From positions 1 to 55,109 of the forward strand of contig MHXH01000020.1 in assembly GCA_001824435.1 (NCBI GenBank): a stretch of DNA of 55,109 nt, read 5' to 3'. The position numbers were made by a program, and so were the translations under genes. The DNA is from Parcubacteria group bacterium RIFCSPLOWO2_01_FULL_48_18. Lineage in GTDB: Bacteria; Patescibacteriota; Minisyncoccia; UBA6257; WO2-01-48-18. Below, one piece after another: positions 1 through 55,109 of this stretch. The first letter of the stretch is position 1; every line of letters starts with the position of its first letter. Below the pieces are notes generated by a model, which ran no database searches, had not been told where the DNA came from, and saw only the letters and a list, made by a program, of their open reading frames with translations.

Positions 1-1714
1 AGCATTGTTCGCAGTAAACAATTTCCGGACGCTCGGGAGCGTAGGAGGTTTCGAATTCGTTGGGACAACACCCTTCTCCGTGAAAATGCGGAAAGACATT
101 TTGATATATACCGTTTTGCGATTTAACGCCGGAACAGCCACATTGCCGATGCCACAGCCGATTCGGGCCACGGGCGCTGAAACGCAGCGAATGCCGACAA
201 TCGGGACACAGTCGCGGCAGAGGAATTTGCAGGTTTTTATAAAAAGCAAACTCGTTCGCGATAATCTTGTAATTTTTCTTGCACTGAAGACAGGTAAAAA
301 TCTCTTTTGCAACATCCAAGTTGCCGATATCGTTGACTGAATCCGGCACACTATCCCACGAGATAGTGCCCTTATCATACGTGCCGCGAGGATAATCTTC
401 CCACCTAAATCCTTGCCTTAATGCTTCTTCTTTTGTGAGAGGAAATTGCTCCTGGGCAGCGCTTTCGTTATAGCCAAAAGCGCTCACGGAGGCCGGGAAA
501 AATTCGCCGTATTCCCCTCTTTTTTGCATATCTTCAATAATCCTGTTTTTTAAATTCTCGTAAGAATCCTTACTGTGCTGCTTGTTCAAAATACAATAAT
601 CTTTCTTCTGAAGGCCGGCCGAGCCGAAACAGTTATTTGAGTTGAAACAATAGTACGAATAATGAACAAATGTGGAGCTCCAGCAAACCGCGGAACCGAC
701 GTAATTTGAAACGCCTACGCCGGCATTCATGGAATTGTACAAGAACTCGGCGCCGCGGCCGGCAGTATCAACATCCATACAGCTTTTCGCGTTCCGCCAG
801 ACATGAACGCCATACCTTGAGTCTTCGGCATCATAGCAATGGAAGCAGTGCCAGCAATTTTTCGCATTCTTGATGTAGTTTCCCGTTGAATTTTTGGCGT
901 TCACAATTTCGGCGAATTTCCTCGGCTGGAAAGCCAAAAACTCGGAGAATTTCTTCCGTAGTTCCTCAACGCCACTGTAACCGTCCAGCCGGGCTGATTT
1001 CAAAAACGATTCGTATTCAGCTTTCTTTACCGGCTTGTTGAATATGTGGTATTGCTTGTTTCGCAAATTGACGCAACCGATGCAACTTGAAGAACCGCGG
1101 CAGTTAAGCAAGAAATAACCGTTATTGCAATCATGACACCCCTTGCTGTAAAAAAGCCGGTAGCTATTATAACAATCATCGCTCTCGTAAGAAAGCTCGG
1201 TTCGGTGGGAAAAAGAAACGCTAACCAAATCCTTACAAACTTGAATCCAGTAGCAATGAATGCAGTTCTCGTTATTGGACGATTCAACGATCATGTAACA
1301 ATTTTTACTGTCCGCCGAGATGTTGGTGTATTCGGAATTTACGCTACGGACGTAGATGAGCGAGAGCTTAGGGACCTCATTCCATAAATCGTTAAATTGT
1401 TCAAAAAAGGACCGATCGGAGTCGTAATCGCGGCCGTAGCTCAAGGAATCCCATTTGTCCGAAAACCAGCAATCGTGGCAGTAAACCTTGTACGGTTTGT
1501 TCGGACTATACATTGATATGTGCTCCTTTCCGCACAAATCGCACTTACGCTTATAAAATACCCGCTCGTTACGGAACATCAATCTCCTCTGCGCTCGGCA
1601 GAACGGGCACATTTTCGGCAAACCCACCTTAAATCTTTCGTAAAAATTCAAATCTTCCCCGTAAATCGGGAAGTTGGATTTACAGTTTTGACATGTTTTT
1701 GTTTCGGGATTCAT
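1..1714 (-). CDS. Cys-rich double-zinc-ribbon paralog A (C-terminus cut by window edge)
   Basis: This is the last gene of the operon. The reading frame runs open from ATG at 1714 to the window edge. Aligned with its paralogs, only the last few residues are missing; the visible C-terminal end reads PEIVYCEQC. It has the family N-terminal motif (CxxC, then a FYE/K-type segment and a second CPxCR pair) and keeps the second finger (CDLC and YCHDCW) also present in paralog B. The middle is rich in Asn-Cys and Asp-Cys pairs. Its ATG overlaps the TGA of paralog B by four bases (ATGA), which suggests translational coupling. No enzymatic motif is visible and the function is unknown. A structural or metal-binding role is inference. 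Confidence 0.85.
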   Translation of the reverse strand, partial: MNPETKTCQNCKSNFPIYGEDLNFYERFKVGLPKMCPFCRAQRRLMFRNERVFYKRKCDLCGKEHISMYSPNKPYKVYCHDCWFSDKWDSLSYGRDYDSDRSFFEQFNDLWNEVPKLSLIYVRSVNSEYTNISADSKNCYMIVESSNNENCIHCYWIQVCKDLVSVSFSHRTELSYESDDCYNSYRLFYSKGCHDCNNGYFLLNCRGSSSCIGCVNLRNKQYHIFNKPVKKAEYESFLKSARLDGYSGVEELRKKFSEFLAFQPRKFAEIVNAKNSTGNYIKNAKNCWHCFHCYDAEDSRYGVHVWRNAKSCMDVDTAGRGAEFLYNSMNAGVGVSNYVGSAVCWSSTFVHYSYYCFNSNNCFGSAGLQKKDYCILNKQHSKDSYENLKNRIIEDMQKRGEYGEFFPASVSAFGYNESAAQEQFPLTKEEALRQGFRWEDYPRGTYDKGTISWDSVPDSVNDIGNLDVAKEIFTCLQCKKNYKIIANEFAFYKNLQIPLPRLCPDCRHSLRFSARGPNRLWHRQCGCSGVKSQNGIYQNVFPHFHGEGCCPNEFETSYAPERPEIVYCEQC

Positions 1715-3489
1715 ACCACTTCTGTATTGTAGCACTGCTCACAGTACACTATTTCTGGTCTCTCCGGGGCATAGGAGGTTTCAAATTCGTTTGGACATCC
1801 CCCTACTCCGTGGAAATGAGTAGCTGTATTTTTGTAAATACTGTTCTCTGATTTTGCTCCGGCGCATTGACATTTACGGCGCCAAAGATTCAAGGGATTT
1901 CTCTTTTTGAATCTTTGATAATGACGGCAGTTCGGGCAAAGACGGGGCAATGGCAAGTTGAATTTTTGATAGAACCCCAATTCTTCTGCAGTTATCCGAA
2001 AGGCTTTCGTGCATCGCTCATTGCATTTGGATTCGTGGGCGCATCCAATAGTCTCTTTCAGAATTGAGGCATCGATACTGCGAATATGATCCGGAAGGTC
2101 CTCCGATTTTTGGGTAATCGCATAATTCTTTTCTGCCGCCTCGCGATAACGCAAGCCACGGACGACTATTTCCTCTTGTGCCAGAGTAAAAAGGTCCTGA
2201 GCCACCGAGTCATTGTACGGAAAGGGTGAAAGTTCCGATGGGAAAAATTCCCCGTAGCGGTACGTTATGCCGCGCTTATCAACATAGGCCATTTCATCCA
2301 TTTGTTTCTTGATCTTATCCACTAGACGGAAATATTCATCTTTTGGGTATTGCCTGTTTAGAATGCAATATTCTTTCCCACGAAGCGAAATGCAGCCAAA
2401 AAGATCATGGGATCCGCCACGGCAAGTATCACAGTACTCGATGTTTCGCACTTCGGGCCAGGCGTCCACACAGAACTTCGCATTTGAGGACTTCAATCCC
2501 GCCGTACACACTTCATAGAAAAGCTCCATATTGCAACAGCCGTTATTTACGTCCATCGTATCCTTGGCATCGTTTAAAAACAGGCAATATCGACAATTCT
2601 CAACATCCGCCACGTTGAAACACCAGAAACAATCCTTGGCATTGCTCATGGTGTGGCCGACTGAATTGACACAGTTCCGTTCATTTGCGAAACGATGGAG
2701 CGCTTTATTCTTGAGTCGGGAAAACTCCTTTTTGAGTTCTTCTATGACCTTATGGGAACCCGTATCAATTTCCTTCCGACGGCTTTCGTATTCTTCTTTT
2801 GAGAGGCATTCACCCCGAAAGACATAAGAAGCGCGACGGAGATTTGCGCTCATGAAACAATTCTGCGAAGAACGGACATCAAACGAAAACAGCATATCAA
2901 GAGAATTTGCGCAATCTTCCGTGAACGCGACGCGGGAACTGCCCAGACACTCAATACACTCATAGGCATTCTCGCAGCGCAATACGATAAGACAATCAGT
3001 CAGGTTCTTTGAATAGAGAACGCGAAAACAGTATCGGCAGTCCTCATTATCAGACCCGGACGAGATAAGATAACAATTCTTGCAATTCGCAATCTGATTC
3101 GAAAAATCAGAATTTACTGAATTGCTGACTTGAAGGTTTATTCGGGGAACGGCTTTCTGAAGTTCCGAAAACTGAGCTAGGAACGACTTAGAAAAATCAT
3201 AATCCCGCCCGTGTGCAAGTGGATCCCAATTGTCGGAATACCAACACTCACGGCAATAGACGGGAAAAAAGGCGTCTGCGGGATACATAGCGATTATTGC
3301 CTTCTTGCAAAGGTCGCACATGCGTTTATAAAAAGACCTCTCGTTACGCCAGGAAAGTCTCCTCTGCAGACGACAGAGAGGACAAAATGTCGGTGGCGGG
3401 ACGGAGATTTTTTCGTAGAATGCAAAATCATCGGGTTCAATGGTGAACTTTTGTTTACAATTTTGACAAATTTTAGTTTCTGAACCCAT
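1711..3489 (-). CDS. Cys-rich double-zinc-ribbon paralog B
   Basis: 592 aa with about 42 cysteines by my count (7%). Domains in order: an N-terminal zinc ribbon (C8, C11, C36, C39) resembling the zf-trcl type (F-x-FYEK...P-x-x-CPxCR); a second CxxC pair set (C58/C61, C79/C82); a central region of roughly 20-25-residue periodic segments with NC, DC and EC pairs, possibly a beta-helix ladder, in two halves each closing with a SYxxxxxx...KEEY or EYCILNRQYPKDEY signature; and a C-terminal module (491-592) with ERC, CPNCRH, KCQC, HFHG, and CEQC near the end. The C-terminal module resembles the N-terminal ribbon. No signal peptide is seen, so it is probably cytoplasmic. It follows the kinase gene by 16 nt. 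Function unknown. Confidence 0.9.
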   Translation of the reverse strand: MGSETKICQNCKQKFTIEPDDFAFYEKISVPPPTFCPLCRLQRRLSWRNERSFYKRMCDLCKKAIIAMYPADAFFPVYCRECWYSDNWDPLAHGRDYDFSKSFLAQFSELQKAVPRINLQVSNSVNSDFSNQIANCKNCYLISSGSDNEDCRYCFRVLYSKNLTDCLIVLRCENAYECIECLGSSRVAFTEDCANSLDMLFSFDVRSSQNCFMSANLRRASYVFRGECLSKEEYESRRKEIDTGSHKVIEELKKEFSRLKNKALHRFANERNCVNSVGHTMSNAKDCFWCFNVADVENCRYCLFLNDAKDTMDVNNGCCNMELFYEVCTAGLKSSNAKFCVDAWPEVRNIEYCDTCRGGSHDLFGCISLRGKEYCILNRQYPKDEYFRLVDKIKKQMDEMAYVDKRGITYRYGEFFPSELSPFPYNDSVAQDLFTLAQEEIVVRGLRYREAAEKNYAITQKSEDLPDHIRSIDASILKETIGCAHESKCNERCTKAFRITAEELGFYQKFNLPLPRLCPNCRHYQRFKKRNPLNLWRRKCQCAGAKSENSIYKNTATHFHGVGGCPNEFETSYAPERPEIVYCEQCYNTEVV

Positions 3490-3505
3490 GCTTTATAACT
3501 TTAGA

Positions 3506-4486
3506 TTATTTTGGCTGCCGCAATTGTTCTTTCTCCAGACGGCGGGCTATGGGCAGAAATTTCCTCACAAGAAATAATGTGTAGCTTTTCGGTACGTATT
3601 TTATCGGCACGTGGTACAAATCAACCCAGACGTGGCTGTAAATCGCAAAAAGGATTGACTGTTTTAAATAATGTTTCTCTCTCTGGGAAAGCTTTCTTTT
3701 TCTTGAGTATCCCGCAAGAAATTTCTTGACCAAGGTCCCGTCTAAACCTCTCTTACCCAGGCAGTTCCACATAACTGTTTTCCCCACATCAAATATAAAA
3801 GGATCTACATATGTATTTCCGAAGTCGATAATTCCAGTTAATTTCTCTCCAATAAAAAGCTCGTTGTCGGGCTTGATGTCCACGTGAACTGGACCCCGAG
3901 GAAATCCTCTGGGCAGACGGTTATTTTCTACTCCCAGCCTTACCTCTTCAACGACTGCCTTAAGTTTGGGATGGGTTTGTTTTTTAGCGTAACGATACAT
4001 TAACGCCACAACCTTGGGATTCAAATCATAAAACCTTCGTCTGCCCAACATTCTTTTCTTAAACTTACTGCCCAATCTGTGAAATTCGCCGACAAATTTA
4101 CCGAGTTGATACGCCATCTTTGGCGTAATCCTTTTAGGCTGCCGGCCTTGTAAAAATCTATACGCGCTTACTGCATATCCCCTAAAATTCTCGAGATATT
4201 TTCCGCGCTTTGATTTGACGTAATGCGGGACTGGCAGATGCTTTAAGTGTGTTAAGAAATTTATCTCATGCAGGAGCGCAACCCTGGGAACAATTTTCAT
4301 ATCCGCAACAACAACTTTCTTGCTGGATAAATTGTGCTTTGCAACAATAAATTTACACCTCGGGGTTGTTATCACCACCTTGGGCGTCTGATATCCATAC
4401 CGAAAATACTTAATATCCTCTATTTTGCCGAGATCAAACAAATCTGCAATTTGTTCATACTCGTTTTTAGAGAAAAATTTAAGCAT
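3506..4486 (-). CDS. Aminoglycoside phosphotransferase/homoserine-kinase-II-like kinase
   Basis: 326 aa protein-kinase-like fold of the APH/choline kinase superfamily. The catalytic loop HVDIKPDN is at residues 201-208 (Brenner-type HxDxxxxN) and the Mg-binding DFGN is at 221-224. A likely ATP-site lysine lies in the N-lobe (FIVAKHN, near residue 50). The family phosphorylates small molecules or, more rarely, proteins. The substrate here cannot be told from sequence. The gene starts 5 nt after the stop of paralog C and ends 16 nt before paralog B, so it is inside the Cys-rich operon and probably co-expressed. Resistance to an antibiotic is only one possibility; a role linked to the Cys-rich proteins is inference from position. 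Confidence 0.85.
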   Translation of the reverse strand: MLKFFSKNEYEQIADLFDLGKIEDIKYFRYGYQTPKVVITTPRCKFIVAKHNLSSKKVVVADMKIVPRVALLHEINFLTHLKHLPVPHYVKSKRGKYLENFRGYAVSAYRFLQGRQPKRITPKMAYQLGKFVGEFHRLGSKFKKRMLGRRRFYDLNPKVVALMYRYAKKQTHPKLKAVVEEVRLGVENNRLPRGFPRGPVHVDIKPDNELFIGEKLTGIIDFGNTYVDPFIFDVGKTVMWNCLGKRGLDGTLVKKFLAGYSRKRKLSQREKHYLKQSILFAIYSHVWVDLYHVPIKYVPKSYTLFLVRKFLPIARRLEKEQLRQPK

Positions 4487-4491
4487 GTATT

Positions 4492-6312
4492 TTATGCTGC
4501 TTCAGAATTATAACATTGCTCGCAGTAGACTATTTCGGGGCGGTCGGGGGCGTAAGAGGTTTCGAATTCGTTCAAGCATTTCCCATTACCGTGGACATGA
4601 ACCACTGCGTTCCGATAAAGACCGTTTTCGGATAGCTCACCGGCACACTGACACCCCCGGTGATACAAATGAACGGGCAAGCGCTCCTGAATACGCTCAT
4701 GATGTCGCGTGTTATAGCACTTACGCGGAAGCGGGAGCTTAAACCGCCGGTAAAACTCAAACTCTTGGGACGTAACACGAAAAGCTTTCGTACAGTTATG
4801 CTTTAACGCTTCGGCCTCGCCAGCTTCCCATGCCTCACAGAGAATGATTTGCCGTAAAATATCGTCGCTTGCGGCGTCGATCGTATCCGGCAGATCGCGC
4901 CAGGTCATTGTTGGTTCATAATTTTTAGTCTCGGATTCTTTCCAAAAAAATCCGTTACGGCTTGCCTCTGCCTTATCGATGGAAAACTGTTCCTGCGCGA
5001 GCGTGTGGTTATACGGATACGGCGAAAATTCCGGCGGAAAGAATTCTCCATAACGATATACAATCTTTTGAATTTCGGATTTAGAATTTCGGATTTCCGA
5101 TATGTATGGCATCTTGTCCATATGATCGACGATTCTTTTCCGCAGGGACTCATACTCCGTTTTCGCGTATTGCTTGTTCAAAATGCAATATTCTTTCTTC
5201 TTGACGCCGACGCAGCCGAAAAGATTCGACGAATTAGCGCAATACAATGAATACTCGATACGATTGTTCTCGGGCCAGCACTCCCAACAGAATTTCGCGT
5301 TATAGAGTCCCAAGCCGGAAGCAACCGCCTCATAAACAAGTTCGGCGTTGTGTCCCCAAACGGTATAATCGTAACATTCTTTAGTCGGTGGAACCAAAAC
5401 GTACTGGCAATAACGGCTATCTTCCGCCCCCTGAACGAGATATGAATTTTGTACGTTCTTCGAATTATAAACGTACGAGCCGGTGGAATTCACATTCTTA
5501 TTGTTTTCTGCATATTTATTGGGATATTCAAGCCAGAATGCACGAACTTCCCGCCTTAGCCGGTTCAAATTTTCCCGCGAGCTGAACCGGAATTCCGTCA
5601 GCTTTTGTTCATATGCCTCTTTGGAATACTGCTCGTTGAATATGCAATAACTCTTATTGCGGAGATTCACGCACCCAAAACAGCTGTAACAACCCGAACA
5701 CTTCTTCGAAAACCACATATCGTAACACCCGTTAAGCCGCGTTGAAAAAAAGCAACGCGAACAACCGACGGAAAATGTAGTTTCATAGCAAAATTCACTT
5801 TTGTCCACATGAGAAAAATCGACACAGTTTTTCGTATGGTTCGCGCCATTGCCATACAGGCAATCTTCCGCATAGTTGCCGTTGAATACGAGATAGCAAT
5901 TTTTGAATCCCGTGTAATTGTTTGAATAATCGCTATTCACGCCGTAGATAACCGAGAGCGCGAATGTCGGGACCTCTTTCCATAATTCCCGCAATTGTTC
6001 CAAGAATGGCCGGGAAAAATCCACGTCCCTGCCGTAGCGCATCGGATCCCACTTGTCCGAGAACCATACCTCGTTTTCATAAACCTTCTGAAATGAATCT
6101 GGCGGGAACATGGCAAATATTTCCTTGCCGGAAAAATCGCTTTTCCGTTTATACACGAATCGTTCGTTGCGGAAAGCGAATCTGCGCCGCATCCTGCACT
6201 CCGGACAGAATGTCGGCGCCGGAACGGAGATTTTTTCGTAAAAAAGAAAGTCCTCGGGCTCAACCCAGAATTCCCGATGACAGTTCTGACAAATTTTGGT
6301 TTCAGCATTCAT
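4492..6312 (-). CDS. Cys-rich double-zinc-ribbon paralog C
   Basis: 606 aa, same architecture as paralog B. The N-terminal ribbon has CQNC and CPECR. The central ladder has paired signatures KSYCIFNEQYSKEAYE and EYCILNKQYAKTEYE. The C-terminal module has NCTKAFRVT, RKCYNTRHH and CQCAG, and ends with CEQC. Two cysteines are altered: the second N-terminal finger is lost (SDFSG and YENEV replace the CxxC pairs of A and B), and the C-terminal CxNCR reads CYNTR. An extra stretch reading SEIRNSKSEIQK (nt about 5068-5100) is absent from the paralogs and looks like an inserted short repeat. Its start codon overlaps the stop of paralog D by four bases. Function unknown. Confidence 0.9.
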   Translation of the reverse strand: MNAETKICQNCHREFWVEPEDFLFYEKISVPAPTFCPECRMRRRFAFRNERFVYKRKSDFSGKEIFAMFPPDSFQKVYENEVWFSDKWDPMRYGRDVDFSRPFLEQLRELWKEVPTFALSVIYGVNSDYSNNYTGFKNCYLVFNGNYAEDCLYGNGANHTKNCVDFSHVDKSEFCYETTFSVGCSRCFFSTRLNGCYDMWFSKKCSGCYSCFGCVNLRNKSYCIFNEQYSKEAYEQKLTEFRFSSRENLNRLRREVRAFWLEYPNKYAENNKNVNSTGSYVYNSKNVQNSYLVQGAEDSRYCQYVLVPPTKECYDYTVWGHNAELVYEAVASGLGLYNAKFCWECWPENNRIEYSLYCANSSNLFGCVGVKKKEYCILNKQYAKTEYESLRKRIVDHMDKMPYISEIRNSKSEIQKIVYRYGEFFPPEFSPYPYNHTLAQEQFSIDKAEASRNGFFWKESETKNYEPTMTWRDLPDTIDAASDDILRQIILCEAWEAGEAEALKHNCTKAFRVTSQEFEFYRRFKLPLPRKCYNTRHHERIQERLPVHLYHRGCQCAGELSENGLYRNAVVHVHGNGKCLNEFETSYAPDRPEIVYCEQCYNSEAA

Positions 6313-8084
6313 ATAATTTCGGCGCTATAGCATTGCCTACAATAAACGATCTCCTCTCGATCCGAAGCATAGGAAGTTTCAAATTTATTAGAGCATTTTC
6401 CTTCTCCGTGTTGATGTTCTGCGGTGTTTTGATAAAGACCGTTTTCGGATTTCTGCCCGGCGCACTTGCAATAACCTTTCCAAAGTCTCGGCGGGTTCCT
6501 GTGGGCAAATCTGGCCGCATGCCGACAGTTAAAACAAAGTTGCGGCAATGGCAAACCAAATCTGCGATAAAACTTGAGTTCTTCCGCAACAATTTTAAAG
6601 GCGGTCGCACATTCATGGTTACGCTCTCCTTTATGAGCACAGCCGATGATTTTATCCAGTATTGAATCATCAACTTCTTTTATGTTTTTAGGAACATTCA
6701 CGGCTTCTATTGTAACTCTGTAATTTCTTTCATCGCCTTCGCGCCAATTAAATCCTTGCTTCAATGCCTCTGCTTTAATCAATGGAAAATTCTCTTGAGC
6801 AACGCTTTCGTTATAAGAGAATGGAGAAAATTCTTTGGGGAAAAATTCGCCGTATTCTCCCCGCTTTTTCGTGTCTTGAATTATAACCGGAACCAGCTCG
6901 TTGTATTCCTTTTCCGTGTACTGTTTGTTCAAAATGCAATAGGAGGCGTTCTTTAAACCCGCGCAACCGAAAAGATGATGAGAATTCGAACAGGAATCGC
7001 AATATTGCAGCTCGCGGCATTCCGGCCAGCAGTTCGAAGAAAATAAAACCTTATAGGCGCCCTTGCCAATGGTAATACTCTCGTAGCATAATTCTGCCGG
7101 GTCGCCCCAGTCCGTAACGTCCAAACAATCCCGGCCCGCTATTAGCTTGGAGCAATATCGCACATTCTGACTTTCGTGGACCGTAAAACTCTTGAAAACG
7201 TTTTGGGAATTAATGATGTAGTCGCCGGTGCAAGTTGATTCGCTTTGGGGATCTATGTGGGCGTATTTTCTTGGGAAAGAAAGCGAAACGTCTTTAAGCC
7301 GCAACTGAAAATCATTAATTTGTTCTAACGTTAAATTTTCCAGTATCTTTCCGACTTGCGCTTCGTATTCTTGTTTAGTCAGCTGCTTGTTCCATAAACA
7401 GTAAGACTTATTTCTCAAACCCGCACAACCAAAACAATTCAGACAGTTCCGACAGTCGTACAAAAACCAAGAATCAATGCATTGCCTGGATTCATCGCAA
7501 AAGAATGTCCGCGTACAATCAAGTGAATCTATGCACTCATAGGCATATTCAACCCGTCGACACCAAAGACAATCTATTGATGTTTTCGCGTAATCAAGAT
7601 TATTACTGTAAAGACAGTCTTCATTATCTCCCGAAGCGCTGACCATGTAGCAGCGCTTGTTACGGCTAGCGGAATTCTGATATGTGCTTCCGTTTTCAAT
7701 GGACTGAAGGTCTGTAAGCAATGCGCAACGGGGAACCTTCAGTTGTAGTTCCCGGAATTGTTCAAAAAAGCCACGCCCCGGATTATATTCCAAACTTGCG
7801 GGAGTCCAATCTCTAGCATGAAACTCGTACACATCATAAATTGGAAAGTGGCTGTCATCCGCATATTGGCTGATTAATTCTTTTCCGGAAAGACTTGATT
7901 TTCTCTTATGGAGATTTCTTTCGTTGCGCCACAGCATGCGTCTTTTCATCCGACACTCCGGACAAAACGTCGGCGGTGGAACTTTGATTTTTTCATAAAA
8001 TGCAAAATCCTCCGGTTCGACGCGAAACTGCTGTCCACAATTTTGGCACTGGCGTGTTTGCGACAGGCGTGTTTGCGAATTCAT
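6309..8084 (-). CDS. Cys-rich double-zinc-ribbon paralog D (first gene of operon)
   Basis: 591 aa. It has the N-terminal ribbon CQNC...CPECR; a central Asn-Cys/Asp-Cys ladder with the two signatures SYCLWNKQLTKQEYE and SYCILNKQYTEKEYN; and a C-terminal module with CATAFKIV, CFNCRH, CKCAG and a HQHGEG segment, ending with a CRQCY pair. As in paralog C the second N-terminal finger is lost (SSLSG, YDVYE). It opens the operon. Only 28 nt separate its start from the divergent gene at 8113, so promoters for both directions must overlap there or lie inside the genes. No Shine-Dalgarno is obvious. Function unknown; metal binding is inferred from the CxxC pairs. Confidence 0.9.
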   Translation of the reverse strand: MNSQTRLSQTRQCQNCGQQFRVEPEDFAFYEKIKVPPPTFCPECRMKRRMLWRNERNLHKRKSSLSGKELISQYADDSHFPIYDVYEFHARDWTPASLEYNPGRGFFEQFRELQLKVPRCALLTDLQSIENGSTYQNSASRNKRCYMVSASGDNEDCLYSNNLDYAKTSIDCLWCRRVEYAYECIDSLDCTRTFFCDESRQCIDSWFLYDCRNCLNCFGCAGLRNKSYCLWNKQLTKQEYEAQVGKILENLTLEQINDFQLRLKDVSLSFPRKYAHIDPQSESTCTGDYIINSQNVFKSFTVHESQNVRYCSKLIAGRDCLDVTDWGDPAELCYESITIGKGAYKVLFSSNCWPECRELQYCDSCSNSHHLFGCAGLKNASYCILNKQYTEKEYNELVPVIIQDTKKRGEYGEFFPKEFSPFSYNESVAQENFPLIKAEALKQGFNWREGDERNYRVTIEAVNVPKNIKEVDDSILDKIIGCAHKGERNHECATAFKIVAEELKFYRRFGLPLPQLCFNCRHAARFAHRNPPRLWKGYCKCAGQKSENGLYQNTAEHQHGEGKCSNKFETSYASDREEIVYCRQCYSAEII

Positions 8085-8112
8085 AAAAGTAGTTTAGAAT
8101 GATGTATATAAC

Positions 8113-8391
8113 ATGGGCGAGCGACTTTCGGTACCAGATCGTGAGGAGCCAAAACGAGAAATTGACATCCTGGAAGTTGAACGAGATACGAACGGCTCTG
8201 TCTTAAAAATAGAGGCAAGGGCCGGAAATGTCTTTTTCGTTTTCCGTAAATCGGGCGACAAATTAATGGAAACAAGCCGCTTTACCGAAGGCCAAACACA
8301 TGACCCGGATACGACGCGAATACCGAAAAACCTCTACCAAAAATTACTCAATCAGGCCAACGCGATTTTTAATGAAAGAAAGGTAGAGTGA
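8113..8391 (+). CDS. Small hypothetical protein
   Basis: 92 aa, charged, no membrane segment or signal peptide. The middle (EIDILEVERDTNGSVLKIEA, then a FFVFRKSGDKL strand) reads like a small beta-sheet protein followed by a C-terminal helix (YQKLLNQANAIFNER). No family recognised. It is divergent from the Cys-rich operon and convergent with ileS. The start ATG has only a weak upstream purine stretch. It is called coding because its composition is protein-like and the competing minus-strand frame is not. Confidence 0.6.
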   Translation: MGERLSVPDREEPKREIDILEVERDTNGSVLKIEARAGNVFFVFRKSGDKLMETSRFTEGQTHDPDTTRIPKNLYQKLLNQANAIFNERKVE

Positions 8392-8422
8392 GGCCGATAT
8401 GCCGTATCTACTCGCAACTTAA

Positions 8423-8467
8423 AAGTATCTCTCTGCGCCGTCATGCCAAAAGGCAAATACCTCGGAT
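8423..8467. repeat. Deletion-derivative copy of the palindromic element at 45872-46030
   Basis: The stretch from aagtatctctctgcgcc through tcatgccaaaaggcaa to atacctcgga matches both ends of the element at 45.9 kb, with the central hairpin precisely missing. It sits between the convergent ends of the small hypothetical gene and ileS. Confidence 0.65.
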
Positions 8468-8488
8468 TTATGAGCAATTACAACGTGC

Positions 8489-11400
8489 CTACGCCTTTCT
8501 GATTCGGACGTCGATCTTTTGGCCGTCGATTCTAATCTCCTTTTCCGCATCAAACTTCTCCGGCCATGTAAATTCAACCCGGCGCGCGCCGACCTCTTTC
8601 GTATATTCTCTTTGCCGATTACCGATTATCGCACGAAGGTTGTGTTCGGCTTTAAACCAAACGAAAATACGGTCTTTCGGTTTAAATTTCGCGTCTTGGC
8701 GCAATTCTTGCGTCATCCGGATCAAATCCCGTATAATCCCCTCCTCTTTAAGCTCGGGCGTAATCACGGTATCAAGCTTCAACTCTTTTCCGATCGTTAC
8801 ATCTTTTACATTGATTTCATCCTTGAGAATGTTCAACAGCGCCTGACTTTTTTGCAGCTTTTGGAATTTGGTCCGCCAGCTGGCGGATGGAATTTGGATT
8901 TGGGCGAGCGGCTGCCTTACTTTTATCCCCGCTTTAGACCGCAACCCAAGCGCTTCTGCGGCAATAACGCGAATCTCTTCCATCTGGCTGAGCAGTTTTT
9001 TATCAATCAAACTTTTGCGCGGCTTCGGCCAATCAACGAGATGAACCGATGTCGGTAGCTTGTAACTGGTAGACCGTGACTGTTTTTTTACTCTTTTTGG
9101 CGACACGGGCGTGCAGACCTTCACTAATTCCTGATATATCATCTCGCTAAAAAATGGCGCAAATGGGGCTACCATAACCGACAAATAATACAGCACATTC
9201 GACAGCGTGAATGATGCTGCCAGAAAATCGCTTCGATTATCCGGTTTCTGCAATCTGCGGCGCGAACGGCGCAAATACCACCGCGACAAATCGTCAACAA
9301 ATTCTTCGATAAGTTTTATCGGCTTGCCAATCTCATACACATCCATATTCACCGCGACCCAATCAATCGTCTGATGCAAACGCGAGAGAATCCATCTATC
9401 AAGAGGATTCGTAATCGGAACCCTGAAAACGTCAGCGCTCTTATCGGCGTAAGTGTCGTAAAATATGCAAACATTTAAACATGTCAGAAAGAAACGGCGC
9501 AGCGTTTTCGTCAGATCGCCCTCGTCAAACCGCTTGGGCTCGCCCGGAGAATTTACGGAATAGAAATACCAACGAATTACGTCGGCTCCGTACTTTTCAA
9601 TCATCTGCCACGGATCAACAACATTACCTTTCGATTTCGACATCTTCTCGCCGTTTTTATCAAGCACGTGTCCGAGGCAGATGACGTTTTTATACGGCGC
9701 CCGGCATCCTAAGCACGTGCCAACCGCCAAAAGCGTATAAAACCATCCGCGAGTCTGATCAATGGCTTCAGAAATATAATCTGCCGGGTATGAAAGCTTC
9801 TTGAATTTGGAATTTGCCCCTCGGTCCTGAGCTCGGGATCGAAGGAGAATTTGGAATTTGGAATTTCGCCTGACAAAATAATTTTCAAACGGAAAATGAT
9901 TTTGGGCGAATGGCATTGCGCCCGAATCAAACCATACGTCTGCCAATTCTTTGACGCGTATCATTCTACCGCCGCACTTTCTGCAACCAAAAACTACGCC
10001 GTCTATATATGGACGGTGAAGATTTACGGCTCTCTGATCGTCGCGCGGAAGATGCGCAAACTCAATATCCACCACTCCTGCTAATCCGATAAAGTCCTTT
10101 TCTTGTTTCCCTTTACGCAACGCAATGGTTTCCTCGTCGGACAAACCCCGGGATCCACCATAAAGCATCCAAATGGGATATTCGTGGCTGACAAACAAAA
10201 TGGTCTTACCGCTATATTTTTTTTCCGTTTCCTCGATACACTCTATCACTCGTTTACGAAGATCGGCTAAATTTTCTCCTTCCGGCGGCCGTTTGACGAA
10301 TTTTTCAATGCGCGAAGAATAATAATCGCTGTACCCGCGCACTGGTCCGCCTTCAAAAATACCCACATTCACCTCGCGGATGCGCGGGTCAATAATTACT
10401 TTCTTGATGCTTAAAATCGACGCCGCAATTTCGGCGGTTTCGCGCGCCCGAAGCACGTCAGAACTGACAATAATATCCGGTATCACTCCCTTTCTTTTTA
10501 AAGCATAAATTGTCTTCTCGGCTTGAGCTCTACCCCGCAACGTCAAATGATTTCTTCCACTGTGCGCATCGGCGATGCCCTGCACATTCATCTGCGCTTC
10601 TCCGTGGCGCATTGCGAAATAACGGTTCTTCGCCAGCCCTGTTCTCTGCGTCAACTCCTCACGACTGCCTATTACTTCTAAATTTCGACATCCGGTACAC
10701 TCCCAAATCGGCAACGGCGTCCCCCAATACCGCTCGCGGGAAAAATTCCAATCTTTCGCTTCTTTCAGCCACTCTCCGAACCGACCTTCTTTGATGTGTG
10801 ACGGAATCCAGTTTATCTGCTTATTGTTTTCTTTCAGTTTTTTACGCAATTTGCTTACTGCTACAAACCACGAATCGCGCGCATAGTACAAAAGTGGCGT
10901 GTCGCACCGCCAACAATGGGGATATTCGTGCCGATACTGTTCTTCGGCGAATAAAAATTTTCGTTCATCAAGGTAACGGATAATTTTTTCGTCGGTTTCT
11001 TTCGCTTTCACGTACAGCCCGGCGACGACCGGCGCGGACGAGACAAACCTGCCGCCTTCATCGACCGTATGAACCTTTGGCAATCCCACTCTCGCGCCCA
11101 ATTGATAATCATCTTCGCCGTACATCACTGCCGTATGCACTACGCCGGTTCCCTCTCCGGTACCCACAAAATCCGCCGCATACACCTTGAACGAATTTTT
11201 GGATTGCAATTCTTTGACCTTAAAAAGCTGTTCGTATTCGATACCGAGAAGGCGCCTACCATCGAATACATCATAATTCCCAGATTCTCCTTTGCGCCAC
11301 GCCGACGGAGGAGCGGAAAACTGCGACTCATATCCTTTGGGAAATACGCCGGAGGTCAAAAGCCGTTTAAAACTTTCAAGCTCAAGCACGATCCAATGAT

Positions 11401-12187
11401 TTTTTATCTGCGGATCGGGTACGCACACAAACGTATGACCTGGGTTGATCGCGAGCGCAACGTTTCCCGGTAACGTCCATGGTGTCGTTGTCCAAGAAAG
11501 AATGGAAGTGCTCTTCCATTCTTTCTTGTCCTGAGCGGAGTCGAAGTACTCATGCTTCACCCTAAATTTCACATACACCGAGCGATCAACCGTTTCTTTA
11601 TACCCCAATGCCATCTCATGCGAAGAAAGCGCAGTCCCGCATCGCGTGCACCACGGCACCACCTTATGTCCTTTATACAAAAGTTTCTTCTGCCAAAATT
11701 GCTTGATAATCCACCACAACGTTTCAATATACGGCGCCTGATACGTAATGTAAGGATTCTTGAGGTCAAGCCAAAAACCGATACGCTCGGTGAGCTTCTC
11801 CCACTCGTCTTTATAGCGCCACACGGATTCTTTGCACTTACGATTAAACTCGGCAATGCCGTATTGTTCAATATCCTTTTTGGTTTTAAGCCCCAGCTCT
11901 TTTTCCACCTCGATCTCAACCGGAAGCCCATGCGTATCCCATCCGGCTTTGCGTTCAACATAAAAACCGCGCATGGTTTTATAGCGACAGATGACATCTT
12001 TAAATGCTCGCGCAAGAACGTGGTGAATGCCCGGTCTGCCATTAGCCGTTGGAGGTCCCTCGTAGAACCGGAATGCTTTGCGGCCGCGCATTCTCTCAAA
12101 AGAACGCTCAAAGACTTTGCTTTCACGCCAAAATTTCAGCATTCTTTCTTCTTGCTCGGGCAATGAGAGTTTTTCACCTTCCAACAT
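8489..12187 (-). CDS. ileS: Isoleucyl-tRNA synthetase with inserted histidine phosphatase domain
   Basis: 1232 aa from the ATG at 12187. I chose this start because MLEGEKLSLPEQEERMLKFW is the usual IleRS N-terminus and a TATTAT hexamer sits 8 nt upstream; an in-frame extension to 12241 runs through a hairpin and looks non-coding. It charges tRNA-Ile in the cytoplasm. The HIGH-type motif reads GIHH (PTANGRPGIHHVLAR), WTTTPWTLPGN marks the editing domain, and KMSKSKGN is the class I ATP loop (near residue 849). Within the synthetase, about residues 515-715, is a histidine phosphatase domain (MRHGEA, LTLRGRAQAE, SSDVLRARETAE, SHEYPIW). After it the synthetase resumes at VFGCRKCGG. In-frame short repeats (DSAQD, NSKFQ and SASWR types) also interrupt it. 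Confidence 0.97.
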   Translation of the reverse strand: MLEGEKLSLPEQEERMLKFWRESKVFERSFERMRGRKAFRFYEGPPTANGRPGIHHVLARAFKDVICRYKTMRGFYVERKAGWDTHGLPVEIEVEKELGLKTKKDIEQYGIAEFNRKCKESVWRYKDEWEKLTERIGFWLDLKNPYITYQAPYIETLWWIIKQFWQKKLLYKGHKVVPWCTRCGTALSSHEMALGYKETVDRSVYVKFRVKHEYFDSAQDKKEWKSTSILSWTTTPWTLPGNVALAINPGHTFVCVPDPQIKNHWIVLELESFKRLLTSGVFPKGYESQFSAPPSAWRKGESGNYDVFDGRRLLGIEYEQLFKVKELQSKNSFKVYAADFVGTGEGTGVVHTAVMYGEDDYQLGARVGLPKVHTVDEGGRFVSSAPVVAGLYVKAKETDEKIIRYLDERKFLFAEEQYRHEYPHCWRCDTPLLYYARDSWFVAVSKLRKKLKENNKQINWIPSHIKEGRFGEWLKEAKDWNFSRERYWGTPLPIWECTGCRNLEVIGSREELTQRTGLAKNRYFAMRHGEAQMNVQGIADAHSGRNHLTLRGRAQAEKTIYALKRKGVIPDIIVSSDVLRARETAEIAASILSIKKVIIDPRIREVNVGIFEGGPVRGYSDYYSSRIEKFVKRPPEGENLADLRKRVIECIEETEKKYSGKTILFVSHEYPIWMLYGGSRGLSDEETIALRKGKQEKDFIGLAGVVDIEFAHLPRDDQRAVNLHRPYIDGVVFGCRKCGGRMIRVKELADVWFDSGAMPFAQNHFPFENYFVRRNSKFQILLRSRAQDRGANSKFKKLSYPADYISEAIDQTRGWFYTLLAVGTCLGCRAPYKNVICLGHVLDKNGEKMSKSKGNVVDPWQMIEKYGADVIRWYFYSVNSPGEPKRFDEGDLTKTLRRFFLTCLNVCIFYDTYADKSADVFRVPITNPLDRWILSRLHQTIDWVAVNMDVYEIGKPIKLIEEFVDDLSRWYLRRSRRRLQKPDNRSDFLAASFTLSNVLYYLSVMVAPFAPFFSEMIYQELVKVCTPVSPKRVKKQSRSTSYKLPTSVHLVDWPKPRKSLIDKKLLSQMEEIRVIAAEALGLRSKAGIKVRQPLAQIQIPSASWRTKFQKLQKSQALLNILKDEINVKDVTIGKELKLDTVITPELKEEGIIRDLIRMTQELRQDAKFKPKDRIFVWFKAEHNLRAIIGNRQREYTKEVGARRVEFTWPEKFDAEKEIRIDGQKIDVRIRKA
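8861..8902. repeat. Short palindrome within an AATTTGG repeat, inside ileS
   Basis: A perfect 16 bp palindrome (tccgccagctggcgga, 8872-8887) is flanked by gaatttgg-type repeats. It is in-frame and encodes the SASWRTKFQ part of IleRS. A near copy occurs twice at 32185-32212 in the beta-propeller gene. Confidence 0.7.
9803..9868. repeat. Nested in-frame repeat in ileS (AATTTGG flanks with a DSAQD-type core)
   Basis: Copies of gaatttggaattt flank a core containing tcctgagctcgggatcga. The latter resembles the repeat at 11531-11551 in the same gene. The whole insertion keeps the reading frame and encodes SKFQILLRSRAQDRGANSKF. Confidence 0.7.
11531..11551. repeat. In-frame DSAQD-type repeat in ileS
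   Basis: The stretch tcctgagcggagtcgaag encodes FDSAQD on the minus strand, next to an inverted pair formed by gaatggaag and cttccattc. It lies at the start of the editing domain, where IleRS has no conserved residues. Confidence 0.6.
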
Positions 12188-12195
12188 ACTTCTAC

Positions 12196-12201
12196 ATAAT
12201 A
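12196..12201 (-). promoter_or_regulatory. -10-like TATTAT just upstream of ileS ATG (possible leaderless start)
   Basis: TATTAT ends 8 nt before the ileS ATG and there is no Shine-Dalgarno sequence. Transcription from this hexamer would begin at or next to the start codon. Confidence 0.4.
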
Positions 12202-12257
12202 TAACAGAAACAGCCGTTCGTGAACGGCCGAAAATTCTCAACGCACTTCAATTCTTT

Positions 12258-12491
12258 CTATTCTGTCAGGGTCTCTTTCTGGACAAGCAGACAGCCGATA
12301 ACAATCACCTCTCCGTCGTCCATTACTCGCGTTACGCCGCGCAAAGAGATAATCCGACCGCCGAAACCACATTCTTTCCTCATCAATACCGGAGGAAATG
12401 TTCCGTGCGCGGAAGGAATCGTCCCGCACAAATCGCTGCGCGATTCTGCGGGATTGTTCCCGTTTTGTCCACGAATACTTCGTGGGCACAA
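12258..12491 (-). CDS. Possible small ORF upstream of ileS (doubtful)
   Basis: A 77 aa frame whose C-terminal half (CGFGGRIISLRGVTRVMDDG, then EVIVIGCLLVQKETLTE) looks protein-like, while the N-terminal half does not. An internal ATG at 12383 would give 41 aa. No Shine-Dalgarno is seen for either start. The rest of 12242-12720 shows no convincing gene; it holds the hairpin element listed separately. This could be a remnant of a coding region. Confidence 0.25.
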   Translation of the reverse strand: MCPRSIRGQNGNNPAESRSDLCGTIPSAHGTFPPVLMRKECGFGGRIISLRGVTRVMDDGEVIVIGCLLVQKETLTE

Positions 12492-12626
12492 AATGCAATC
12501 CCGCTAACGGGGCTCCGGCAAACCTCTCCGCCAACTGGCGAATCGGGAGCCGGAGGGAAAACCTTCGACCTCCAGCCTTACTGTGCCCCGTACTAAAATT
12601 TGGGCGAATTTGTGGTCTATTCTTGA

Positions 12627-12703
12627 AATAGTTCGGACGGTTTTCGCCGCCGAAGGCAGGCAGGCTCGCCCGCCCTGGCGGAGCGAAAACCGCCCGAACT
12701 ATT
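12627..12703. repeat. Large imperfect inverted repeat (77 bp)
   Basis: The left arm 12627-12647 (aatagttcggacggttttcg...) and right arm 12683-12703 (gcgaaaaccgcccgaactat...) are complementary over 21 bases with one mismatch. Between them lies a second GC-rich palindromic stretch. It is intergenic, between the tRNA-Ile locus and ileS. Confidence 0.75.
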
Positions 12704-12724
12704 CCCTTGCGCTTTTCTAAAATG

Positions 12725-12920
12725 TGGGCTGGATGGAATCGAACCATCGGCTTCAGTCTTACCGCGCCCGACTTCGCCTTGACTGAGTGGGCGTAGAAGG
12801 GATCGAACCTTCGACCTCGTCTTTATCAGAGACGCGCTCTGCCACTGAGCTATACGCCCAGAAACGGCGAAGTCAAGGCGGGCGGGTCAGGACTGCGTTC
12901 TACCACTGAACTACATGCCC
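12725..12920 (-). tRNA. Split tRNA-like gene interrupted in the anticodon loop
   Basis: On the minus strand, 12920-12887 gives a tRNA 5' half (acceptor strand GGGCATG, D-arm GTTC/GAAC, anticodon stem CAGTC, then CTGA). 12761-12725 gives a 3' half (TAA, GACTG, variable AAGCC, T-arm GATGG/CCATC, then CAGCCCA). The anticodon stems match perfectly (CAGTC/GACTG). The acceptor pairs only partly. Joined, the loop would read CTGATAA (GAU). The 125 bp between the halves (12762-12886) contains the intact tRNA-Ile. It could be a real interrupted gene, or two remnants. Confidence 0.4.
12788..12859 (-). tRNA. tRNA-Ile(GAU)
   Basis: A 72 nt cloverleaf: acceptor GGGCGTA/TACGCCC with discriminator A, D-stem GCTC/GAGC, anticodon stem CGTCT/AGACG with loop CTGATAA, and T-arm GAAGG/CCTTC with loop TTCGATC. 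CCA is not encoded (CTC follows). It lies inside the split tRNA-like gene. Confidence 0.95.
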
Positions 12921-12956
12921 AAATTTTTAGTTCGGGGCCAGAATCCATCCCCAGAC

Positions 12957-13178
12957 CTACCGCTCTATTTTATCCCTCACCTTTTCGAGGGCATCAAGGT
13001 TAAAGTAGGTTATATCCGATTGCGTATCGCGAGGCGGACGCAGCGCCTGATTAACGCTCCACAACAAGAATCCTACGCCAAATACCAAAGACGCCGCAAT
13101 GACAAGCACCACCGCGAAGGCGCCAATCGCCAATCCCTTATAACTTTTCAGAAACAAAAAATCAATAAGACGCCTCAT
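12957..13178 (-). CDS. Small single-pass membrane protein
   Basis: 73 aa from ATG 13178, chosen because GGCAGGAG lies at the right distance upstream; a longer frame to 13199 lacks this. One strong hydrophobic segment (GLAIGAFAVVLVIAASLVFG, then VGFLL) follows a basic N-terminus. The C-terminal tail is polar (FNLDALEKVRDKIER). No family recognised. It follows the PilO-like gene by 60 nt on the same strand, so a role with that membrane complex is possible. Confidence 0.65.
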   Translation of the reverse strand: MRRLIDFLFLKSYKGLAIGAFAVVLVIAASLVFGVGFLLWSVNQALRPPRDTQSDITYFNLDALEKVRDKIER

Positions 13179-13238
13179 GTTATACTCCTGCCACGTCAAA
13201 CGTGGCTCAAGTCTAAATTTAAATTTTGCGACCGAACA

Positions 13239-13772
13239 TTACCGGGTAAAAAGAATGCCGCTCAGCGACATGACATAGCCACCCGGCCCGCTCGTTAATT
13301 GAACGCCGGGAAACTTGATGTAATACGTAAGCTTATTAACCCGGTCCAAATACTCCAACAACTTAAAGAAATCCCCCTGGAGCAATAGATCGAACTGGAT
13401 CGCTCCTGCTCCAGACTGTGAAGATAGAGTTTCTCCTCTAAAACTGAAGCCGAATCCGACCCCCACCTCTTTTGCCAGTGCTTCCAAATCACGATCAAGA
13501 ACGATCAGTTCATCTTTTGCCGGAAGAATATTCTTCAAGGCATCCAAATAAGGACGGGCCGCTGCGTACCCCGAAGTAAGCCGCGCAAGAATGTCTACTT
13601 CCGTCAACCTCAACTGAATTTCACTTCTCATGCTATTGATCTCGCCAACTCTTCTATAGATCATTGCGCCGAATACCGCAATTGCTGCAACAAATATGAA
13701 AGCACCCGTCACGGCGACAATGATTCCGGTATATAAATCTTTTCTCGGATCACCGATAATGCGCGTATGCAT
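13239..13772 (-). CDS. PilO-like type IV pilus assembly protein
   Basis: 177 aa from the ATG at 13772 (MHTRIIGDPRKDLYTG). The frame continues upstream to 13883, but that part lies in a repeat element. One membrane helix (GIIVAVTGAFIFVAAIAVFG) is followed by a coiled-coil-prone stretch (EINSMRSEIQLRLTEVDILA). The C-terminal alpha/beta domain has the PilO-type pattern LLQGDFFKLLEYLDRVNKL...ISGILF-like. PilO forms an inner-membrane alignment complex with PilM/N in type IV pili. No pilM or pilN is adjacent, so this call rests on topology and the C-terminal motif. Confidence 0.6.
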   Translation of the reverse strand: MHTRIIGDPRKDLYTGIIVAVTGAFIFVAAIAVFGAMIYRRVGEINSMRSEIQLRLTEVDILARLTSGYAAARPYLDALKNILPAKDELIVLDRDLEALAKEVGVGFGFSFRGETLSSQSGAGAIQFDLLLQGDFFKLLEYLDRVNKLTYYIKFPGVQLTSGPGGYVMSLSGILFTR

Positions 13773-13792
13773 GGAACCTGCCCCGGAGACTA

Positions 13793-13955
13793 AAGACCTC
13801 TTGCACAATAACCCTTTCTGCTGCAATTTCTTAATTTCGGCTGCGCCTTCGTCGCTCCTCCTCGACGTATACTCTGTATACAATCTCGTCGTCGCCCCTC
13901 GGCTCGCTCGAAATTGAGAAATTTAGCGACGAAAAGTTATTGTGCAAGAGGTCTT
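13793..13955. repeat. Structured terminal-inverted-repeat element, copy A (163 bp)
   Basis: Perfect 20 bp terminal inverted repeats (aagacctcttgcacaataac at 13793-13812 and its complement at 13936-13955). A second stem (aatttcttaatttcg against cgaaattgagaaatt) lies inside. The GC-rich core contains gtatactctgtatac and clusters of cgacgacgag. The core matches copy B at 35622-35782. It sits 20 bp upstream of the PilO-like start. It has no coding capacity of its own. Confidence 0.85.
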
Positions 13956-14048
13956 AAGTAAAAAGTCTCTTATAGTGGCATATCTTTATTAAATAACATT
14001 TCTGCAATATACTCAACAGCCTACCAAGACAAATAACCATTAATTCAG

Positions 14049-14054
14049 TATCAT
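14049..14054 (+). promoter_or_regulatory. -10-like TATCAT 7 nt before the MacA-like ATG
   Basis: TATCAT is followed by seven bases and the ATG at 14062, with no Shine-Dalgarno. The geometry is that of a leaderless transcript. Confidence 0.35.
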
Positions 14055-14061
14055 AATATAG

Positions 14062-15807
14062 ATGAGGTTTTTTCTAAAAAAACCGCTGGTTTCAGCTCTT
14101 GTCATTCTTTTCATTGCGGGAGCGGGGGTCGTCCTCTTTTATATAACCCGGGGGCCGATGCCGAAATTTGATGTTATCCGTGTGACAGAAAGCGATCTCA
14201 CGCAAGAAGTAAATTTCACCGGACGCGTCACGCCTGCGCAAAACATCACGCTTGCCCTTGAGGTCGGCGGAAAAATAGCGCGCGTATATGCCGTCGTAGG
14301 ACAAAGGGTAGGGGCGAACACCATACTCGCCGAACTTGAAAATGCCGAATCTCTTGCCCAACTCGCGCAGGCAAAAGCAGGGGTGGCAAGCGCAAGAGCG
14401 CAGCGCGCTCAATATGAAGCCGCGTTCAAAACCCAAGAGGCAAAGCTTAGAGAATTAATCCGTGGCACGCGGCCCGAAGAAATACAGCTTGCGGAAACAA
14501 AAGTTTCAAACGCCGATAAGGCGCTGGCGGACGCCCGAACAAATCTCGAAAATACAAAACAAAGGGCCGCAATTGATCTTACAAATCTCTACGACGGTAT
14601 AGAAGATATTATAACGGATGCGCACACCAAATCAGACGACGCGGTACGCAAGCAGACCGACGAGATGTTTACCGACGACGAATCGAACAATCCCCAGCTC
14701 ACGTTCATTTCATCCAATTCGCAAGCAGAAACAAACGCAGAATCCGACCGCCTTACAGCGGGGAACGCGCTTAAAAATCTAAAAATCGAGCTCGATGCTG
14801 TCTCATCTCTTTCAACCCAATCCGCGCTCGACCAAACCCTTAACCGCTCAGAAGCGCATCTCGTCATCATCAGAAATTTCCTTACTGCGCTTTACTCGGC
14901 CATAAACTCCGCAACGGGAATTTCGCAAACGACTATCAATACCCACAAGGGCAACACCAACACTGCCCTGACCAATATCAATACTGCCGCCGCAAACATC
15001 AGCGGCCAAAAACAGCTGATTGCCGCCCAACTGGCAACGAACCAAACGAATATCGACGTCGCTCAATCAAAAGTGACCGACTCGGAAAATGTTTTGCGCA
15101 GCGCCGAGGACGAACTCTTGCTTAAAAAAGCCGGCCCGACCGCAGAACAAATTGACGCGCAAGAAGCTCAAGTTGCCCAAGCCGAAGCAAATATCGCCTC
15201 TCAACATGCGCTCATCGCGCAAGCCGAAGCGAACACAAAAGTTATTGAAGCGCAGATAGAAAAAGCAATCCTACGCTCGCCGATCGGCGGCGTAGTAACC
15301 GTTCAAAATGCGAAAGCCGGAGAAATCGTCGGGCCGAACCAACCGCTCATCTCGCTAATTTCCGAAGCGCAATTCGAAATCGAAGCGAATGTACCCGAAA
15401 CGGATATTTCCAAAATACGCATCGGTGACGCGGCGTCAATTACGCTCGACGCATACGGAAACGACGCGATTTTTCAAGCAAACATCACTGCAATCGACCC
15501 CGCAGAAACTATCGTCGACGGAGTGACAACGTATACCACGACGCTGCAATTCAATAAAGAAGACGAACGGATCAAATCCGGAATGACCGCGAACATTGAT
15601 ATCGTGACCGACCGAAGAGAAAACGTACTTATCGCACCGCAGCGCTCCGTGATACGGAAAAACGGAGACAAAGTCTTGCGCATTCTCTTGGATAACGGAA
15701 ACATCCAAGAAAGAAAGATAGAAACCGGACTCCGCGGCTCGGACGGCAACATCGAGATTACTGCCGGCGTCCAGGAAGGAGAGCAAATAATCGTCTCTGA
15801 AAAATAA
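14062..15807 (+). CDS. Periplasmic-adaptor (HlyD/MacA-type) efflux subunit
   Basis: 581 aa. An N-terminal membrane anchor (ALVILFIAGAGVVLFYI, about residues 12-28) is followed by a split lipoyl/barrel-sandwich domain (residues 60-95 and SPIGGVVTVQNAKAGEIVG near 410), a very long alpha-helical hairpin with many QA and A-rich heptads (about 110-400), and a beta-barrel and membrane-proximal domain. Adaptors of this family link an inner-membrane transporter to the outside. The helical hairpin is longer than in typical MacA. Its stop overlaps the ATPase start (TAATG), so the three genes 14062-17772 form one operon. Confidence 0.88.
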   Translation: MRFFLKKPLVSALVILFIAGAGVVLFYITRGPMPKFDVIRVTESDLTQEVNFTGRVTPAQNITLALEVGGKIARVYAVVGQRVGANTILAELENAESLAQLAQAKAGVASARAQRAQYEAAFKTQEAKLRELIRGTRPEEIQLAETKVSNADKALADARTNLENTKQRAAIDLTNLYDGIEDIITDAHTKSDDAVRKQTDEMFTDDESNNPQLTFISSNSQAETNAESDRLTAGNALKNLKIELDAVSSLSTQSALDQTLNRSEAHLVIIRNFLTALYSAINSATGISQTTINTHKGNTNTALTNINTAAANISGQKQLIAAQLATNQTNIDVAQSKVTDSENVLRSAEDELLLKKAGPTAEQIDAQEAQVAQAEANIASQHALIAQAEANTKVIEAQIEKAILRSPIGGVVTVQNAKAGEIVGPNQPLISLISEAQFEIEANVPETDISKIRIGDAASITLDAYGNDAIFQANITAIDPAETIVDGVTTYTTTLQFNKEDERIKSGMTANIDIVTDRRENVLIAPQRSVIRKNGDKVLRILLDNGNIQERKIETGLRGSDGNIEITAGVQEGEQIIVSEK

Positions 15808-16526
15808 TGGCGTTTATCGAGGTGGAAAATCTAGAAAAGGTGTATTCCGACGGCGCAGTTGAAACCCCGGCACTTCGCGGGGTTTCTTTCGCAATACGCG
15901 AGGGGGAGTTTGTAGCCATCATGGGTCCGTCCGGATCGGGAAAATCAACCCTGCTCCATATTCTCGGTTTTCTCGATCGACCGACACGAGGAACATATCA
16001 TTTTGGGGGCAAGACAATTGACGATTGGACGGACGGGGAACTTGCGCGCATCCGCAACAAGAAAATGGGGTTTGTATTTCAATCCTTCAGCCTACTTCCG
16101 CGAACGACGACGCTGGACAATGTCAAGCTTCCCTTGCTCTACTCGTCCGTTCATTCGTCCCATCACGACGAACTCGCGCGGCGCGCGATCGAGGCAGTCG
16201 GCCTTGCGCATCGCCTCAATCATGAACCGTCACAACTTTCCGGCGGAGAACGCCAGCGAGTTGCAATTGCGCGCGCGCTCGTCAACGATCCTGATATCAT
16301 TTTTGCTGACGAACCAACCGGGAATCTGGATTCAAAATCAGGGCAGACGATTATGGAAATTATCCAACGGCTCAACGAAAAAGAAGGACGAACCGTCATT
16401 CTTATAACTCATGAAACATACACCGCCGAACATGCCCAGCGCATCATTCACCTTCGCGATGGCACGATTGAAAGCGATATACCGGTACATCACCGCCATG
16501 AAGCTAAAAACCATTTCATAAAATAA
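15807..16526 (+). CDS. ABC transporter ATPase, MacB/LolD type
   Basis: 239 aa nucleotide-binding subunit. Walker [10 protein letters not shown] is at residues 40-48, the Q-loop is in [13 protein letters not shown], the signature is LSGGERQR, Walker B is [13 protein letters not shown], and the H-loop is in ILITHE. This subfamily powers mechanotransmission-type exporters (lipoproteins, macrolides, peptides) rather than classic substrate transport. It is translationally coupled to the adaptor gene by a one-base overlap and lies 7 nt before the permease gene. In MacB proper the ATPase and permease are one chain; here they are separate. Confidence 0.93.
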
Positions 16527-16533
16527 CACTTCC

Positions 16534-17772
16534 GTGACGCTCCACGATTATGCAAAAACTTCATTCGCCGGAATCCGCTCCAACAAATCCCGGTCCGCAC
16601 TCACGATCTTGGGCATCGTTATCGGCATTGCGGCGATCATACTCATCATGTCCGTCGGCAAGGGAGCTGAAAATTTGATTCTTGAAGAAGTGCGGGGACT
16701 CGGTTCCCGAACGATCATTGTTGAGCCCGGCCGGGAACCGCGAGGCCCTTCCGACTTCGGAGAAATATTCACCAACTCATTGAGATCCCGCGATGTTGAA
16801 GCGCTACGAAACCCATCCTATGTGCAAGGACTCAAAGAACTTACGCCAGCCGTCGCAGGCGCCGTCACCGTATCTTACGGAAGCGAAACGAAACGGACGA
16901 ATTTCCGAGGCAGCACCGAACTGATCGCAAAAATCCTAGAACTGTATCCGTCCGAAGGGTCATTCTTTGAAGAAGAGGACGTAAAATCCCTCGCGCCGGT
17001 CGCCGTCATCGGCGCCGACGTAAAAAAAGAATTGTTCGGTTCTTCTGATGCGGCAGGGCAGAAAATAAAAATTGAGGGCCGCCTCTTCCGCGTCGTAGGC
17101 GTCCTTCCGTCAAAAGGAAAAGCTTCGTTCATCGACATCGACGACATGGTCTTCATTCCATATACGACCGCGCAAAAATATCTTTTGGGCATCAATTATT
17201 TCCACGCCATCATCGTTCAAGCGGAAACCGAAAAAATCGTAGACCGCGTTGCCCGGGATATTGAACTGACGCTAAGAGAAACCCACAACATTAGCGATCC
17301 GGATAAAGACGATTTTCACGTCATGACGCAGGCGGATATGGTAAAACGCATCGGCACTATTTCCAAAATTCTCTCGGTTCTTCTCATTTCCATCGCCGCC
17401 ATATCTCTCGTCGTGGGAGGAATCGGGATTATGAACATAATGCTTGTTGCGGTTACGGAACGAACGCAGGAAATAGGACTAAGAAAAGCAGTGGGGGCAA
17501 CCGACAAAAATATCCTTATCCAATTTCTTCTTGAGGCGACATTTCTTACGGCGATTGGCGGTCTTGCCGGCGTCATACTCGGAACGGCATTAGCGTTTGC
17601 CGCGGCCGTTATACTCAGCAGGACAATCTCGCTCAACTGGGGCTTCTCATTCCCCGTCTCGGCCGCTTTTCTTGGTATTGGCGTTGCGGCGTGCATCGGC
17701 CTTATTTTCGGTCTCTACCCGGCGCGCAGAGCTGCGCTCAAAAACCCCATCGAGGCATTACGGCATGAATAG
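16534..17772 (+). CDS. ABC transporter permease, MacB/FtsX-type
   Basis: 412 aa, GTG start. The topology is one membrane helix near the N-terminus (ALTILGIVIGIAAIILIMSV), a large extracytoplasmic MacB-type domain (about 45-275), and three C-terminal helices in the FtsX domain (VLLISIAAISLVVGGIGIMN, a second near LTAIGGLAGVILG, a third near AAFLGIGVAACIGLIFGLYP). The GLRKAVGA motif typical of coupling helices and the terminal PARRAALKNPIEALRHE are present. It works with the preceding ATPase and adaptor. The substrate is unknown. Confidence 0.92.
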   Translation: MTLHDYAKTSFAGIRSNKSRSALTILGIVIGIAAIILIMSVGKGAENLILEEVRGLGSRTIIVEPGREPRGPSDFGEIFTNSLRSRDVEALRNPSYVQGLKELTPAVAGAVTVSYGSETKRTNFRGSTELIAKILELYPSEGSFFEEEDVKSLAPVAVIGADVKKELFGSSDAAGQKIKIEGRLFRVVGVLPSKGKASFIDIDDMVFIPYTTAQKYLLGINYFHAIIVQAETEKIVDRVARDIELTLRETHNISDPDKDDFHVMTQADMVKRIGTISKILSVLLISIAAISLVVGGIGIMNIMLVAVTERTQEIGLRKAVGATDKNILIQFLLEATFLTAIGGLAGVILGTALAFAAAVILSRTISLNWGFSFPVSAAFLGIGVAACIGLIFGLYPARRAALKNPIEALRHE

Positions 17773-17866
17773 GCACGATCGAAAATGGATGTCGCGGAAA
17801 ATACCGACCGTCCAATTCAAAAAATAAAGATGCCCGAGTTGTCAGGCATCCTATGAGTCTTGGAAA

Positions 17867-18298
17867 TTATACGGAACCACTACTTATTATTGGAGGCCAA
17901 TTTGATGGCCATCCCGCGGGCTTATGGACTGCAATGTATTCCCTTATGAGCATTTCGGCGTTGAGAAGCTTTTTGACTCTATCAAGAAGGTGATCTGTCG
18001 CAGGATTAGAAACATTAATTTCTGTTTGTCCGTTTACGATTCGGCTATCCACGCTTTTGCCAATTGGACGGCCATAGGTGAGATTTCTTGAAGAATCTTT
18101 GTAACGAAATCCCACAAACTCCCTGAAGAGATTGTCGTGAATTACCGCGTAGTTGATGAAAAGCAAACCATCTTGGGAAGGAGCATTAACTTTGAGTATC
18201 ACGCCGATCTTACATCCGTCTTCTGTCATCGCCGCATATGGCCTAGACCAAGTCTGGTCCGGGTTCGGCTCGGTGGATGAATCGCTCGGTCCACGCAT
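17867..18298 (-). CDS. Hypothetical protein
   Basis: 143 aa with a good Shine-Dalgarno (AAGGAG) before ATG 18298. No signal peptide or membrane segment. The middle has alternating beta-prone stretches (KIGVILKVNAPSQDGLLFIN, YAVIHDNLFREFVGFRY) and the C-terminal part is helical (ATDHLLDRVKKLLNAEMLIREYI) with a Trp/Pro-rich end. No family recognised. The 249 bp upstream (18299-18547) shows nothing beyond its likely promoter region. Confidence 0.7.
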   Translation of the reverse strand: MRGPSDSSTEPNPDQTWSRPYAAMTEDGCKIGVILKVNAPSQDGLLFINYAVIHDNLFREFVGFRYKDSSRNLTYGRPIGKSVDSRIVNGQTEINVSNPATDHLLDRVKKLLNAEMLIREYIAVHKPAGWPSNWPPIISSGSV

Positions 18299-18547
18299 TT
18301 ACTTTTCTCCTTCTCGGCTTTCAATAAAACACTGTCTATGTCGTAGCATGCTCTAGAAATATGTAAAGGCGCTGTATAAGGTCACCTCATTAGAAATCTT
18401 GCGTGGGGCGCTCAATGGCGTCCCTCTTTATTTTGGTTAGATCAATTAGGTCTTTCAATAAAAAGTTCTTTGTGCGGAGGGTAGTGGACGAGGCCTAGAA
18501 CCTATTGGCGAACTACTGCTGTATTCGATAATACTCGCCCTGTCGGC

Positions 18548-19003
18548 TCAATAAGGGTTTTCTTCATCTATGGCAACCATGTATTGAGCTTCTCTGATCC
18601 AAATGTCTCTAAATCTTTCACCAGCAGAATCAATATCTTCCCGCAACATCGCTTCCTTTCTAAGTTTTGGCGAAATAACTATAGCAAGTTTACGTGGTAG
18701 ATCTGGCCTAGTCCCGCTTTCACCACCCTTACCTGTTTGAATAGCTTGGGCTTGAAGAAGCAAGCTTCTTATTCCATCGCTCAATAGTTCTTCTATATTT
18801 TTTACTTCAACTACCGTGTAACCTTTTTCTTCGAGTAACCCCCTTTCTGATTCACTGAAATTCTCTGCTAATATTCTAAGCACTGGGAAAGGGGGGTTAT
18901 CTCCTTCGCCAAGAAACTCGAGCGTTCTTTCTATCATTTCTCTTAACGATTTCCTTTTGGGGTTTGTTTCTTTTTCTGACATAGATTTTTTATCGTTGAA
19001 CAT
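18548..19003 (-). CDS. Hypothetical protein
   Basis: 151 aa, highly charged, apparently cytoplasmic. An alternative start is MSEKETN at 18982. The region VLRILAENFSESERGLLEEK, then GYTVVEVKNIEELLSDGIRS, looks like a small alpha/beta fold, followed by LAIVISPKL and a helical end with WIREAQYMVAI. No family recognised. The neighbours are also hypotheticals on the same strand, but with gaps of about 90-250 bp, so they are probably separate units. Confidence 0.65.
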   Translation of the reverse strand: MFNDKKSMSEKETNPKRKSLREMIERTLEFLGEGDNPPFPVLRILAENFSESERGLLEEKGYTVVEVKNIEELLSDGIRSLLLQAQAIQTGKGGESGTRPDLPRKLAIVISPKLRKEAMLREDIDSAGERFRDIWIREAQYMVAIDEENPY

Positions 19004-19094
19004 TATGCGGTGTGGGTCGGTCTAAAACCAAATCCTGGCAAGCCATTGCAACATTCTTTGGGGTCGGCTGCGTGAAACGGATCGGTCGCCACTC

Positions 19095-19529
19095 TTAGGC
19101 AAGAGTATAATATAAATTGCAAAACGCATCATATTCTGCGGTGTTGATTGTAAGATTTACTGCGCCAACTTTGATATAAATCGGCTCATCCTTTTTTATG
19201 AGAAATCCATGCCCTTCTGGCAAAAATTGATAGCTCATAAGATCGTTAATGCCCGTAGAATATGCGTACACATCTCGCTGTTGATAAAAAAGCCAGTCCT
19301 TTTTGAGACCGACAAGATATTTTATTGGTTCTAATTCAGGATTTTTCGAGACAGCAAGATAGATTTCAAAATTGTCGCTCTTTATGCATAGAAGGCCTAT
19401 TGCGCAACCAATTAGCCAAATATCTTGCGGCGGTTTCCATGTATCGAGAATAAACATTCTCTTTCTGTTGCCCTTACCAGATTCCACGCTCTCGAGGATA
19501 TGAAAATTTTTGTGGAAAACTTCTTTCAT
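19095..19529 (-). CDS. Hypothetical protein
   Basis: 144 aa. The sequence is beta-rich with many aromatic residues (WKPPQDIWLIGCAIGLLCIK, DWLFYQQRDVYAYSTG, GHGFLIKKDEPIYIKVGAVN). One hydrophobic stretch (IWLIGCAIGLLCI) is too short and Cys-containing to be a confident membrane helix. No family recognised. It is alone, divergent from the cation-efflux-like gene. Confidence 0.65.
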   Translation of the reverse strand: MKEVFHKNFHILESVESGKGNRKRMFILDTWKPPQDIWLIGCAIGLLCIKSDNFEIYLAVSKNPELEPIKYLVGLKKDWLFYQQRDVYAYSTGINDLMSYQFLPEGHGFLIKKDEPIYIKVGAVNLTINTAEYDAFCNLYYTLA

Positions 19530-19711
19530 ATTATAACCATCTTACCATTATTTTCCTAATAAGTACAACGATTGTATATTCGCCCGGACGTCTCGGGACG
19601 CCTCAGTCTCTCGCCGCCTCAACACGCAATCGGTGTTTGATTTTTCATGGCGCGGTGGTACACTCTCGATAGGGCGTTTGAAAAAAGTAAAAACAGGAGC
19701 GGTAGAAACCG

Positions 19712-20314
19712 ATGGGGAGCGGAAGCAATAAAGACCGTTTCTTGGCGGTCTTAGCGCTGAATGTGCTGGTATTTGCCGCAGAGCTGGCCATAGGTCTATA
19801 TTCCGGCAGCTGGGCGATGATTTCTGACAGCCTCCACGTTCTTATTCACGTATTCGCAAGCGTGATCGCGCTCTGTTCAGAAATGCGCATCGGCCGCATT
19901 TCTCCGGCGGCGCTCAACCGTTGGTCTGCCATGCTCATTCTGCTCTTATTTGTACCTGTTGTCATTTTAATCACGAACGAGGCGCTCAAACGACTCGCAA
20001 ACCCTCCTACGCTCATCATCACGCCCGCGTTTTTCGCGATCGCCGCATTCGGGCTTCTCGCGAATATCTGGGCCTCAAGGATTCTGGCGAAGGGCCGGGG
20101 CGGAACATACACGCATAGCCGCATGGCATTGTTCTGGCATATGCTCTTTGACACGGCCGGCTCGCTTATTGTTATTATCGGCGCAGTACAGATGTATAAC
20201 TCCGGGAATTACTCCTTGGATCCGCTTCTCTCACTCGTACTTGCGGGCGTCATTCTTACAACCGCAGCTCTGCTCTTCCGCAAATTCCGCGCGGCATCCC
20301 AAAAAAAGATCTAA
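19712..20314 (+). CDS. Cation diffusion facilitator-like membrane protein (short form)
   Basis: 200 aa with about six membrane helices. CDF signatures are present but altered. The second helix reads SDSLHVLIHVFA, where the usual metal site HxxxD is HxxxH. The fifth helix, AL-FWHMLFDTAGSLIVIIG, keeps HxxxD. CDF transporters exchange Zn or Cd against protons. The C-terminal cytoplasmic metal-binding domain is absent; the protein ends right after the last helix with a basic tail. Altered selectivity or loss of transport is possible. AGGAGCGG precedes the start at a longish distance. Confidence 0.75.
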   Translation: MGSGSNKDRFLAVLALNVLVFAAELAIGLYSGSWAMISDSLHVLIHVFASVIALCSEMRIGRISPAALNRWSAMLILLLFVPVVILITNEALKRLANPPTLIITPAFFAIAAFGLLANIWASRILAKGRGGTYTHSRMALFWHMLFDTAGSLIVIIGAVQMYNSGNYSLDPLLSLVLAGVILTTAALLFRKFRAASQKKI

Positions 20315-20337
20315 CTCGGACTTCGGGAGCCGGGTTT

Positions 20338-21300
20338 TTATGTTTGCATAATAAGCGGGCTAAGCGATTCTCCTTTGTGGATGCGCGAGATGGCATCGGC
20401 AAGAAACGGCGCAAGCGAGAGCACCGTAATTTTGACATGTTCTGTTTTCAGTTTTTCGGGAGGATGATAAATGCTATCGGTGATAATTATTTCTTTGGCG
20501 CCGCTTCGATCAAGCCGCTCAATTGCATCTTTGGAAAACAGTGCATGGGTAGCGAACACATATACATTTCTCGCACCGTGTTCTTTTGCAGCAGCAATGT
20601 CGGCTGACAGCGTACCGGCAGTATCAATCATGTCGTCAACAAATACCACGTCTTTTCCGTCCACATCTCCAATAAGTTTTATTGAGCGCTCTTTAATCTC
20701 CCCCGTTCCGGAACGGCTTTTGGTAAACAACACGTAATCTCCGAGACCCAAACGGGCCGCATACGCCTCAGCCCTCGGACCTCCTCCTTTATCCGGCGCA
20801 GCCACAACAAAATCTCCCTTCAGAAGCGTTTTCAAATAAGGAATGCTGATGGGCGAAGCATACAAATGGTCGGTAATAATGCGGGGATCGAAAAAACCCA
20901 TGGTGGGCTCGGAATGAAGGTCCAGAAGCAGCACGCGGTCTGCGCCGCATAGCGATAGCACGCGAGCCGCCAATCGGGCGCTGATAGGCACACGGGGCCT
21001 GTCTTTCCTATCTTGACGATTATAACCGAGGTATGTCGGCACAAGCGTGATTCGGCCAGCAGACGATCCCCGAGCCGCTTCGCATAACAACGCCACCTCC
21101 ATTAAATTTTCTGCCGGAGGATTTGTAGAATTAATAATGAAAAGGTCTGAATCGCGGACATTTTCTAAAAATTGAACATCTACTTCGCCGTCGGCAAATC
21201 GGCTAACGCGCGCCTGTCCCGGCGTGATATGAAGTTCCCGACATACTTTTTCCGATAATATCGTACCCGCCTGACCGGCGAAAATCTTAAGTTCAGCCAT
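20338..21300 (-). CDS. prs: Ribose-phosphate pyrophosphokinase
   Basis: 320 aa, the usual length. It makes PRPP from ribose 5-phosphate and ATP for nucleotide synthesis and salvage. Visible motifs are FADGEVDVQF (ATP site), the flexible-loop region GYNRQDRKDRPRVPISA, DLHSEPTMGFFD, VAAPDKGGGPRAEAYA, and the PRPP-binding loop FVDDMIDTAGTL. The class I signature HxxQ is here DLHSEPTMGFF, so H is kept and the Q position is changed. Single gene. A salvage-based nucleotide metabolism fits a reduced genome. Confidence 0.95.
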   Translation of the reverse strand: MAELKIFAGQAGTILSEKVCRELHITPGQARVSRFADGEVDVQFLENVRDSDLFIINSTNPPAENLMEVALLCEAARGSSAGRITLVPTYLGYNRQDRKDRPRVPISARLAARVLSLCGADRVLLLDLHSEPTMGFFDPRIITDHLYASPISIPYLKTLLKGDFVVAAPDKGGGPRAEAYAARLGLGDYVLFTKSRSGTGEIKERSIKLIGDVDGKDVVFVDDMIDTAGTLSADIAAAKEHGARNVYVFATHALFSKDAIERLDRSGAKEIIITDSIYHPPEKLKTEHVKITVLSLAPFLADAISRIHKGESLSPLIMQT

Positions 21301-21378
21301 GGAATATTACTATCCTAATCGGCTCCAACAAATATAGTATAGCAAAATCGGCAATCCTCTCTCAAGGATACATAAACT

Positions 21379-22014
21379 TCAAATTCTTTTACTTAGCGGG
21401 CACCTTGCATGATCGTGCGGCCGTGCCGGACAATACTTCCTGCCATAATCAATAAGGCGATAGGCAAAACCAAACCACTCCTTTTTCGGAAGTATCACCA
21501 TAAGGTCGCGCTCGATTTTTACCGGATCGGTTTCGTTGGTCAGCCCAAGCAGCCGCGAGAGCCGGCGCACATGCGTGTCAACCGCAATGCCCTCCACAAC
21601 GCCATACGCATTACCCAGTACGACATTGGCGGTTTTTCGCGCCACCCCGGGAAGTTTCAAAATTTCCTCCATCGCATCCGGCACCCTGCCGCCGTACCGT
21701 CTTTTCACCGCCTTGGCAGCAGCGAGAATATTTTTGGTTTTGTTGCGGTAAAAGCCGGTGGATCTGATATCCTGCATGAATTTTTTTGGATCCGCACTCA
21801 CGTAATCTTCAAGCGTCCGGTATTTTTTAAACAACTCTGCGGTTACCTCATTCACCTTCTTGTCGGTGCACTGCGCAGACAAAATCACCGCAACCAAAAG
21901 CTCCCAATTATTGGAATACTTGAGCACGATTTTTGCACGAGGAAAGAGTTTTTTCAGGATACGATTAATGCGGGCGGCTTTCGTTTTTCTTTTCTTAAAC
22001 AACGCCTCGGTCAT
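21379..22014 (-). CDS. nth: Endonuclease III with degenerate Fe-S loop
   Basis: 211 aa DNA glycosylase/AP lyase for oxidised pyrimidines. The helix-hairpin-helix LPGVARKTANVVLG carries the catalytic Lys, and VDTHVRRLSRLLG carries the catalytic Asp. The C-terminal 4Fe-4S motif (normally C-x6-C-x2-C-x5-C) is broken. The sequence YCPARPHDHARCPLSKRI keeps the first and third Cys, has His at the second position, and ends with Ile where the fourth Cys would be. The cluster is therefore probably absent or altered. Single gene. Confidence 0.93.
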   Translation of the reverse strand: MTEALFKKRKTKAARINRILKKLFPRAKIVLKYSNNWELLVAVILSAQCTDKKVNEVTAELFKKYRTLEDYVSADPKKFMQDIRSTGFYRNKTKNILAAAKAVKRRYGGRVPDAMEEILKLPGVARKTANVVLGNAYGVVEGIAVDTHVRRLSRLLGLTNETDPVKIERDLMVILPKKEWFGFAYRLIDYGRKYCPARPHDHARCPLSKRI

Positions 22015-22038
22015 AAATCTTCAACTCGTATAAATCCC

Positions 22039-22395
22039 TCACTCATTCTCCATTTCACCCCATGGATGTTTCCGACTTTTCATTTCAAGCAAGTCCTCTC
22101 GATGCTTACGGCAAAATTCTATATATGCCTCCATGTTTTCTCTTCCTCTTGGATTAGCAGAATGAATTGTGATTTCGGTTTCACCCACCATATACTGTGG
22201 GTAGCTTTCTGCAAGCCATTTCATTATTTCGTAACCCTCCCGCTCTCCTTCTCCAAGGTCATTATCAAAGCTGATCGCCTCAACGACCTCGTCTCCTTCT
22301 ACTGCTTCTTCAATGCTCTTTCGAAATTCTTGAAAATTTCGAGCTACGCGATATCCCTCAGGAGCCTCGCGTAAGTCGTCGATAAATATCCTCAT
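22039..22395 (-). CDS. Receiver-like protein (cyclic-phosphate processing receiver domain type)
   Basis: 118 aa from ATG 22395, chosen for the clear GGAGG seven bases upstream; the longer frame to 22449 lacks one. The pattern FIDDLREAPEGY, ISFDNDLGEGEREGYEI and TIHSANPRGRENMEAYIE matches the small receiver-like domain described for cyclic-phosphate processing (cREC). The two acidic pockets (DD, D-x-D) and the HSANP strand are clear. The family has been linked computationally to RNA or nucleotide end processing. The exact role is unknown. Confidence 0.75.
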   Translation of the reverse strand: MRIFIDDLREAPEGYRVARNFQEFRKSIEEAVEGDEVVEAISFDNDLGEGEREGYEIMKWLAESYPQYMVGETEITIHSANPRGRENMEAYIEFCRKHREDLLEMKSRKHPWGEMENE

Positions 22396-22506
22396 GGTAA
22401 ATCCTCCAAGGCCTATTTTATTCCTCCTCGCTTGCGCACACACTTTCACTTATATTCTACCGCATCTAGACGTTTGAAAAAAACGGGCGAATTATCTCGC
22501 CCGCAC

Positions 22507-22887
22507 CTATTTTTTTCGACGTGAAAGGATGTTGAGTATTCTGATCCTGTTGTAGCGCTGTACCATGACGGGATAGATATTCACCATCAGATTCACGACA
22601 AAGAAAGAAAAAGAAAAAGGGTTCAATCCCCCCAATAGCGGCAACATCATAAGAATTCCCATTACAAAATGGAGGGCCTCGAAGATTCTTGCTTCCGTTT
22701 CGTAATGTACGAGCTCCTCGACAGAACCCTTTTTTATTAACCTTGTGCGGCTGAGACGCAGTATATAATCTCCGCCCGTCGGAAGAAATCTTTTGAATAT
22801 GTGGATTCCGAGAAGTCTATATATTGTGCCGTTTTTTTCGAAGAACTTTGGCGCGAAATACCAATTCAAGATTGTCTTTGGCGTCAT
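22507..22887 (-). CDS. Membrane protein of the CrtO-type acyltransferase family
   Basis: 126 aa from the ATG at 22887 (AAGGGGGC upstream). The N-terminal NWYFAPKFFEKNGTIYRLLG, then IHIFKRFLPTGGDY, is followed by the family-type VEELVHYETEARIFEALHFV, a helix (MGILMMLPLLGGL), FFVVNLMVNIYPVMVQRYNR, and IRILNIL. The N-x-x-x-N-x-YP-x-x-x-QRYNR block is the hallmark of glycosyl-diaponeurosporenoate acyltransferase-like proteins. No carotenoid genes are nearby, so the true substrate is unknown. The frame extends to 23031 but without better support. Confidence 0.7.
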   Translation of the reverse strand: MTPKTILNWYFAPKFFEKNGTIYRLLGIHIFKRFLPTGGDYILRLSRTRLIKKGSVEELVHYETEARIFEALHFVMGILMMLPLLGGLNPFSFSFFVVNLMVNIYPVMVQRYNRIRILNILSRRKK

Positions 22888-22957
22888 GTGTGCCCCCTTT
22901 ATGCGTGCGTTTACTGCCATCATTCTGGCACAATGTGAGGAAATACGCAGATCGTGT

Positions 22958-23329
22958 CTAACGAGCCCGCACATACCCCAATTTTTCGACAATCCATGTT
23001 CCGCTTTTTGTGCCATATTCAATGACTGCAATGCCGTATTTCAAGGCGAGCAGAAGGCAAAAATCCTTGCACGGCCGAGCGGTGACCGGAGCTTCGTTCT
23101 TGCGGCGCGCGCCAAAAACCGTTAGCCGCGAACCCTTAAGACGCCTGCGGTTTGCCCGGCTGATAGCGTGTTCTTCCGCGTGCACGCCCGAGCCGTCAGG
23201 AGCCGGATGATTCCATCCCCATGAAAAAATCCCGTGATTGTCAGAGAGAACCGCTGCCACCCGGATCCTGCACGGCGAACGGCTCGCAATGTCAATCACG
23301 AAGTCCCGCGCAGTCCGATTCTTATTCAC
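22958..23329 (-). CDS. Cytidine/deoxycytidylate deaminase-fold protein
   Basis: 123 aa, GTG start behind a strong AGGAGG. Zinc-site motifs of the deaminase superfamily are present: HAEEHAI (His ligand and catalytic Glu) and PCKDFC. The second motif is normally PCxxC; here the spacing is one residue longer (CxxxC). Members deaminate free or tRNA/nucleotide bases. The substrate is not predictable. It is followed after 70 nt by the CrtO-like gene and preceded by a membrane protein 26 nt away, all on the minus strand, so a small operon is likely. Confidence 0.75.
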   Translation of the reverse strand: MNKNRTARDFVIDIASRSPCRIRVAAVLSDNHGIFSWGWNHPAPDGSGVHAEEHAISRANRRRLKGSRLTVFGARRKNEAPVTARPCKDFCLLLALKYGIAVIEYGTKSGTWIVEKLGYVRAR

Positions 23330-23355
23330 CGCGCACCTCCTTTTTCTTGGATTTT

Positions 23356-23694
23356 CTATGTACGCTTCTTCGGGGCATTTCGCTGATAATCCGCTACCGC
23401 CATCTTATGCCCCACCTTAGTGCAATAATCATGCGGTTTTACGTTCTGAAATTGAATACTTTTCATTCCGTATCGCCTGAGAACGTTCATAGCACGATTG
23501 TACATCCTAAACGTTCCATGGGCAGTAGCCTTAAGCCAAACCATCCATCCGAGCAACAGGGCGAACGCTGAAAAGATTAATGTAACAATATCTTCTGAAA
23601 ACGCGGTCCGCGACGAATAAAAAATAAGAAAACCACAAATAAGCGACACAATAAGCGAAGCTCGATTTCTCACGACGCAACGTATGAAAAGCAC
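23356..23694 (-). CDS. Two-helix membrane protein, hypothetical
   Basis: 112 aa, GTG start with GGGAGGG just upstream. Two hydrophobic helices (ASLIVSLICGFLIFYSS and IVTLIFSAFALLLGWMVWL) are followed by a basic cytoplasmic tail (MYNRAMNVLRRYGMKSIQF, KPHDYC). No family recognised. It ends 26 nt before the deaminase-like gene and probably leads that operon. Confidence 0.65.
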   Translation of the reverse strand: MLFIRCVVRNRASLIVSLICGFLIFYSSRTAFSEDIVTLIFSAFALLLGWMVWLKATAHGTFRMYNRAMNVLRRYGMKSIQFQNVKPHDYCTKVGHKMAVADYQRNAPKKRT

Positions 23695-23762
23695 GCGTCC
23701 CTCCCCGATGATGAAGTAATGGGAACTACGACCAGTATATCAAGAAAGGGGTCGGGCGTCAA

Positions 23763-26738
23763 TTAAAATTTTAAATATGTAGACTGCAACAATTCTGTAT
23801 CAGTCGGGGCGGGCGGAGGCGGTTCTATGACAGAACTCGAAGCAGGTGAAAGGCCAGAACCGGTCCATTCGCATTTAGTTACTTCACAACCGTCAATAAT
23901 ATATTTTTTAGAGCCGTATCCTTCGCCGCAAACAGGCATTGGATATAATGGACATGTTTTTGTAATTGATTCGCACCTCGGCGGCAACTGACAGCCATTG
24001 GCGTCATGGCCGCCGGAAATAATTTTTCCGTTTAGGCAGAAATCCGGTGCCGGCGGCGCAAAGAATGGACACCTTACTTCTATTTTGCATTCACCCTCGT
24101 ATTGAACTCCTATACCAGCGCACTTTACGGCGCATGAATTGCCGTAGGTTTTTCCGTCAACGCCACAGACCGGTTGATATACCTGAATACAATAGCAACC
24201 TTCTGTGGGTTTAGGTTCGACAGGAACGGGCTCCATGGGTTTTCCAATGCGGCATTCTCCGGAATATACCACTTTTACGCCATTGCATTCGGCATCAGCA
24301 TAACCGCAAGAATATGTCTTTCCGTCTGCGCCGCATACCGGATCGTAGCGGATACAGGCAATTTTGCATCTTGTTTCTATCGGCGGTTGAGGTAGCGGCG
24401 CCGGGGCCGGTTTTTCCGGCTCACGAGGCTCAATGCAAATCACAATTTCTTCAACAGGAATAGTACCGCTTCTTGCATCAAGCGAAGGTCCTTTCCACTT
24501 GCACGGCCATGCTTCAAAGTAGTTGTACCGCGCGGTCGCGCTCCCGGCCTGATTATGGATAATAATGGAAATGTTTTTGCGCTCGGTAACGCCTTTGGTA
24601 ACTTTCTTATACCACTCGAACAATTCCGGGGTATGCATATTGCCGCGCCGAAGTATGATGTTGCTGTAATTTGTTTTTCCGGGTCGTTTGTGCATAACCC
24701 GTTCCGTTCCCTCCTGATACTCGACAACTTCCTGCGCATTTTCCAAGCCATCAACCGTTTTAAAACTACCTACCTTAGCTCCGTCAATTTCCATATCAAA
24801 AAATAGTTCTGTCTCCAGCCTCGCCGGCTCACCGGTTGTAAATTCTTTTTCCGGAGCATCCAACCCCTGAAACTTGCGCATTCCTTCCCGTACTAACGCC
24901 TCTGCGGCCCTGGCCAATCCGAACGCCTCGCCGTATTTCTTTTGGTCAAATACCTGCTGCGCTTGTTGAAGTTTTTCTTCGGCTTGTTTAAAAAGCTTAT
25001 CTTTCTGTTCGTCGCCGGCCGAAATTTCCTCGACGAGAAGCTTGTCGTAGAAATGTATATTTCTTTCTAAAAGTTCTTTGACATAATTGATTTCGGACTC
25101 GGCGTAATTAGCAATATCCCTTTCCGATTTTTTAAAAGACTCTTTCAGTCCCTCAAGGACTTGATCCAGAATTTCTGGGACTTCCATTTCAGAAAATGCT
25201 CTTTGATCCTCGGACTTTAGATGAGGGAGACTAAGCCTTAGATCCTCCGGTCTTAGATGAGGAAGGCTGAATTTTAAATTCTGATTAACTTCTTCAAGAA
25301 CCGAAAGATGTCGCAGGTCATCGCCGGGGAGCTGATCAAAGGTTTCTTTTAGCGCCCCTACCCCTCTTTGTTCTATAAGATTTTTTAGGCCCTTTTGCAC
25401 GCCGCTAAGCAAATTTTCACGCACTTTCTCAAGCGCTAACCGTGCTTCTTCCGACGCCTTTTGGGAGATCCGGTCAAGAATTTCAACCGAGCGAAGATGC
25501 TTTAATTCGCTTCCTTTAGCATTAATAAAAGCGCGTTCGATTTTTCCGGCAAAGTTTGCGGCAGTGTCCTTTTTGGAGGCGGCGATAACGGTTTCTTCGA
25601 CAATTGCCTTCATGTTTCTGATTGAATTCATTTCAGCGTCATGCTTTGCTTTTTCGGCGAGTTCGTCAAATAGCTTTTCGTGCTTTACGACTTGATCGGC
25701 AAGCTGATCAAGAAGACGGTCAACATTAGGATTCTGGGAAGTTTCTCTTAGCGATTCGAAACGATTTTTAAGTCTTTCTTGAGCTTTTTGGTAATTCTCG
25801 AATGCTTTGGCGACGGCTTCGGCGTTTTCCGGATCTTTTTCCTTGACTATTTTTGCCTCTGCGGCTTTCTTGTTGACGATTTCAAGTTCAAACCTAGTTT
25901 TTGCCACGGCGCCGAAGGTGAATAATCTTTTGATACCGCGACCCCATTCTTTTAAGAAATAAAGCTTGCTAGTCGGTAGAAGCCTTGGCTCTTTGATGCC
26001 CAAATCTTCAAGGCTTACTGTTTCTGCTTGCGCTAACTCGGTAGCCGGCGGTTCGTTCTGGAGCGCGGCCGCAAACGTATTTTTGTACTTATCAAAATAT
26101 TCTTTGAATTTTTTGAAAAATTCTTCTTGATCATCATTTTTAGGATCTTGGTCGTGGTCGTCAAATGGAGGTTTTACTCCTACCGCATCATAATTGTAAA
26201 TCTTGACATGGATAAATTCATGAAGCATCTGTTCGTAAAGCTTCCAGCCGCTTGATTCATCGTTATCAATCGTTCGCAGCCGCAAATCTTTCTGGCAGAA
26301 GAATTTAACCTTAATTGTCTGTACGCCGTTCACTTTTTTGTCGGTAGTGTAGGTATAAGCCGGGTGAGAATTATAGATATTCTCGGCATCTTGCTCCAAC
26401 TCTTCAGCGGTTTTATCGGTTTCGATTCCGTCACGGTCATCTTTGTATTGTTTTTTAAAACCGTCTAAATCATCAACATAAATTTCAACCGGTACGGTTT
26501 TATTCATCTTGGTTTCATCGGCAATCTGCTTATCAATTCCTTTTACCGCATCGCCGGATAAAAACTTCGCCAGGGCTTCTTTGAAATCTTCATAAATATC
26601 ATTCGGTACAAGGCTTTTATCACAAGGATTGTCTTTCGGCGTTTTGTCTTTAACGTCAATAACCGACAAAGCAAATGCCGGATTAACGAGCAGTACAACT
26701 CCAATAAAAATTATTGTCACGAACAAAGATCGCTTCAT
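23763..26738 (-). CDS. Large secreted protein: HEXXH, DUF5667-like, tail-tube-like and Kazal domains
   Basis: 991 aa with an N-terminal signal sequence (LFVTIIFIGVVLLVNPAFA). Regions in order: 30-220 contains HEFIH (173-177), a zinc-metallopeptidase-type HEXXH; 250-620 is helical and coiled-coil-rich, opening with a DUF5667-like PRLLPTSKLYFLKEWGRG and holding a short tandem repeat (SLPHLRPEDL/SLPHLKSEDQ); 645-771 closely follows the T4 gp19/TIGR02241 tail-tube pattern (EIDG...VDGLENAQEVVEY, RPGKTNYSNIILRRG, FEAWPCKWKGPSLDA); 791-829 and 848-884 are Kazal-type repeats (PVCGADGKTY, PVCGVDGKTY); 890-956 are further Cys knots. No C-terminal anchor is seen. Expected outside the membrane. TATAAT lies 6 nt before the ATG. 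Confidence 0.85.
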   Translation of the reverse strand: MKRSLFVTIIFIGVVLLVNPAFALSVIDVKDKTPKDNPCDKSLVPNDIYEDFKEALAKFLSGDAVKGIDKQIADETKMNKTVPVEIYVDDLDGFKKQYKDDRDGIETDKTAEELEQDAENIYNSHPAYTYTTDKKVNGVQTIKVKFFCQKDLRLRTIDNDESSGWKLYEQMLHEFIHVKIYNYDAVGVKPPFDDHDQDPKNDDQEEFFKKFKEYFDKYKNTFAAALQNEPPATELAQAETVSLEDLGIKEPRLLPTSKLYFLKEWGRGIKRLFTFGAVAKTRFELEIVNKKAAEAKIVKEKDPENAEAVAKAFENYQKAQERLKNRFESLRETSQNPNVDRLLDQLADQVVKHEKLFDELAEKAKHDAEMNSIRNMKAIVEETVIAASKKDTAANFAGKIERAFINAKGSELKHLRSVEILDRISQKASEEARLALEKVRENLLSGVQKGLKNLIEQRGVGALKETFDQLPGDDLRHLSVLEEVNQNLKFSLPHLRPEDLRLSLPHLKSEDQRAFSEMEVPEILDQVLEGLKESFKKSERDIANYAESEINYVKELLERNIHFYDKLLVEEISAGDEQKDKLFKQAEEKLQQAQQVFDQKKYGEAFGLARAAEALVREGMRKFQGLDAPEKEFTTGEPARLETELFFDMEIDGAKVGSFKTVDGLENAQEVVEYQEGTERVMHKRPGKTNYSNIILRRGNMHTPELFEWYKKVTKGVTERKNISIIIHNQAGSATARYNYFEAWPCKWKGPSLDARSGTIPVEEIVICIEPREPEKPAPAPLPQPPIETRCKIACIRYDPVCGADGKTYSCGYADAECNGVKVVYSGECRIGKPMEPVPVEPKPTEGCYCIQVYQPVCGVDGKTYGNSCAVKCAGIGVQYEGECKIEVRCPFFAPPAPDFCLNGKIISGGHDANGCQLPPRCESITKTCPLYPMPVCGEGYGSKKYIIDGCEVTKCEWTGSGLSPASSSVIEPPPPAPTDTELLQSTYLKF

Positions 26739-26744
26739 AATTTT

Positions 26745-26750
26745 ATTATA
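26745..26750 (-). promoter_or_regulatory. TATAAT 6 nt upstream of the 991 aa protein ATG
   Basis: A perfect -10 hexamer is followed by six bases and the ATG at 26738, with no Shine-Dalgarno between. This is a candidate leaderless promoter. Confidence 0.45.
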
Positions 26751-26795
26751 TCATTTTTGGAGGAATACAATAAAAACTTTTAAGTCTTATGGAGA

Positions 26796-28982
26796 TTACA
26801 GCGCCGGCGGGGGGGATTCAATAGTTTCGTCAAGTTCGGCGCTGCAAGCTCTTACTTGCACATAGTAGTTGGCGATCTTTTTGACCGCGTAATAAGATTT
26901 TTGGATATTGCCGTCTTTTGGATCAGTGGGGATTTTGCCGATATATTTTCCTGCCAGGTCATCGGTTAAATCAATACAGGCATCAGCCGTAAATTCAGTT
27001 CCGTCGCCGTCATCGGTAATTACTACTTTGTTTAGAGCAGGCGAATAAAAAAGATTATCGGTTTCAAGAGTCATTGTATATTGGAAATATTGATTGGGCG
27101 GAAGATTTATAAGTGACAGCGAGGGAAAATTTACGGTTGAGTTTTGAATTTCAGAATACGAGGATGAGACCGTGCCGTCAGAACCAACAAAATCTTCTTC
27201 GGCGCAGGCACTATCGTTGCAGGATCGCGCCTGAAACAAAATCCTTAGCACCCCTCGTTGGTAATGCTCTAAGATTTCTTGGGCTGAAAGAACCCGGCCA
27301 TATACGGCCAGCTCGTCAATGTCGCCGAGCCATTTATTGGTTCTATTGCCATTCCAAACCGTATAGGCGCCGATAGTGGTTGGATGGTACGTTGCGGGAT
27401 TGAGAAGGGCGTCGGGAGCAAGCGACCGCGATCCTTGAGAGATGCCGTCAACATAGATCTTGAGCGAGTCTCCGGATTTATAGGTTGCGGCTACATGGTG
27501 CCATGTGCCGGCTGCATACGCTTGTGTAGTCGAAACCCCTGTCCAGCCGCCGGCTACTTGATCAATTGCCGTAAAAAATTTGCCGGTATTTCGGGCTGCG
27601 CCAATTTCAATTTCTCCTTTCCAGCCGTGGTAAAATGCAACCTTGTCTTCGGTGGGAATAATATCGGTTTTAAGCCAGGCTTCAATCGTAACCTCATTAG
27701 GGACAGAAACAAACAGGGCCTGACCGATATCTACGTATCCAGCCGGCGTTGAATAGTCAATTAAAAGATATGGTTGATACTCCCCTTCTCTGGAATAGAA
27801 AAACCAGTAGGCCTGGGAGGTGTCTTCATTTGAATCTTTTAAAATCCAGCCCAAATTGGATTCAGGGCCGCTGTAAAAATTTTTAACGTCTTGGGTAACG
27901 TCCCAATTGTCCCATTTTAAAACTCCGGTCCAGCCGACTGTTGCTGAAGCGCTTGCGCTAAAGTTGAAGTCGCCGCCGTCATTTGTCCAGTTATTGGTTC
28001 CATTATATTTATTCCAGGTTACTCCGGCTTCGGTCCAGTTTTTGATTACTTTATGAAGGTTAAGCGTCCTGGTTCCTCCATAGGTGGTATATTCTCTAAG
28101 AAAAAGTTTGGCCGAGCTAATATTGACATTGGCCGGGATACTGGATAAGTCAAATTTTATAACAGCTCGCTTGTTATAGCCGATATTCCACGGATATACT
28201 TCAAGGATTGTGGAACCACCGACATTGCTGTTGGGCGATCCCTGATACAGCGAAGAGTCGGCAACTGGATATACAGTTAGCTGAGTAGTTGAGGAAAAGC
28301 TTAGGGCTTTGTTTAATTTGCCGGCTGCTCCATACATTGCTCCATGATTTGTTCCGTTTTTGTTGTTTCCGCTCGAGTCAACAATAGCTCCGCCCGATTC
28401 GTTCATGTGCATAAGCAGGGCATTGCTATTCATGTTGGCATTGCCGGATGAATACGCGGTTTCTGACGCGCCGCTACCCGGAAGCTCTTTTCCGTAAGGC
28501 GCTAAAGGTGTCCAGGAAATCGTTGTCCAAGTGGTGCTGGCCGTAGCATCTTTTATTGAGGAGATATATATTCCGCTGCTGTTTGTTTTGCCGGCCGGAG
28601 TTAGTTCAACCGCGGAATTATTTACGCCCCACAAGGTATCCGAGTAAATCCCCTCATCAAACTCTTGCCTGATGTCATCTGTAAAAGAATTTGTTTTGCC
28701 CTTTCCACAGCTAGTGCGGCAGCCGGAAACAGCAGTCCCCATCATTTGTAAGGTACTGCTAATATTCGAAATAAAATCGCCGCCGTTATCAAGGGCATGA
28801 CGGTTTATGGCTCCAGAAAGAATTTTTACTTCGGCGTGTCGTCTGGCATTACGAGCTTCAGTAAGCCGTCGGCCGGGATTTACGGTAATAATAGCGGTTG
28901 AGGCGAGCACCGCCAAAATGGCAACAACAATGATAAGCTCTAAAAGCGAGAAGGCGCGGTTAGATAATTGAACTTCTCTCAC
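26796..28982 (-). CDS. Giant type IV pilin-like protein with DNRLRE nested in a LamG domain
   Basis: 728 aa, GTG start. The N-terminus has a prepilin signal (NRAFSLLELIIVVAILAVLA, with Ala instead of Gly before Phe and the conserved Glu at +5) and the pilin helix. Residues from about 190 begin a LamG/concanavalin-like fold (MHMNESGGAIVDSSGNNKNG, GKLNKALSF). This is interrupted by a DNRLRE-type domain (AVIKFDLSSIP, SSAKLFLREYT, WTEAGVTWNKYNG, WILKDSNED), and then the LamG fold resumes (GYVDIGQALFV, VTIEAWLKTD, WHHVAATYKSGDSLKIYVDG, WLGDIDELAVYGR). The C-terminal part is beta-rich with a few Cys. Probably a surface-exposed minor pilin or adhesin. It is read before the 991 aa gene. Confidence 0.85.
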   Translation of the reverse strand: MREVQLSNRAFSLLELIIVVAILAVLASTAIITVNPGRRLTEARNARRHAEVKILSGAINRHALDNGGDFISNISSTLQMMGTAVSGCRTSCGKGKTNSFTDDIRQEFDEGIYSDTLWGVNNSAVELTPAGKTNSSGIYISSIKDATASTTWTTISWTPLAPYGKELPGSGASETAYSSGNANMNSNALLMHMNESGGAIVDSSGNNKNGTNHGAMYGAAGKLNKALSFSSTTQLTVYPVADSSLYQGSPNSNVGGSTILEVYPWNIGYNKRAVIKFDLSSIPANVNISSAKLFLREYTTYGGTRTLNLHKVIKNWTEAGVTWNKYNGTNNWTNDGGDFNFSASASATVGWTGVLKWDNWDVTQDVKNFYSGPESNLGWILKDSNEDTSQAYWFFYSREGEYQPYLLIDYSTPAGYVDIGQALFVSVPNEVTIEAWLKTDIIPTEDKVAFYHGWKGEIEIGAARNTGKFFTAIDQVAGGWTGVSTTQAYAAGTWHHVAATYKSGDSLKIYVDGISQGSRSLAPDALLNPATYHPTTIGAYTVWNGNRTNKWLGDIDELAVYGRVLSAQEILEHYQRGVLRILFQARSCNDSACAEEDFVGSDGTVSSSYSEIQNSTVNFPSLSLINLPPNQYFQYTMTLETDNLFYSPALNKVVITDDGDGTEFTADACIDLTDDLAGKYIGKIPTDPKDGNIQKSYYAVKKIANYYVQVRACSAELDETIESPPPAL

Positions 28983-29092
28983 ATTTAAATAATAATACTA
29001 TTTTCCACCGAAAAAAATGTCCCTAGGGATTATCCACAAAAGTTATCAACTACGGTCTGAAAATCGACTGCGGCTTGAAGCTTAAAATACAA

Positions 29093-29125
29093 CAAAAAAA
29101 ACTCCTCCGCAATATTCTGCGAAGG
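29093..29125 (-). terminator. Rho-independent terminator after the DUF5317-like gene
   Basis: An 8 bp stem (CCTTCGCA/TGCGGAGG on the minus strand) with a 6 nt loop is followed by a run of T residues, 26 nt past the stop codon. Confidence 0.85.
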
Positions 29126-29150
29126 CGTTTCGTTCCAACAATGTTTCCAA

Positions 29151-29582
29151 TTACGCTAGAATTGCCCAAAGCAACAAAGGAAGGGCGGAGGCATAACTGA
29201 TAAAATCCCCTAAGCTAAATACGCTATCGAGGCGGGGCACGCGAAATCTGTCTGCTAAGAATTTCAATCGGACGCTTCCGTCAAAGGCGATCTCTTTTTT
29301 CCCTCGGCCGACAAGCTCCCACACCTTTTCGCCTCGCGGCGCTACCTCGCCCCACGACTCTGGCTTTTCTTTCTCGTTTTTGTAGAGGAGCTTTGGCATT
29401 CTGCCGCCATTGACAAAAATGACGAGCGTATTGAGCAACCCGCAGACGACCATACCCAACAGCATAATACCGAACAGATAATATCCAGCCAGAAATTGTG
29501 CGAGCATAATCACGGCCACAAAAACAATCCCCGCGCATCGCAAGCCGTACATCGGAATCATATGCTCTTTGGGTCCTATCAT
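29151..29582 (-). CDS. DUF5317-like membrane protein
   Basis: 143 aa from ATG 29582, preferred over an upstream TTG (29603) because AAAGGAA is positioned for it. Two or three N-terminal helices (IVFVAVIMLAQFLAGYYLFG, MLLGMVVCGLLNTLVIFVN) lead into the family-like VNGGRMPKLLY. The C-terminal half has RLKFLADRFRVPRLDSVFSL, GDFISYASALPLLL, and resembles DUF5317. Function unknown. It has its own terminator. 96 nt separate it from the DUF3592 gene upstream. Confidence 0.7.
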   Translation of the reverse strand: MIGPKEHMIPMYGLRCAGIVFVAVIMLAQFLAGYYLFGIMLLGMVVCGLLNTLVIFVNGGRMPKLLYKNEKEKPESWGEVAPRGEKVWELVGRGKKEIAFDGSVRLKFLADRFRVPRLDSVFSLGDFISYASALPLLLWAILA

Positions 29583-29678
29583 ATCAGCCGTTCCTTTCGC
29601 CAATGCACGTTCCAGTTAGAATAAGGGTACCATCCTTAAGAATAAAGACAGCGGCGCGGAGAGTCAACTCTCTCTTCG

Positions 29679-30242
29679 CTACTGCTGGATAGTCAAAATC
29701 GGGGGGGCCGATGGCGGAGCCGCATCCGTACCGCGGATTACTTTTTTGAGCGAACTCGCAAACCCAAGAAGTCCTACTAACACGAAGAGGCCGCCGATGC
29801 CCGCTACCATAAAACTGCTCCAGTTTGCGCCGGGCTCGAGCACAGATGTTTTAGGATCATCCGGATTGTAATACACTATCACCGACTTTCCTTCGCTATA
29901 GCGATTAACAACCTCCCTCGCGTGGGATGGATCAGAAGAGCTGTAGTCGCCAAACGTAACTTTACTACCGGTATACAAAACACCTTCAACCGTATAGTCG
30001 TACGCAATGTCAGCGCCATAGGTAGTACTGTCAGATCCTGTATGGGTTGATAGCCGCGAAACCGTGACGGTACCTTCGGCCGACGGCCAGTTTTTACTCT
30101 TCATGGCATTTTGCGCCATTGGCAACCCGAAAAAATAACCAACCGCTCCTCCTGCAAGTACAATCAGCAAAGAAACAAACATTGTCTTTGTCGGCGAAAG
30201 CGTAGTCGTAGACGAACCTCTAAAAGTGATAAATCGTGCCAT
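29679..30242 (-). CDS. DUF3592 membrane protein
   Basis: 187 aa. An N-terminal helix (MFVSLLIVLAGGAVGYFFGL) is followed by the extracytoplasmic DUF3592 beta-domain (WPSAEGTVTVSRLSTHTG, YDYTVEGVLYTGSKVTFGDY, VNRYSEGKSVIVYYNPDDPK, TSVLEPG), then a second helix (FMVAGIGGLFVLVGLLGFA) and a Pro-rich tail. The pattern VxVyYnPxxPxxsvLepG is diagnostic of DUF3592. Function unknown. It lies 34 nt after the beta-propeller gene on the same strand, so co-transcription is likely. Confidence 0.85.
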   Translation of the reverse strand: MARFITFRGSSTTTLSPTKTMFVSLLIVLAGGAVGYFFGLPMAQNAMKSKNWPSAEGTVTVSRLSTHTGSDSTTYGADIAYDYTVEGVLYTGSKVTFGDYSSSDPSHAREVVNRYSEGKSVIVYYNPDDPKTSVLEPGANWSSFMVAGIGGLFVLVGLLGFASSLKKVIRGTDAAPPSAPPILTIQQ

Positions 30243-30276
30243 ACTAATGTAAGTATCGAACCCCGCGCGGGCGTTT

Positions 30277-32337
30277 CTACAAATTCAACTTATTCACTTC
30301 TTTCCAATCGTTCTCGTTAATCACCACGATTTTATCCTGACCGATGATGTAAAGATAGTCGTCAAGATACACTGCCCGTTTTACGGCAATGCCGCTCACT
30401 ACCTTTTTCAGTTCAAGTTTGTCATTGACGTACGAAAACACGTATCCTCCTTTTCCGCCAGGCACGAAAAATACTTCGTGCTTGTCATCAAGGAGAAATG
30501 CGTGATAATTGCTGGAAACCTCGGTCCAATATTCGCTTAACAGATACTTGGCGGCCTCTTTGGGATTGGCGGGGTCGGCTACATCGAAGAGCGATAGTTT
30601 TACCTGTGACCCCTCTTGTCCAACGCCCAACACTCGGGTTCGACTAATCGGATGCAGGTACGAAGAAAAGCCTGGAATTTTAAGCTCGCCCTTCATTTCC
30701 GGCGCACGAGGATTAGACAAGTCCAAAACGTAAAAAGGATCAACCTGACGAAACGTCACCACATATCCTTTGTCGCCCACAAACCGCACCGAATAAATCC
30801 GTTCTGTAACGCCGAGTCCCTCGACAGAACCAACCGTCTCCAGGTCATTGTCCAATATATACACATCGTTCACGCTCTCTGTCTGGCCGGAAAATCCAAC
30901 AAACCCCCAAAAGCGCGATCGCTCTCCGATGGTAACCGCGACGCGGAGATGATTCTTGAATTCATCGAGAGAAAATTGATTGAGGAGCGCACCGGGAACC
31001 TGTCCTGTTGCGGCTACGGCAAAATCCCGAACGTTGATTTTCACGATCTCGGTCTTTTCCAATTCCCGCGCATGCGCCTTGAAATAATCTTTCCCGCGGT
31101 TGGCAAGCTCGTTTTCCAATTTCAACTGCTCGTCGCTTGAGAGCGAACTCTGGTATTGCGAAAGAATGATCCCAAGTTCGGTAAGTTTTGCGCTCTCGCT
31201 GATATCATACGTACCCAACTTACCGATTCGCTCCACAAGCGAAGCGGGAAACAAATCGTGCGCAGCCTCTGCCAAAAAATTGTAGTACACCCCCACAATC
31301 TCCGCGGGTCGCCCGTATGCCAGATAGATCGCGTCCGTAGACATATAAATAACCGAATTGTCGCTCGAACCCACAAATGAAACCCGGCGCTCCACCTCGC
31401 CGCTTGCAGGATTAATCACCATCGCGGTATAGGTCGTATCCACCGGAACAGGCGATCCTCCCGGACGGTACACCTCAATGCATGGTATTACGACGGGAAA
31501 AGTACCTTTAAAAAGCGGTATCGGGCACGGCCGGTCAAATCGCGCCCTACTTCCTACAACAAGGTATAACTTTCCGTTGTACAAACGGCTGGTTTCGATA
31601 AAGTTGTTTTCATCAAGTTCCAGTGTCCATTTTTCGTACGGATTTTTCGGATCGGAAACACTGTAGCCGAAAATGGAATTGCCGGAAAAAACCAACAGCG
31701 TACCGTCGTAAAGCAGCAGATTGCCGGCCTTATCAATCTCCGAATCTATCGCTAAATCAGCAGGCGGAAATGCCCGCACGGCTTTTACGCCGCGCTTCAC
31801 CTCCGGAGGATAGATAACCGACTCGTCAAAACGAATCCCGGACAACGGACGAATATAATAATCATAAACTTCTTTGGAAAAATAAATTTCAGTGCCGTCG
31901 GTTTTTACTATATCCGGCTCGTCAATCCCTTCTACCTGCACATTGGTTTCGGAAACGCGCGACGGACCTCCTCCGCCCTTGGCTCCGTCTGCCGCAAGAG
32001 GAGCAGGAGCCGCCATCATCGGAAGCGCCATTTCTTCAAACGCTACTGCCCTCATAAGACCGACGCCGCCAAATCCATATCCGGCAGAGACAAGCGATGC
32101 GCCTTCCAAAAGATACGACTTAAACTCTTCTTCAGAGGTAAATTTCTGAATGCCGCTTTTAACGGGTGATGGACCCGGAGGCGGTCCGCCAGTTGGCGGA
32201 CCAGCTGGCGGAGGCGACGATATTGGGCCTGCTACCGGCGCTACAACGCGAAGAAGCGCAAGATTAATAACCGTGGACGCCACAAATGCCGCGAACACCA
32301 CAACCAAAAGTAAATTTATAACTCCACTATCTTTCAT
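30277..32337 (-). CDS. Membrane-anchored beta-propeller protein
   Basis: 686 aa from ATG 32337 (MKDSGVINLL). One N-terminal membrane helix (LLLVVVFAAFVASTVINLALL) is followed by a Pro/Gly-rich linker and then a large extracytoplasmic domain of the Beta_propel type. VSETNVQVEGIDEPDIVKTD is its hallmark, followed by repeated blades (LLLYDGTLLVFSGNSIFGYS, GKLYLVVGSRAR, VSFVGSSDNSVIYMSTDAIY, GYVVTFRQVDPFYVLDLSNP, LHPISRTRVLGVGQE, VFFVPGGKGGYVFSY, YLYIIGQDKIVVINENDW). The linker contains an in-frame palindromic repeat (32185-32212). Function unknown; likely cell-surface binding. Confidence 0.88.
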   Translation of the reverse strand: MKDSGVINLLLVVVFAAFVASTVINLALLRVVAPVAGPISSPPPAGPPTGGPPPGPSPVKSGIQKFTSEEEFKSYLLEGASLVSAGYGFGGVGLMRAVAFEEMALPMMAAPAPLAADGAKGGGGPSRVSETNVQVEGIDEPDIVKTDGTEIYFSKEVYDYYIRPLSGIRFDESVIYPPEVKRGVKAVRAFPPADLAIDSEIDKAGNLLLYDGTLLVFSGNSIFGYSVSDPKNPYEKWTLELDENNFIETSRLYNGKLYLVVGSRARFDRPCPIPLFKGTFPVVIPCIEVYRPGGSPVPVDTTYTAMVINPASGEVERRVSFVGSSDNSVIYMSTDAIYLAYGRPAEIVGVYYNFLAEAAHDLFPASLVERIGKLGTYDISESAKLTELGIILSQYQSSLSSDEQLKLENELANRGKDYFKAHARELEKTEIVKINVRDFAVAATGQVPGALLNQFSLDEFKNHLRVAVTIGERSRFWGFVGFSGQTESVNDVYILDNDLETVGSVEGLGVTERIYSVRFVGDKGYVVTFRQVDPFYVLDLSNPRAPEMKGELKIPGFSSYLHPISRTRVLGVGQEGSQVKLSLFDVADPANPKEAAKYLLSEYWTEVSSNYHAFLLDDKHEVFFVPGGKGGYVFSYVNDKLELKKVVSGIAVKRAVYLDDYLYIIGQDKIVVINENDWKEVNKLNL
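32185..32212. repeat. Doubled short palindrome in the beta-propeller gene linker
   Basis: tccgccagttggcgga (32185-32200) is followed by ccagctggcgga (32201-32212). It is related to the ileS palindrome at 8872-8887. It is in-frame and encodes part of the Pro/Gly linker. Confidence 0.7.
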
Positions 32338-32362
32338 AATAAAACACAAACCCGATACCTAT

Positions 32363-32392
32363 ATAATACGGGTTGCATACCGATTATGCAAC
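32363..32392 (-). promoter_or_regulatory. Promoter with overlapping 8 bp inverted repeat, beta-propeller gene
   Basis: On the minus strand, TTGCAT (32391-32386) and TATTAT (32368-32363) are 17 bp apart. A perfect inverted repeat GTTGCATA-N5-TATGCAAC (32372-32392) covers the -35 and part of the spacer, as an operator would. Confidence 0.5.
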
Positions 32393-32493
32393 AATACTGA
32401 AAAAGGAAGATACCCCTTAGGATGCCACACTGATTCTTTCCTCAACGGGATTGGTAGGTAAAACGAAACTGTCTTTTGCCGGGAAACCTAAGG

Positions 32494-32520
32494 AAAAAAG
32501 CAGCATTATTATGCTGCTTT
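32494..32520 (-). terminator. Rho-independent terminator (possibly bidirectional)
   Basis: A perfect 10 bp stem (AAAGCAGCAT/ATGCTGCTTT) with a 4 nt loop is followed by T residues on the minus strand, 20 nt after the DUF4406-like gene. The A-rich other side could also stop plus-strand transcripts. Confidence 0.8.
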
Positions 32521-32540
32521 ATGATTTTGCCACGGAGCAG

Positions 32541-33266
32541 TTACTGATAGAATTTCTCACTAAGCATGTCTTCTGTCCACCGAAGCAGGCCAAGGCAATC
32601 CTTAAGTTTTTTTGCTTCAAGGTCATGGCGTTTTAACCATGAAAGGGCGCTCTCAATCCTATCGATCCCATCTTTGAGACATAGGGGGCTGCCCACGTGA
32701 TCGAATACTTTGATGTTTCGCATTCTCATTCGTTCATTTTCTTCATTCTCTTTCGTGTTATAGAATACTAGATTGCTGTGCCGCGGTAGTCCCAAGCGCA
32801 ATTGCATTGCGTGCACTAATTCTTCTGAGCAACCGTTGCTGAATTCCCATCCATCGGCCATATGGAGCTCGGTACATTTCTCCGCGGTAATGCTTAACCA
32901 AAGAGCCTGAAAATGATCTTGCTCCCATTGTTGGCGGGCTGGCGCGAGATCGGCAGGATATATGATAGGACACACAAGGCGCTGTCTCAAAATTCTAACG
33001 AAGTTCAAACCAGCACGATAATTATGTTCCATTGCTAATTTCACCTGGGTTTCCCTCCTTACGAGAGGCCGCTCTAGCATCAATTCATACAGAAATTTGC
33101 CTGATGTAATAGGATTGCTTACGTATGCAAAGTCACCGGAGTAACGGATGCTTCTCAAAACCCTCATGGCGTTATGCACGACAGCTGTTTCAGGGGTGTT
33201 GTCTAACCACACCTTTGTCTTATATCTGTACCACAGAGATTTCGACTCAAGCGTTCCTCGCATCAT
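32541..33266 (-). CDS. DUF4406/nucleoside 2-deoxyribosyltransferase-like protein
   Basis: 241 aa. GGAGG precedes two adjacent ATGs (33266 and 33263). The block FAYVSNPITSGKFLYELM, NYRAGLNFVRILRQRLVCPI, and CTELHMADGWEFSNGCSEEL, VHAM follows the DUF4406 pattern (YISGPI..., alternating strand-helix, GWE-S-GA-E). The family shares the nucleoside 2-deoxyribosyltransferase fold, which cleaves N-glycosidic bonds. Extra N- and C-terminal parts (the latter SALSWLKRHDLEAKKLKDCL) are of unknown role. Single gene with its own terminator. Confidence 0.65.
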   Translation of the reverse strand: MMRGTLESKSLWYRYKTKVWLDNTPETAVVHNAMRVLRSIRYSGDFAYVSNPITSGKFLYELMLERPLVRRETQVKLAMEHNYRAGLNFVRILRQRLVCPIIYPADLAPARQQWEQDHFQALWLSITAEKCTELHMADGWEFSNGCSEELVHAMQLRLGLPRHSNLVFYNTKENEENERMRMRNIKVFDHVGSPLCLKDGIDRIESALSWLKRHDLEAKKLKDCLGLLRWTEDMLSEKFYQ

Positions 33267-33349
33267 TCTATCCTCCGAGGATTTATTCTTTAACGTTCTG
33301 AATAGAGAATAACTTAAAGGTAATTTATGTCAATAGGTTTCTCTATAAC

Positions 33350-33378
33350 TTGACGCAAGTACAAACTTAACTTAGACT
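33350..33378 (+). promoter_or_regulatory. Candidate sigma70 promoter for the PDZ protein
   Basis: TTGACG and TAGACT are spaced by 17 bp, about 50 bp before the GTG start at 33429. Confidence 0.4.
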
Positions 33379-33428
33379 TAGTATGGTCCTTTGTTGATTA
33401 ACGGAACTACGAAGCGAAAGGAGATCGT

Positions 33429-34241
33429 GTGAACATCAAGAAACTTTTCCTTGCCGGGCTCTTCGCCATTTTCTTTATCCTGCCAGGGTCAATCCGAGCC
33501 CAAGAACCGGATCCAACACGCAATACATGGCTAGCTATGTGGAAGACCTTGAACACAAATGAAAAAAGAGAAGTGGTTAAGACTATCCTTGAAGAGCTAG
33601 AAAGCATTGTTAGTGACAGCGGTTTAGTTAGGGTCCGCGAACGATTTTCCAAATACCCACACATTGGTATTGGCATTCAATATAGGACAATGGTGGCAGA
33701 TGTTATGAGCGCCAGACGAGTGCGGTTGGACGTTATTATTGAACGGGTTGCCAAACGGTCCTCTGCCCACCTTGTCGGCATAAAAAGCGGCGACCGTATT
33801 GTAGCCGTTAACGGAAGGCTGATCTGCGAGACCGATGGAGCAGTGATATTAGACGAAACAGAGCCGGATTCCTTACAGGAAACCAAGAGAACTCTAGCTT
33901 TTTCTTGCCAAAGGAACGCCTTCCAGTTACTCGGAGAAAGAACCGACTCGGCCACTATTGAAGTTGAACGGGGGGGTTCGCGACTAATTTTCGCCACCCC
34001 CAAAGACACTGTCGGCGCCGAGTTAGCGGCTGCGGCGGACAACCACTATCCAGATTGGCAAGAACGATTACGCGTAGCAGCCGATTCTCTAGCCTCCTTA
34101 AGGGCCAGCACCCCAGACAAAAACAGCGACGAATCAACTCTGGATAATTTCTTTAACCGACTTCTTTTCGTGGTAGTTACTGTTCAAAGCGTACAACAGG
34201 AAGCTGAAGAGCTGGAAGGATCTTTTTTTGTAGAAAAGTAG
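33429..34241 (+). CDS. Secreted PDZ-domain protein
   Basis: 270 aa, GTG start after AAAGGAG. A signal peptide (LFLAGLFAIFFILPGSIRAQ) with a cleavage-like site after Ala is followed by a helical region and a PDZ domain (HIGIGIQYRT, VDVIIERVAKRSSAHLVGIKSG-type, GDRIVAVNGRLIC, ATIEVERGGSRLIFATPKD). Within the PDZ there is an insertion of about 40 residues. No protease domain is present. The C-terminal part is helical. Probably an extracytoplasmic scaffold or regulator of a protease; that role is inference. Confidence 0.75.
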   Translation: MNIKKLFLAGLFAIFFILPGSIRAQEPDPTRNTWLAMWKTLNTNEKREVVKTILEELESIVSDSGLVRVRERFSKYPHIGIGIQYRTMVADVMSARRVRLDVIIERVAKRSSAHLVGIKSGDRIVAVNGRLICETDGAVILDETEPDSLQETKRTLAFSCQRNAFQLLGERTDSATIEVERGGSRLIFATPKDTVGAELAAAADNHYPDWQERLRVAADSLASLRASTPDKNSDESTLDNFFNRLLFVVVTVQSVQQEAEELEGSFFVEK

Positions 34242-34255
34242 GTTAATTATTACCT

Positions 34256-34286
34256 CGACCGCAAGACTTTTGCGGCCGATTTTTTA
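34256..34286 (+). terminator. Rho-independent terminator after the PDZ gene
   Basis: The stem CGACCGCAA/TTGCGGCCG is followed by TTTTTT, 15 nt past the stop. Confidence 0.85.
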
Positions 34287-34326
34287 AAACTAAAAATCGC
34301 CCGCTGTACTGCCGGACGATCACAAC

Positions 34327-34350
34327 AAAAAACCGCCGAGGAATCGGCGG
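34327..34350 (-). terminator. Rho-independent terminator after the aminotransferase gene
   Basis: On the minus strand CCGCCGA-TTCC-TCGGCGG is followed by six T residues, about 50 nt after the stop. Confidence 0.85.
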
Positions 34351-34399
34351 GACCGCGTCTTGACTCTACGGTTAAATCTGAGAAACGACGCGTTGCGGC

Positions 34400-35608
34400 T
34401 TACTGTCCTTTGAGCACCGATTCTAATATCGCAATACCTTCGTCGGCAAGAGCTTCATCCAGTACAAGCGGCGGGCTCATAAAAAGCACGTTGCCCGAAG
34501 TTTCGACAAGCAGACCGCGGCGGCTGCATTCATCTTGGAATTGCCTCGCCTTTTCCACATCTGCTGTCTTTGTTTTTTTGTCGCTTACAATTTCAATACC
34601 GAACAGAAGGCCAATACCACGCGCCTCGCCGACAAAAGGCAATGATTCAAGAGCTTTCAACCGCGCCAATATATGCCCGCCGACTTTTTCCGCATTCTCC
34701 CATAATTTCTCGCGCAGCACGATTTCGACATTCGCCTTAGCCCCGGCAAGATCGATCGGAAGCCAACCAAACGTCGAATAGTCAGGAATACCGGCGCACT
34801 TTGCAAAAATTTCTTCGCTCACCAGCGTCGCGCCGATGGTGCCGTAACCGCCGCTCAACCCCTTTGCCAAACACATGATATCCGGTTTTATATTCCACAG
34901 TTCGCTTGCAAACAACTTGCCGCACCGGCCAAATCCGGTCGCAACCTCATCCATGACAAGCAGTATGCCGTATTTCCTGCATATCGACTCCAGCGCTGGA
35001 TAAAAATCCTTTGGTGGGATAATCGCTCCCGCGTTCGTCCAGACCGGTTCACTGAAAAACGCGGCGATGTCATCATCGTTTTTTAATATACCCTCAAGTT
35101 GGCCCAGCGTCTTCGCAGAGTTGCCGCCTCGGTAGGGATTCGGCATTGACAGTTTAATAAAGCCGGGGAGGCACGGTCCCATGGCCTTCGTGCATGCGTC
35201 TCCCACAGATGCGGCGCCGTACGTATGGCCGTGGTAGACGTGTTCAATTGAAATAATCTTTTTTCTGCCGGTAGCGGCTCGCGCGCACTTGATCGCAAAT
35301 TCGACTGCTTCGGACCCGCTGGTGCAACGAAATGCGCGCGCCACTCTTCTACCCGGAGCATTCTCAACCAACGTCTTCGCGAAACTCTCCCACTCGGAGA
35401 AACGGAAAACCGGCGGAACGGCAATTCCCCTTCCTACCTCTTTCATCACCGCCTCCGCAACTTCTTTACATTTCCATCCGACAGTAGACACGCACCAAGC
35501 TCCAACAAAATCAATATACCGCTTGCCGGCTCTGTCGAACACATAGCATCCGTTGCCGTCCGCAATTTCTATCGGACGGGAGTTATAATCAGCCACATAT
35601 GATTTCAT
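34400..35608 (-). CDS. Class III pyridoxal-phosphate aminotransferase
   Basis: 402 aa. Motifs of the acetylornithine/ornithine/GABA aminotransferase group are present: the cofactor phosphate site CTSGSEAVEFAIKCAR, EHVYHGHTYGAAS, the Asp that contacts the pyridine ring in LLVMDEVATGFGRCGKLF, and the Schiff-base Lys in CLAKGLSGGYGTIGA. The region after GGYGTIGATLV is shorter than usual. The amino donor and acceptor cannot be told from sequence. No biosynthetic partner genes are adjacent. The repeat element copy B ends 13 bp upstream of the start, in its 5' untranslated region. Confidence 0.88.
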   Translation of the reverse strand: MKSYVADYNSRPIEIADGNGCYVFDRAGKRYIDFVGAWCVSTVGWKCKEVAEAVMKEVGRGIAVPPVFRFSEWESFAKTLVENAPGRRVARAFRCTSGSEAVEFAIKCARAATGRKKIISIEHVYHGHTYGAASVGDACTKAMGPCLPGFIKLSMPNPYRGGNSAKTLGQLEGILKNDDDIAAFFSEPVWTNAGAIIPPKDFYPALESICRKYGILLVMDEVATGFGRCGKLFASELWNIKPDIMCLAKGLSGGYGTIGATLVSEEIFAKCAGIPDYSTFGWLPIDLAGAKANVEIVLREKLWENAEKVGGHILARLKALESLPFVGEARGIGLLFGIEIVSDKKTKTADVEKARQFQDECSRRGLLVETSGNVLFMSPPLVLDEALADEGIAILESVLKGQ

Positions 35609-35621
35609 GAATTATCTTTTA

Positions 35622-35782
35622 GAAACCGTTGAATAACCTTTTTTCGTCACGAAATTGTGTGGTTTCGTGCGAGCCGAGGAGCGACGACGAGGTTGTATAC
35701 GGAGTATACGCCGAGGAGGAGCAACGAAGGCGCAGCCGAAACCACACAATTGCAGTAGAAAAGGGGGTTATTTTACGGTTTC
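35622..35782. repeat. Structured terminal-inverted-repeat element, copy B (161 bp)
   Basis: Terminal repeats are gaaaccgttgaataacc (35622-35638) and the near complement ggttattttacggtttc (35766-35782). The inner stem attgtgtggtttcg pairs with its complement. The core contains gtatacggagtatac and is nearly identical to copy A in reverse orientation. The stem sequences differ from copy A but remain paired. The right terminal repeat supplies the stop codon of the pseudopilin-like gene. Confidence 0.85.
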
Positions 35783-36132
35783 TTAGGCTCAAGCAAATAA
35801 TTTTGTCCGTTATCCCGAGATTCATATCGAAACGCATCGGGACTAAACAGCATCCGCAAGTATCCTTTCTTGTGCAGCTCATTGACCAAATCTCCTTCGT
35901 CGTCCACTTGCGGATACACGCTGTAATCCAGATAATACAAACCGAGTGCGGACGCAATTTGATCAATATTTGTCGTCTGGATTTCAAATTTCGCGCTGTC
36001 CAGCACGGCATTAAATGGAACAAAAAAATGAAGCACCACCACCGCAATGCTGGCCGCCGTAACGAACAGCAGTGTAACCACAATTCCCCTCACATTTTTA
36101 TTGTACCATATTTCTTTTGGAGTCCATCTCAA
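35773..36132 (-). CDS. Pseudopilin-like small membrane protein
   Basis: 119 aa. One membrane helix (GIVVTLLFVTAASIAVVVLHFF) is followed by a domain with the pilin/GspG-like features TTNIDQIASALGLYYLDYSVYP, then YESRDNGQNYLLEP. A type III signal peptide is lacking (no G-F-x4-E), so it may not be processed as a pilin. The last codons (KKP and stop) come from the terminal repeat of element copy B, which means the original C-terminus was probably altered by the insertion. Function unknown. Confidence 0.65.
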   Translation of the reverse strand: MRWTPKEIWYNKNVRGIVVTLLFVTAASIAVVVLHFFVPFNAVLDSAKFEIQTTNIDQIASALGLYYLDYSVYPQVDDEGDLVNELHKKGYLRMLFSPDAFRYESRDNGQNYLLEPKKP

Positions 36133-36150
36133 GGCTCAGTTCCTGCCAAC

Positions 36151-36173
36151 AAAAAAGACCGAAGAAATCGGCC
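36151..36173 (-). terminator. Terminator-like hairpin
   Basis: Minus strand GGCCGA-TTTCT-TCGGTC followed by TTTTTT. With its 5' flank it resembles the terminator at 37001-37022. It could end transcripts of the gene at 36377-36853. The rest of 36133-36376 has short plus-strand frames that I could not support as genes. Confidence 0.6.
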
Positions 36174-36376
36174 TTATAGATCTACTGGCTCAGGGAAGAT
36201 GGCTCGACGGCAGGAGAAAAGAAATCAAGCGGGCGCTACCACTCGGTGGAAGCTTACCAAAGACGATACGAGAAAAGTATTCAAATATGATAAGGCTCAA
36301 AATAAAAAACTAAAACTGTTCTTTTCGGACGGTTTTCTCATAAATTGTGAGGCAAAAGGTTTCCGGAGATTGTCGG

Positions 36377-36853
36377 TTAGCCGTTAGGTATGAGTCGCAG
36401 TTCTTGCAGCGCTTCTTGTCTTAGCCGCAGTTCGGCCACGGCATCTTGAATTAAACGGTCTTTTTCTTCGGTAATGCCAATGCGCCTTTCGATAAATCTT
36501 TGCGCCTCCGCGACAGCTTCTTCAAACGTCATAAACCGTACCCTCTTTCTGAATAGCATGCGCCACGAGCATTGTGTTTCACGTATGCTGCCATTACTTT
36601 TTCCAAAAACGATCCTTAGGCAGTTGTTTTGATCGAGAGTTACCGCGCAAACTCCGAATTCGTTAAAGTTTACGTTGGCAGCCGGATTCCAGCGAAGGGC
36701 GAAGATTGAGTAATCTTCTACGCTTATTATCTTTCTGCATTGTACGGACGCATCTTTTTCATGGTGATGATCAAAGATGCAGGAGTAAGAGCAATCATTC
36801 CATGATTCATCGTTTGAATCCGATAAAACGAGACAGTCCCACGAAAGCATCAT
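36377..36853 (-). CDS. Hypothetical protein
   Basis: 158 aa, two adjacent start codons. The N-terminal half is rich in Ser, Asp and Cys with a HHHEKDASVQC stretch and beta-prone parts (ISVEDYSIFALRWNPAANVN). The C-terminal half is helical and charged (FEEAVAEAQRFIERRIGITE, then AVAELRLRQEALQELRL). No family recognised; the two halves look like separate modules. Low similarity to anything I know. Confidence 0.6.
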   Translation of the reverse strand: MMLSWDCLVLSDSNDESWNDCSYSCIFDHHHEKDASVQCRKIISVEDYSIFALRWNPAANVNFNEFGVCAVTLDQNNCLRIVFGKSNGSIRETQCSWRMLFRKRVRFMTFEEAVAEAQRFIERRIGITEEKDRLIQDAVAELRLRQEALQELRLIPNG

Positions 36854-36981
36854 ATTCTATCCCTCATATTGTATGATTTCAAGCTGGTGTCACTATATCG
36901 TACTGCGCAAGGAAAATCAAATACTTGTGCAGTGCTGTACACGTCCTGGGGGTCGTTAAAACTATTTTTCAATAATCAAAT

Positions 36982-37371
36982 TCAACTTACGCACAAAAAA
37001 GAGACCGCAAAAAATCGGCCTCGTAAATCTACTGACTCCACAAGATGATGATCTGTCATTACCCAGACAGGCAATGTCACAACGAGAACTCTGGCGGGAA
37101 CATTACCGATACTGCGCGCCCAATGCAAGGTATGAAGCGGGATGCGCAGTGTTTGCAACGGCTGCTCCAATACTTCACGAGTCGCTGTTCCTAAAAATAC
37201 TTCCAATTTCCCGGACAACAACACGTACAGTTCTTCTGTTTTTGTATGGTAATGCGGCCGAGATTCGGCGATGTCCGCATCGGCAACGCCAAAGCCGGCT
37301 CCATCGTCAGCAACTACGATTTCCCTAATCACCTCTCCGGGAGCTTCAACCCTGTTTTTGTACCAACTCAT
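36982..37371 (-). CDS. Cupin-domain protein
   Basis: 129 aa with AGAGGAAGG before the ATG. The cupin metal site motif is visible: ESRPHYHTKTEELYVLLSG, with H-x-H and a downstream E, then HTLHWARS supplying the third His. Cupins of this size can be isomerases, dioxygenases or ligand binders. The 3' end is odd: the last residues (RGRFFAVSFLCVS) read through a terminator hairpin (37001-37022). The related hairpin at 36151 has TAA where this gene has CGA, so the original stop may have been lost. It lies 12 nt after the A-type carrier gene. Confidence 0.8.
   Translation of the reverse strand: MSWYKNRVEAPGEVIREIVVADDGAGFGVADADIAESRPHYHTKTEELYVLLSGKLEVFLGTATREVLEQPLQTLRIPLHTLHWARSIGNVPARVLVVTLPVWVMTDHHLVESVDLRGRFFAVSFLCVS
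37001..37022 (-). terminator. Terminator-like hairpin inside the 3' end of the cupin frame
   Basis: Minus strand GAGGCCG-N8-CGGTCTC followed by TTTTTTG. It starts about 40 nt before the annotated stop codon. Confidence 0.6.
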
Positions 37372-37383
37372 GGTCCTTCCTCT

Positions 37384-37740
37384 TTAAACGTCAAAGGAGT
37401 TGCCACAACCGCAGCCGCCGATTGCGTTGGGATTATCAAAAGTAAATCCCGAACCCTCTAAACCGGACTGGTAATCAATCGCCAAACCGTTAAGATACTG
37501 CGCGCTGAACGGATCAACAAAGAATCGTATGTCGCGCGATTCGCAAATAATGTCGTCTTCGATTGGCTCCGCTTCAAAGCCAAGGGCGTACATGAAACCG
37601 GAACAGCCTCCCGGCCGAACCGCTACGCGCACCGCAGCGGTTTCCGGCAAATTCGCTTCTGCTATACGTCTACGCAGCTCTTCGCCGGCTTTTTCGGTAA
37701 TAGATATTTCAAACTCGTATCGAGGGCCTATTTCGCTCAT
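37384..37740 (-). CDS. erpA: A-type Fe-S cluster carrier (IscA/ErpA family)
   Basis: 118 aa HesB-like fold. The three cluster-ligand Cys are present: VRPGGCSGFMYALGF and the C-terminal GGCGCGNSF. Carriers of this type deliver Fe-S clusters to target proteins. The assignment to ErpA rather than IscA or SufA is tentative. No other iron-sulfur assembly genes (suf, isc) are in the window. The cupin gene follows after 12 nt, so both are probably one transcript. Confidence 0.88.
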   Translation of the reverse strand: MSEIGPRYEFEISITEKAGEELRRRIAEANLPETAAVRVAVRPGGCSGFMYALGFEAEPIEDDIICESRDIRFFVDPFSAQYLNGLAIDYQSGLEGSGFTFDNPNAIGGCGCGNSFDV

Positions 37741-37876
37741 GCCCCACCTCCAGGTTTGTTAGAATAAATTCGCTAGTGATAGTATAAACACTCTACTGCC
37801 AATACGCAAACAAACAAAATAAAACACACAGGTATTACCTATGTGTCTAGACTTGGACAGCGCTCGGCATCAAGAA

Positions 37877-37916
37877 AAAAGTAAACAATCTCGCGGCCGC
37901 GAGATTGTTTACTTTT
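37877..37916. repeat. Perfect 40 bp palindrome
   Basis: The left half aaaagtaaacaatctcgcgg is followed with no spacer by its exact complement. It is intergenic and flanked by A/T runs, so an RNA from either strand would form a 17-18 bp hairpin ending in U residues. Confidence 0.85.
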
Positions 37917-37980
37917 AAAACTCCTAGATAAGAATCAATAAATGAAGTTGCGTCGCCTGAAATCATAAAACCTCTCTACG

Positions 37981-38006
37981 CTATCATACACTGTAGTATG
38001 ATAGTG
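37981..38006. repeat. Stem-loop repeat, copy 1
   Basis: The arms ctatcatac and gtatgatag surround actgta. The same 26 nt occur at 41885-41910. It is intergenic, past the end of the glutamine synthetase gene. Confidence 0.8.
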
Positions 38007-38071
38007 CAGCCAATATGGACAAAGCTGGACATTCAATGAGGTTCCGTACCATACGCAAGTACAGGCAAAGG

Positions 38072-38097
38072 AAAAAAACCCGCTCACGAAGAGCGGA
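38072..38097 (-). terminator. Rho-independent terminator after the glutamine synthetase gene
   Basis: On the minus strand CCGCTC-TTCGT-GAGCGG is followed by G and seven T, 29 nt past the stop. Confidence 0.88.
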
Positions 38098-38125
38098 ATT
38101 TTATTGAAATCCGATTTCCCTTTTA

Positions 38126-39232
38126 TTAATCGAACAGGCCTCGCATCATTCTCCTATGCTTTTCGTCGTAGAAATATCTGAATGCGCCAGGATTAAATCT
38201 CTTGCCACACACTGTTTCCAAAATGGCGGTGCATACTTGATACGGATCAATGTTTGCTGCCGGCCGCCGATCTTCCAAGTAGCCCCGTCTATTCTTGGCT
38301 ACTCCCGCAGGAATACGAATAGAACAGCCGCGATGCCCCATTGCATAGCGAAAATCGGTGATCGGACACGTTTCGTGAGCGCCGGTAAGACGTTCATCAT
38401 TATGGGCTCCGTATACCCAGATGTGTTCTTTGTGAAAACCTTTCAGTTTCTCGCAAGCCTTGAAGATGGCATCAAGCCCGTTTTCCTCACGCATACTATT
38501 CGTGCTGAAATTGGTATGGCAACCGGCGCCATTCCAGTCTCCCACGATTGGCTTTGGATCCAATTTTACGGTAATACCAAAATGTTCCCCGAGCCGATAA
38601 AGAATCCACCGCGCAAGCCATAGATGATCTGCCGCCGTAGAAGCCGTTGCATTCGGACCGCCGATCTGGAATTCCCACTGCGAAGCCATCACTTCCGCGT
38701 TCGTGCCGGCAATTGCAAGTCCTGCATCAAGGAGTGCCAGAGTGTGCGCTTCGATAAGTTCTGTGCCAAATACCTCGTCGCTTCCAACGCCGCAGTAGTA
38801 CCCTCCTTGGGGAGCCGGATATCCACCGCCTTGCGGCCAACGCAACGGCCATATCCCATCTTTGTCGTACAGTGTGTATTCCTGCTCAAAACCAAACCAT
38901 GGCTCACATTGTTTCTGATATTTTTTCAGAGATTTTCGCAGAACTGCACGCGTATTGCTTTCATGGGGTCGTCCATCAGGATGGTATACTTCGCACAGTA
39001 CCAGTATATTTGGAGCTCCCCGGATAGGATCGGGTATTGCGCATACCGGAACCAAATCAAGGTCGCTTGCATCAGTGGTTGCTTGTGAGGTGCTTGAACC
39101 ATCAAATCCCCAACGAGGTACATCATCGGAACTCGCCGGAATATCCTTTACATCCAGAATTTTTGTTTTCGATCGCATCTTTGCCGTAGGCTTCTGCCCG
39201 TCAATCCAAATATACTCTGCTCGTATTTTCAT
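38126..39232 (-). CDS. glnII: Glutamine synthetase, type II (eukaryote-like)
   Basis: 368 aa, the length of GSII (bacterial GSI is about 470). It makes glutamine from glutamate, ammonia and ATP. Motifs are the substrate-binding WGFDGSSTSQA near the N-terminus, PWFGFEQEYTLYD, YYCGVGSD, the His site GAGCHTNFSTNSMR, and the Arg loop GAHNDERLTGAHET and AAGVAKNRRGYLEDRRPAAN-like (read IPAGVAKNRRGYLEDRRPAA). A strong AAGGAGGAG precedes the ATG. Single gene with its own promoter (39288-39316) and terminator. No ammonium transporter or PII gene is adjacent. Confidence 0.95.
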   Translation of the reverse strand: MKIRAEYIWIDGQKPTAKMRSKTKILDVKDIPASSDDVPRWGFDGSSTSQATTDASDLDLVPVCAIPDPIRGAPNILVLCEVYHPDGRPHESNTRAVLRKSLKKYQKQCEPWFGFEQEYTLYDKDGIWPLRWPQGGGYPAPQGGYYCGVGSDEVFGTELIEAHTLALLDAGLAIAGTNAEVMASQWEFQIGGPNATASTAADHLWLARWILYRLGEHFGITVKLDPKPIVGDWNGAGCHTNFSTNSMREENGLDAIFKACEKLKGFHKEHIWVYGAHNDERLTGAHETCPITDFRYAMGHRGCSIRIPAGVAKNRRGYLEDRRPAANIDPYQVCTAILETVCGKRFNPGAFRYFYDEKHRRMMRGLFD

Positions 39233-39287
39233 GTATGTCTCCTCCTTCGGTCGTGCGCCTGTTCGGATACTTCAAAACGCTTTAATC

Positions 39288-39316
39288 ACTATAAGCGTAC
39301 TCCGCCTCAAAATCAA
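39288..39316 (-). promoter_or_regulatory. Candidate promoter for glnII
   Basis: On the minus strand TTGATT and TATAGT are separated by 17 bp, about 55 bp upstream of the start. Confidence 0.45.
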
Positions 39317-39431
39317 CACGCATTCCAATATAAAACAGACCTGCGACAACAGGCTAGATAAACAACATAACTGACTCAAGCCAAAGAACATCATTAACGC
39401 CATCGCCTATTTCAGCCAAGACGAATGGAGG

Positions 39432-39460
39432 TGGCAAAATACATACGCGCATGATATAAT
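39432..39460 (+). promoter_or_regulatory. Candidate promoter for the M23 peptidase
   Basis: TGGCAA, 17 bp, then TATAAT, about 36 bp before the chosen ATG at 39497. Confidence 0.5.
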
Positions 39461-39496
39461 AATGTTCAGTTGCTTACCAACAAGGATGGTGCGCGG

Positions 39497-40411
39497 ATGA
39501 TGAAACGATCCATCATTATATTACTCGCCGCCATCATCGTGGTGGCGGGCGCGGCCCTGCGGTTTTTTCCGCATGAGAAGCCTCGGCCATATCTACCCGC
39601 GATCCCAGCATACCTTCGTCAAGGCAAAATTGCCTTACTAAAGATCAACAATATCTCTTCGCTGCGCAACGCAGACACGCTTAAAGCTTTTTTCGACAGC
39701 GTCGAGGCCCCGATCATTCTCCTCAATAATCAACGGTATATTCTCGTTGCCGTAGATTATGAAAAGGCGCTTGGTACATATCCTCTGACAGTAATCCGTG
39801 AAGGACAAGAAATTATCGAAGACAGCGTTCGAATAATCGACGGCAGATTTCCTGTAAGGCGTCTGTCGTTTCCTTATGAACCTGCCGTGGCCGCAAAAAA
39901 AGACCGGCGCGTCGCCGAGCGCATCAGGACCGACAGGTCGGTTATGCGAAACGCCCTGACGCGTAAATCGCCAAATCAGCTATGGGACGATCTCGCATTC
40001 GGTTTTCCGCTTGACTCCATTGAAATTACCTCACCCTTCGGCACTACCAGAATATATACGAATCAAAAACAAGGTCGTCCGCATACCGGAGTAGATCTCA
40101 ATACCGGATTCACGCCCGTAAAAAGCATCGGCAAGGGAAGGGTGCTATGGGCGAGCGGTCGCCAATTGTATCTTGAGGGAAAGATGGTGGTGATCGACCA
40201 TGGTCAGGGCATCATCTCGCTCTATATGCATTTATCACGAGTGAAGGTGAACGATGGAGCGGAGGTGAATTATGGGCAAATCATCGCAACATCGGGCCAA
40301 ACAGGAAATGCGCGCGGAACGCATCTTCACCTAAACGTGCGCGTCGGAGAAGCATTGGTAGACCCCATTCAATTCGTCAAAGTATTCCGAGCAATTGCTG
40401 CGAGAAAATGA
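39497..40411 (+). CDS. M23-family metallopeptidase (LytM), membrane-anchored
   Basis: 304 aa from ATG 39497; a TTG at 39470 would add nine residues but lies right behind the -10. An N-terminal helix (SIIILLAAIIVVAGAALRFF) anchors it; the rest is extracytoplasmic. The C-terminal LytM domain has GRPHTGVDLNT (H-x3-D zinc ligands), VVIDHGQGIISLYMHLSR, and GTHLHLNVRV (HxH). The first region (30-150) has no recognised domain. The family cuts peptidoglycan cross-links, with roles in growth or division. Confidence 0.88.
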   Translation: MMKRSIIILLAAIIVVAGAALRFFPHEKPRPYLPAIPAYLRQGKIALLKINNISSLRNADTLKAFFDSVEAPIILLNNQRYILVAVDYEKALGTYPLTVIREGQEIIEDSVRIIDGRFPVRRLSFPYEPAVAAKKDRRVAERIRTDRSVMRNALTRKSPNQLWDDLAFGFPLDSIEITSPFGTTRIYTNQKQGRPHTGVDLNTGFTPVKSIGKGRVLWASGRQLYLEGKMVVIDHGQGIISLYMHLSRVKVNDGAEVNYGQIIATSGQTGNARGTHLHLNVRVGEALVDPIQFVKVFRAIAARK

Positions 40412-40413
40412 AC

Positions 40414-40442
40414 GCCCCGCCAATTCATGGCCGGGGCTTTTC
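40414..40442 (+). terminator. Rho-independent terminator after the M23 peptidase gene
   Basis: The stem GCCCCG(CC)/(GG)CCGGGGC is followed by TTTT, directly behind the stop codon. Confidence 0.75.
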
Positions 40443-40495
40443 GTTGTATACAAGAACTTGCGGGGACGACCCCATTTATTAGAAAGTAGTAATCG

Positions 40496-40524
40496 TTGAC
40501 ACCACGCAACAACTTTTCTAAAGT
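40496..40524 (+). promoter_or_regulatory. Candidate promoter for the HtrA-type protease
   Basis: TTGACA, 17 bp, then TAAAGT, about 50 bp before the ATG. Confidence 0.5.
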
Positions 40525-40572
40525 TATTATTAACGGGGCAGTACCACCCGGTATGTTCCAGTTTCGAATCGA

Positions 40573-41856
40573 ATGAAAAAACTTCTTATTTTTATACCCG
40601 TATTGGTATTCGCGCTTCTGGCAGCGGCTTTTGGATTGGGGGCAAGCAACAGAGATTTAACCGCAGGATTTTTTCAGGACTTGATTGACCTATTCCGTTT
40701 CCGCCTCAATCCTGATGCGCCGCGAGTTGTACCGCCTCCTAATGAGGTCCGAGAGCCGGCGCAGGACCAATCAAAAACAGAACCCTATGCACCCGCGGCT
40801 GATTATGAAAATGCCGTGGTGGGCGCAGTGGAAAAAGCGGCGCCTGCAGTGGTATCAATTGTCATTACCAAGGATCTGCCGGTTATTGAACGATGTCCGT
40901 ATGATCCGTATGGAGATCTTCCTCCGGAGTTTGATGAATTTTTCGGTCCGTCGCCGTTTCAATTCTATCGGCAGTGCCAGAAGGGAACGAAGAAACAGGA
41001 GGTGGGCGGAGGCACGGGTTTTGTGGTTTCCTCAGACGGCCTTGTCGTAACCAACAAGCATGTCGTTGCCGACGAAGATGCCGATTATACGGTGCTTACC
41101 AATGATGGCGGAAAGTATAACGCGAAGGTACTGGCTCGCGACCCGGTTCAGGATTTGGCAGTGCTTCGCGTTGATAAAAAGGATTTGCCGACTGTGGCGC
41201 TGGGAGATTCTGACTCGATCAAACTGGGACAGACGGCTATCGTGATTGGCAATGCGTTGGGAGAATTTAGAAATACGGTTTCCGTAGGCGTCATTTCCGG
41301 CTTGGCGCGAACCATTACTGCGGGCGACGGCTTAGGATCGAGCGAAACGCTTGAAGGCGTTATTCAGACCGATGCGGCAATCAACCGCGGCAATTCCGGG
41401 GGTCCGCTCCTGAATCTGCGCGGCGAGGTTATGGGCATTAATACCGCAATGGCATTCGGCGCAGAGAACATCGGCTTTGCGATTCCGATTAATCAGGCAA
41501 AACGGGCGATTGAGTCGGTCAAAAAAGGAGGAAAAATTACCGTGCCCTTTCTGGGCGTGAGGTACAAGTTGGTTACCGAAGAGCTGAAGGAAAAAGAAAA
41601 ATTATCGGTTGACCATGGAGCGCTTCTTCGCGGGGGCGACGACGGACCCGCAGTGGTAGTCGGCTCTCCTGCGGACACGGCAAGACTTATGGCAGAAGAT
41701 ATTATTCTTGAATTCGACGGACAAAAAATCGATCAAGATCATAACCTGGCAAGCTTGGTGCAGAAACGAGATGTGGGCGACCGCGTGAAGTTAAAAATAC
41801 TGCGCCGCGGAAAGGAAATCGAGGCATGGATCACGCTGGGAGAACGAGGAAGATAA
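40573..41856 (+). CDS. DegP/HtrA-type serine protease (S1C) with PDZ domain
   Basis: 427 aa. An N-terminal signal or anchor (LLIFIPVLVFALLAAAFGLG) is followed by a trypsin-like domain with the catalytic triad in TNKHVV (His), QDLAVLRV (Asp) and RGNSGGPLL (Ser), and one C-terminal PDZ domain (FLGVRYKLVT, GSPADTARLMAEDIILEFDG). It degrades or refolds misfolded extracytoplasmic proteins. The segment before the protease domain has a Cys pair (RCPYDPYG and QFYRQCQKG) that might form a disulfide. It follows the M23 gene, but each has its own signals. Confidence 0.95.
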   Translation: MKKLLIFIPVLVFALLAAAFGLGASNRDLTAGFFQDLIDLFRFRLNPDAPRVVPPPNEVREPAQDQSKTEPYAPAADYENAVVGAVEKAAPAVVSIVITKDLPVIERCPYDPYGDLPPEFDEFFGPSPFQFYRQCQKGTKKQEVGGGTGFVVSSDGLVVTNKHVVADEDADYTVLTNDGGKYNAKVLARDPVQDLAVLRVDKKDLPTVALGDSDSIKLGQTAIVIGNALGEFRNTVSVGVISGLARTITAGDGLGSSETLEGVIQTDAAINRGNSGGPLLNLRGEVMGINTAMAFGAENIGFAIPINQAKRAIESVKKGGKITVPFLGVRYKLVTEELKEKEKLSVDHGALLRGGDDGPAVVVGSPADTARLMAEDIILEFDGQKIDQDHNLASLVQKRDVGDRVKLKILRRGKEIEAWITLGERGR

Positions 41857-41884
41857 AATTCCGGCCTCGCAAAACTTTTCTCCA

Positions 41885-41910
41885 CTATCATACACTGTAG
41901 TATGATAGTG
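41885..41910. repeat. Stem-loop repeat, copy 2
   Basis: Identical to 37981-38006 over 26 nt. Here the stem extends to 12 bp (ccactatcatac). It lies 28 nt after the protease stop and may act as a terminator on either strand. Confidence 0.8.
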
Positions 41911-41990
41911 GAAGTCAGCGTAGGTACGCAGTAGGATATTCGGCGAAGCCCCGTACCTAAGCTTACGCATGGCATGGGGCGAAAGATAAT

Positions 41991-42023
41991 AAATAAAGCC
42001 TCGTCGTGAAGTTGCGGCGAGGC
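41991..42023 (-). terminator. Terminator after the lipoprotein gene
   Basis: On the minus strand GCCTCGCCG and CGACGAGGC pair around an 8 nt loop and are followed by TTTATTTATT. Confidence 0.75.
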
Positions 42024-42030
42024 GCTGCTT

Positions 42031-42486
42031 CTATTGGGATACAACCGTACATGTATCTTCGCGGAGGTTAAAAACGTGTTTTCTGCACGGATTTCCCTCT
42101 TCTTCATTGATACTGAGTACCGTCTTTACCGGATGGTTCTCCGGGCCTCTCACAAAAAGCATACCGGCAGGAAATACCAAGGTGTCGGTAGGCAGGACGC
42201 GATACTGTTTTGAAAGAAACGTTACCGTATCTTCCGGGAAAAGGGGGGAAATTAAAACATAACGCGGTCGTTCTGAAACAAGGGAGTCTTCGGAATGAAC
42301 CGTAAGAATGTATTGAAGCGCCTGCCCTGTTTGATCTTGAACTATCTGACAACCGGGGTCGCCGGCCAAAACATATCGACCTGGGCGAGGAAATCCTTTT
42401 GGAAAAGGGGATGATGCATTGAACGCCCTTCCTACGCAAGCACTCAAGGCAAGAAAAACGGCAGAGAAAACGAACCGCTTCCTCAT
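42031..42486 (-). CDS. Small putative lipoprotein
   Basis: 151 aa. The signal sequence ends in a lipobox-like FLALSAC, with the Cys at about residue 17 as lipid attachment site. The mature part is beta-rich (GRYVLAGDPGCQIVQDQTGQ, then ALQYILTVHSEDSL, YVLISPLFPEDTVTFLSKQY) with three further Cys near CQIV and the C-terminus (NPCRKHVFNLREDTCTVV). No family recognised. The two C-terminal Cys could form a disulfide. Single gene with terminator. Confidence 0.7.
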   Translation of the reverse strand: MRKRFVFSAVFLALSACVGRAFNASSPFPKGFPRPGRYVLAGDPGCQIVQDQTGQALQYILTVHSEDSLVSERPRYVLISPLFPEDTVTFLSKQYRVLPTDTLVFPAGMLFVRGPENHPVKTVLSINEEEGNPCRKHVFNLREDTCTVVSQ

Positions 42487-42577
42487 TTCGAACCCTCATT
42501 TTCAATAGCCGATCAAAGCCGTATACATCCTAGCGAAAAATCGTCTTGTCGTCAATAATGCGCAGCGGTTTTTGCGC

Positions 42578-44641
42578 TTATCGTATCTCCGCGCCTAATT
42601 CATTTTTGAGAGCATAACATATTTTCTTCATTTCGGCGTTAACTTCTTGATCCGAGAGCGTGCGATTTTCTGCCTGGAAAACGATGCGGAACGTAACGCT
42701 TTTACGCCCATCTTCACCGTCCAGCTTCTCATAAATATCAAGGAGATCAACGTCGTCAACGTATCGGGCGCCCGCTGCATAGATGACCCGTTCAACGTTG
42801 CCGATACGCGCTGATTGATCTATAAACATTGAAATATCGCGTCCAACCGACGGATGGCGCGCAATCGGTTCATATCCCCGTTCTTCCTCGACGAAAGAAA
42901 TAAATTGGTCCAGGTCGATTTCCGCAAGCGATACGACTCTTTCGTCATCGGCAGAAGACAAAACGCCCATAACACCGACGGTTTTCTCTCCGCAGTGAAC
43001 TTCTGCCGATTGGCGCGGGGAAAAAAGCTTGCTCGGCGCGCGCGCCACGGGCGCAAAATGATAATCGGTGACGCCGAGCCGTTCAAGCAAACCCTCAACA
43101 GCGCCCTTCAATTCATAGAAAACATTTTTAGTGTCAGCTTTTTTTCGCGCGACCAGTATACAGAGACTGAATTTTTCTCTTTCGTTTATACCGCCGCCGG
43201 TTTTTGAAAATGGCTGATGATATACGCGACCGATTTCGAATAGCCGCATCTCTTCGAAAAACCTGAAATTATCTTCCGCATTTTTCATCAGGCGCGGCAC
43301 GAGCGAGGTTCGTAGGTACCCGAAAGCGTCGTTTATCGGATTCAGCAGTTGCAGCGCGGAAAAATTGCTTGCCGTCGCGGTTTCTTTTTCTGAAACAAAT
43401 GAATAATTGTACGTTTCCGAAAATCCGAGAGACGTCATAATATCTTTTATTTTCTCCCGTACGGCATCTTCTTCGTTTGTCCGTTCCGGCGGGACGAGAA
43501 TCGGCAGCCTGGATGCAATACGGTTGTAACCGTAGATTCGTATGATTTCTTCGGCGATGTCTTCGGGGGTGGATATATCCGAGCGCTGCGGCGGCGGCAT
43601 TATTCGTAAAGCAACGGGGGTTGATTTTATCACTTTAAACTCAAGCGACTTGAGTATTAAAAAAATCTTTTTTGGTTCAATTTCGATTCCGAGAAATTGA
43701 TACAGCCAATCAAGGCGTATGTCAATGACTCCGGCCAATTTTGGTTTTTTACCCGCGTCTATGAGGCCGATGGCGGCACGCGCCGCGTTGATTTCTTTGA
43801 GCAGTTCAAAGGCGCGCTCTGCCGCGAGCGGTGTGGACGCAGGAGTGAGGCCGCGGGAAAATCTTTCGGATGCGTCGGTTTTGAGCCGGAGCGCTTTTGC
43901 GGTTTTGTAAATTGATGCGGGATCAAAGTGGGCCGATTCGATGACGATTTTTTTCGTTTTAAGATCCACTTCGGCCCGCCTGCCCCCTTTTATCCCCGCA
44001 ATCGCGAGCGACCCCGCGCTGTCGGCAATAAGAAGAACGTTTTCGTTCAATGTGAACTCTTGATTATCAAGCGTCGTAATTTTTTCACCCTTCTTTGCTC
44101 CGCGTATATAGATGCCAGCCTTTGCGGATTTCGCATTTTTCGCATGAAGTTTTTTCGCATCGGTTTTTGCGTCGGCGGCGATTTTATCCGCATCAAACGC
44201 ATGAAGCGGTTGTCCCAATTCGAGCATCACATAGTTCATCGCATCAACCACATTATTGATCGGCCGCAGTCCGCACGCGATCAACCTTTTTTGAAGCCAT
44301 GACGGAGATGATTTGACGGAAACGCCGTCAACTAAAAGAGCGCAGTAGCGGGAGCATAAATCTTTTGCTTCAATGCGTACCGTGAACCAGCCGGTTTTTA
44401 GCCGTTTTATTTTCTTTGTCCTCGGTACACGAAATGTTAATCCAAGAGCGGCGGCAGCTTCTCGCGCGATTCCGATGTGCGATGCGGCGTCTGCGTATCG
44501 GTTGGGCGGGAGAGAAATTTCCAAAACATCGCCGCCGACATCCGCGGTTTCGAAAGAATACAAATTCAATGCTTCCGCAACTTCCTTTTTTGGCGGAAGG
44601 TCGCGGATATAATCTTTAAGCCAGGAATAGTTAAATTTCAT
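42578..44641 (-). CDS. pheT: Phenylalanyl-tRNA synthetase beta subunit, short form
   Basis: 687 aa against about 800 for most bacterial PheT. It pairs with PheS in an (alpha-beta)2 enzyme. After the N-terminal NYSWLKDYIRDLPPKKEVAE the protein goes straight to the B1/B3 core (EISLPPNRYADAASHIGIAR); the EMAP/tRNA-binding insert is missing. The B3/B4 region (GQPLHAFDADKI, DNQEFTL), B5 (DIAEEIIRIYGYNRI) and the C-terminal anticodon-binding FDX-ACB domain (HPSVGRDISMFIDQSARI) are present. A low-complexity HAKNAKSAKAG segment near residue 163 may be an in-frame repeat. Its ATG overlaps the pheS stop (TAATG). Confidence 0.95.
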   Translation of the reverse strand: MKFNYSWLKDYIRDLPPKKEVAEALNLYSFETADVGGDVLEISLPPNRYADAASHIGIAREAAAALGLTFRVPRTKKIKRLKTGWFTVRIEAKDLCSRYCALLVDGVSVKSSPSWLQKRLIACGLRPINNVVDAMNYVMLELGQPLHAFDADKIAADAKTDAKKLHAKNAKSAKAGIYIRGAKKGEKITTLDNQEFTLNENVLLIADSAGSLAIAGIKGGRRAEVDLKTKKIVIESAHFDPASIYKTAKALRLKTDASERFSRGLTPASTPLAAERAFELLKEINAARAAIGLIDAGKKPKLAGVIDIRLDWLYQFLGIEIEPKKIFLILKSLEFKVIKSTPVALRIMPPPQRSDISTPEDIAEEIIRIYGYNRIASRLPILVPPERTNEEDAVREKIKDIMTSLGFSETYNYSFVSEKETATASNFSALQLLNPINDAFGYLRTSLVPRLMKNAEDNFRFFEEMRLFEIGRVYHQPFSKTGGGINEREKFSLCILVARKKADTKNVFYELKGAVEGLLERLGVTDYHFAPVARAPSKLFSPRQSAEVHCGEKTVGVMGVLSSADDERVVSLAEIDLDQFISFVEEERGYEPIARHPSVGRDISMFIDQSARIGNVERVIYAAGARYVDDVDLLDIYEKLDGEDGRKSVTFRIVFQAENRTLSDQEVNAEMKKICYALKNELGAEIR

Positions 44642-45687
44642 TAAAATTGTCTAATAAATCTAAGGTCGCCAGAATAAAACAGCCGTATATCCGGAATGTT
44701 ATATTTGAGCATCGCGATGCGATCTAATCCCATCCCGAATGCAAATCCTTGCCAATCGCGAGGGTTATAATGTGCAGCCTCAAACACATGCGGGTGCACC
44801 ATACCCGCGCCCATCACCTCGAGCCATCCGGTCTGCTTACAGATCGAGCAGCCCCATCCGGAGCAACGCGTACAACTTACATCCACTTCTATCCCGGGTT
44901 CGACAAACGGAAAATAAGAGGGCCTCAAGCGGATGTTGACGGCTCTGTTGAATAACTGCTTGAAAAAAGATTCAACAACATATTTAAAGTTCGCGAGCGA
45001 AACCGTTTTGGATACCATGAGTCCCTCGATTTGATAAAAATTGATTTCATGGGATGCGTCGGTTGCTTCATATCGGAATACGCGACCCGGCACGATGATT
45101 TGAAACGGCGGCTCATGCGTCTCCATATATCTGATCTGCACCGGAGAGGTGTGGGTTCTCAATAATAGCCTTTCCGTATTTTTGGTTTTTGGTCTTTGGT
45201 TTTTAGTTTCATTTTGGCGAAGCCAAAATGTGTCCCACAGATCCCGCGCAGGATGATTCGGTGGAATATTGAGAGCGTCGAAATTGTAGTATTCGGTTTC
45301 AATCTCCGGGCCGTCCATGACCGCAAATCCCATCGAGGAAAAAATCTGTTTTGCCTCGCGCCCGATTTTCGTAAGCGGGTGCAAATGGCCAAGCCGCACT
45401 CGTTTGCCGGGAGCGGTTATGTCGATTGTTTCTTTATACTGGCTGGATTCGCGCGCGAATTCACGAAGACGTCCTTCGAGTAACAACTCGAGTTCGTTTT
45501 TAAGCTTGTTGGCGCGTTGCCCTACGGAACGTCGTTTGGGCTGCGAGAGATCTTTCAAGGTCCGAAGAGCAGCGGTGAGCTCTCCCTTCCGGCCAAGGTA
45601 TTTCACACGGATCGCTTCGAGCGCTTTTGCGTCTTTACATGCTTTAATTTCTCCCGGAGCGCATTGTTTGATTTCTTCCAGGTTCAT
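44641..45687 (-). CDS. pheS: Phenylalanyl-tRNA synthetase alpha subunit
   Basis: 348 aa from ATG 45687 (MNLEEIKQCAPGEIKAC), the usual length; an upstream frame to 45786 adds a non-conserved stretch. It has the N-terminal coiled coil (YLGRKGELTAALRTL, then QRANKLKNELELLLE) and the class II core motifs: GHLHPLTKIGREAKQIFSSM, FWDTFW-type (LWDTFWLRQNE), HTSPVQIRYMETH, VFRYEATDASHEINFYQIEG (motif 2), GMGLDRIAMLKYNIPDIR (motif 3). A short insertion, KTKNQRPKTKN, sits after LRQNE next to a 9 bp inverted repeat. It also carries CTRCSGWGCSICKQTGW. Confidence 0.96.
   Translation of the reverse strand: MNLEEIKQCAPGEIKACKDAKALEAIRVKYLGRKGELTAALRTLKDLSQPKRRSVGQRANKLKNELELLLEGRLREFARESSQYKETIDITAPGKRVRLGHLHPLTKIGREAKQIFSSMGFAVMDGPEIETEYYNFDALNIPPNHPARDLWDTFWLRQNETKNQRPKTKNTERLLLRTHTSPVQIRYMETHEPPFQIIVPGRVFRYEATDASHEINFYQIEGLMVSKTVSLANFKYVVESFFKQLFNRAVNIRLRPSYFPFVEPGIEVDVSCTRCSGWGCSICKQTGWLEVMGAGMVHPHVFEAAHYNPRDWQGFAFGMGLDRIAMLKYNIPDIRLFYSGDLRFIRQF
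45172..45235. repeat. In-frame repeat insertion in pheS
   Basis: Repeated ttttggtttttgg-type units (encoding KTKNQRPKTKN on the minus strand) adjoin cattttggc and its complement gccaaaatg, separated by 3 nt. It lies in a non-conserved loop and keeps the reading frame. Confidence 0.6.
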
Positions 45688-45871
45688 TATTGAACATGGT
45701 GAATAATGATGCGGATTCACGCAGAAAAGTCTGTTTTTCACCACGCTATTATTATACATCTTAAAGTATTGACTTGGTTTATGCAAAACATCCGGGGGGC
45801 CGCTTCCATCCTTTCTCGGTTGATGTCAATGCAGAGGATACTGGATGACACTTCAGGCATATCTCCTCACA

Positions 45872-46030
45872 GCTCCGAAGTATCTCTCTACGCCATCATG
45901 CCGAAAGGCAAAGAGTTTTGGCGGATTTTGAGGCCGTTTTGGCATGGTCCGAGCACTCAATTTACGAATAAAATTGAGTGCTCGGCGAGAATGAGCCAAA
46001 ATTCTTTGCCTTTCGGCAAATACCTCGGAG
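45872..46030. repeat. Palindromic element (about 159 bp) with nested stems
   Basis: The outer ends ctccgaagtat and atacctcggag pair with one mismatch. Then come 45900-45922 with 45995-46017 (23 bp, one mismatch) and the innermost 45949-45963 with 45971-45985 (15 bp perfect). The whole is almost one long hairpin. A copy lacking the centre is at 8423-8467. It lies in the 436 bp gap between pheS and a small membrane protein gene; nothing else was seen there. Confidence 0.8.
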
Positions 46031-46123
46031 TGGTAACCAATTGCCTTCGAACCTCTTGCGGTTTTTACTATTTCTTTGTTATAATTTCACTAGCAAGTTA
46101 AAGTGCAAAAGCGGGAGGCAAGA

Positions 46124-46315
46124 ATGAAAATTGGAAAGCTCGAGATTACCTCCGGACCAAATATCCCATGGTATGTCGCAACAGTCTTTTTTATAGCATT
46201 GGGCGGCTGGAAGGGTTTGTTCATCTGGGTGGCTATCAATATCTTTTTTATCGGCCTGGCCCTAGTGGTCCATAAGCCGTTGCGCGATGCAGTTTTCAAT
46301 AAAGCGGGACGATAA
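46124..46315 (+). CDS. Small membrane protein
   Basis: 63 aa from ATG 46124 (GGGAGG five bases upstream); an upstream in-frame start at 46103 lacks this. It has two hydrophobic stretches (IPWYVATVFFIALGGW and LFIWVAINIFFIGLALVVH) and ends in a basic tail. The Trp/Phe-rich helices suggest a membrane-integral small protein. No family recognised. A terminator overlaps its stop codon. Confidence 0.65.
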   Translation: MKIGKLEITSGPNIPWYVATVFFIALGGWKGLFIWVAINIFFIGLALVVHKPLRDAVFNKAGR

Positions 46316-46328
46316 TGCCCCGCTTTTT
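46302..46328 (+). terminator. Rho-independent terminator overlapping the stop of the small membrane protein
   Basis: The stem AAGCGGG/CCCGCTT with a 10 nt loop is followed by T residues. It begins in the last codons of the gene. Confidence 0.75.
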
Positions 46329-46411
46329 CATTCATTTGACGCGTTCAGCTTGTTATACTATCGTTTGCAGTAGTTGTTTGCCAAAATGCATCCAAGGCCA
46401 AGGAAGCAAAA

Positions 46412-46891
46412 ATGGAGATTATCGGATGGGGTGCGGCATACTTCGCGTTTGCGACTTTCTGCTATTACTCCCTTTACGCTAACGCCGTTGACCTCAACTG
46501 CCGACTGCGTGTTCCCTTCGATGAAAAGAGTTGGTGGCAAGATTTCATCGCCTACAACAAGGGGGTGCTGGAACTACTTGCTCTTGATTTTTTGAAAATC
46601 CACTGTCCGTGGAGCAAAGCAGTCAGCATCCGATATCGGGTTCAAGAGGTTCGATCATTACTTCAGCATATGACACACGAGAAGGGCTGGACCGCAGAAA
46701 GCTGTGATAACCCGGCAAACCATCGACAAATAGCTAAAGATTGCTTTCTGTCCAGAACAAGATTCTGGGCAAGGGGCATCTTTATGCTTCTGACCTCGCC
46801 TCTTCGTATGGTAATCCTGATGCTAATCCTTATAGTTGTCTTGCCTATCATCGGTGCGGGAAGTTGGATCATCAACCTTATTAGGAGATAA
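46412..46891 (+). CDS. Hypothetical membrane protein
   Basis: 159 aa. An N-terminal helix (IIGWGAAYFAFATFCYYSL), a central polar domain with Trp and Cys residues (KSWWQDFIAYNKGVLELLAL, then IHCPWSKAVS, ESCDNPANHRQIAKDC) and a C-terminal helix (MVILMLILIVVLPIIGAGSW). No family recognised. GGAAG lies before the start. The gap after it (46892-47371) holds the structured element listed next. Confidence 0.65.
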   Translation: MEIIGWGAAYFAFATFCYYSLYANAVDLNCRLRVPFDEKSWWQDFIAYNKGVLELLALDFLKIHCPWSKAVSIRYRVQEVRSLLQHMTHEKGWTAESCDNPANHRQIAKDCFLSRTRFWARGIFMLLTSPLRMVILMLILIVVLPIIGAGSWIINLIRR

Positions 46892-47074
46892 CAACAACCC
46901 GTCAAAGAGCCCCTCATGGAATCCAATTCCGCTTGGGGTTTAATTCTTTTACGAACCTTGTTCAAAATGACGTAACCATAAGCCCAAATTTACGCAAAGG
47001 CGGCTCAATTCTTAAGTGATTGGTCTCTCCGCCTCAACCAAGATTACGAACTGCAAAAAACCCAGTCCCTAAAT

Positions 47075-47290
47075 GGAAAAGGCGAGGTTTTTGCCTCGTC
47101 TTCTCCTGTATGGCGGTGTATTCCAAAAATAGCTCGAGCGGAATTCTGTCCTCGCCGCGCTTTACGCGGCGAGGGTATGGCGGGACAAAATGAGCGGCTC
47201 CGCCGCGAACGTGCCCGGGGGTGCAACGAAAAGAGGGACGCGCCATCTCGGGCGAATCCCGAGCGGCGTCGAGGAGGGAATCGAGAAATC
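47075..47290. other. Structured intergenic element, possible non-coding RNA
   Basis: Several GC-rich hairpins follow one another: 47150-47159 with 47165-47174 (10 bp perfect, enclosed by tgtcc/ggaca), gcggc-tcc-gccgc at 47194-47206, ctcggg/cccgag at 47247-47263, and cgagg/cctcg at 47083-47098. On the minus strand the last is followed by TTTT, so a minus-strand RNA ending there is possible. I did not recognise it as RNase P RNA, tmRNA or SRP RNA. Confidence 0.45.
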
Positions 47291-47371
47291 TCAAAGATCA
47301 CTATTCATCAAAGGTTCTACCTCTCAAGTGTATTGTATAGATAATGGCGGTTGTCCTTAATCGTTTTAGAT

Positions 47372-47563
47372 TTAACCTCTTTTGTCAAAATCTTTCCAAA
47401 ATTTACCCATATCTTCATTAAATTGTTTTCTTGTTCTTTCGATGTCTTCTGCTAATCGTTTCATCTCTCTTTGGTGCCTAAGTAGGGCTTCGCGTCTTAA
47501 CCGTTCTGATTGTTCTTGTTCTGTTTCTTTTGATGATTGATGTTCTTCTGGTGACCCAGGCAT
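47372..47563 (-). CDS. Small charged coiled-coil protein (hypothetical)
   Basis: 63 aa, no membrane segment. After a Ser/Glu/Gln-rich start it is a single helix of strongly charged heptads (SERLRREALLRHQREMKRLA, EDIERTRKQFNEDMGKFWKD). The composition is natural for a small helical protein. No good Shine-Dalgarno is visible; an AT-rich stretch precedes the ATG. Gene status is likely but not certain. Confidence 0.5.
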   Translation of the reverse strand: MPGSPEEHQSSKETEQEQSERLRREALLRHQREMKRLAEDIERTRKQFNEDMGKFWKDFDKRG

Positions 47564-47670
47564 AAGTTTTATGATTTATTTTTTACGAATTCGACCTTTG
47601 AAAAAATTTCTTTTGCCCCCCCAAAATATGGTTCGAACCGATTTGTTTTAATTTTAACACTTTTCCCAAC

Positions 47671-47760
47671 TGGCGGTGGGGGTGAGATTCGAACTCACGA
47701 TGCCCTTACGGGCATACCGCATTTCGAGTGCGGCGCCTTCGGCCACTCAGCCACCCCACC
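47671..47760 (-). tRNA. tRNA-Ser(CGA)
   Basis: A class II tRNA with a long variable arm (ATGCCC/GGGCAT). The acceptor is GGTGGGG/CCCCACC with discriminator G, the anticodon loop is CTCGAAA, and the T-arm GTGAG/CTCAC has loop TTCGAAT. CCA is encoded (47673-47671). Confidence 0.95.
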
Positions 47761-47876
47761 AACAAAACACTGAACGTTTCGAGTATATCACAAAAACAAC
47801 GGATTTCTAAAATGGAAGTACCAATAAATATTGCGTTGGCGCGTCTTCGCGTGTGGATAACTTGGTAAAAAATCGA

Positions 47877-47905
47877 TTGACCACCGATTAAGAGAATAGT
47901 ATAAA
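47877..47905 (+). promoter_or_regulatory. Strong candidate promoter for the C39-like gene
   Basis: TTGACC, 17 bp spacer, TATAAA, about 40 bp before the GTG start at 47947. Confidence 0.6.
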
Positions 47906-47946
47906 AAGACTAGAACGTTCAAATTTCTATTCTCTGAGGAGGCTGC

Positions 47947-49128
47947 GTGTCTTCCCGGAAACGAACGAGGCGCAAAAAACAAAAAACTCCTCGCGGGCGG
48001 CGGGAAAAAATTCGATATGTTGACGGATGCAAAATTCGTCATCTCTTTCCGGACTTCGATCTGATCGAATCAGCAAAAACTTTAGGGAGCGGAGGGGATT
48101 ACCCGCTTAGGCCCCACATTCCTCCCGGCGAAACATGGGTGGACGAACGATTCAAGAAGGAGGTTAAGTTTCTTCGCGGGGTCTACCGCCTCAGCAGACA
48201 GAAGTGGAGCTGGCACAATACAAAAATACGCGCCTACCTTAAACGGGTGCTTTTGAAAAGAGGCAAGCCGCCGCGATTCGTCGTAAGAAGCGAGCGGCGC
48301 GGTAAGCTTACGGTGGACTACGTCATGGGCGAAATTGTCCGGCAATTCTTCGACCCCTGGTTCATCCTGGGCGGACACGATCTAGTGCCCTCTTATTCAT
48401 ATATCCCGAATAACCATATATGGATAGATGTTCGGCAAAGTCCTAAAGAGGCGCCATATACTCTTCTCCACGAACTGCATGAACGGTCCTTGATGGAAAA
48501 AGGATGGTTTTCGTATCCACAGGCGCATGGACTTGCCAACAAGAAAGAGCGAGAGGCTCGCCTACACGAATTTAAGCCTCATGCCGATCAACCGCTTCGG
48601 ATAAGTCCTTTCCTTCAAACAACGGCAGGATTATGCGCTCCGGCAAGTCTTAAAATGGTTGCCGGCTACTTTGGAAGGGAATATAACGAACGATACCTTG
48701 CGTACCTGTGCCGCACGACGATAAAAGACGGTACCGAACACGCAAATCTTGTGATAGCCGCGGAGAAAATTGGCGGAACTGTTTTTAAGAAATCCGAAGG
48801 TACGCTTGAAGAACTACGTTTTTTTGTCATGAAAGAGCGACTCCCGGTCATTATCGGCTGGTGGTCAGAAGAAGGCATGGACACTGACCCCAACACAGAC
48901 CCGCTTGATCTAGGTCCAAGAGAAGACTGCGGACATTTTTCTGTTATTTATCATATTACCAACAAAGAGGTTTTACTGATGGACCCGGAACTGGATGGCG
49001 GGAAACGGCGTATGTCGATTCAGAAATTCCTTTCCAATTGGTGGGACAAAGATACGCCGAAATATGAGAAGGCGGATCGCTGGTACATGGTGGTCAACTT
49101 CGAAGGAAAGACCTACGGTATCCCATAA
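47947..49128 (+). CDS. C39-like cysteine peptidase with N-terminal HELHE domain
   Basis: 393 aa, GTG start after GAGGAGG. The first 30 residues are very basic (RKRTRRKKQK). The middle has YIPNNHIWIDVRQSPK and TLLHELHERSLMEKGWFSYP, AHGLANKKERE: a conserved-looking HELxER-AH-E pattern that could bind a metal. The C-terminal 150 residues are papain-like, C39-type: Cys in QTTAGLCAPASLKMVAGYFG, His in REDCGHFSVIYHIT, and a downstream Asp in VLLMDPE. No signal peptide is seen, so action is probably cytoplasmic. The target is unknown; C39 peptidases usually trim leader peptides. Confidence 0.75.
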   Translation: MSSRKRTRRKKQKTPRGRREKIRYVDGCKIRHLFPDFDLIESAKTLGSGGDYPLRPHIPPGETWVDERFKKEVKFLRGVYRLSRQKWSWHNTKIRAYLKRVLLKRGKPPRFVVRSERRGKLTVDYVMGEIVRQFFDPWFILGGHDLVPSYSYIPNNHIWIDVRQSPKEAPYTLLHELHERSLMEKGWFSYPQAHGLANKKEREARLHEFKPHADQPLRISPFLQTTAGLCAPASLKMVAGYFGREYNERYLAYLCRTTIKDGTEHANLVIAAEKIGGTVFKKSEGTLEELRFFVMKERLPVIIGWWSEEGMDTDPNTDPLDLGPREDCGHFSVIYHITNKEVLLMDPELDGGKRRMSIQKFLSNWWDKDTPKYEKADRWYMVVNFEGKTYGIP

Positions 49129-49132
49129 CATG

Positions 49133-49159
49133 AATACCCTCTCTTGGAGAGGGTATTTT
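49133..49159 (+). terminator. Rho-independent terminator after the C39-like gene
   Basis: A 10 bp stem (AATACCCTCT/AGAGGGTATT) with a 5 nt loop ends in TTG and lies just behind the stop. Confidence 0.75.
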
Positions 49160-49343
49160 GTATGATATTTGAACGGCAAAGGTCCCCTGCTTGCCGGCGC
49201 CAGACAGAAAACCCGCCATTGACGACGCGCGTCTGACTTAGCCTTTTCTAAGGTACCCTTACGGGGACTGGATTGGAACCAAATACTCCGAGAATTAAGA
49301 ATTTGGCAGAGAGTGCTTCAACCAGCTGTTAATCTACTCTAAT

Positions 49344-49757
49344 CTATTCTAACGCTTCCTTAATTTTCATTCTAATTTTCTCCACCACTTCAAGCGAGGC
49401 AGAAAAGTTATGGTCGGTTTTATAATTGTGCCCGTATAGCTTGTCTTCAAAAGTAACCCCCTCAAACACTTTCGGTTTGGCATACCTTGGAATAAAATGT
49501 CCGTGCGAATGTCTTGTTTCGTTACCCAAGAAGGCATAATTCAACCAGTTAGGCTGAAATGCTTTTTTGATTGCGTTTCCAAGTTCACTCAAAACAATAA
49601 ACAACTCCCTTTGCTCTTCTGGCGTGGCATCGGCTAAATCCAGGGCGTCTTCTCGGTTACACCAGACAACACAACGCCCCAAGTAGCCCTGATTCTGGTG
49701 GAGGAAAATTGACCAGTGCTTGTAATCTTTAATTTTATATTTTGAGAAATCTTCCAT
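49344..49757 (-). CDS. HIT-family protein
   Basis: 137 aa. The histidine triad is RHSHGHFIPRY (H-x-H-x-H-hydrophobic), the catalytic motif of nucleotide hydrolases and transferases such as Ap4A hydrolase and Hint. An upstream helix (ATPEEQRELFIVLSELGNAI) and the strand LNYAFLGNE fit the fold. The exact nucleotide substrate is unknown. It is a single gene; the tRNA-Arg gene lies 34 bp upstream on the same strand. Confidence 0.88.
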   Translation of the reverse strand: MEDFSKYKIKDYKHWSIFLHQNQGYLGRCVVWCNREDALDLADATPEEQRELFIVLSELGNAIKKAFQPNWLNYAFLGNETRHSHGHFIPRYAKPKVFEGVTFEDKLYGHNYKTDHNFSASLEVVEKIRMKIKEALE

Positions 49758-49791
49758 AGATTATCGTAGATACACGTAGTTTATTATGGAT

Positions 49792-49866
49792 TGGTGCCCT
49801 CAGAGGGAATTGAACCCCCATCGTCTCCTTAGGACGGAGCTGCTCTTTCCGTTGAGCTATGAGGGC
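49792..49866 (-). tRNA. tRNA-Arg(CCU)
   Basis: Acceptor GCCCTCA/TGAGGGC with discriminator A and encoded CCA. D-stem GCTC/GAGC, anticodon loop GTCCTAA, T-arm TGGGG-type with loop TTCAATT. One mismatch (G27-A43) is at the base of the anticodon stem. Confidence 0.93.
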
Positions 49867-49918
49867 GCTTATATAAAATACTAACTTGAAAGCCAGAGAT
49901 GGAGGAATTGTGAAGCAG

Positions 49919-50659
49919 CTATCTAACGGGATTTATTTCGCTGATTTCAATCTTTCGTATAGTCATGTCGCGAAGAGGATGGTCGTTTTCATTCGTGGAG
50001 ACACCCTCGATCGCGTTGACTGTTTCCATGCCTTCAACGACTTTGCCGAACGCGGTGTGCTTGCCGTCAAGCCATGGAACGCCCTCTGCGGTTACCACAA
50101 AGAATTGGCTGCCGTTGGTATCGGGTCCCGAGTTTGCCATTGCCACTATTCCTCGAACGAGTTTATGCTGGTTGATTTCGTCCTCAAATTGGTATCCCGG
50201 CCCGCCGGTACCGTCATCGGCCCAGCTATCGTCGCGGCTTTGCGGGTCACCCCCCTGGATCATGAATTCTTTGATCACGCGATGGAATTTTGTGCCGTCG
50301 TAGAATCCGTTTTTCGCAAGGGTGATAAAGTTCTCGACAGTTTTGGGCGCATCTTCAACAAAGAGTTCAATAACGATTGGCCCTTCGTTGGTGGAAAGGG
50401 TTGCCAATACGGTTTGTCTCTTTGTTTGAGAGGTTTGCGCCTGATCAGCATGCCCGCCAACTTCATCGCTGACTCGTATTCCATCGGACGAGAAGGATTG
50501 TATTGTTTGATCTTCGGTTGCGGCGAGGTCGCGCGAGGAGGGCGGAAGAAGTTCGTCCGGATCAATATCGAGGGTAAGCTTATCGTTTTGTGAAGCAAAG
50601 AGTATAAAAAGCGCCGCGATCAAGGCAAATGATATAACATAGGACACAAGTTTTGTCAT
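49919..50659 (-). CDS. Membrane-anchored cyclophilin-type peptidyl-prolyl isomerase
   Basis: 246 aa. An N-terminal membrane helix (LVSYVISFALIAALFILFA), a linker of about 60 residues, then a cyclophilin domain: NGFYDGTKFHRVIKEFMIQG, GDPQSRDDSWADDGTGGPGY, FEDEINQHKL, GIVAMANSGPDTNGSQFFV, WLDGKHTAFGKVVEGM. The catalytic FHRV Arg and the Q-GGDP and NGSQFF sites are present. It speeds proline isomerisation of extracytoplasmic proteins. It shares a divergent promoter region with rny. Confidence 0.93.
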   Translation of the reverse strand: MTKLVSYVISFALIAALFILFASQNDKLTLDIDPDELLPPSSRDLAATEDQTIQSFSSDGIRVSDEVGGHADQAQTSQTKRQTVLATLSTNEGPIVIELFVEDAPKTVENFITLAKNGFYDGTKFHRVIKEFMIQGGDPQSRDDSWADDGTGGPGYQFEDEINQHKLVRGIVAMANSGPDTNGSQFFVVTAEGVPWLDGKHTAFGKVVEGMETVNAIEGVSTNENDHPLRDMTIRKIEISEINPVR

Positions 50660-50667
50660 TATCGTTG

Positions 50668-50696
50668 ATTGTATAAAAATACGGAAAAATTGACAA
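50668..50696 (-). promoter_or_regulatory. Candidate promoter for the cyclophilin gene
   Basis: On the minus strand TTGTCA, 17 bp, TACAAT, about 9 bp before the ATG. It overlaps the -35 of the opposite rny promoter. Confidence 0.5.
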
Positions 50697-50719
50697 GTCG
50701 CCCCCTATCGGTATATAAT
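50690..50719 (+). promoter_or_regulatory. Consensus promoter for the rny leader
   Basis: TTGACA, 18 bp spacer, TATAAT, both perfect hexamers. It leaves a leader of about 220 nt before rny. Confidence 0.65.
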
Positions 50720-50769
50720 TCCTCTATATACTTTTATAATGGTCGTTCCTAAGCAATCCTGTTTTTTAG

Positions 50770-50922
50770 ATGCCCACGAATATATACAATGAACTTTTGC
50801 CGCCGAATGTCAATGAGTATATAGCGACAATATTTATGTATCGCGCGGCGGCAACGAGAATTGAGGCCCGCATCCGGTATCGTGCATGCACGATGCAGCT
50901 TTTTTTCGTTTCGGGGATCTAA
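50770..50922 (+). CDS. Small ORF in the rny leader (possible)
   Basis: A 50 aa frame (starts MPTNIYNELLPPNVNEYIAT, ends MQLFFVSGI) between the promoter and rny. The codons look natural and the first half resembles a real helix-forming peptide. It overlaps a terminator-like hairpin (50879-50906), so it could be a leader peptide. No Shine-Dalgarno is clear. Could be chance. Confidence 0.35.
   Translation: MPTNIYNELLPPNVNEYIATIFMYRAAATRIEARIRYRACTMQLFFVSGI
50879..50906 (+). promoter_or_regulatory. Terminator-like hairpin in the rny leader
   Basis: The perfect 16 nt palindrome atcgtgcatgcacgat is followed five bases later by TTTTTTT, 40 nt before the rny ATG. A further upstream pair, gccgcc/ggcggc, encloses the middle of the leader. 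Confidence 0.45.
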
Positions 50923-50946
50923 AAACCATGAATATATTAGGAAATA

Positions 50947-52479
50947 ATGCAATTCATGCTTACCAGTCAACTGGTCGTTGGCATTGTATTGGTTTTTGGG
51001 ATGGCGGTTGGATATTTTATCCGCCAGGTGCTCGCTTCGCATCAAGCCTCTACCAACGAATTCAAAATAAAATCCCAACTGGATGCTGCGCGGAATGAAA
51101 CGAAGGCGATCATCCTTGCTGCCAAAGATAAGGCGGCTATGCTGCTCGATGAGGTGAAGAAAGAAGAGAAAGAAATGAAGTCGCAGTTCATGCGGCTGGA
51201 AGACCGCTTGTCCAAAAAAGAAGAATCGTTTGAGCGGAAAGAACAGGAAATTGAGAAGGAGCGGGGATACCTCGCCGATGAGCTTCAAAAAATCAAAAAT
51301 GCGAAAGGTCAGATCGATGAATTGCGCCAGCGGGCGATGGGTGAACTGGAACGCGTAGCGCACATGACGGAAACGGACGCCCGCGCCGAACTATTCAAAA
51401 AAACCGAAGAAGGACATCGCAGTGAACTTGGCATCATGCTGCAGCGGCTCTCCAAAGAGAAAAAAGAAGAGATTGAAAAGAAATCGATTGAGATCATGAC
51501 GAGCGCGATTCAAAGATACGCCCGTTCCCACATTGCGGAGACCACCATCAGTACCGTCATGCTCCCCTCCGACGAACTCAAGGGCAAGATCATCGGAAGA
51601 GAGGGGAGAAACATCAGGACGCTTGAGCGCTTGACCGGCGTGGAGATCATAGTGGACGAAACGCCAGAAGCAATTACCATTTCTTCATTTGATCCGATGC
51701 GGCGCGAGATTACGAAACTCGCACTTGAGAAACTTATCAAAGACGGAAGGATTCAACCGGCTAAAATCGAAGAAAAGGTGGAAGAGGCAAAACAAGAAAT
51801 CAACGAACGGATTAGGGCGGCCGGCGAAGAGGCCGCATACGAAACGGGCATTTTGGATTTGCCTCCGGAAATCATTCTGCTGTTGGGCCGTTTGTCGTTT
51901 CGCACAAGCTACGGCCAGAACGTGTTGCTTCACTCCGTGGAGATGACGCATATTTCCGGCATGCTTGCGGCAGAGCTGAAAGCAAATGTCGAAGTGGCGA
52001 AAAAGGGTGCGTTGCTCCATGACATCGGCAAAGCCGTGGATCATGAGGTGCAGGGAACGCACGTGGAAATCGGAAGAAAAATTCTGAAGAAGTACGGAGT
52101 CGCAGAAGAGGTTATTAAGGCGATGGAGGCCCACCACGAAGATTATCCATTTGCGACCCCCGAATCGTATATTGTCGCCGCTGCGGACGCCATTTCTGCG
52201 GCACGGCCCGGCGCGAGGCGCGATACGCTTGAAAATTACATCAAACGATTGGAAGATTTAGAAAAGATTGCGGTGGGTTTTCCCGGCGTGAAAAACGCGT
52301 ATGCTATTTCCGCCGGACGCGAGATTCGCATATTTGTGGAGCCGGAAAAAATCGACGACTTCGCCGCGCTTCAATTGGCAAAAGATATCGCTTCAAAAAT
52401 CCAATCCGAACTCCGCTATCCGGGAGAAATTAAAGTGAATGTAATACGGGAAATCAGGGCTGTTGAATACGCACGGTAG
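50947..52479 (+). CDS. rny: Ribonuclease Y
   Basis: 510 aa, the usual length. A membrane anchor (LVVGIVLVFGMAVGYFI) is followed by a long charged coiled coil (60-190), a KH domain (LKGKIIGREGRNIRTLERLT) and an HD domain (HSVEMTHISGMLAAEL, LLHDIGKAVDHEVQGTH, AMEAHHEDYPF, VAAADAISAARPGAR), ending with the YPGEIKVNVIRE tail. It is the main endoribonuclease for mRNA turnover in many bacteria without RNase E. AGGAAAT precedes the ATG. Confidence 0.97.
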   Translation: MQFMLTSQLVVGIVLVFGMAVGYFIRQVLASHQASTNEFKIKSQLDAARNETKAIILAAKDKAAMLLDEVKKEEKEMKSQFMRLEDRLSKKEESFERKEQEIEKERGYLADELQKIKNAKGQIDELRQRAMGELERVAHMTETDARAELFKKTEEGHRSELGIMLQRLSKEKKEEIEKKSIEIMTSAIQRYARSHIAETTISTVMLPSDELKGKIIGREGRNIRTLERLTGVEIIVDETPEAITISSFDPMRREITKLALEKLIKDGRIQPAKIEEKVEEAKQEINERIRAAGEEAAYETGILDLPPEIILLLGRLSFRTSYGQNVLLHSVEMTHISGMLAAELKANVEVAKKGALLHDIGKAVDHEVQGTHVEIGRKILKKYGVAEEVIKAMEAHHEDYPFATPESYIVAAADAISAARPGARRDTLENYIKRLEDLEKIAVGFPGVKNAYAISAGREIRIFVEPEKIDDFAALQLAKDIASKIQSELRYPGEIKVNVIREIRAVEYAR

Positions 52480-52491
52480 CAAGCGGACGCA

Positions 52492-52727
52492 GTGGGTGTA
52501 GATTAGTGGTAAAGCGCCGCTCTGTGGTTAATAGGATATACGAAAAGATTGAATAACCATATTTTGGTTATATCAGACGCCTTATTCTTCCTACAAAATA
52601 ACCTGCGTGGAGACATTGGTGTAGCAGCAGCACAACGCTCTGTGGCAGCGTTAGCAGGGGTGCAACTCCCCTATGTCTCCCCGAAAACCATCATTACAAC
52701 AAGGGTTCGATTCCCTTCGGGCACCCA
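52492..52727 (+). tRNA. tRNA 5' and 3' halves flanking the tRNA-His-like gene
   Basis: 52492-52530 looks like a tRNA 5' half (GTGGGTG, TA, D-loop AGTGGTA, ending CTCTGTGGTTA with a GTG anticodon context). 52701-52727 looks like a 3' half (T-arm AAGGG/CCCTT with loop TTCGATT, then CGGGCACCCA). Their acceptor strands pair only in part (tgggtg with caccca when shifted), and no matching anticodon 3' strand was found. They may be the two ends of an interrupted gene, or remnants of two genes. Confidence 0.3.
52609..52680 (+). tRNA. tRNA-His(GUG)-like, atypical loops
   Basis: A 72 nt cloverleaf. The acceptor of 8 bp, GGAGACAT/ATGTCTCC, fits the extra G-1:C73 pair of tRNA-His. Anticodon stem ACGCT/AGCGT with loop CTGTGGC (GUG); T-stem AGGGG/CCCCT. 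The D-loop (TAGCAGCAG) lacks the GG pair and the T-loop is TGCAACT instead of TTC-type. Function is therefore likely but not certain. CCA is not encoded. Confidence 0.7.
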
Positions 52728-52813
52728 GAACTGGAAATCTATCACGGATTTCCCCAAAATCAGTTGAAGAGTAAACACTGAATTACAGTTTAATTAGTCG
52801 TACTATTTTAGTA

Positions 52814-53512
52814 ATGGAAAAGATACAAGAAGGCCATCTGGAAATCGAGTCTCATAGACTGGATTTTATTCGAAGAGAGATTGAAAGGATTAACAAGGAA
52901 GAGGCCCCTCCTCGAGAATTTTATTCTCTTGCTAGTGAGGATTGTTATCAGATGACAAGAGATTCAGAAAGAGACATGGATTATGAAACTGGAGAGTTTC
53001 CACGCTTCGAACAACTTGATGGGGCAATGGTAGACGTTGATAAAGAAGAACGTGAGGGGCTAACCCTTATCAAGGATGCGACGTTTTCCAAGGGTGGAAA
53101 AGCTATTTTCCGACTTTCAGAGTTAATGCCCAGAGGGTGGTTGGTTATTGCTAGCGCTTTTATAGGAAGAGACTTTGTGCACCCAGGTCGAAAATGCATC
53201 GTTTTGCAAAGAGGATTTCTAACGTCCGTGGGTGGTAGACTTGGCGCAATCCATGAGATTGCACACGCTCAAGATTTTTCAGAGAATCCAATGAACAGAG
53301 AGGAATTGATCTCGACACTAAAGAATATGAGTTTGTTAGATCGTGAGGGTGGGGCATGGGAGATTGCAAAAAAGATCCTACAAGACTTGAAGCGACGCGG
53401 AGTTCAATGGTTTCCTGAACAGTTTGAGGCCGAAGAATTAGAAAAAATGATTCAGCTTTGCATACAAAGTCATAAGTTTGCCAATGAGAATCCACCCAAA
53501 CAATCTCGTTGA
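52814..53512 (+). CDS. Hypothetical protein with HEXXH motif
   Basis: 232 aa, no signal peptide. A zinc-metalloprotease-type motif is present in LGAIHEIAHAQDF (HEIAH). The region before it has strand-like segments (IFRLSELMPRGWLVIASAFI, KCIVLQRGFLTSVGG); after it follow helices (GGAWEIAKKILQDLKRRGVQ, EAEELEKMIQLCIQS). No known peptidase family was recognised. It lies alone between the tRNA loci. Confidence 0.65.
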   Translation: MEKIQEGHLEIESHRLDFIRREIERINKEEAPPREFYSLASEDCYQMTRDSERDMDYETGEFPRFEQLDGAMVDVDKEEREGLTLIKDATFSKGGKAIFRLSELMPRGWLVIASAFIGRDFVHPGRKCIVLQRGFLTSVGGRLGAIHEIAHAQDFSENPMNREELISTLKNMSLLDREGGAWEIAKKILQDLKRRGVQWFPEQFEAEELEKMIQLCIQSHKFANENPPKQSR

Positions 53513-53526
53513 CTGACCAAACAGGC

Positions 53527-53596
53527 CATTCGGCTCTGAGAGCCTCAGGTCATTCGACTCTGAGAGTCTCAGACTCGATGAGCTCGATGAGTTCTA
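53527..53596. repeat. Tandem short repeats with co-varying hairpins
   Basis: Two units of cattcg-N-ctctgagag-N-ctcag contain GGCTC/GAGCC in the first and GACTC/GAGTC in the second. They are followed by two tcgatgagct-type units. Intergenic. Confidence 0.7.
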
Positions 53597-53650
53597 ATGG
53601 CGTCCATTAACCGACCCCACATCCGATTTCGTTCAGGACGCCTCCGGCTT

Positions 53651-53721
53651 GGGCCTATAGTAAAACGGTATTACGCATCCATGGCATGGATGAGGTCGGG
53701 GTTCGATTCCCCGTAGGTCCA
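53651..53721 (+). tRNA. tRNA-Ala(GGC), probable integration site
   Basis: Acceptor GGGCCTA/TAGGTCC with the G3:U70 pair that marks tRNA-Ala, D-stem GTAA/TTAC, anticodon stem CATCC/GGATG with loop ATGGCAT, T-arm CGGGG/CCCCG with loop TTCGATT. CCA is not encoded. The 3' 51 bases overlap the end of the recombinase gene on the other strand. Confidence 0.93.
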
Positions 53722-55109
53722 CATTTTAGAAAACCGCAAGCCAGAGGAAGCCGCCTCGCGGAGTTTATCCGCCTTTTCGGCGGACTCGGCGGCCAATTCG
53801 TATTGAATTTTAGGCGAAAAAATCAGTTGGCGATTCTGTAAAATGCAGTTCGAGCCGATATTTTTAAGAAATGTTGTCATTTCCATCTTGTTTTCTGATT
53901 CAAGCAGTTTCGCGGCTTGATTTAACGATAAAACAAACTCACGAGCGGGTTCGAGCCACGACAGACCTCTCTGTTCAAAATCTCTGATTTGCTCCTGCAA
54001 ACTGACCTTTTGCTTGACCAGTTTCTCTTTGCAAGGTGCGTACTCCTCGGCAGTAATAGTTTCTTCCAAAAATACATCAAGTAGTTTCTCCAACTTTTTC
54101 TCTGTCTCGGTTAGTTTTTCTTTTAGATTTTGAACAGTAGTTTTGGCTTGCTCCTTTGCTTGTGATTCTTCCTTGTCCAACTCGGCTAAAACTCTCTCGG
54201 TGTCGTGGCTCGACAAAGAAACTTTTTGAAGAAAAGATTTGATTTGTATGTATAATTCTTTCTGCCGCAAAAAGTGCTTTTCTTGGCATGGACCTTTCTT
54301 TTTCGTGCATCGATAGTAGATATATTCTCTGCCGCTTGGCTTGATTTTCTTTTCAGCAGTGATTCCCGCCGAGCAAGGACATTTCATTAAGCCAAGAAAA
54401 GCAAAATCGTGCTTCTTTACTTTTTGCGGCTTACCTTTCTCTCTCATAATTTCTTGCACTTTATCAAAAAGTTTCTTTGAAATTAACGGCTCGTGAGTAG
54501 CTTCATGGATTTCGCCTTTGTATTTCATCAGGCCGATATAAAAAACATTTTGAAGTAACTTGTGGACTTGTGAAATAGAAATATCTCGCTCCAAATGGCT
54601 TTTGAGATTTACGCGCTTGAACCACTCGGCTAATTCGCGGAGGTTATAATTTCTAGTGGCATATAGCTCGAAAATCTTTTTGATTTTAGAAACTTTTTCT
54701 TTATCAACATCAATCCCTCTCGTTTTGGGATTATTAAAATAGCCGAGTGGTGCCCTGCTTGGCCATACTCCATTCCTCACTTTTTGCCTCATGCCACGAG
54801 TTACATTTTCACGCAGAGCATCTACATAATATTTACTTTGGCCAAAAGCAATTTGGAGCATGAAAAGTCCCTGTGGTGTCGGTTCGAACCAGAACGTCGG
54901 AAATTTCAACGCCTTAATCAAGCCGCGATCAATCATGTGGATTATTCTTCCGCCGTCCACAGAATTACGAGCAAGACGATCTGGGTTCCAGCTCAAAATC
55001 CCTTCTGCTTTTCCTCGCTCGATTAATGACAACATTTCTGCGAATTTCATTCGCCCAGGTTCTTTGGCAGTTTTTGCTTCCTGAAAGGAAGCGACAATTT
55101 CAAGTTTTT
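53671..55109 (-). CDS. Large serine recombinase (N-terminus beyond the window)
   Basis: The frame is open to the right edge. The internal ATG at 55050 is not the start: the upstream codons (KLEIVASFQEAKTAKEPGRM) continue the resolvase domain. Visible are the end of the catalytic domain (ILSWNPDRLARNSVDGGRII), the recombinase DNA-binding domain (GYFNNPKTRGIDVDKEKV), a zinc ribbon (MKCPCSAGITAEKKI, YRCTKKKGPCQEKH) and a coiled coil (LKEKLTETEKKLEKLLDVFL). The catalytic Ser lies off-window. The C-terminus (MWTYGESNPDLIHAMDA) is encoded by the antisense of tRNA-Ala, as expected when an element inserts into a tRNA gene. Stop TAA lies in the tRNA D-arm. Confidence 0.93.
   Translation of the reverse strand, partial: KLEIVASFQEAKTAKEPGRMKFAEMLSLIERGKAEGILSWNPDRLARNSVDGGRIIHMIDRGLIKALKFPTFWFEPTPQGLFMLQIAFGQSKYYVDALRENVTRGMRQKVRNGVWPSRAPLGYFNNPKTRGIDVDKEKVSKIKKIFELYATRNYNLRELAEWFKRVNLKSHLERDISISQVHKLLQNVFYIGLMKYKGEIHEATHEPLISKKLFDKVQEIMREKGKPQKVKKHDFAFLGLMKCPCSAGITAEKKIKPSGREYIYYRCTKKKGPCQEKHFLRQKELYIQIKSFLQKVSLSSHDTERVLAELDKEESQAKEQAKTTVQNLKEKLTETEKKLEKLLDVFLEETITAEEYAPCKEKLVKQKVSLQEQIRDFEQRGLSWLEPAREFVLSLNQAAKLLESENKMEMTTFLKNIGSNCILQNRQLIFSPKIQYELAAESAEKADKLREAASSGLRFSKMWTYGESNPDLIHAMDA

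Follow-up and report, generated by a model that had tools for sequence, protein, structure and literature searches.

Aminoacyl-tRNA synthetases that carry a second enzyme are already known. In Mycoplasma penetrans, an aminotransferase appended to methionyl-tRNA synthetase (MetRS) makes methionine for the synthetase, and a heading in the corresponding article calls the domains functionally independent (PMC7694997). For an enzyme domain embedded in isoleucyl-tRNA synthetase (IleRS), the NCBIfam family NF040702, termed ileS_w_GNAT and containing an N-acetyltransferase, constitutes a precedent. Outside the synthetases, the subunit tau55 of the eukaryotic transcription factor TFIIIC places a histidine phosphatase (HP) domain on a tRNA-related housekeeping factor, the substrate of which is unsettled. 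HPs of branch 1 (PF00300), such as PspA of Hydrogenobacter (4ij5/4ij6), Rv2419c (GpgP) and YhfR/PhoE, are free enzymes. The IleRS described here adds another variant to the enzyme-synthetase fusions, namely an HP nested within the synthetase. Like the M. penetrans MetRS, it joins a second catalytic activity to a synthetase of a genome-reduced bacterium, but there the fusion is terminal and the substrate known, whereas here the HP is nested (PMC7694997). From NF040702 it differs in both the type of enzyme and the site of insertion; the cut-off of that model is missed by far (285.5 vs 1999 bits), and no acetyltransferase domain is found in this IleRS.

The fusion is encoded in a stretch of 55,109 nucleotides, hereafter the window, from Parcubacteria group bacterium RIFCSPLOWO2_01_FULL_48_18 (MHXH01000020.1), the genome of which is a draft of 1.21 Mb in 29 contigs. 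The ileS reading frame (12187..8489, minus strand) is without interruption anywhere and yields 1232 aa when counted from ATG, or 1250 aa if an upstream TTG is used. The protein passes the NCBIfam ileS equivalog TIGR00392 (828 bits vs a cut-off of 621), matches the Pfam families tRNA-synt_1 (in two pieces), His_Phos_1, Anticodon_1 and DUF5915, and features the CP1 editing domain, the KMSKS motif and the anticodon domain expected of an isoleucyl-tRNA synthetase. Its nearest named relatives belong to Jorgensenbacteria, Wildermuthbacteria and other Parcubacteria/Paceibacteria of the CPR (Patescibacteria). With IleRS2-type enzymes (Thermus thermophilus, 1ile; Priestia megaterium IleRS2, 8c8w) it has the body, CP1, both zinc knuckles and KMSKS in common, and its swapped GIHH motif likewise corresponds to the GXHH form of PMC10485003. 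The body is a normal eukaryote-like IleRS of the IleRS2 type; the difference from this type is an addition of some 200 residues within the second zinc knuckle. The features are as follows:

8489..12187, minus strand: ileS, IleRS with nested HP, 1232 aa
10634..12187, minus strand: IleRS residues 1-518, first half of the catalytic domain plus CP1 editing domain (Pfam PF00133, 16-514; 1ile alignment)
12020..12031, minus strand: class I signature in the swapped form G-I-H-H, residues 53-56 (from the sequence; form as in PMC10485003)
10688..10699, minus strand: second zinc knuckle, Cys pair one, C497-x-x-C500 (aligned to C461/C464 of 1ile)
10025..10633, minus strand: inserted HP module, residues 519-721 (boundaries from alignment with insert-free IleRS; AF2 model, pLDDT 86, pTM 0.85; VIA Z 22.8 to 4ij6)
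10133..10615, minus strand: Pfam His_Phos_1 match, residues 525-685
10604..10609, minus strand: R527-H528, predicted phosphate-binding Arg and nucleophilic His of the RHG motif (83/83 embedded IleRS domains)
10448..10450, minus strand: R580, predicted second Arg of the phosphate pocket (83/83)
10373..10375, minus strand: E605, predicted general acid (81 Glu and 2 Asp of 83)
10184..10186, minus strand: H668, predicted second His of the phosphate pocket (83/83)
9974..9985, minus strand: second zinc knuckle, Cys pair two, C735-x-x-C738 (aligned to C502/C504 of 1ile)
9632..9646, minus strand: KMSKS motif, residues 848-852 (sequence; alignment)
8900..9400, minus strand: anticodon-binding domain, residues 930-1096 (Pfam PF08264)

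A preliminary description of this locus had proposed an HP inside IleRS, and the proposal is borne out by a His_Phos_1 match of 7e-30 (104.6 bits vs a cut-off of 21.7) within a protein of the ileS equivalog, in which all motifs quoted for the insert and its IleRS flanks were found. The extra domain was thus rightly recognized, its dimensions less so: it encompasses about 203 residues instead of 190 and resides inside the second zinc knuckle, between both Cys pairs, where it takes the place of approximately residues 480-488 of 1ile in the alignment. All four knuckle Cys are retained; their counterparts C461/C464 and C502/C504 in 1ile bind zinc. In G+C content the insert (48.3%) agrees with the ileS gene (47.5%).

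The insert displays the characters of branch-1 HPs, comprising the RHG motif, the pocket residues R527, H528, R580 and H668, the acid E605 after the third strand and, as predicted by AF2 and VIA, the three-layer alpha/beta fold. The isolated insert was modelled with a pLDDT of 86 and a pTM of 0.85, and modelling of the full-length protein (pLDDT 84) gave an HP domain folded in place. The best structural match of the insert model was phosphoserine phosphatase PspA (4ij6; VIA Z 22.8, rmsd 2.2, 184 residues), followed by the glucosyl-3-phosphoglycerate phosphatase Rv2419c (22.2), YhfR/PhoE (21.4) and a riboflavin-pathway HP (21.0); these scores, derived from a predicted model, are too close together to name a substrate. 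With the free branch-1 enzymes the insert shares fold, RHG motif, second Arg, acid, second His and the order of these elements, but it is nested in a synthetase, and its identity with solved HPs amounts to only about 25%. Moreover, it misses every NCBIfam HP equivalog cut-off, namely those for 2,3-BPG-dependent phosphoglycerate mutase (NF038349, 90.7 vs 225 bits; TIGR01258, 24.8 vs 81.7), alpha-ribazole phosphatase CobC (TIGR03162, 64.7 vs 162.9), PspA (NF045917, 57.1 vs 350) and phosphohistidine phosphatase SixA (TIGR00249, 32.3 vs 74.5).

Throughout the CPR, 83 IleRS-embedded HP domains (tandem copies included) were compared, and R527, H528, R580, E638, R646 and H668 occur in each of them, with position 605 occupied by Glu in 81 and by Asp in two. 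An alignment of 32 inserts revealed N3, R9, H10, G34, S58, R62, E120, R128 and H150 (insert numbering) as invariant; the 31 other aligned inserts of the order share merely 29-49% identity with the window copy. Invariance of the catalytic residues at such low overall identity therefore indicates selection on the active site. In nine ValRS-embedded HP domains both Arg and the first His are likewise present throughout, and the last His in eight. Hence, the preliminary description correctly stated that catalytic His and Arg are kept, to which the acid can be added, and free variation of these residues among homologs, which it had named as grounds for abandoning its view, was not encountered. Its judgement of a probably active enzyme gains support from the strictly conserved catalytic residues; the IleRS insert is a complete and probably active branch-1 histidine phosphatase.

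Within the order, the fusion is present in 47 of 61 genomes, the own one included, as ORFs of about 1130-1265 aa, a few of which are clipped at contig ends; in 11 genomes the IleRS lacks the insert (complete copies measure about 940-1040 aa), and a clear IleRS was not found in the remaining three. The fusion also occurs in 15 of 19 genomes sampled from the rest of the class, in at least 48 of 286 genomes of a phylum sample and in the named public records LCQK01000001.1 (Jorgensenbacteria) and MHTS01000027.1 (Wildermuthbacteria). The genome-wide scan used a single protein as query. Beyond the CPR, no synthetase fusion of the HP appeared among the matches listed for approximately 500 Bacillota-phylum and Pseudomonadota genomes, i.e., 249 from the phylum to which a Lachnospiraceae record belongs and 249 from that of a Vibrionaceae record; the listed HP matches, about 150 of them in the former set, all measure about 160-410 aa, and none is synthetase-sized. 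The insert is also absent from named IleRS records of Lachnospiraceae, Delongbacteria, KSB1, Zixibacteria, Vibrionaceae and Rickettsiaceae.

The comparison across related genomes, which the preliminary description had called for, thus revealed a wide distribution, and it also settles its concern about an assembly chimera. Such a chimera, or an annotation artefact, might be suspected in a draft genome of 29 contigs, but it is refuted, as 46 further genomes of the order and the named records contain the HP at this very position of IleRS, leaving it a negligible probability; given this recurrence, the matching G+C content and the open reading frame, the fusion reflects neither chance nor assembly error. 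In one genome (G027) a natural split of IleRS within the HP domain was considered and rejected, as the break is a 50-N scaffold gap. The nested HP is of old standing and widely retained in the class. The preliminary description was accurate as regards IleRS, but what it presented as a feature of one synthetase is no single oddity: the arrangement is class-wide, extends to ValRS and includes tandem copies.

In CPR relatives, HP domains also reside in the same loop of ValRS, which holds one or two copies, and family f101 features two HPs in tandem within IleRS. One IleRS (L056) even contains three HPs, located in the knuckle, after the WFESGAMPY segment and at the junction of catalytic and anticodon domains, while another (L058) combines a GNAT domain with an HP, and one ValRS (L063) harbors a HAD domain, a serine hydrolase and an HP. 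Among large ORFs, the HP module was detected only in IleRS and ValRS, mostly in the same loop. The variety of these embedded enzymes therefore characterizes the surface loops of IleRS and ValRS as recurrent hosts of small catalytic domains in CPR bacteria. Since the HP occupies three sites in one IleRS, occurs in tandem and in ValRS, and is joined by GNAT, HAD and serine hydrolase domains in sister synthetases, it appears to be an autonomous and portable module.

Phylogenetic analyses are in line with this portability. In the HP tree, 62 IleRS inserts form the main group and other IleRS and ValRS inserts cluster elsewhere; a single clade of all embedded HPs was not rejected (AU p 0.18), and hence no number of independent insertions is claimed from this tree. 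In a tree of the IleRS body from which the insert had been removed, at least 10 gains or losses of the HP fall on well-supported branches, and the trees of insert and body disagree. In family f84, the six inserts cluster as one clade (96*), their six bodies appear at two separate positions (AU p 2e-5), and a constraint that groups the inserts like the bodies was rejected (p 0.002). This conflict implies that the HP either travels between synthetase bodies or stays in place while the body is replaced. These trees are subject to long branches, a short alignment, quick searches and groups picked after viewing the trees.

The insert-free genomes of the order allow the phosphatase to be considered apart from its host. 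AUK161 (L082) and G330 (L102) have a separate HP gene between argS and an insert-free ileS, which is followed by recO, while relatives feature argS, fused ileS and recO at the same place; among the fused ileS loci compared, argS adjoins in 39 and recO in 23 (gene names of neighbors were read from the sequences). In families f11 and f22, which also possess an insert-free IleRS, the insert-type HP lies far from ileS, and in two families the free copies adjoin secA or other unrelated genes. Overall, a free insert-type HP (E <1e-40) was detected in 6 of 14 order genomes without fused IleRS vs none of 47 with it (Fisher p 5e-5 by genome and 0.01 by family, or 0.05 by family once a doubtful copy in f16 is dropped), so that the association weakens when relatedness is taken into account. 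Some insert-free genomes contain no such HP at all. In the HP tree, eight free HPs nest inside the main clade of IleRS inserts. Because free copies at this threshold occur only in order genomes without a fused IleRS, the HP seems to be kept for its function and not for mere structure. This complementarity says that the phosphatase activity itself would be the conserved trait and the covalent link dispensable; attachment to the synthetase is not strictly needed, since several relatives hold the same HP as a separate gene.

The reading favored here, which we consider to have about an even chance of being right, is that of a bifunctional enzyme in which an autonomous phosphatase serves a soluble small molecule and is fused to IleRS for steady co-production. 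By the standard two-step mechanism of the family, His528 would accept the phosphate of a phosphomonoester, held by Arg527, Arg580 and His668 and with Glu605 as the putative proton donor, and the resulting phosphohistidine would then be hydrolyzed. Most likely, the HP would act on a soluble phosphorylated small molecule without depending on aminoacylation, and the fusion would ensure that, in a very small genome, it is always produced together with an essential enzyme. No clue to the substrate came from the neighbors of fused ileS (argS, recO, trpS, RNase J and smpB) or from those of the free copies (secA, an alkyltransferase-like gene and a sugar cluster). In family f79, fusion proteins of about 450 aa that contain an HP were rejected as a clue, as they read as membrane (DedA-like) proteins with an HP tail and not as synthetases.

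The presence of an HP gene next to ileS and the restriction of the fusion to IleRS and ValRS hint at a coupling with branched-chain amino acid charging, which the favored reading does not need. Tentatively, with clearly lower odds, the HP might be a helper in cis for which the fusion is the very point, with a substrate that the synthetase produces or encounters. Examples would be AMP released as by-product, inhibitors of a phosphorylated or nucleotide-like kind that obstruct the active site, or the terminal phosphate of a damaged tRNA. The common loop in IleRS and ValRS, the HP gene adjoining ileS in insert-free relatives, the persistence of the module through replacement of the synthetase body and the GNAT, HAD and serine hydrolase domains of sister synthetases, which are of kinds that inactivate small-molecule inhibitors, all accord with such a role, but free copies beside secA or unrelated genes in two families and lineages devoid of the HP do not. 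Furthermore, as HP enzymes act on terminal phosphomonoesters, they are unlikely to accept the aminoacyl-adenylate itself. Nor is the HP domain likely to perform classical editing, because its chemistry concerns phosphomonoesters and the CP1 editing domain persists with its usual motifs. Synthetase editing, unlike HP catalysis, hydrolyzes aminoacyl esters or anhydrides. The regulation, editing or phospho-nucleotide cleavage suggested in the preliminary description, while conceivable, found no support.

Regulation, in which the HP would control the phosphorylation of the synthetase or its partners as a protein or phosphohistidine phosphatase, is improbable: the active site is intact and branch 1 includes SixA and protein-tyrosine-type members, but the SixA model reaches only 32 bits vs its cut-off of 74.5, and no conserved kinase is encoded among the flanking genes argS, recO, trpS, RNase J and smpB. 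Even less credence is given to a structural passenger that stabilizes the loop or extends the tRNA-binding surface irrespective of catalysis. That the host loop tolerates many different insertions would suit such a passenger, but its catalytic residues are invariant in 83 domains although inserts of the order are only 29-49% identical to the window copy, and the HP is kept as a free gene when unfused. The autonomous phosphatase hence remains the preferred explanation.

A full-text literature search, which covered few subscription journals, retrieved no paper on the IleRS-HP fusion; the architecture may be present, uncommented, in domain databases. Enzyme domains nested in core translation enzymes are rare, and here the HP active site has stayed unaltered across a class whose genome-reduced members have shed much else. 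The fusion constitutes a concrete, expressible protein that ties a predicted phosphatase to an essential gene, with insert-free synthetases, free HP genes, tandem copies and ValRS versions as natural controls at hand. As a rather speculative extension, IleRS and ValRS of the CPR might carry embedded detoxifying or quality-control enzymes (one, two or three phosphatases, GNAT, HAD and serine hydrolase) that act at the synthetase on phosphorylated products, damaged tRNA ends and nucleotide-like inhibitors; if true, this would be a previously undescribed, synthetase-borne protection system. The substrate of the phosphatase would reveal either a link between branched-chain amino acid charging and phosphate metabolism, or the way in which reduced genomes employ essential genes as vehicles for unrelated enzymes.

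One or two histidine phosphatase (HP) domains are embedded in the valyl-tRNA synthetase (ValRS) of several CPR lineages (L032, L033, L057, L059, L063, L069, L073 and L074), and in the cases read the site is the loop equivalent to the zinc knuckle of isoleucyl-tRNA synthetase (IleRS). The ValRS at L063 (327-4157) harbors HAD hydrolase and serine hydrolase domains in addition to HP. Among CPR IleRS, a 1572-aa enzyme (L056, 1167-5882) carries three HP domains, each at a separate site. Another (L058, 1638-5990, minus strand) combines an embedded GNAT acetyltransferase with HP, the latter located where the catalytic and anticodon domains meet.

Outside the synthetases, a subfamily of free HP genes occurs in Pseudomonadota and other CPR (L145, L147, L107, L108 and L155). 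An N-x-Y lead-in before RHG is common to this subfamily and the main group of IleRS inserts, of which the subfamily is a candidate donor group. A further fusion, in family f79 (L160-L163), places HP at the C-terminus of a protein (~440-460 aa) that, from its sequence, looks like a DedA-like membrane protein.

The window's own genome assembly contains a second HP-embedded IleRS (L054, contig C8 of G000, 1409-4801, minus strand), the signature motif of which is of the HIGH type (PHIGH). Its contig comprises 9.9 kb, with a GC content of 43.5% versus 46.9% for the window and a tetranucleotide correlation of 0.88 versus 0.91-0.96 for window pieces. This IleRS may be a true paralogue, a recent transfer or a contaminant.

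Further features of the window IleRS and its neighborhood are as follows.

12020-12031, swapped signature motif GIHH of IleRS
11525-11545, short IleRS stretch ..YFDSAQDK..
about 9800-9860, short low-confidence IleRS stretch ..LRSRAQDRG..
1711-8084, three closely spaced paralogous Cys-rich proteins, ~590-606 aa each
3506-4486, APH-type kinase gene among the Cys-rich paralogues

The GIHH form is tied to mupirocin hyper-resistance (PMC10485003); among the IleRS compared here, GXHH is present in 41 of 77 insert-bearing versus 5 of 22 insert-free enzymes. Both short stretches resemble in-frame interspersed repeat elements of the TTCGACTCCGCTCAGGACAAG type. The Cys-rich paralogues, which begin ..CQNC...FYEKI.VPPPTFCP.CR, yielded no Pfam match for any of the three, and a shorter relative is encoded close to a free HP on contig C24.

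The IleRS of genome G045 (loci L049, on contig C29, and L109) contains 6-8 in-frame TGA codons, which suggests that TGA is a sense codon in family f26.

Follow-up and report, generated by a model that had tools for sequence, protein, structure and literature searches.

The window analysed here (the whole stretch of 55,109 nucleotides) is contig 20 of a 1.21-Mb genome that is 96% complete (genome label G000), and it holds two copies, A and B, of a 161-bp palindromic element whose features are collected in Table 1. Copy A lies between divergent genes, with a minus-strand start at about 13772 on one side and, about 107 bp downstream on the other, a plus-strand gene for an HlyD-type membrane-fusion protein that begins at 14062. 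Copy B is flanked by two minus-strand genes, the downstream one encoding a class-III aminotransferase. In the other gene, 35773-36132 (-), the final three codons and the stop codon come from the end of copy B; this gene encodes a small membrane-anchored protein whose C-terminus was set by the insertion.

An earlier note on this DNA had described a two-copy element with near-identical cores in opposite orientation and with arms that differ between the copies and pair within each. The cores and their orientation were confirmed from sequence and coordinates, and so was the relation of the arms. The bounds it had placed on B (35622-35782) were right, and those on A (13793-13955) were trimmed to 13794-13954. 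Its distance of 13-20 bp to a minus-strand start codon holds for B, at about 13 bp, and needs slight correction for A, at about 21 bp. No credible gene includes the core of A or that of B.

Table 1. Features of copies A and B in the window (TIR, terminal inverted repeat).
Feature	Position	Strand	Remarks
Copy A, 161 bp, TIR subfamily 1 (AGACCTCTTGCACAATAACC)	13794..13954	+	full match in genome search
Copy A target duplication, left, TAA, 3 bp	13791..13793	.	
Copy A target duplication, right, TAA, 3 bp	13955..13957	.	
Copy A left TIR	13794..13813	+	
Copy A right TIR	13936..13954	+	
Copy A inner stem, left strand (AATTTCTTAATTTCG)	13825..13839	+	
Copy A inner stem, right strand (CGAAATTGAGAAATT)	13909..13923	+	
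Copy A conserved core, type I	13839..13909	+	covariance model R1, 83.5 bits
Copy A apical hairpin GTATAC-TCT-GTATAC	13867..13881	+	stem covaries among copies and genomes
Copy B, 161 bp, TIR subfamily 2 (GAAACCGTAAAATAACC)	35622..35782	-	
Copy B target duplication	35619..35621	.	TTA on + strand, TAA on element strand
Copy B target duplication, other side	35783..35785	.	TTA on + strand
Copy B conserved core	35667..35737	-	covariance model R1, 87.1 bits
Copy B apical hairpin GTATAC-nnn-GTATAC	35695..35709	-	
Stop codon of gene 35773-36132 (-)	35773..35775	-	from end of copy B; ...KKP*

Fold and copies in the host genome

The arms are 78% complementary over 51 nt in A and 77% over 47 nt in B, and the spacing between them is 69 nt in both. 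The single-stranded DNA folds much more stably than dinucleotide shuffles do, with z = -8.9 for A and z = -6.2 for B. The alignment of 12 uninterrupted copies from the host genome (A1) has a consensus fold of 55 pairs; standard pairs occupy 94.8% of its 658 pair cells (33-44% in slid registers), and two-sided changes occur in 34 of the 55 pairs (3-9 pairs in slid registers). The apical hairpin GTATAC-nnn-GTATAC likewise covaries among genomes, for example as GTATGC/GCATAC, GTATCC/GGATAC, and GTACTC/GAGTAC, with 13 two-sided cells against 2.4 in shuffles. The compensatory arm changes, from which selection on a folded DNA or RNA had been argued for two copies, are thus confirmed well beyond these two, in numerous other copies and genomes; the argument itself is insecure if it stands on them alone, as template switching within a quasi-palindrome may likewise preserve the match of the arms.

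The host genome has more than these two copies. A BLAST search of the 1.21-Mb genome with copy A found about 20, on many contigs and with unrelated flanks, several of them interrupted by smaller nested insertions. Five TIR types occur in the genome, namely AGACCTCTTGCAYAATAACC (A), GAAACCGTTAAATAACC (B), GAGCATGTCCGGAAACC, GAAGCTGTCCGAAAA, and GAAACTGTTTAAAAAC. TIR type is partly independent of inner-stem type, one TIR type being found with three inner stems and also, in copies L023 and L025, with another core. Some copies at different sites are nearly alike: by counts made by eye, L010 and L011 differ at 4 of 161 positions and L023 and L025 at 3 of 159.

Perfect 3-bp direct repeats flank 10 of the 19 copies measured, where shuffled pairing gives 3.6 (p < 0.0001), which identifies the copies as insertions. 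The repeats are TAA..TAA in six copies and TTA..TTA in four; the combination TTA..TAA is found in none of the 19, and this speaks for a target duplication rather than a longer palindrome. Insertion in the host genome is thus at TA-centred sites with a duplication of 2-3 bp (TA/TWA), the third TIR type apparently having a 2-bp TA duplication and the other types 3-bp TWA. Duplications are weak in the other genomes: 44% of the copies there have TA at each end, and duplications as long as 5 bp or longer were not seen. With many copies, unrelated flanks and target duplications, the mobility of the element is well supported, as is the earlier suggestion that it is mobile and non-autonomous.

Other small insertions were observed inside the copies. 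L013 (C14:7957-8227) and L016 (C23:22557-22831), at unrelated places, carry the same nested hairpin insertion of about 100 nt (CCCGTTAGAAAATTACTAAC...), flanked by CTCGCC; this would follow from transposition of the loaded element or from copying of one of the two from the other. Other small nested palindromes are found in copies that include L019:530-700, L020, L021, L022, L024, and L026. Examples are CTTCGATTTCACT...GGACGAC, with GTCGTC repeated at each end, and CCTGCCTGCCGGCAGGCAGG, which lies close to the core CTCC.

Distribution and conserved parts

The covariance-model search of related genomes was carried out with a core model of 71 positions (R1). Within the order, 63 of the 244 genomes searched gave the core, with up to 20 copies each, the copy numbers being minima because the scored candidates per genome were limited; in an even phylum sample 7 of 380 genomes did so, the host genome counted in. 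The exact core pattern was found at 75 places among 84,980 species genomes (257 Gb), for which chance matches to about 28 fixed bases are estimated at far below one. The matches fall in Omnitrophota, Eisenbacteria, Elusimicrobia, Planctomycetota, Gemmatimonadota, Rokubacteria, and Patescibacteria, the last represented by Parcubacteria (Wolfebacteria, Harrisonbacteria, Liptonbacteria, Yanofskybacteria, and Nealsonbacteria among them) and Berkelbacteria; one lies in the closed chromosome of Ca. Velamenicoccus archaeovorus. Most of the matches away from contig edges have the same palindromic architecture, which is a feature outside the pattern. To judge from these sequence matches, the core is common to at least six bacterial phyla. 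The viral contigs, phages, and plasmids searched gave no core match.

The element has terminal inverted repeats and no coding capacity, it folds as a single hairpin or as two nested ones, and its length is 161 bp in the host genome and 160-290 bp elsewhere. Many copies outside the host genome measure 265-290 bp and represent a form of about 270 bp with two inverted hairpin units, while the host genome has the single-hairpin form. The order in the longer form is TIR stem, second hairpin, a small CCCGAAGGG hairpin, and type I hairpin; the core of the second hairpin is a related one that runs in the inverted orientation.

Conservation across phyla is confined to the internal core, GTYGCTCCTCCTCRRNGTAY-hairpin-RTACNNYYTCGTCGTCGCKCCTYG; the terminal repeats and the inner stems, nearly unrelated from copy to copy, have to pair within a copy and no more. 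Complementarity of the outer arms, measured on 181 copies, is 0.90 within a copy and 0.29 between copies, with similar behaviour of the inner stem. The 56-nt core has 66% identity between random pairs of copies (38% for random stretches), compared with 39% for the TIR and 37% for the inner stem (random 31%). Core conservation was measured solely on copies found without the exact pattern, since the pattern fixes part of the core. An ordinary MITE family has the reverse pattern because the transposase fixes the ends there. The spread through several phyla, and the core rather than the ends as the conserved part, go beyond the earlier note.

The arms of L078, L086, L090, L096, L131, L132, L232, and L282 resemble a tRNA T-arm and 3' end (GGTTCGAATCCCGCGTCCT). 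A tRNA origin of such arms (GGTTCGAATCCC) was considered and rejected, as the ends scanned gave no tRNA gene. Separately, the copy L066 (genome G241) adjoins a tRNA-Gln gene and appears to be enclosed by another tRNA-like sequence, which it interrupts.

rRNA genes and the search for a mobiliser

In eight genomes, 12 copies in all are situated within 23S rRNA genes or immediately next to them, every one in the sense orientation (p 0.0005); most of these genomes gave only one 23S gene in the search. Those within the gene occupy variable-length loops or helix tips where other species have small hairpins. An empty site is seen in genome G109, whose 23S gene has no element; G108, of the same genus, has a copy between CAT and CAT. 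The 23S gene of G127 (L189) has a bare stem, GCCTTGTGTTTCACAAGGC, where G058 has a full copy, and this stem is possibly a deletion scar of the element. The 23S gene of the host genome is about 7 kb long and in two parts (C17:60070-67050), and its long insertions are not this element. A survey of insertions in CPR rRNA genes noted that most of them occupy either the top of a stem-loop or its base, and it left a short ORF-less class unexplained (PMC11270868). The element may account for some members of that class.

The sense-only placement hints at a constraint at the RNA level and counts against DNA-only readings. Arm mismatches point the other way: on the core strand GU and AC number 106 and 188 in the TIRs and 116 and 151 in the inner stem, so that GU is not in excess. 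These counts speak for pairing as DNA rather than as RNA on the core strand, and a DNA reading of the element is the more likely one. Beside protein genes there is no sense bias; a weak antisense excess (30 vs 15) comes from a crude ORF caller and is not relied on. No family of Rfam 15 matched the element at the gathering threshold or at E <= 10. A group I or group II intron was rejected, as no intron covariance model matched. No description of the sequence was found in the open-licence papers searched, and with respect to these and to Rfam the family counts as new.

A transposase with similar ends was found neither in the host genome nor in an Eisenbacteria genome (G619) that has about 20 copies of the element. 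No second location in the host genome bears the TIRs. Among the 43 TIR matches in G619, those fetched form pairs 89-166 bp apart that are elements, except for the ends on C121 and C168, for which no partner was seen in the stretch taken, and none of the fetched matches encloses a transposon between matching ends. The inverted-repeat search likewise gave no matching ends for the two rve-type genes of the host genome or for the IS630-type gene of G619. The term MITE-like is used here, rather than MITE of a named IS, because no matching autonomous ends were found in the two genomes tested.

Four transposase families were tested in genomes of which some are incomplete, and all four were rejected as the partner because they are unlinked to the carriers or missing from most high-copy carriers. 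PF01609 (DDE_Tnp_1) occurs in 10 of the 244 genomes of the order, in 4 of 63 carriers vs 6 of 181 others (p 0.29), and is absent from the host genome. PF01797 (Y1_Tnp) occurs in 24 of 63 carriers vs 46 of 181 others (p 0.07) and has no match in the host genome, G018, G058, G064, or G144, all of which have many copies. Among 17 carriers tested, mostly high-copy, PF13358 (DDE_3) was found in one and PF00665 (rve) in five. No recurrent protein was found beside the copies, and GC skew gave no replication-strand bias.

Explanations and known systems

A and B are probably copies of a MITE-like, non-coding, non-autonomous mobile element that is moved in trans and in which the core is conserved and the arms are paired and otherwise free. 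An enzyme encoded elsewhere, or supplied only occasionally, would move the element in trans, and the core and the paired arms would serve it to recognise the folded form, be this a cruciform or an extruded single strand. The sequence of the arms could then drift or be exchanged provided that pairing persists. In transcripts, 23S rRNA included, the element would form a closed side stem, and insertions at rRNA helix tips may survive because of it. It is from conservation alone that we infer recognition through the core. The wider proposal is tentative: a class of mobile DNA whose recognition depends on the folded form of a palindrome and on a conserved internal core, not on the sequence of the ends, which would be free to change, and which would be moved by a novel enzyme or host pathway that Patescibacteria, Omnitrophota, Eisenbacteria, and others have in common.

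Ordinary MITE families offer a second explanation, which we regard as somewhat unlikely. Each TIR subfamily would have its own DDE transposase (IS5-, IS630-like or similar), lost or intermittent, and the core would be an inherited passenger that aids tolerance or folding. The element is short and non-coding, with TIRs and TA/TWA or CTAG targets; its terminal sequences resemble usual transposon ends by eye, which fits DDE MITEs with lost partners, and the different duplication of TIR subfamily 3 looks as if several enzymes were at work. However, the TIRs occur nowhere else in the host genome, no autonomous partner was found in G619 (one end, on C121, being without a partner seen), PF01609 is unlinked to carriers, and PF13358 and PF00665 are present in few of them. 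A passenger core, moreover, would be expected to decay faster than ends recognised by a transposase, and the reverse is observed.

Quasi-palindrome template switching is a known mutational process, in which replication copies one arm onto the other, and it would produce matched arms of whatever sequence with no selection on the fold. It concerns the arms only and is compatible with the other readings; as the whole story of the matched arms it is improbable. The conserved imperfect spots between copies, with TTCTGCTGCAAT opposite ATTTCGCTACGAA and a largely unpaired core, argue against it, and so do the intermediate mismatches that are common in recent copies, such as CACAATAAC opposite GTTATTATG in L010, L013, and L020.

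Selection on an RNA fold, in a regulatory RNA or in an rRNA intervening sequence cut by RNase III, would explain the covariation and the sense placement of all 12 copies at 23S genes, those inside lying at variable helix tips. It is nevertheless a very improbable origin for an element that has no Rfam match, in which GU does not outnumber AC on the core strand, and whose orientation beside protein genes is if anything antisense. The distribution is patchy and multi-copy with unrelated neighbours, and the target duplications indicate DNA insertion.

Insertion of the IS200 type is not known to make target duplications. Movement as folded single-stranded DNA by a Y1 (RAYT/IS200-type) transposase, as in REPINs, is hardly credible for this element, since the two inverted hairpins with compensatory arms in its 270-bp form, which are like those described for REPINs (PMC3116915), and the marginal excess of Y1_Tnp in carriers are set against target duplications, five many-copy genomes without PF01797 (the host genome included), no strand bias by GC skew, and a conserved part that is central rather than terminal.

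If the proposed reading of a MITE-like element moved in trans is true, several phyla, largely of bacteria not in culture, have been reached by a single small non-coding element of which only a core of about 45-70 nt and the rule of arm pairing are kept. This would point to a mobilising activity not yet known, may account for some uncharacterised insertions in the rRNA genes of CPR bacteria, and would supply a large natural data set on the recognition of folded DNA. The core model is usable to count, date, and trace copies in metagenomes.

The element resembles MITEs in being small and non-coding, with terminal inverted repeats, short TA-type target duplications, and many copies; it differs from them in its conserved internal core, in ends that are almost fully unlike between copies, and in that no partner with matching ends was found in the two genomes tested. 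ERIC, Correia (CREE/NEMIS), and RUP elements are intergenic palindromes of about 100-150 bp that have TA targets and are transcribed and folded, and each is to our knowledge limited to one or a few related genera. The palindrome and the TA target are shared with the present element, whose core is found in at least six phyla. In integron attC sites the structure is kept while the stem sequence varies, and the ends are R and L boxes. The element similarly keeps its structure despite varying stem sequence; unlike attC sites it has target duplications and lacks R/L-box ends, and no integron context was seen.

The insertions in CPR rRNA genes and RNase III-type intervening sequences (PMC11270868) are likewise non-coding insertions at 23S stem tips, whereas the element is one dispersed mobile family, mostly outside rRNA genes. 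REPINs and BIMEs, which are moved by RAYTs, consist of two inverted hairpin units with compensatory hairpin changes and spread within one genome (PMC3116915). The element shares with them the compensatory changes and the within-genome spread; two inverted hairpins are present in its 270-bp form and absent from the single-hairpin form of the host genome. It differs in having target duplications, much longer arms and cores, and no Y1 transposase in the host genome. REPINs keep their ends and vary inside; the element does the reverse.
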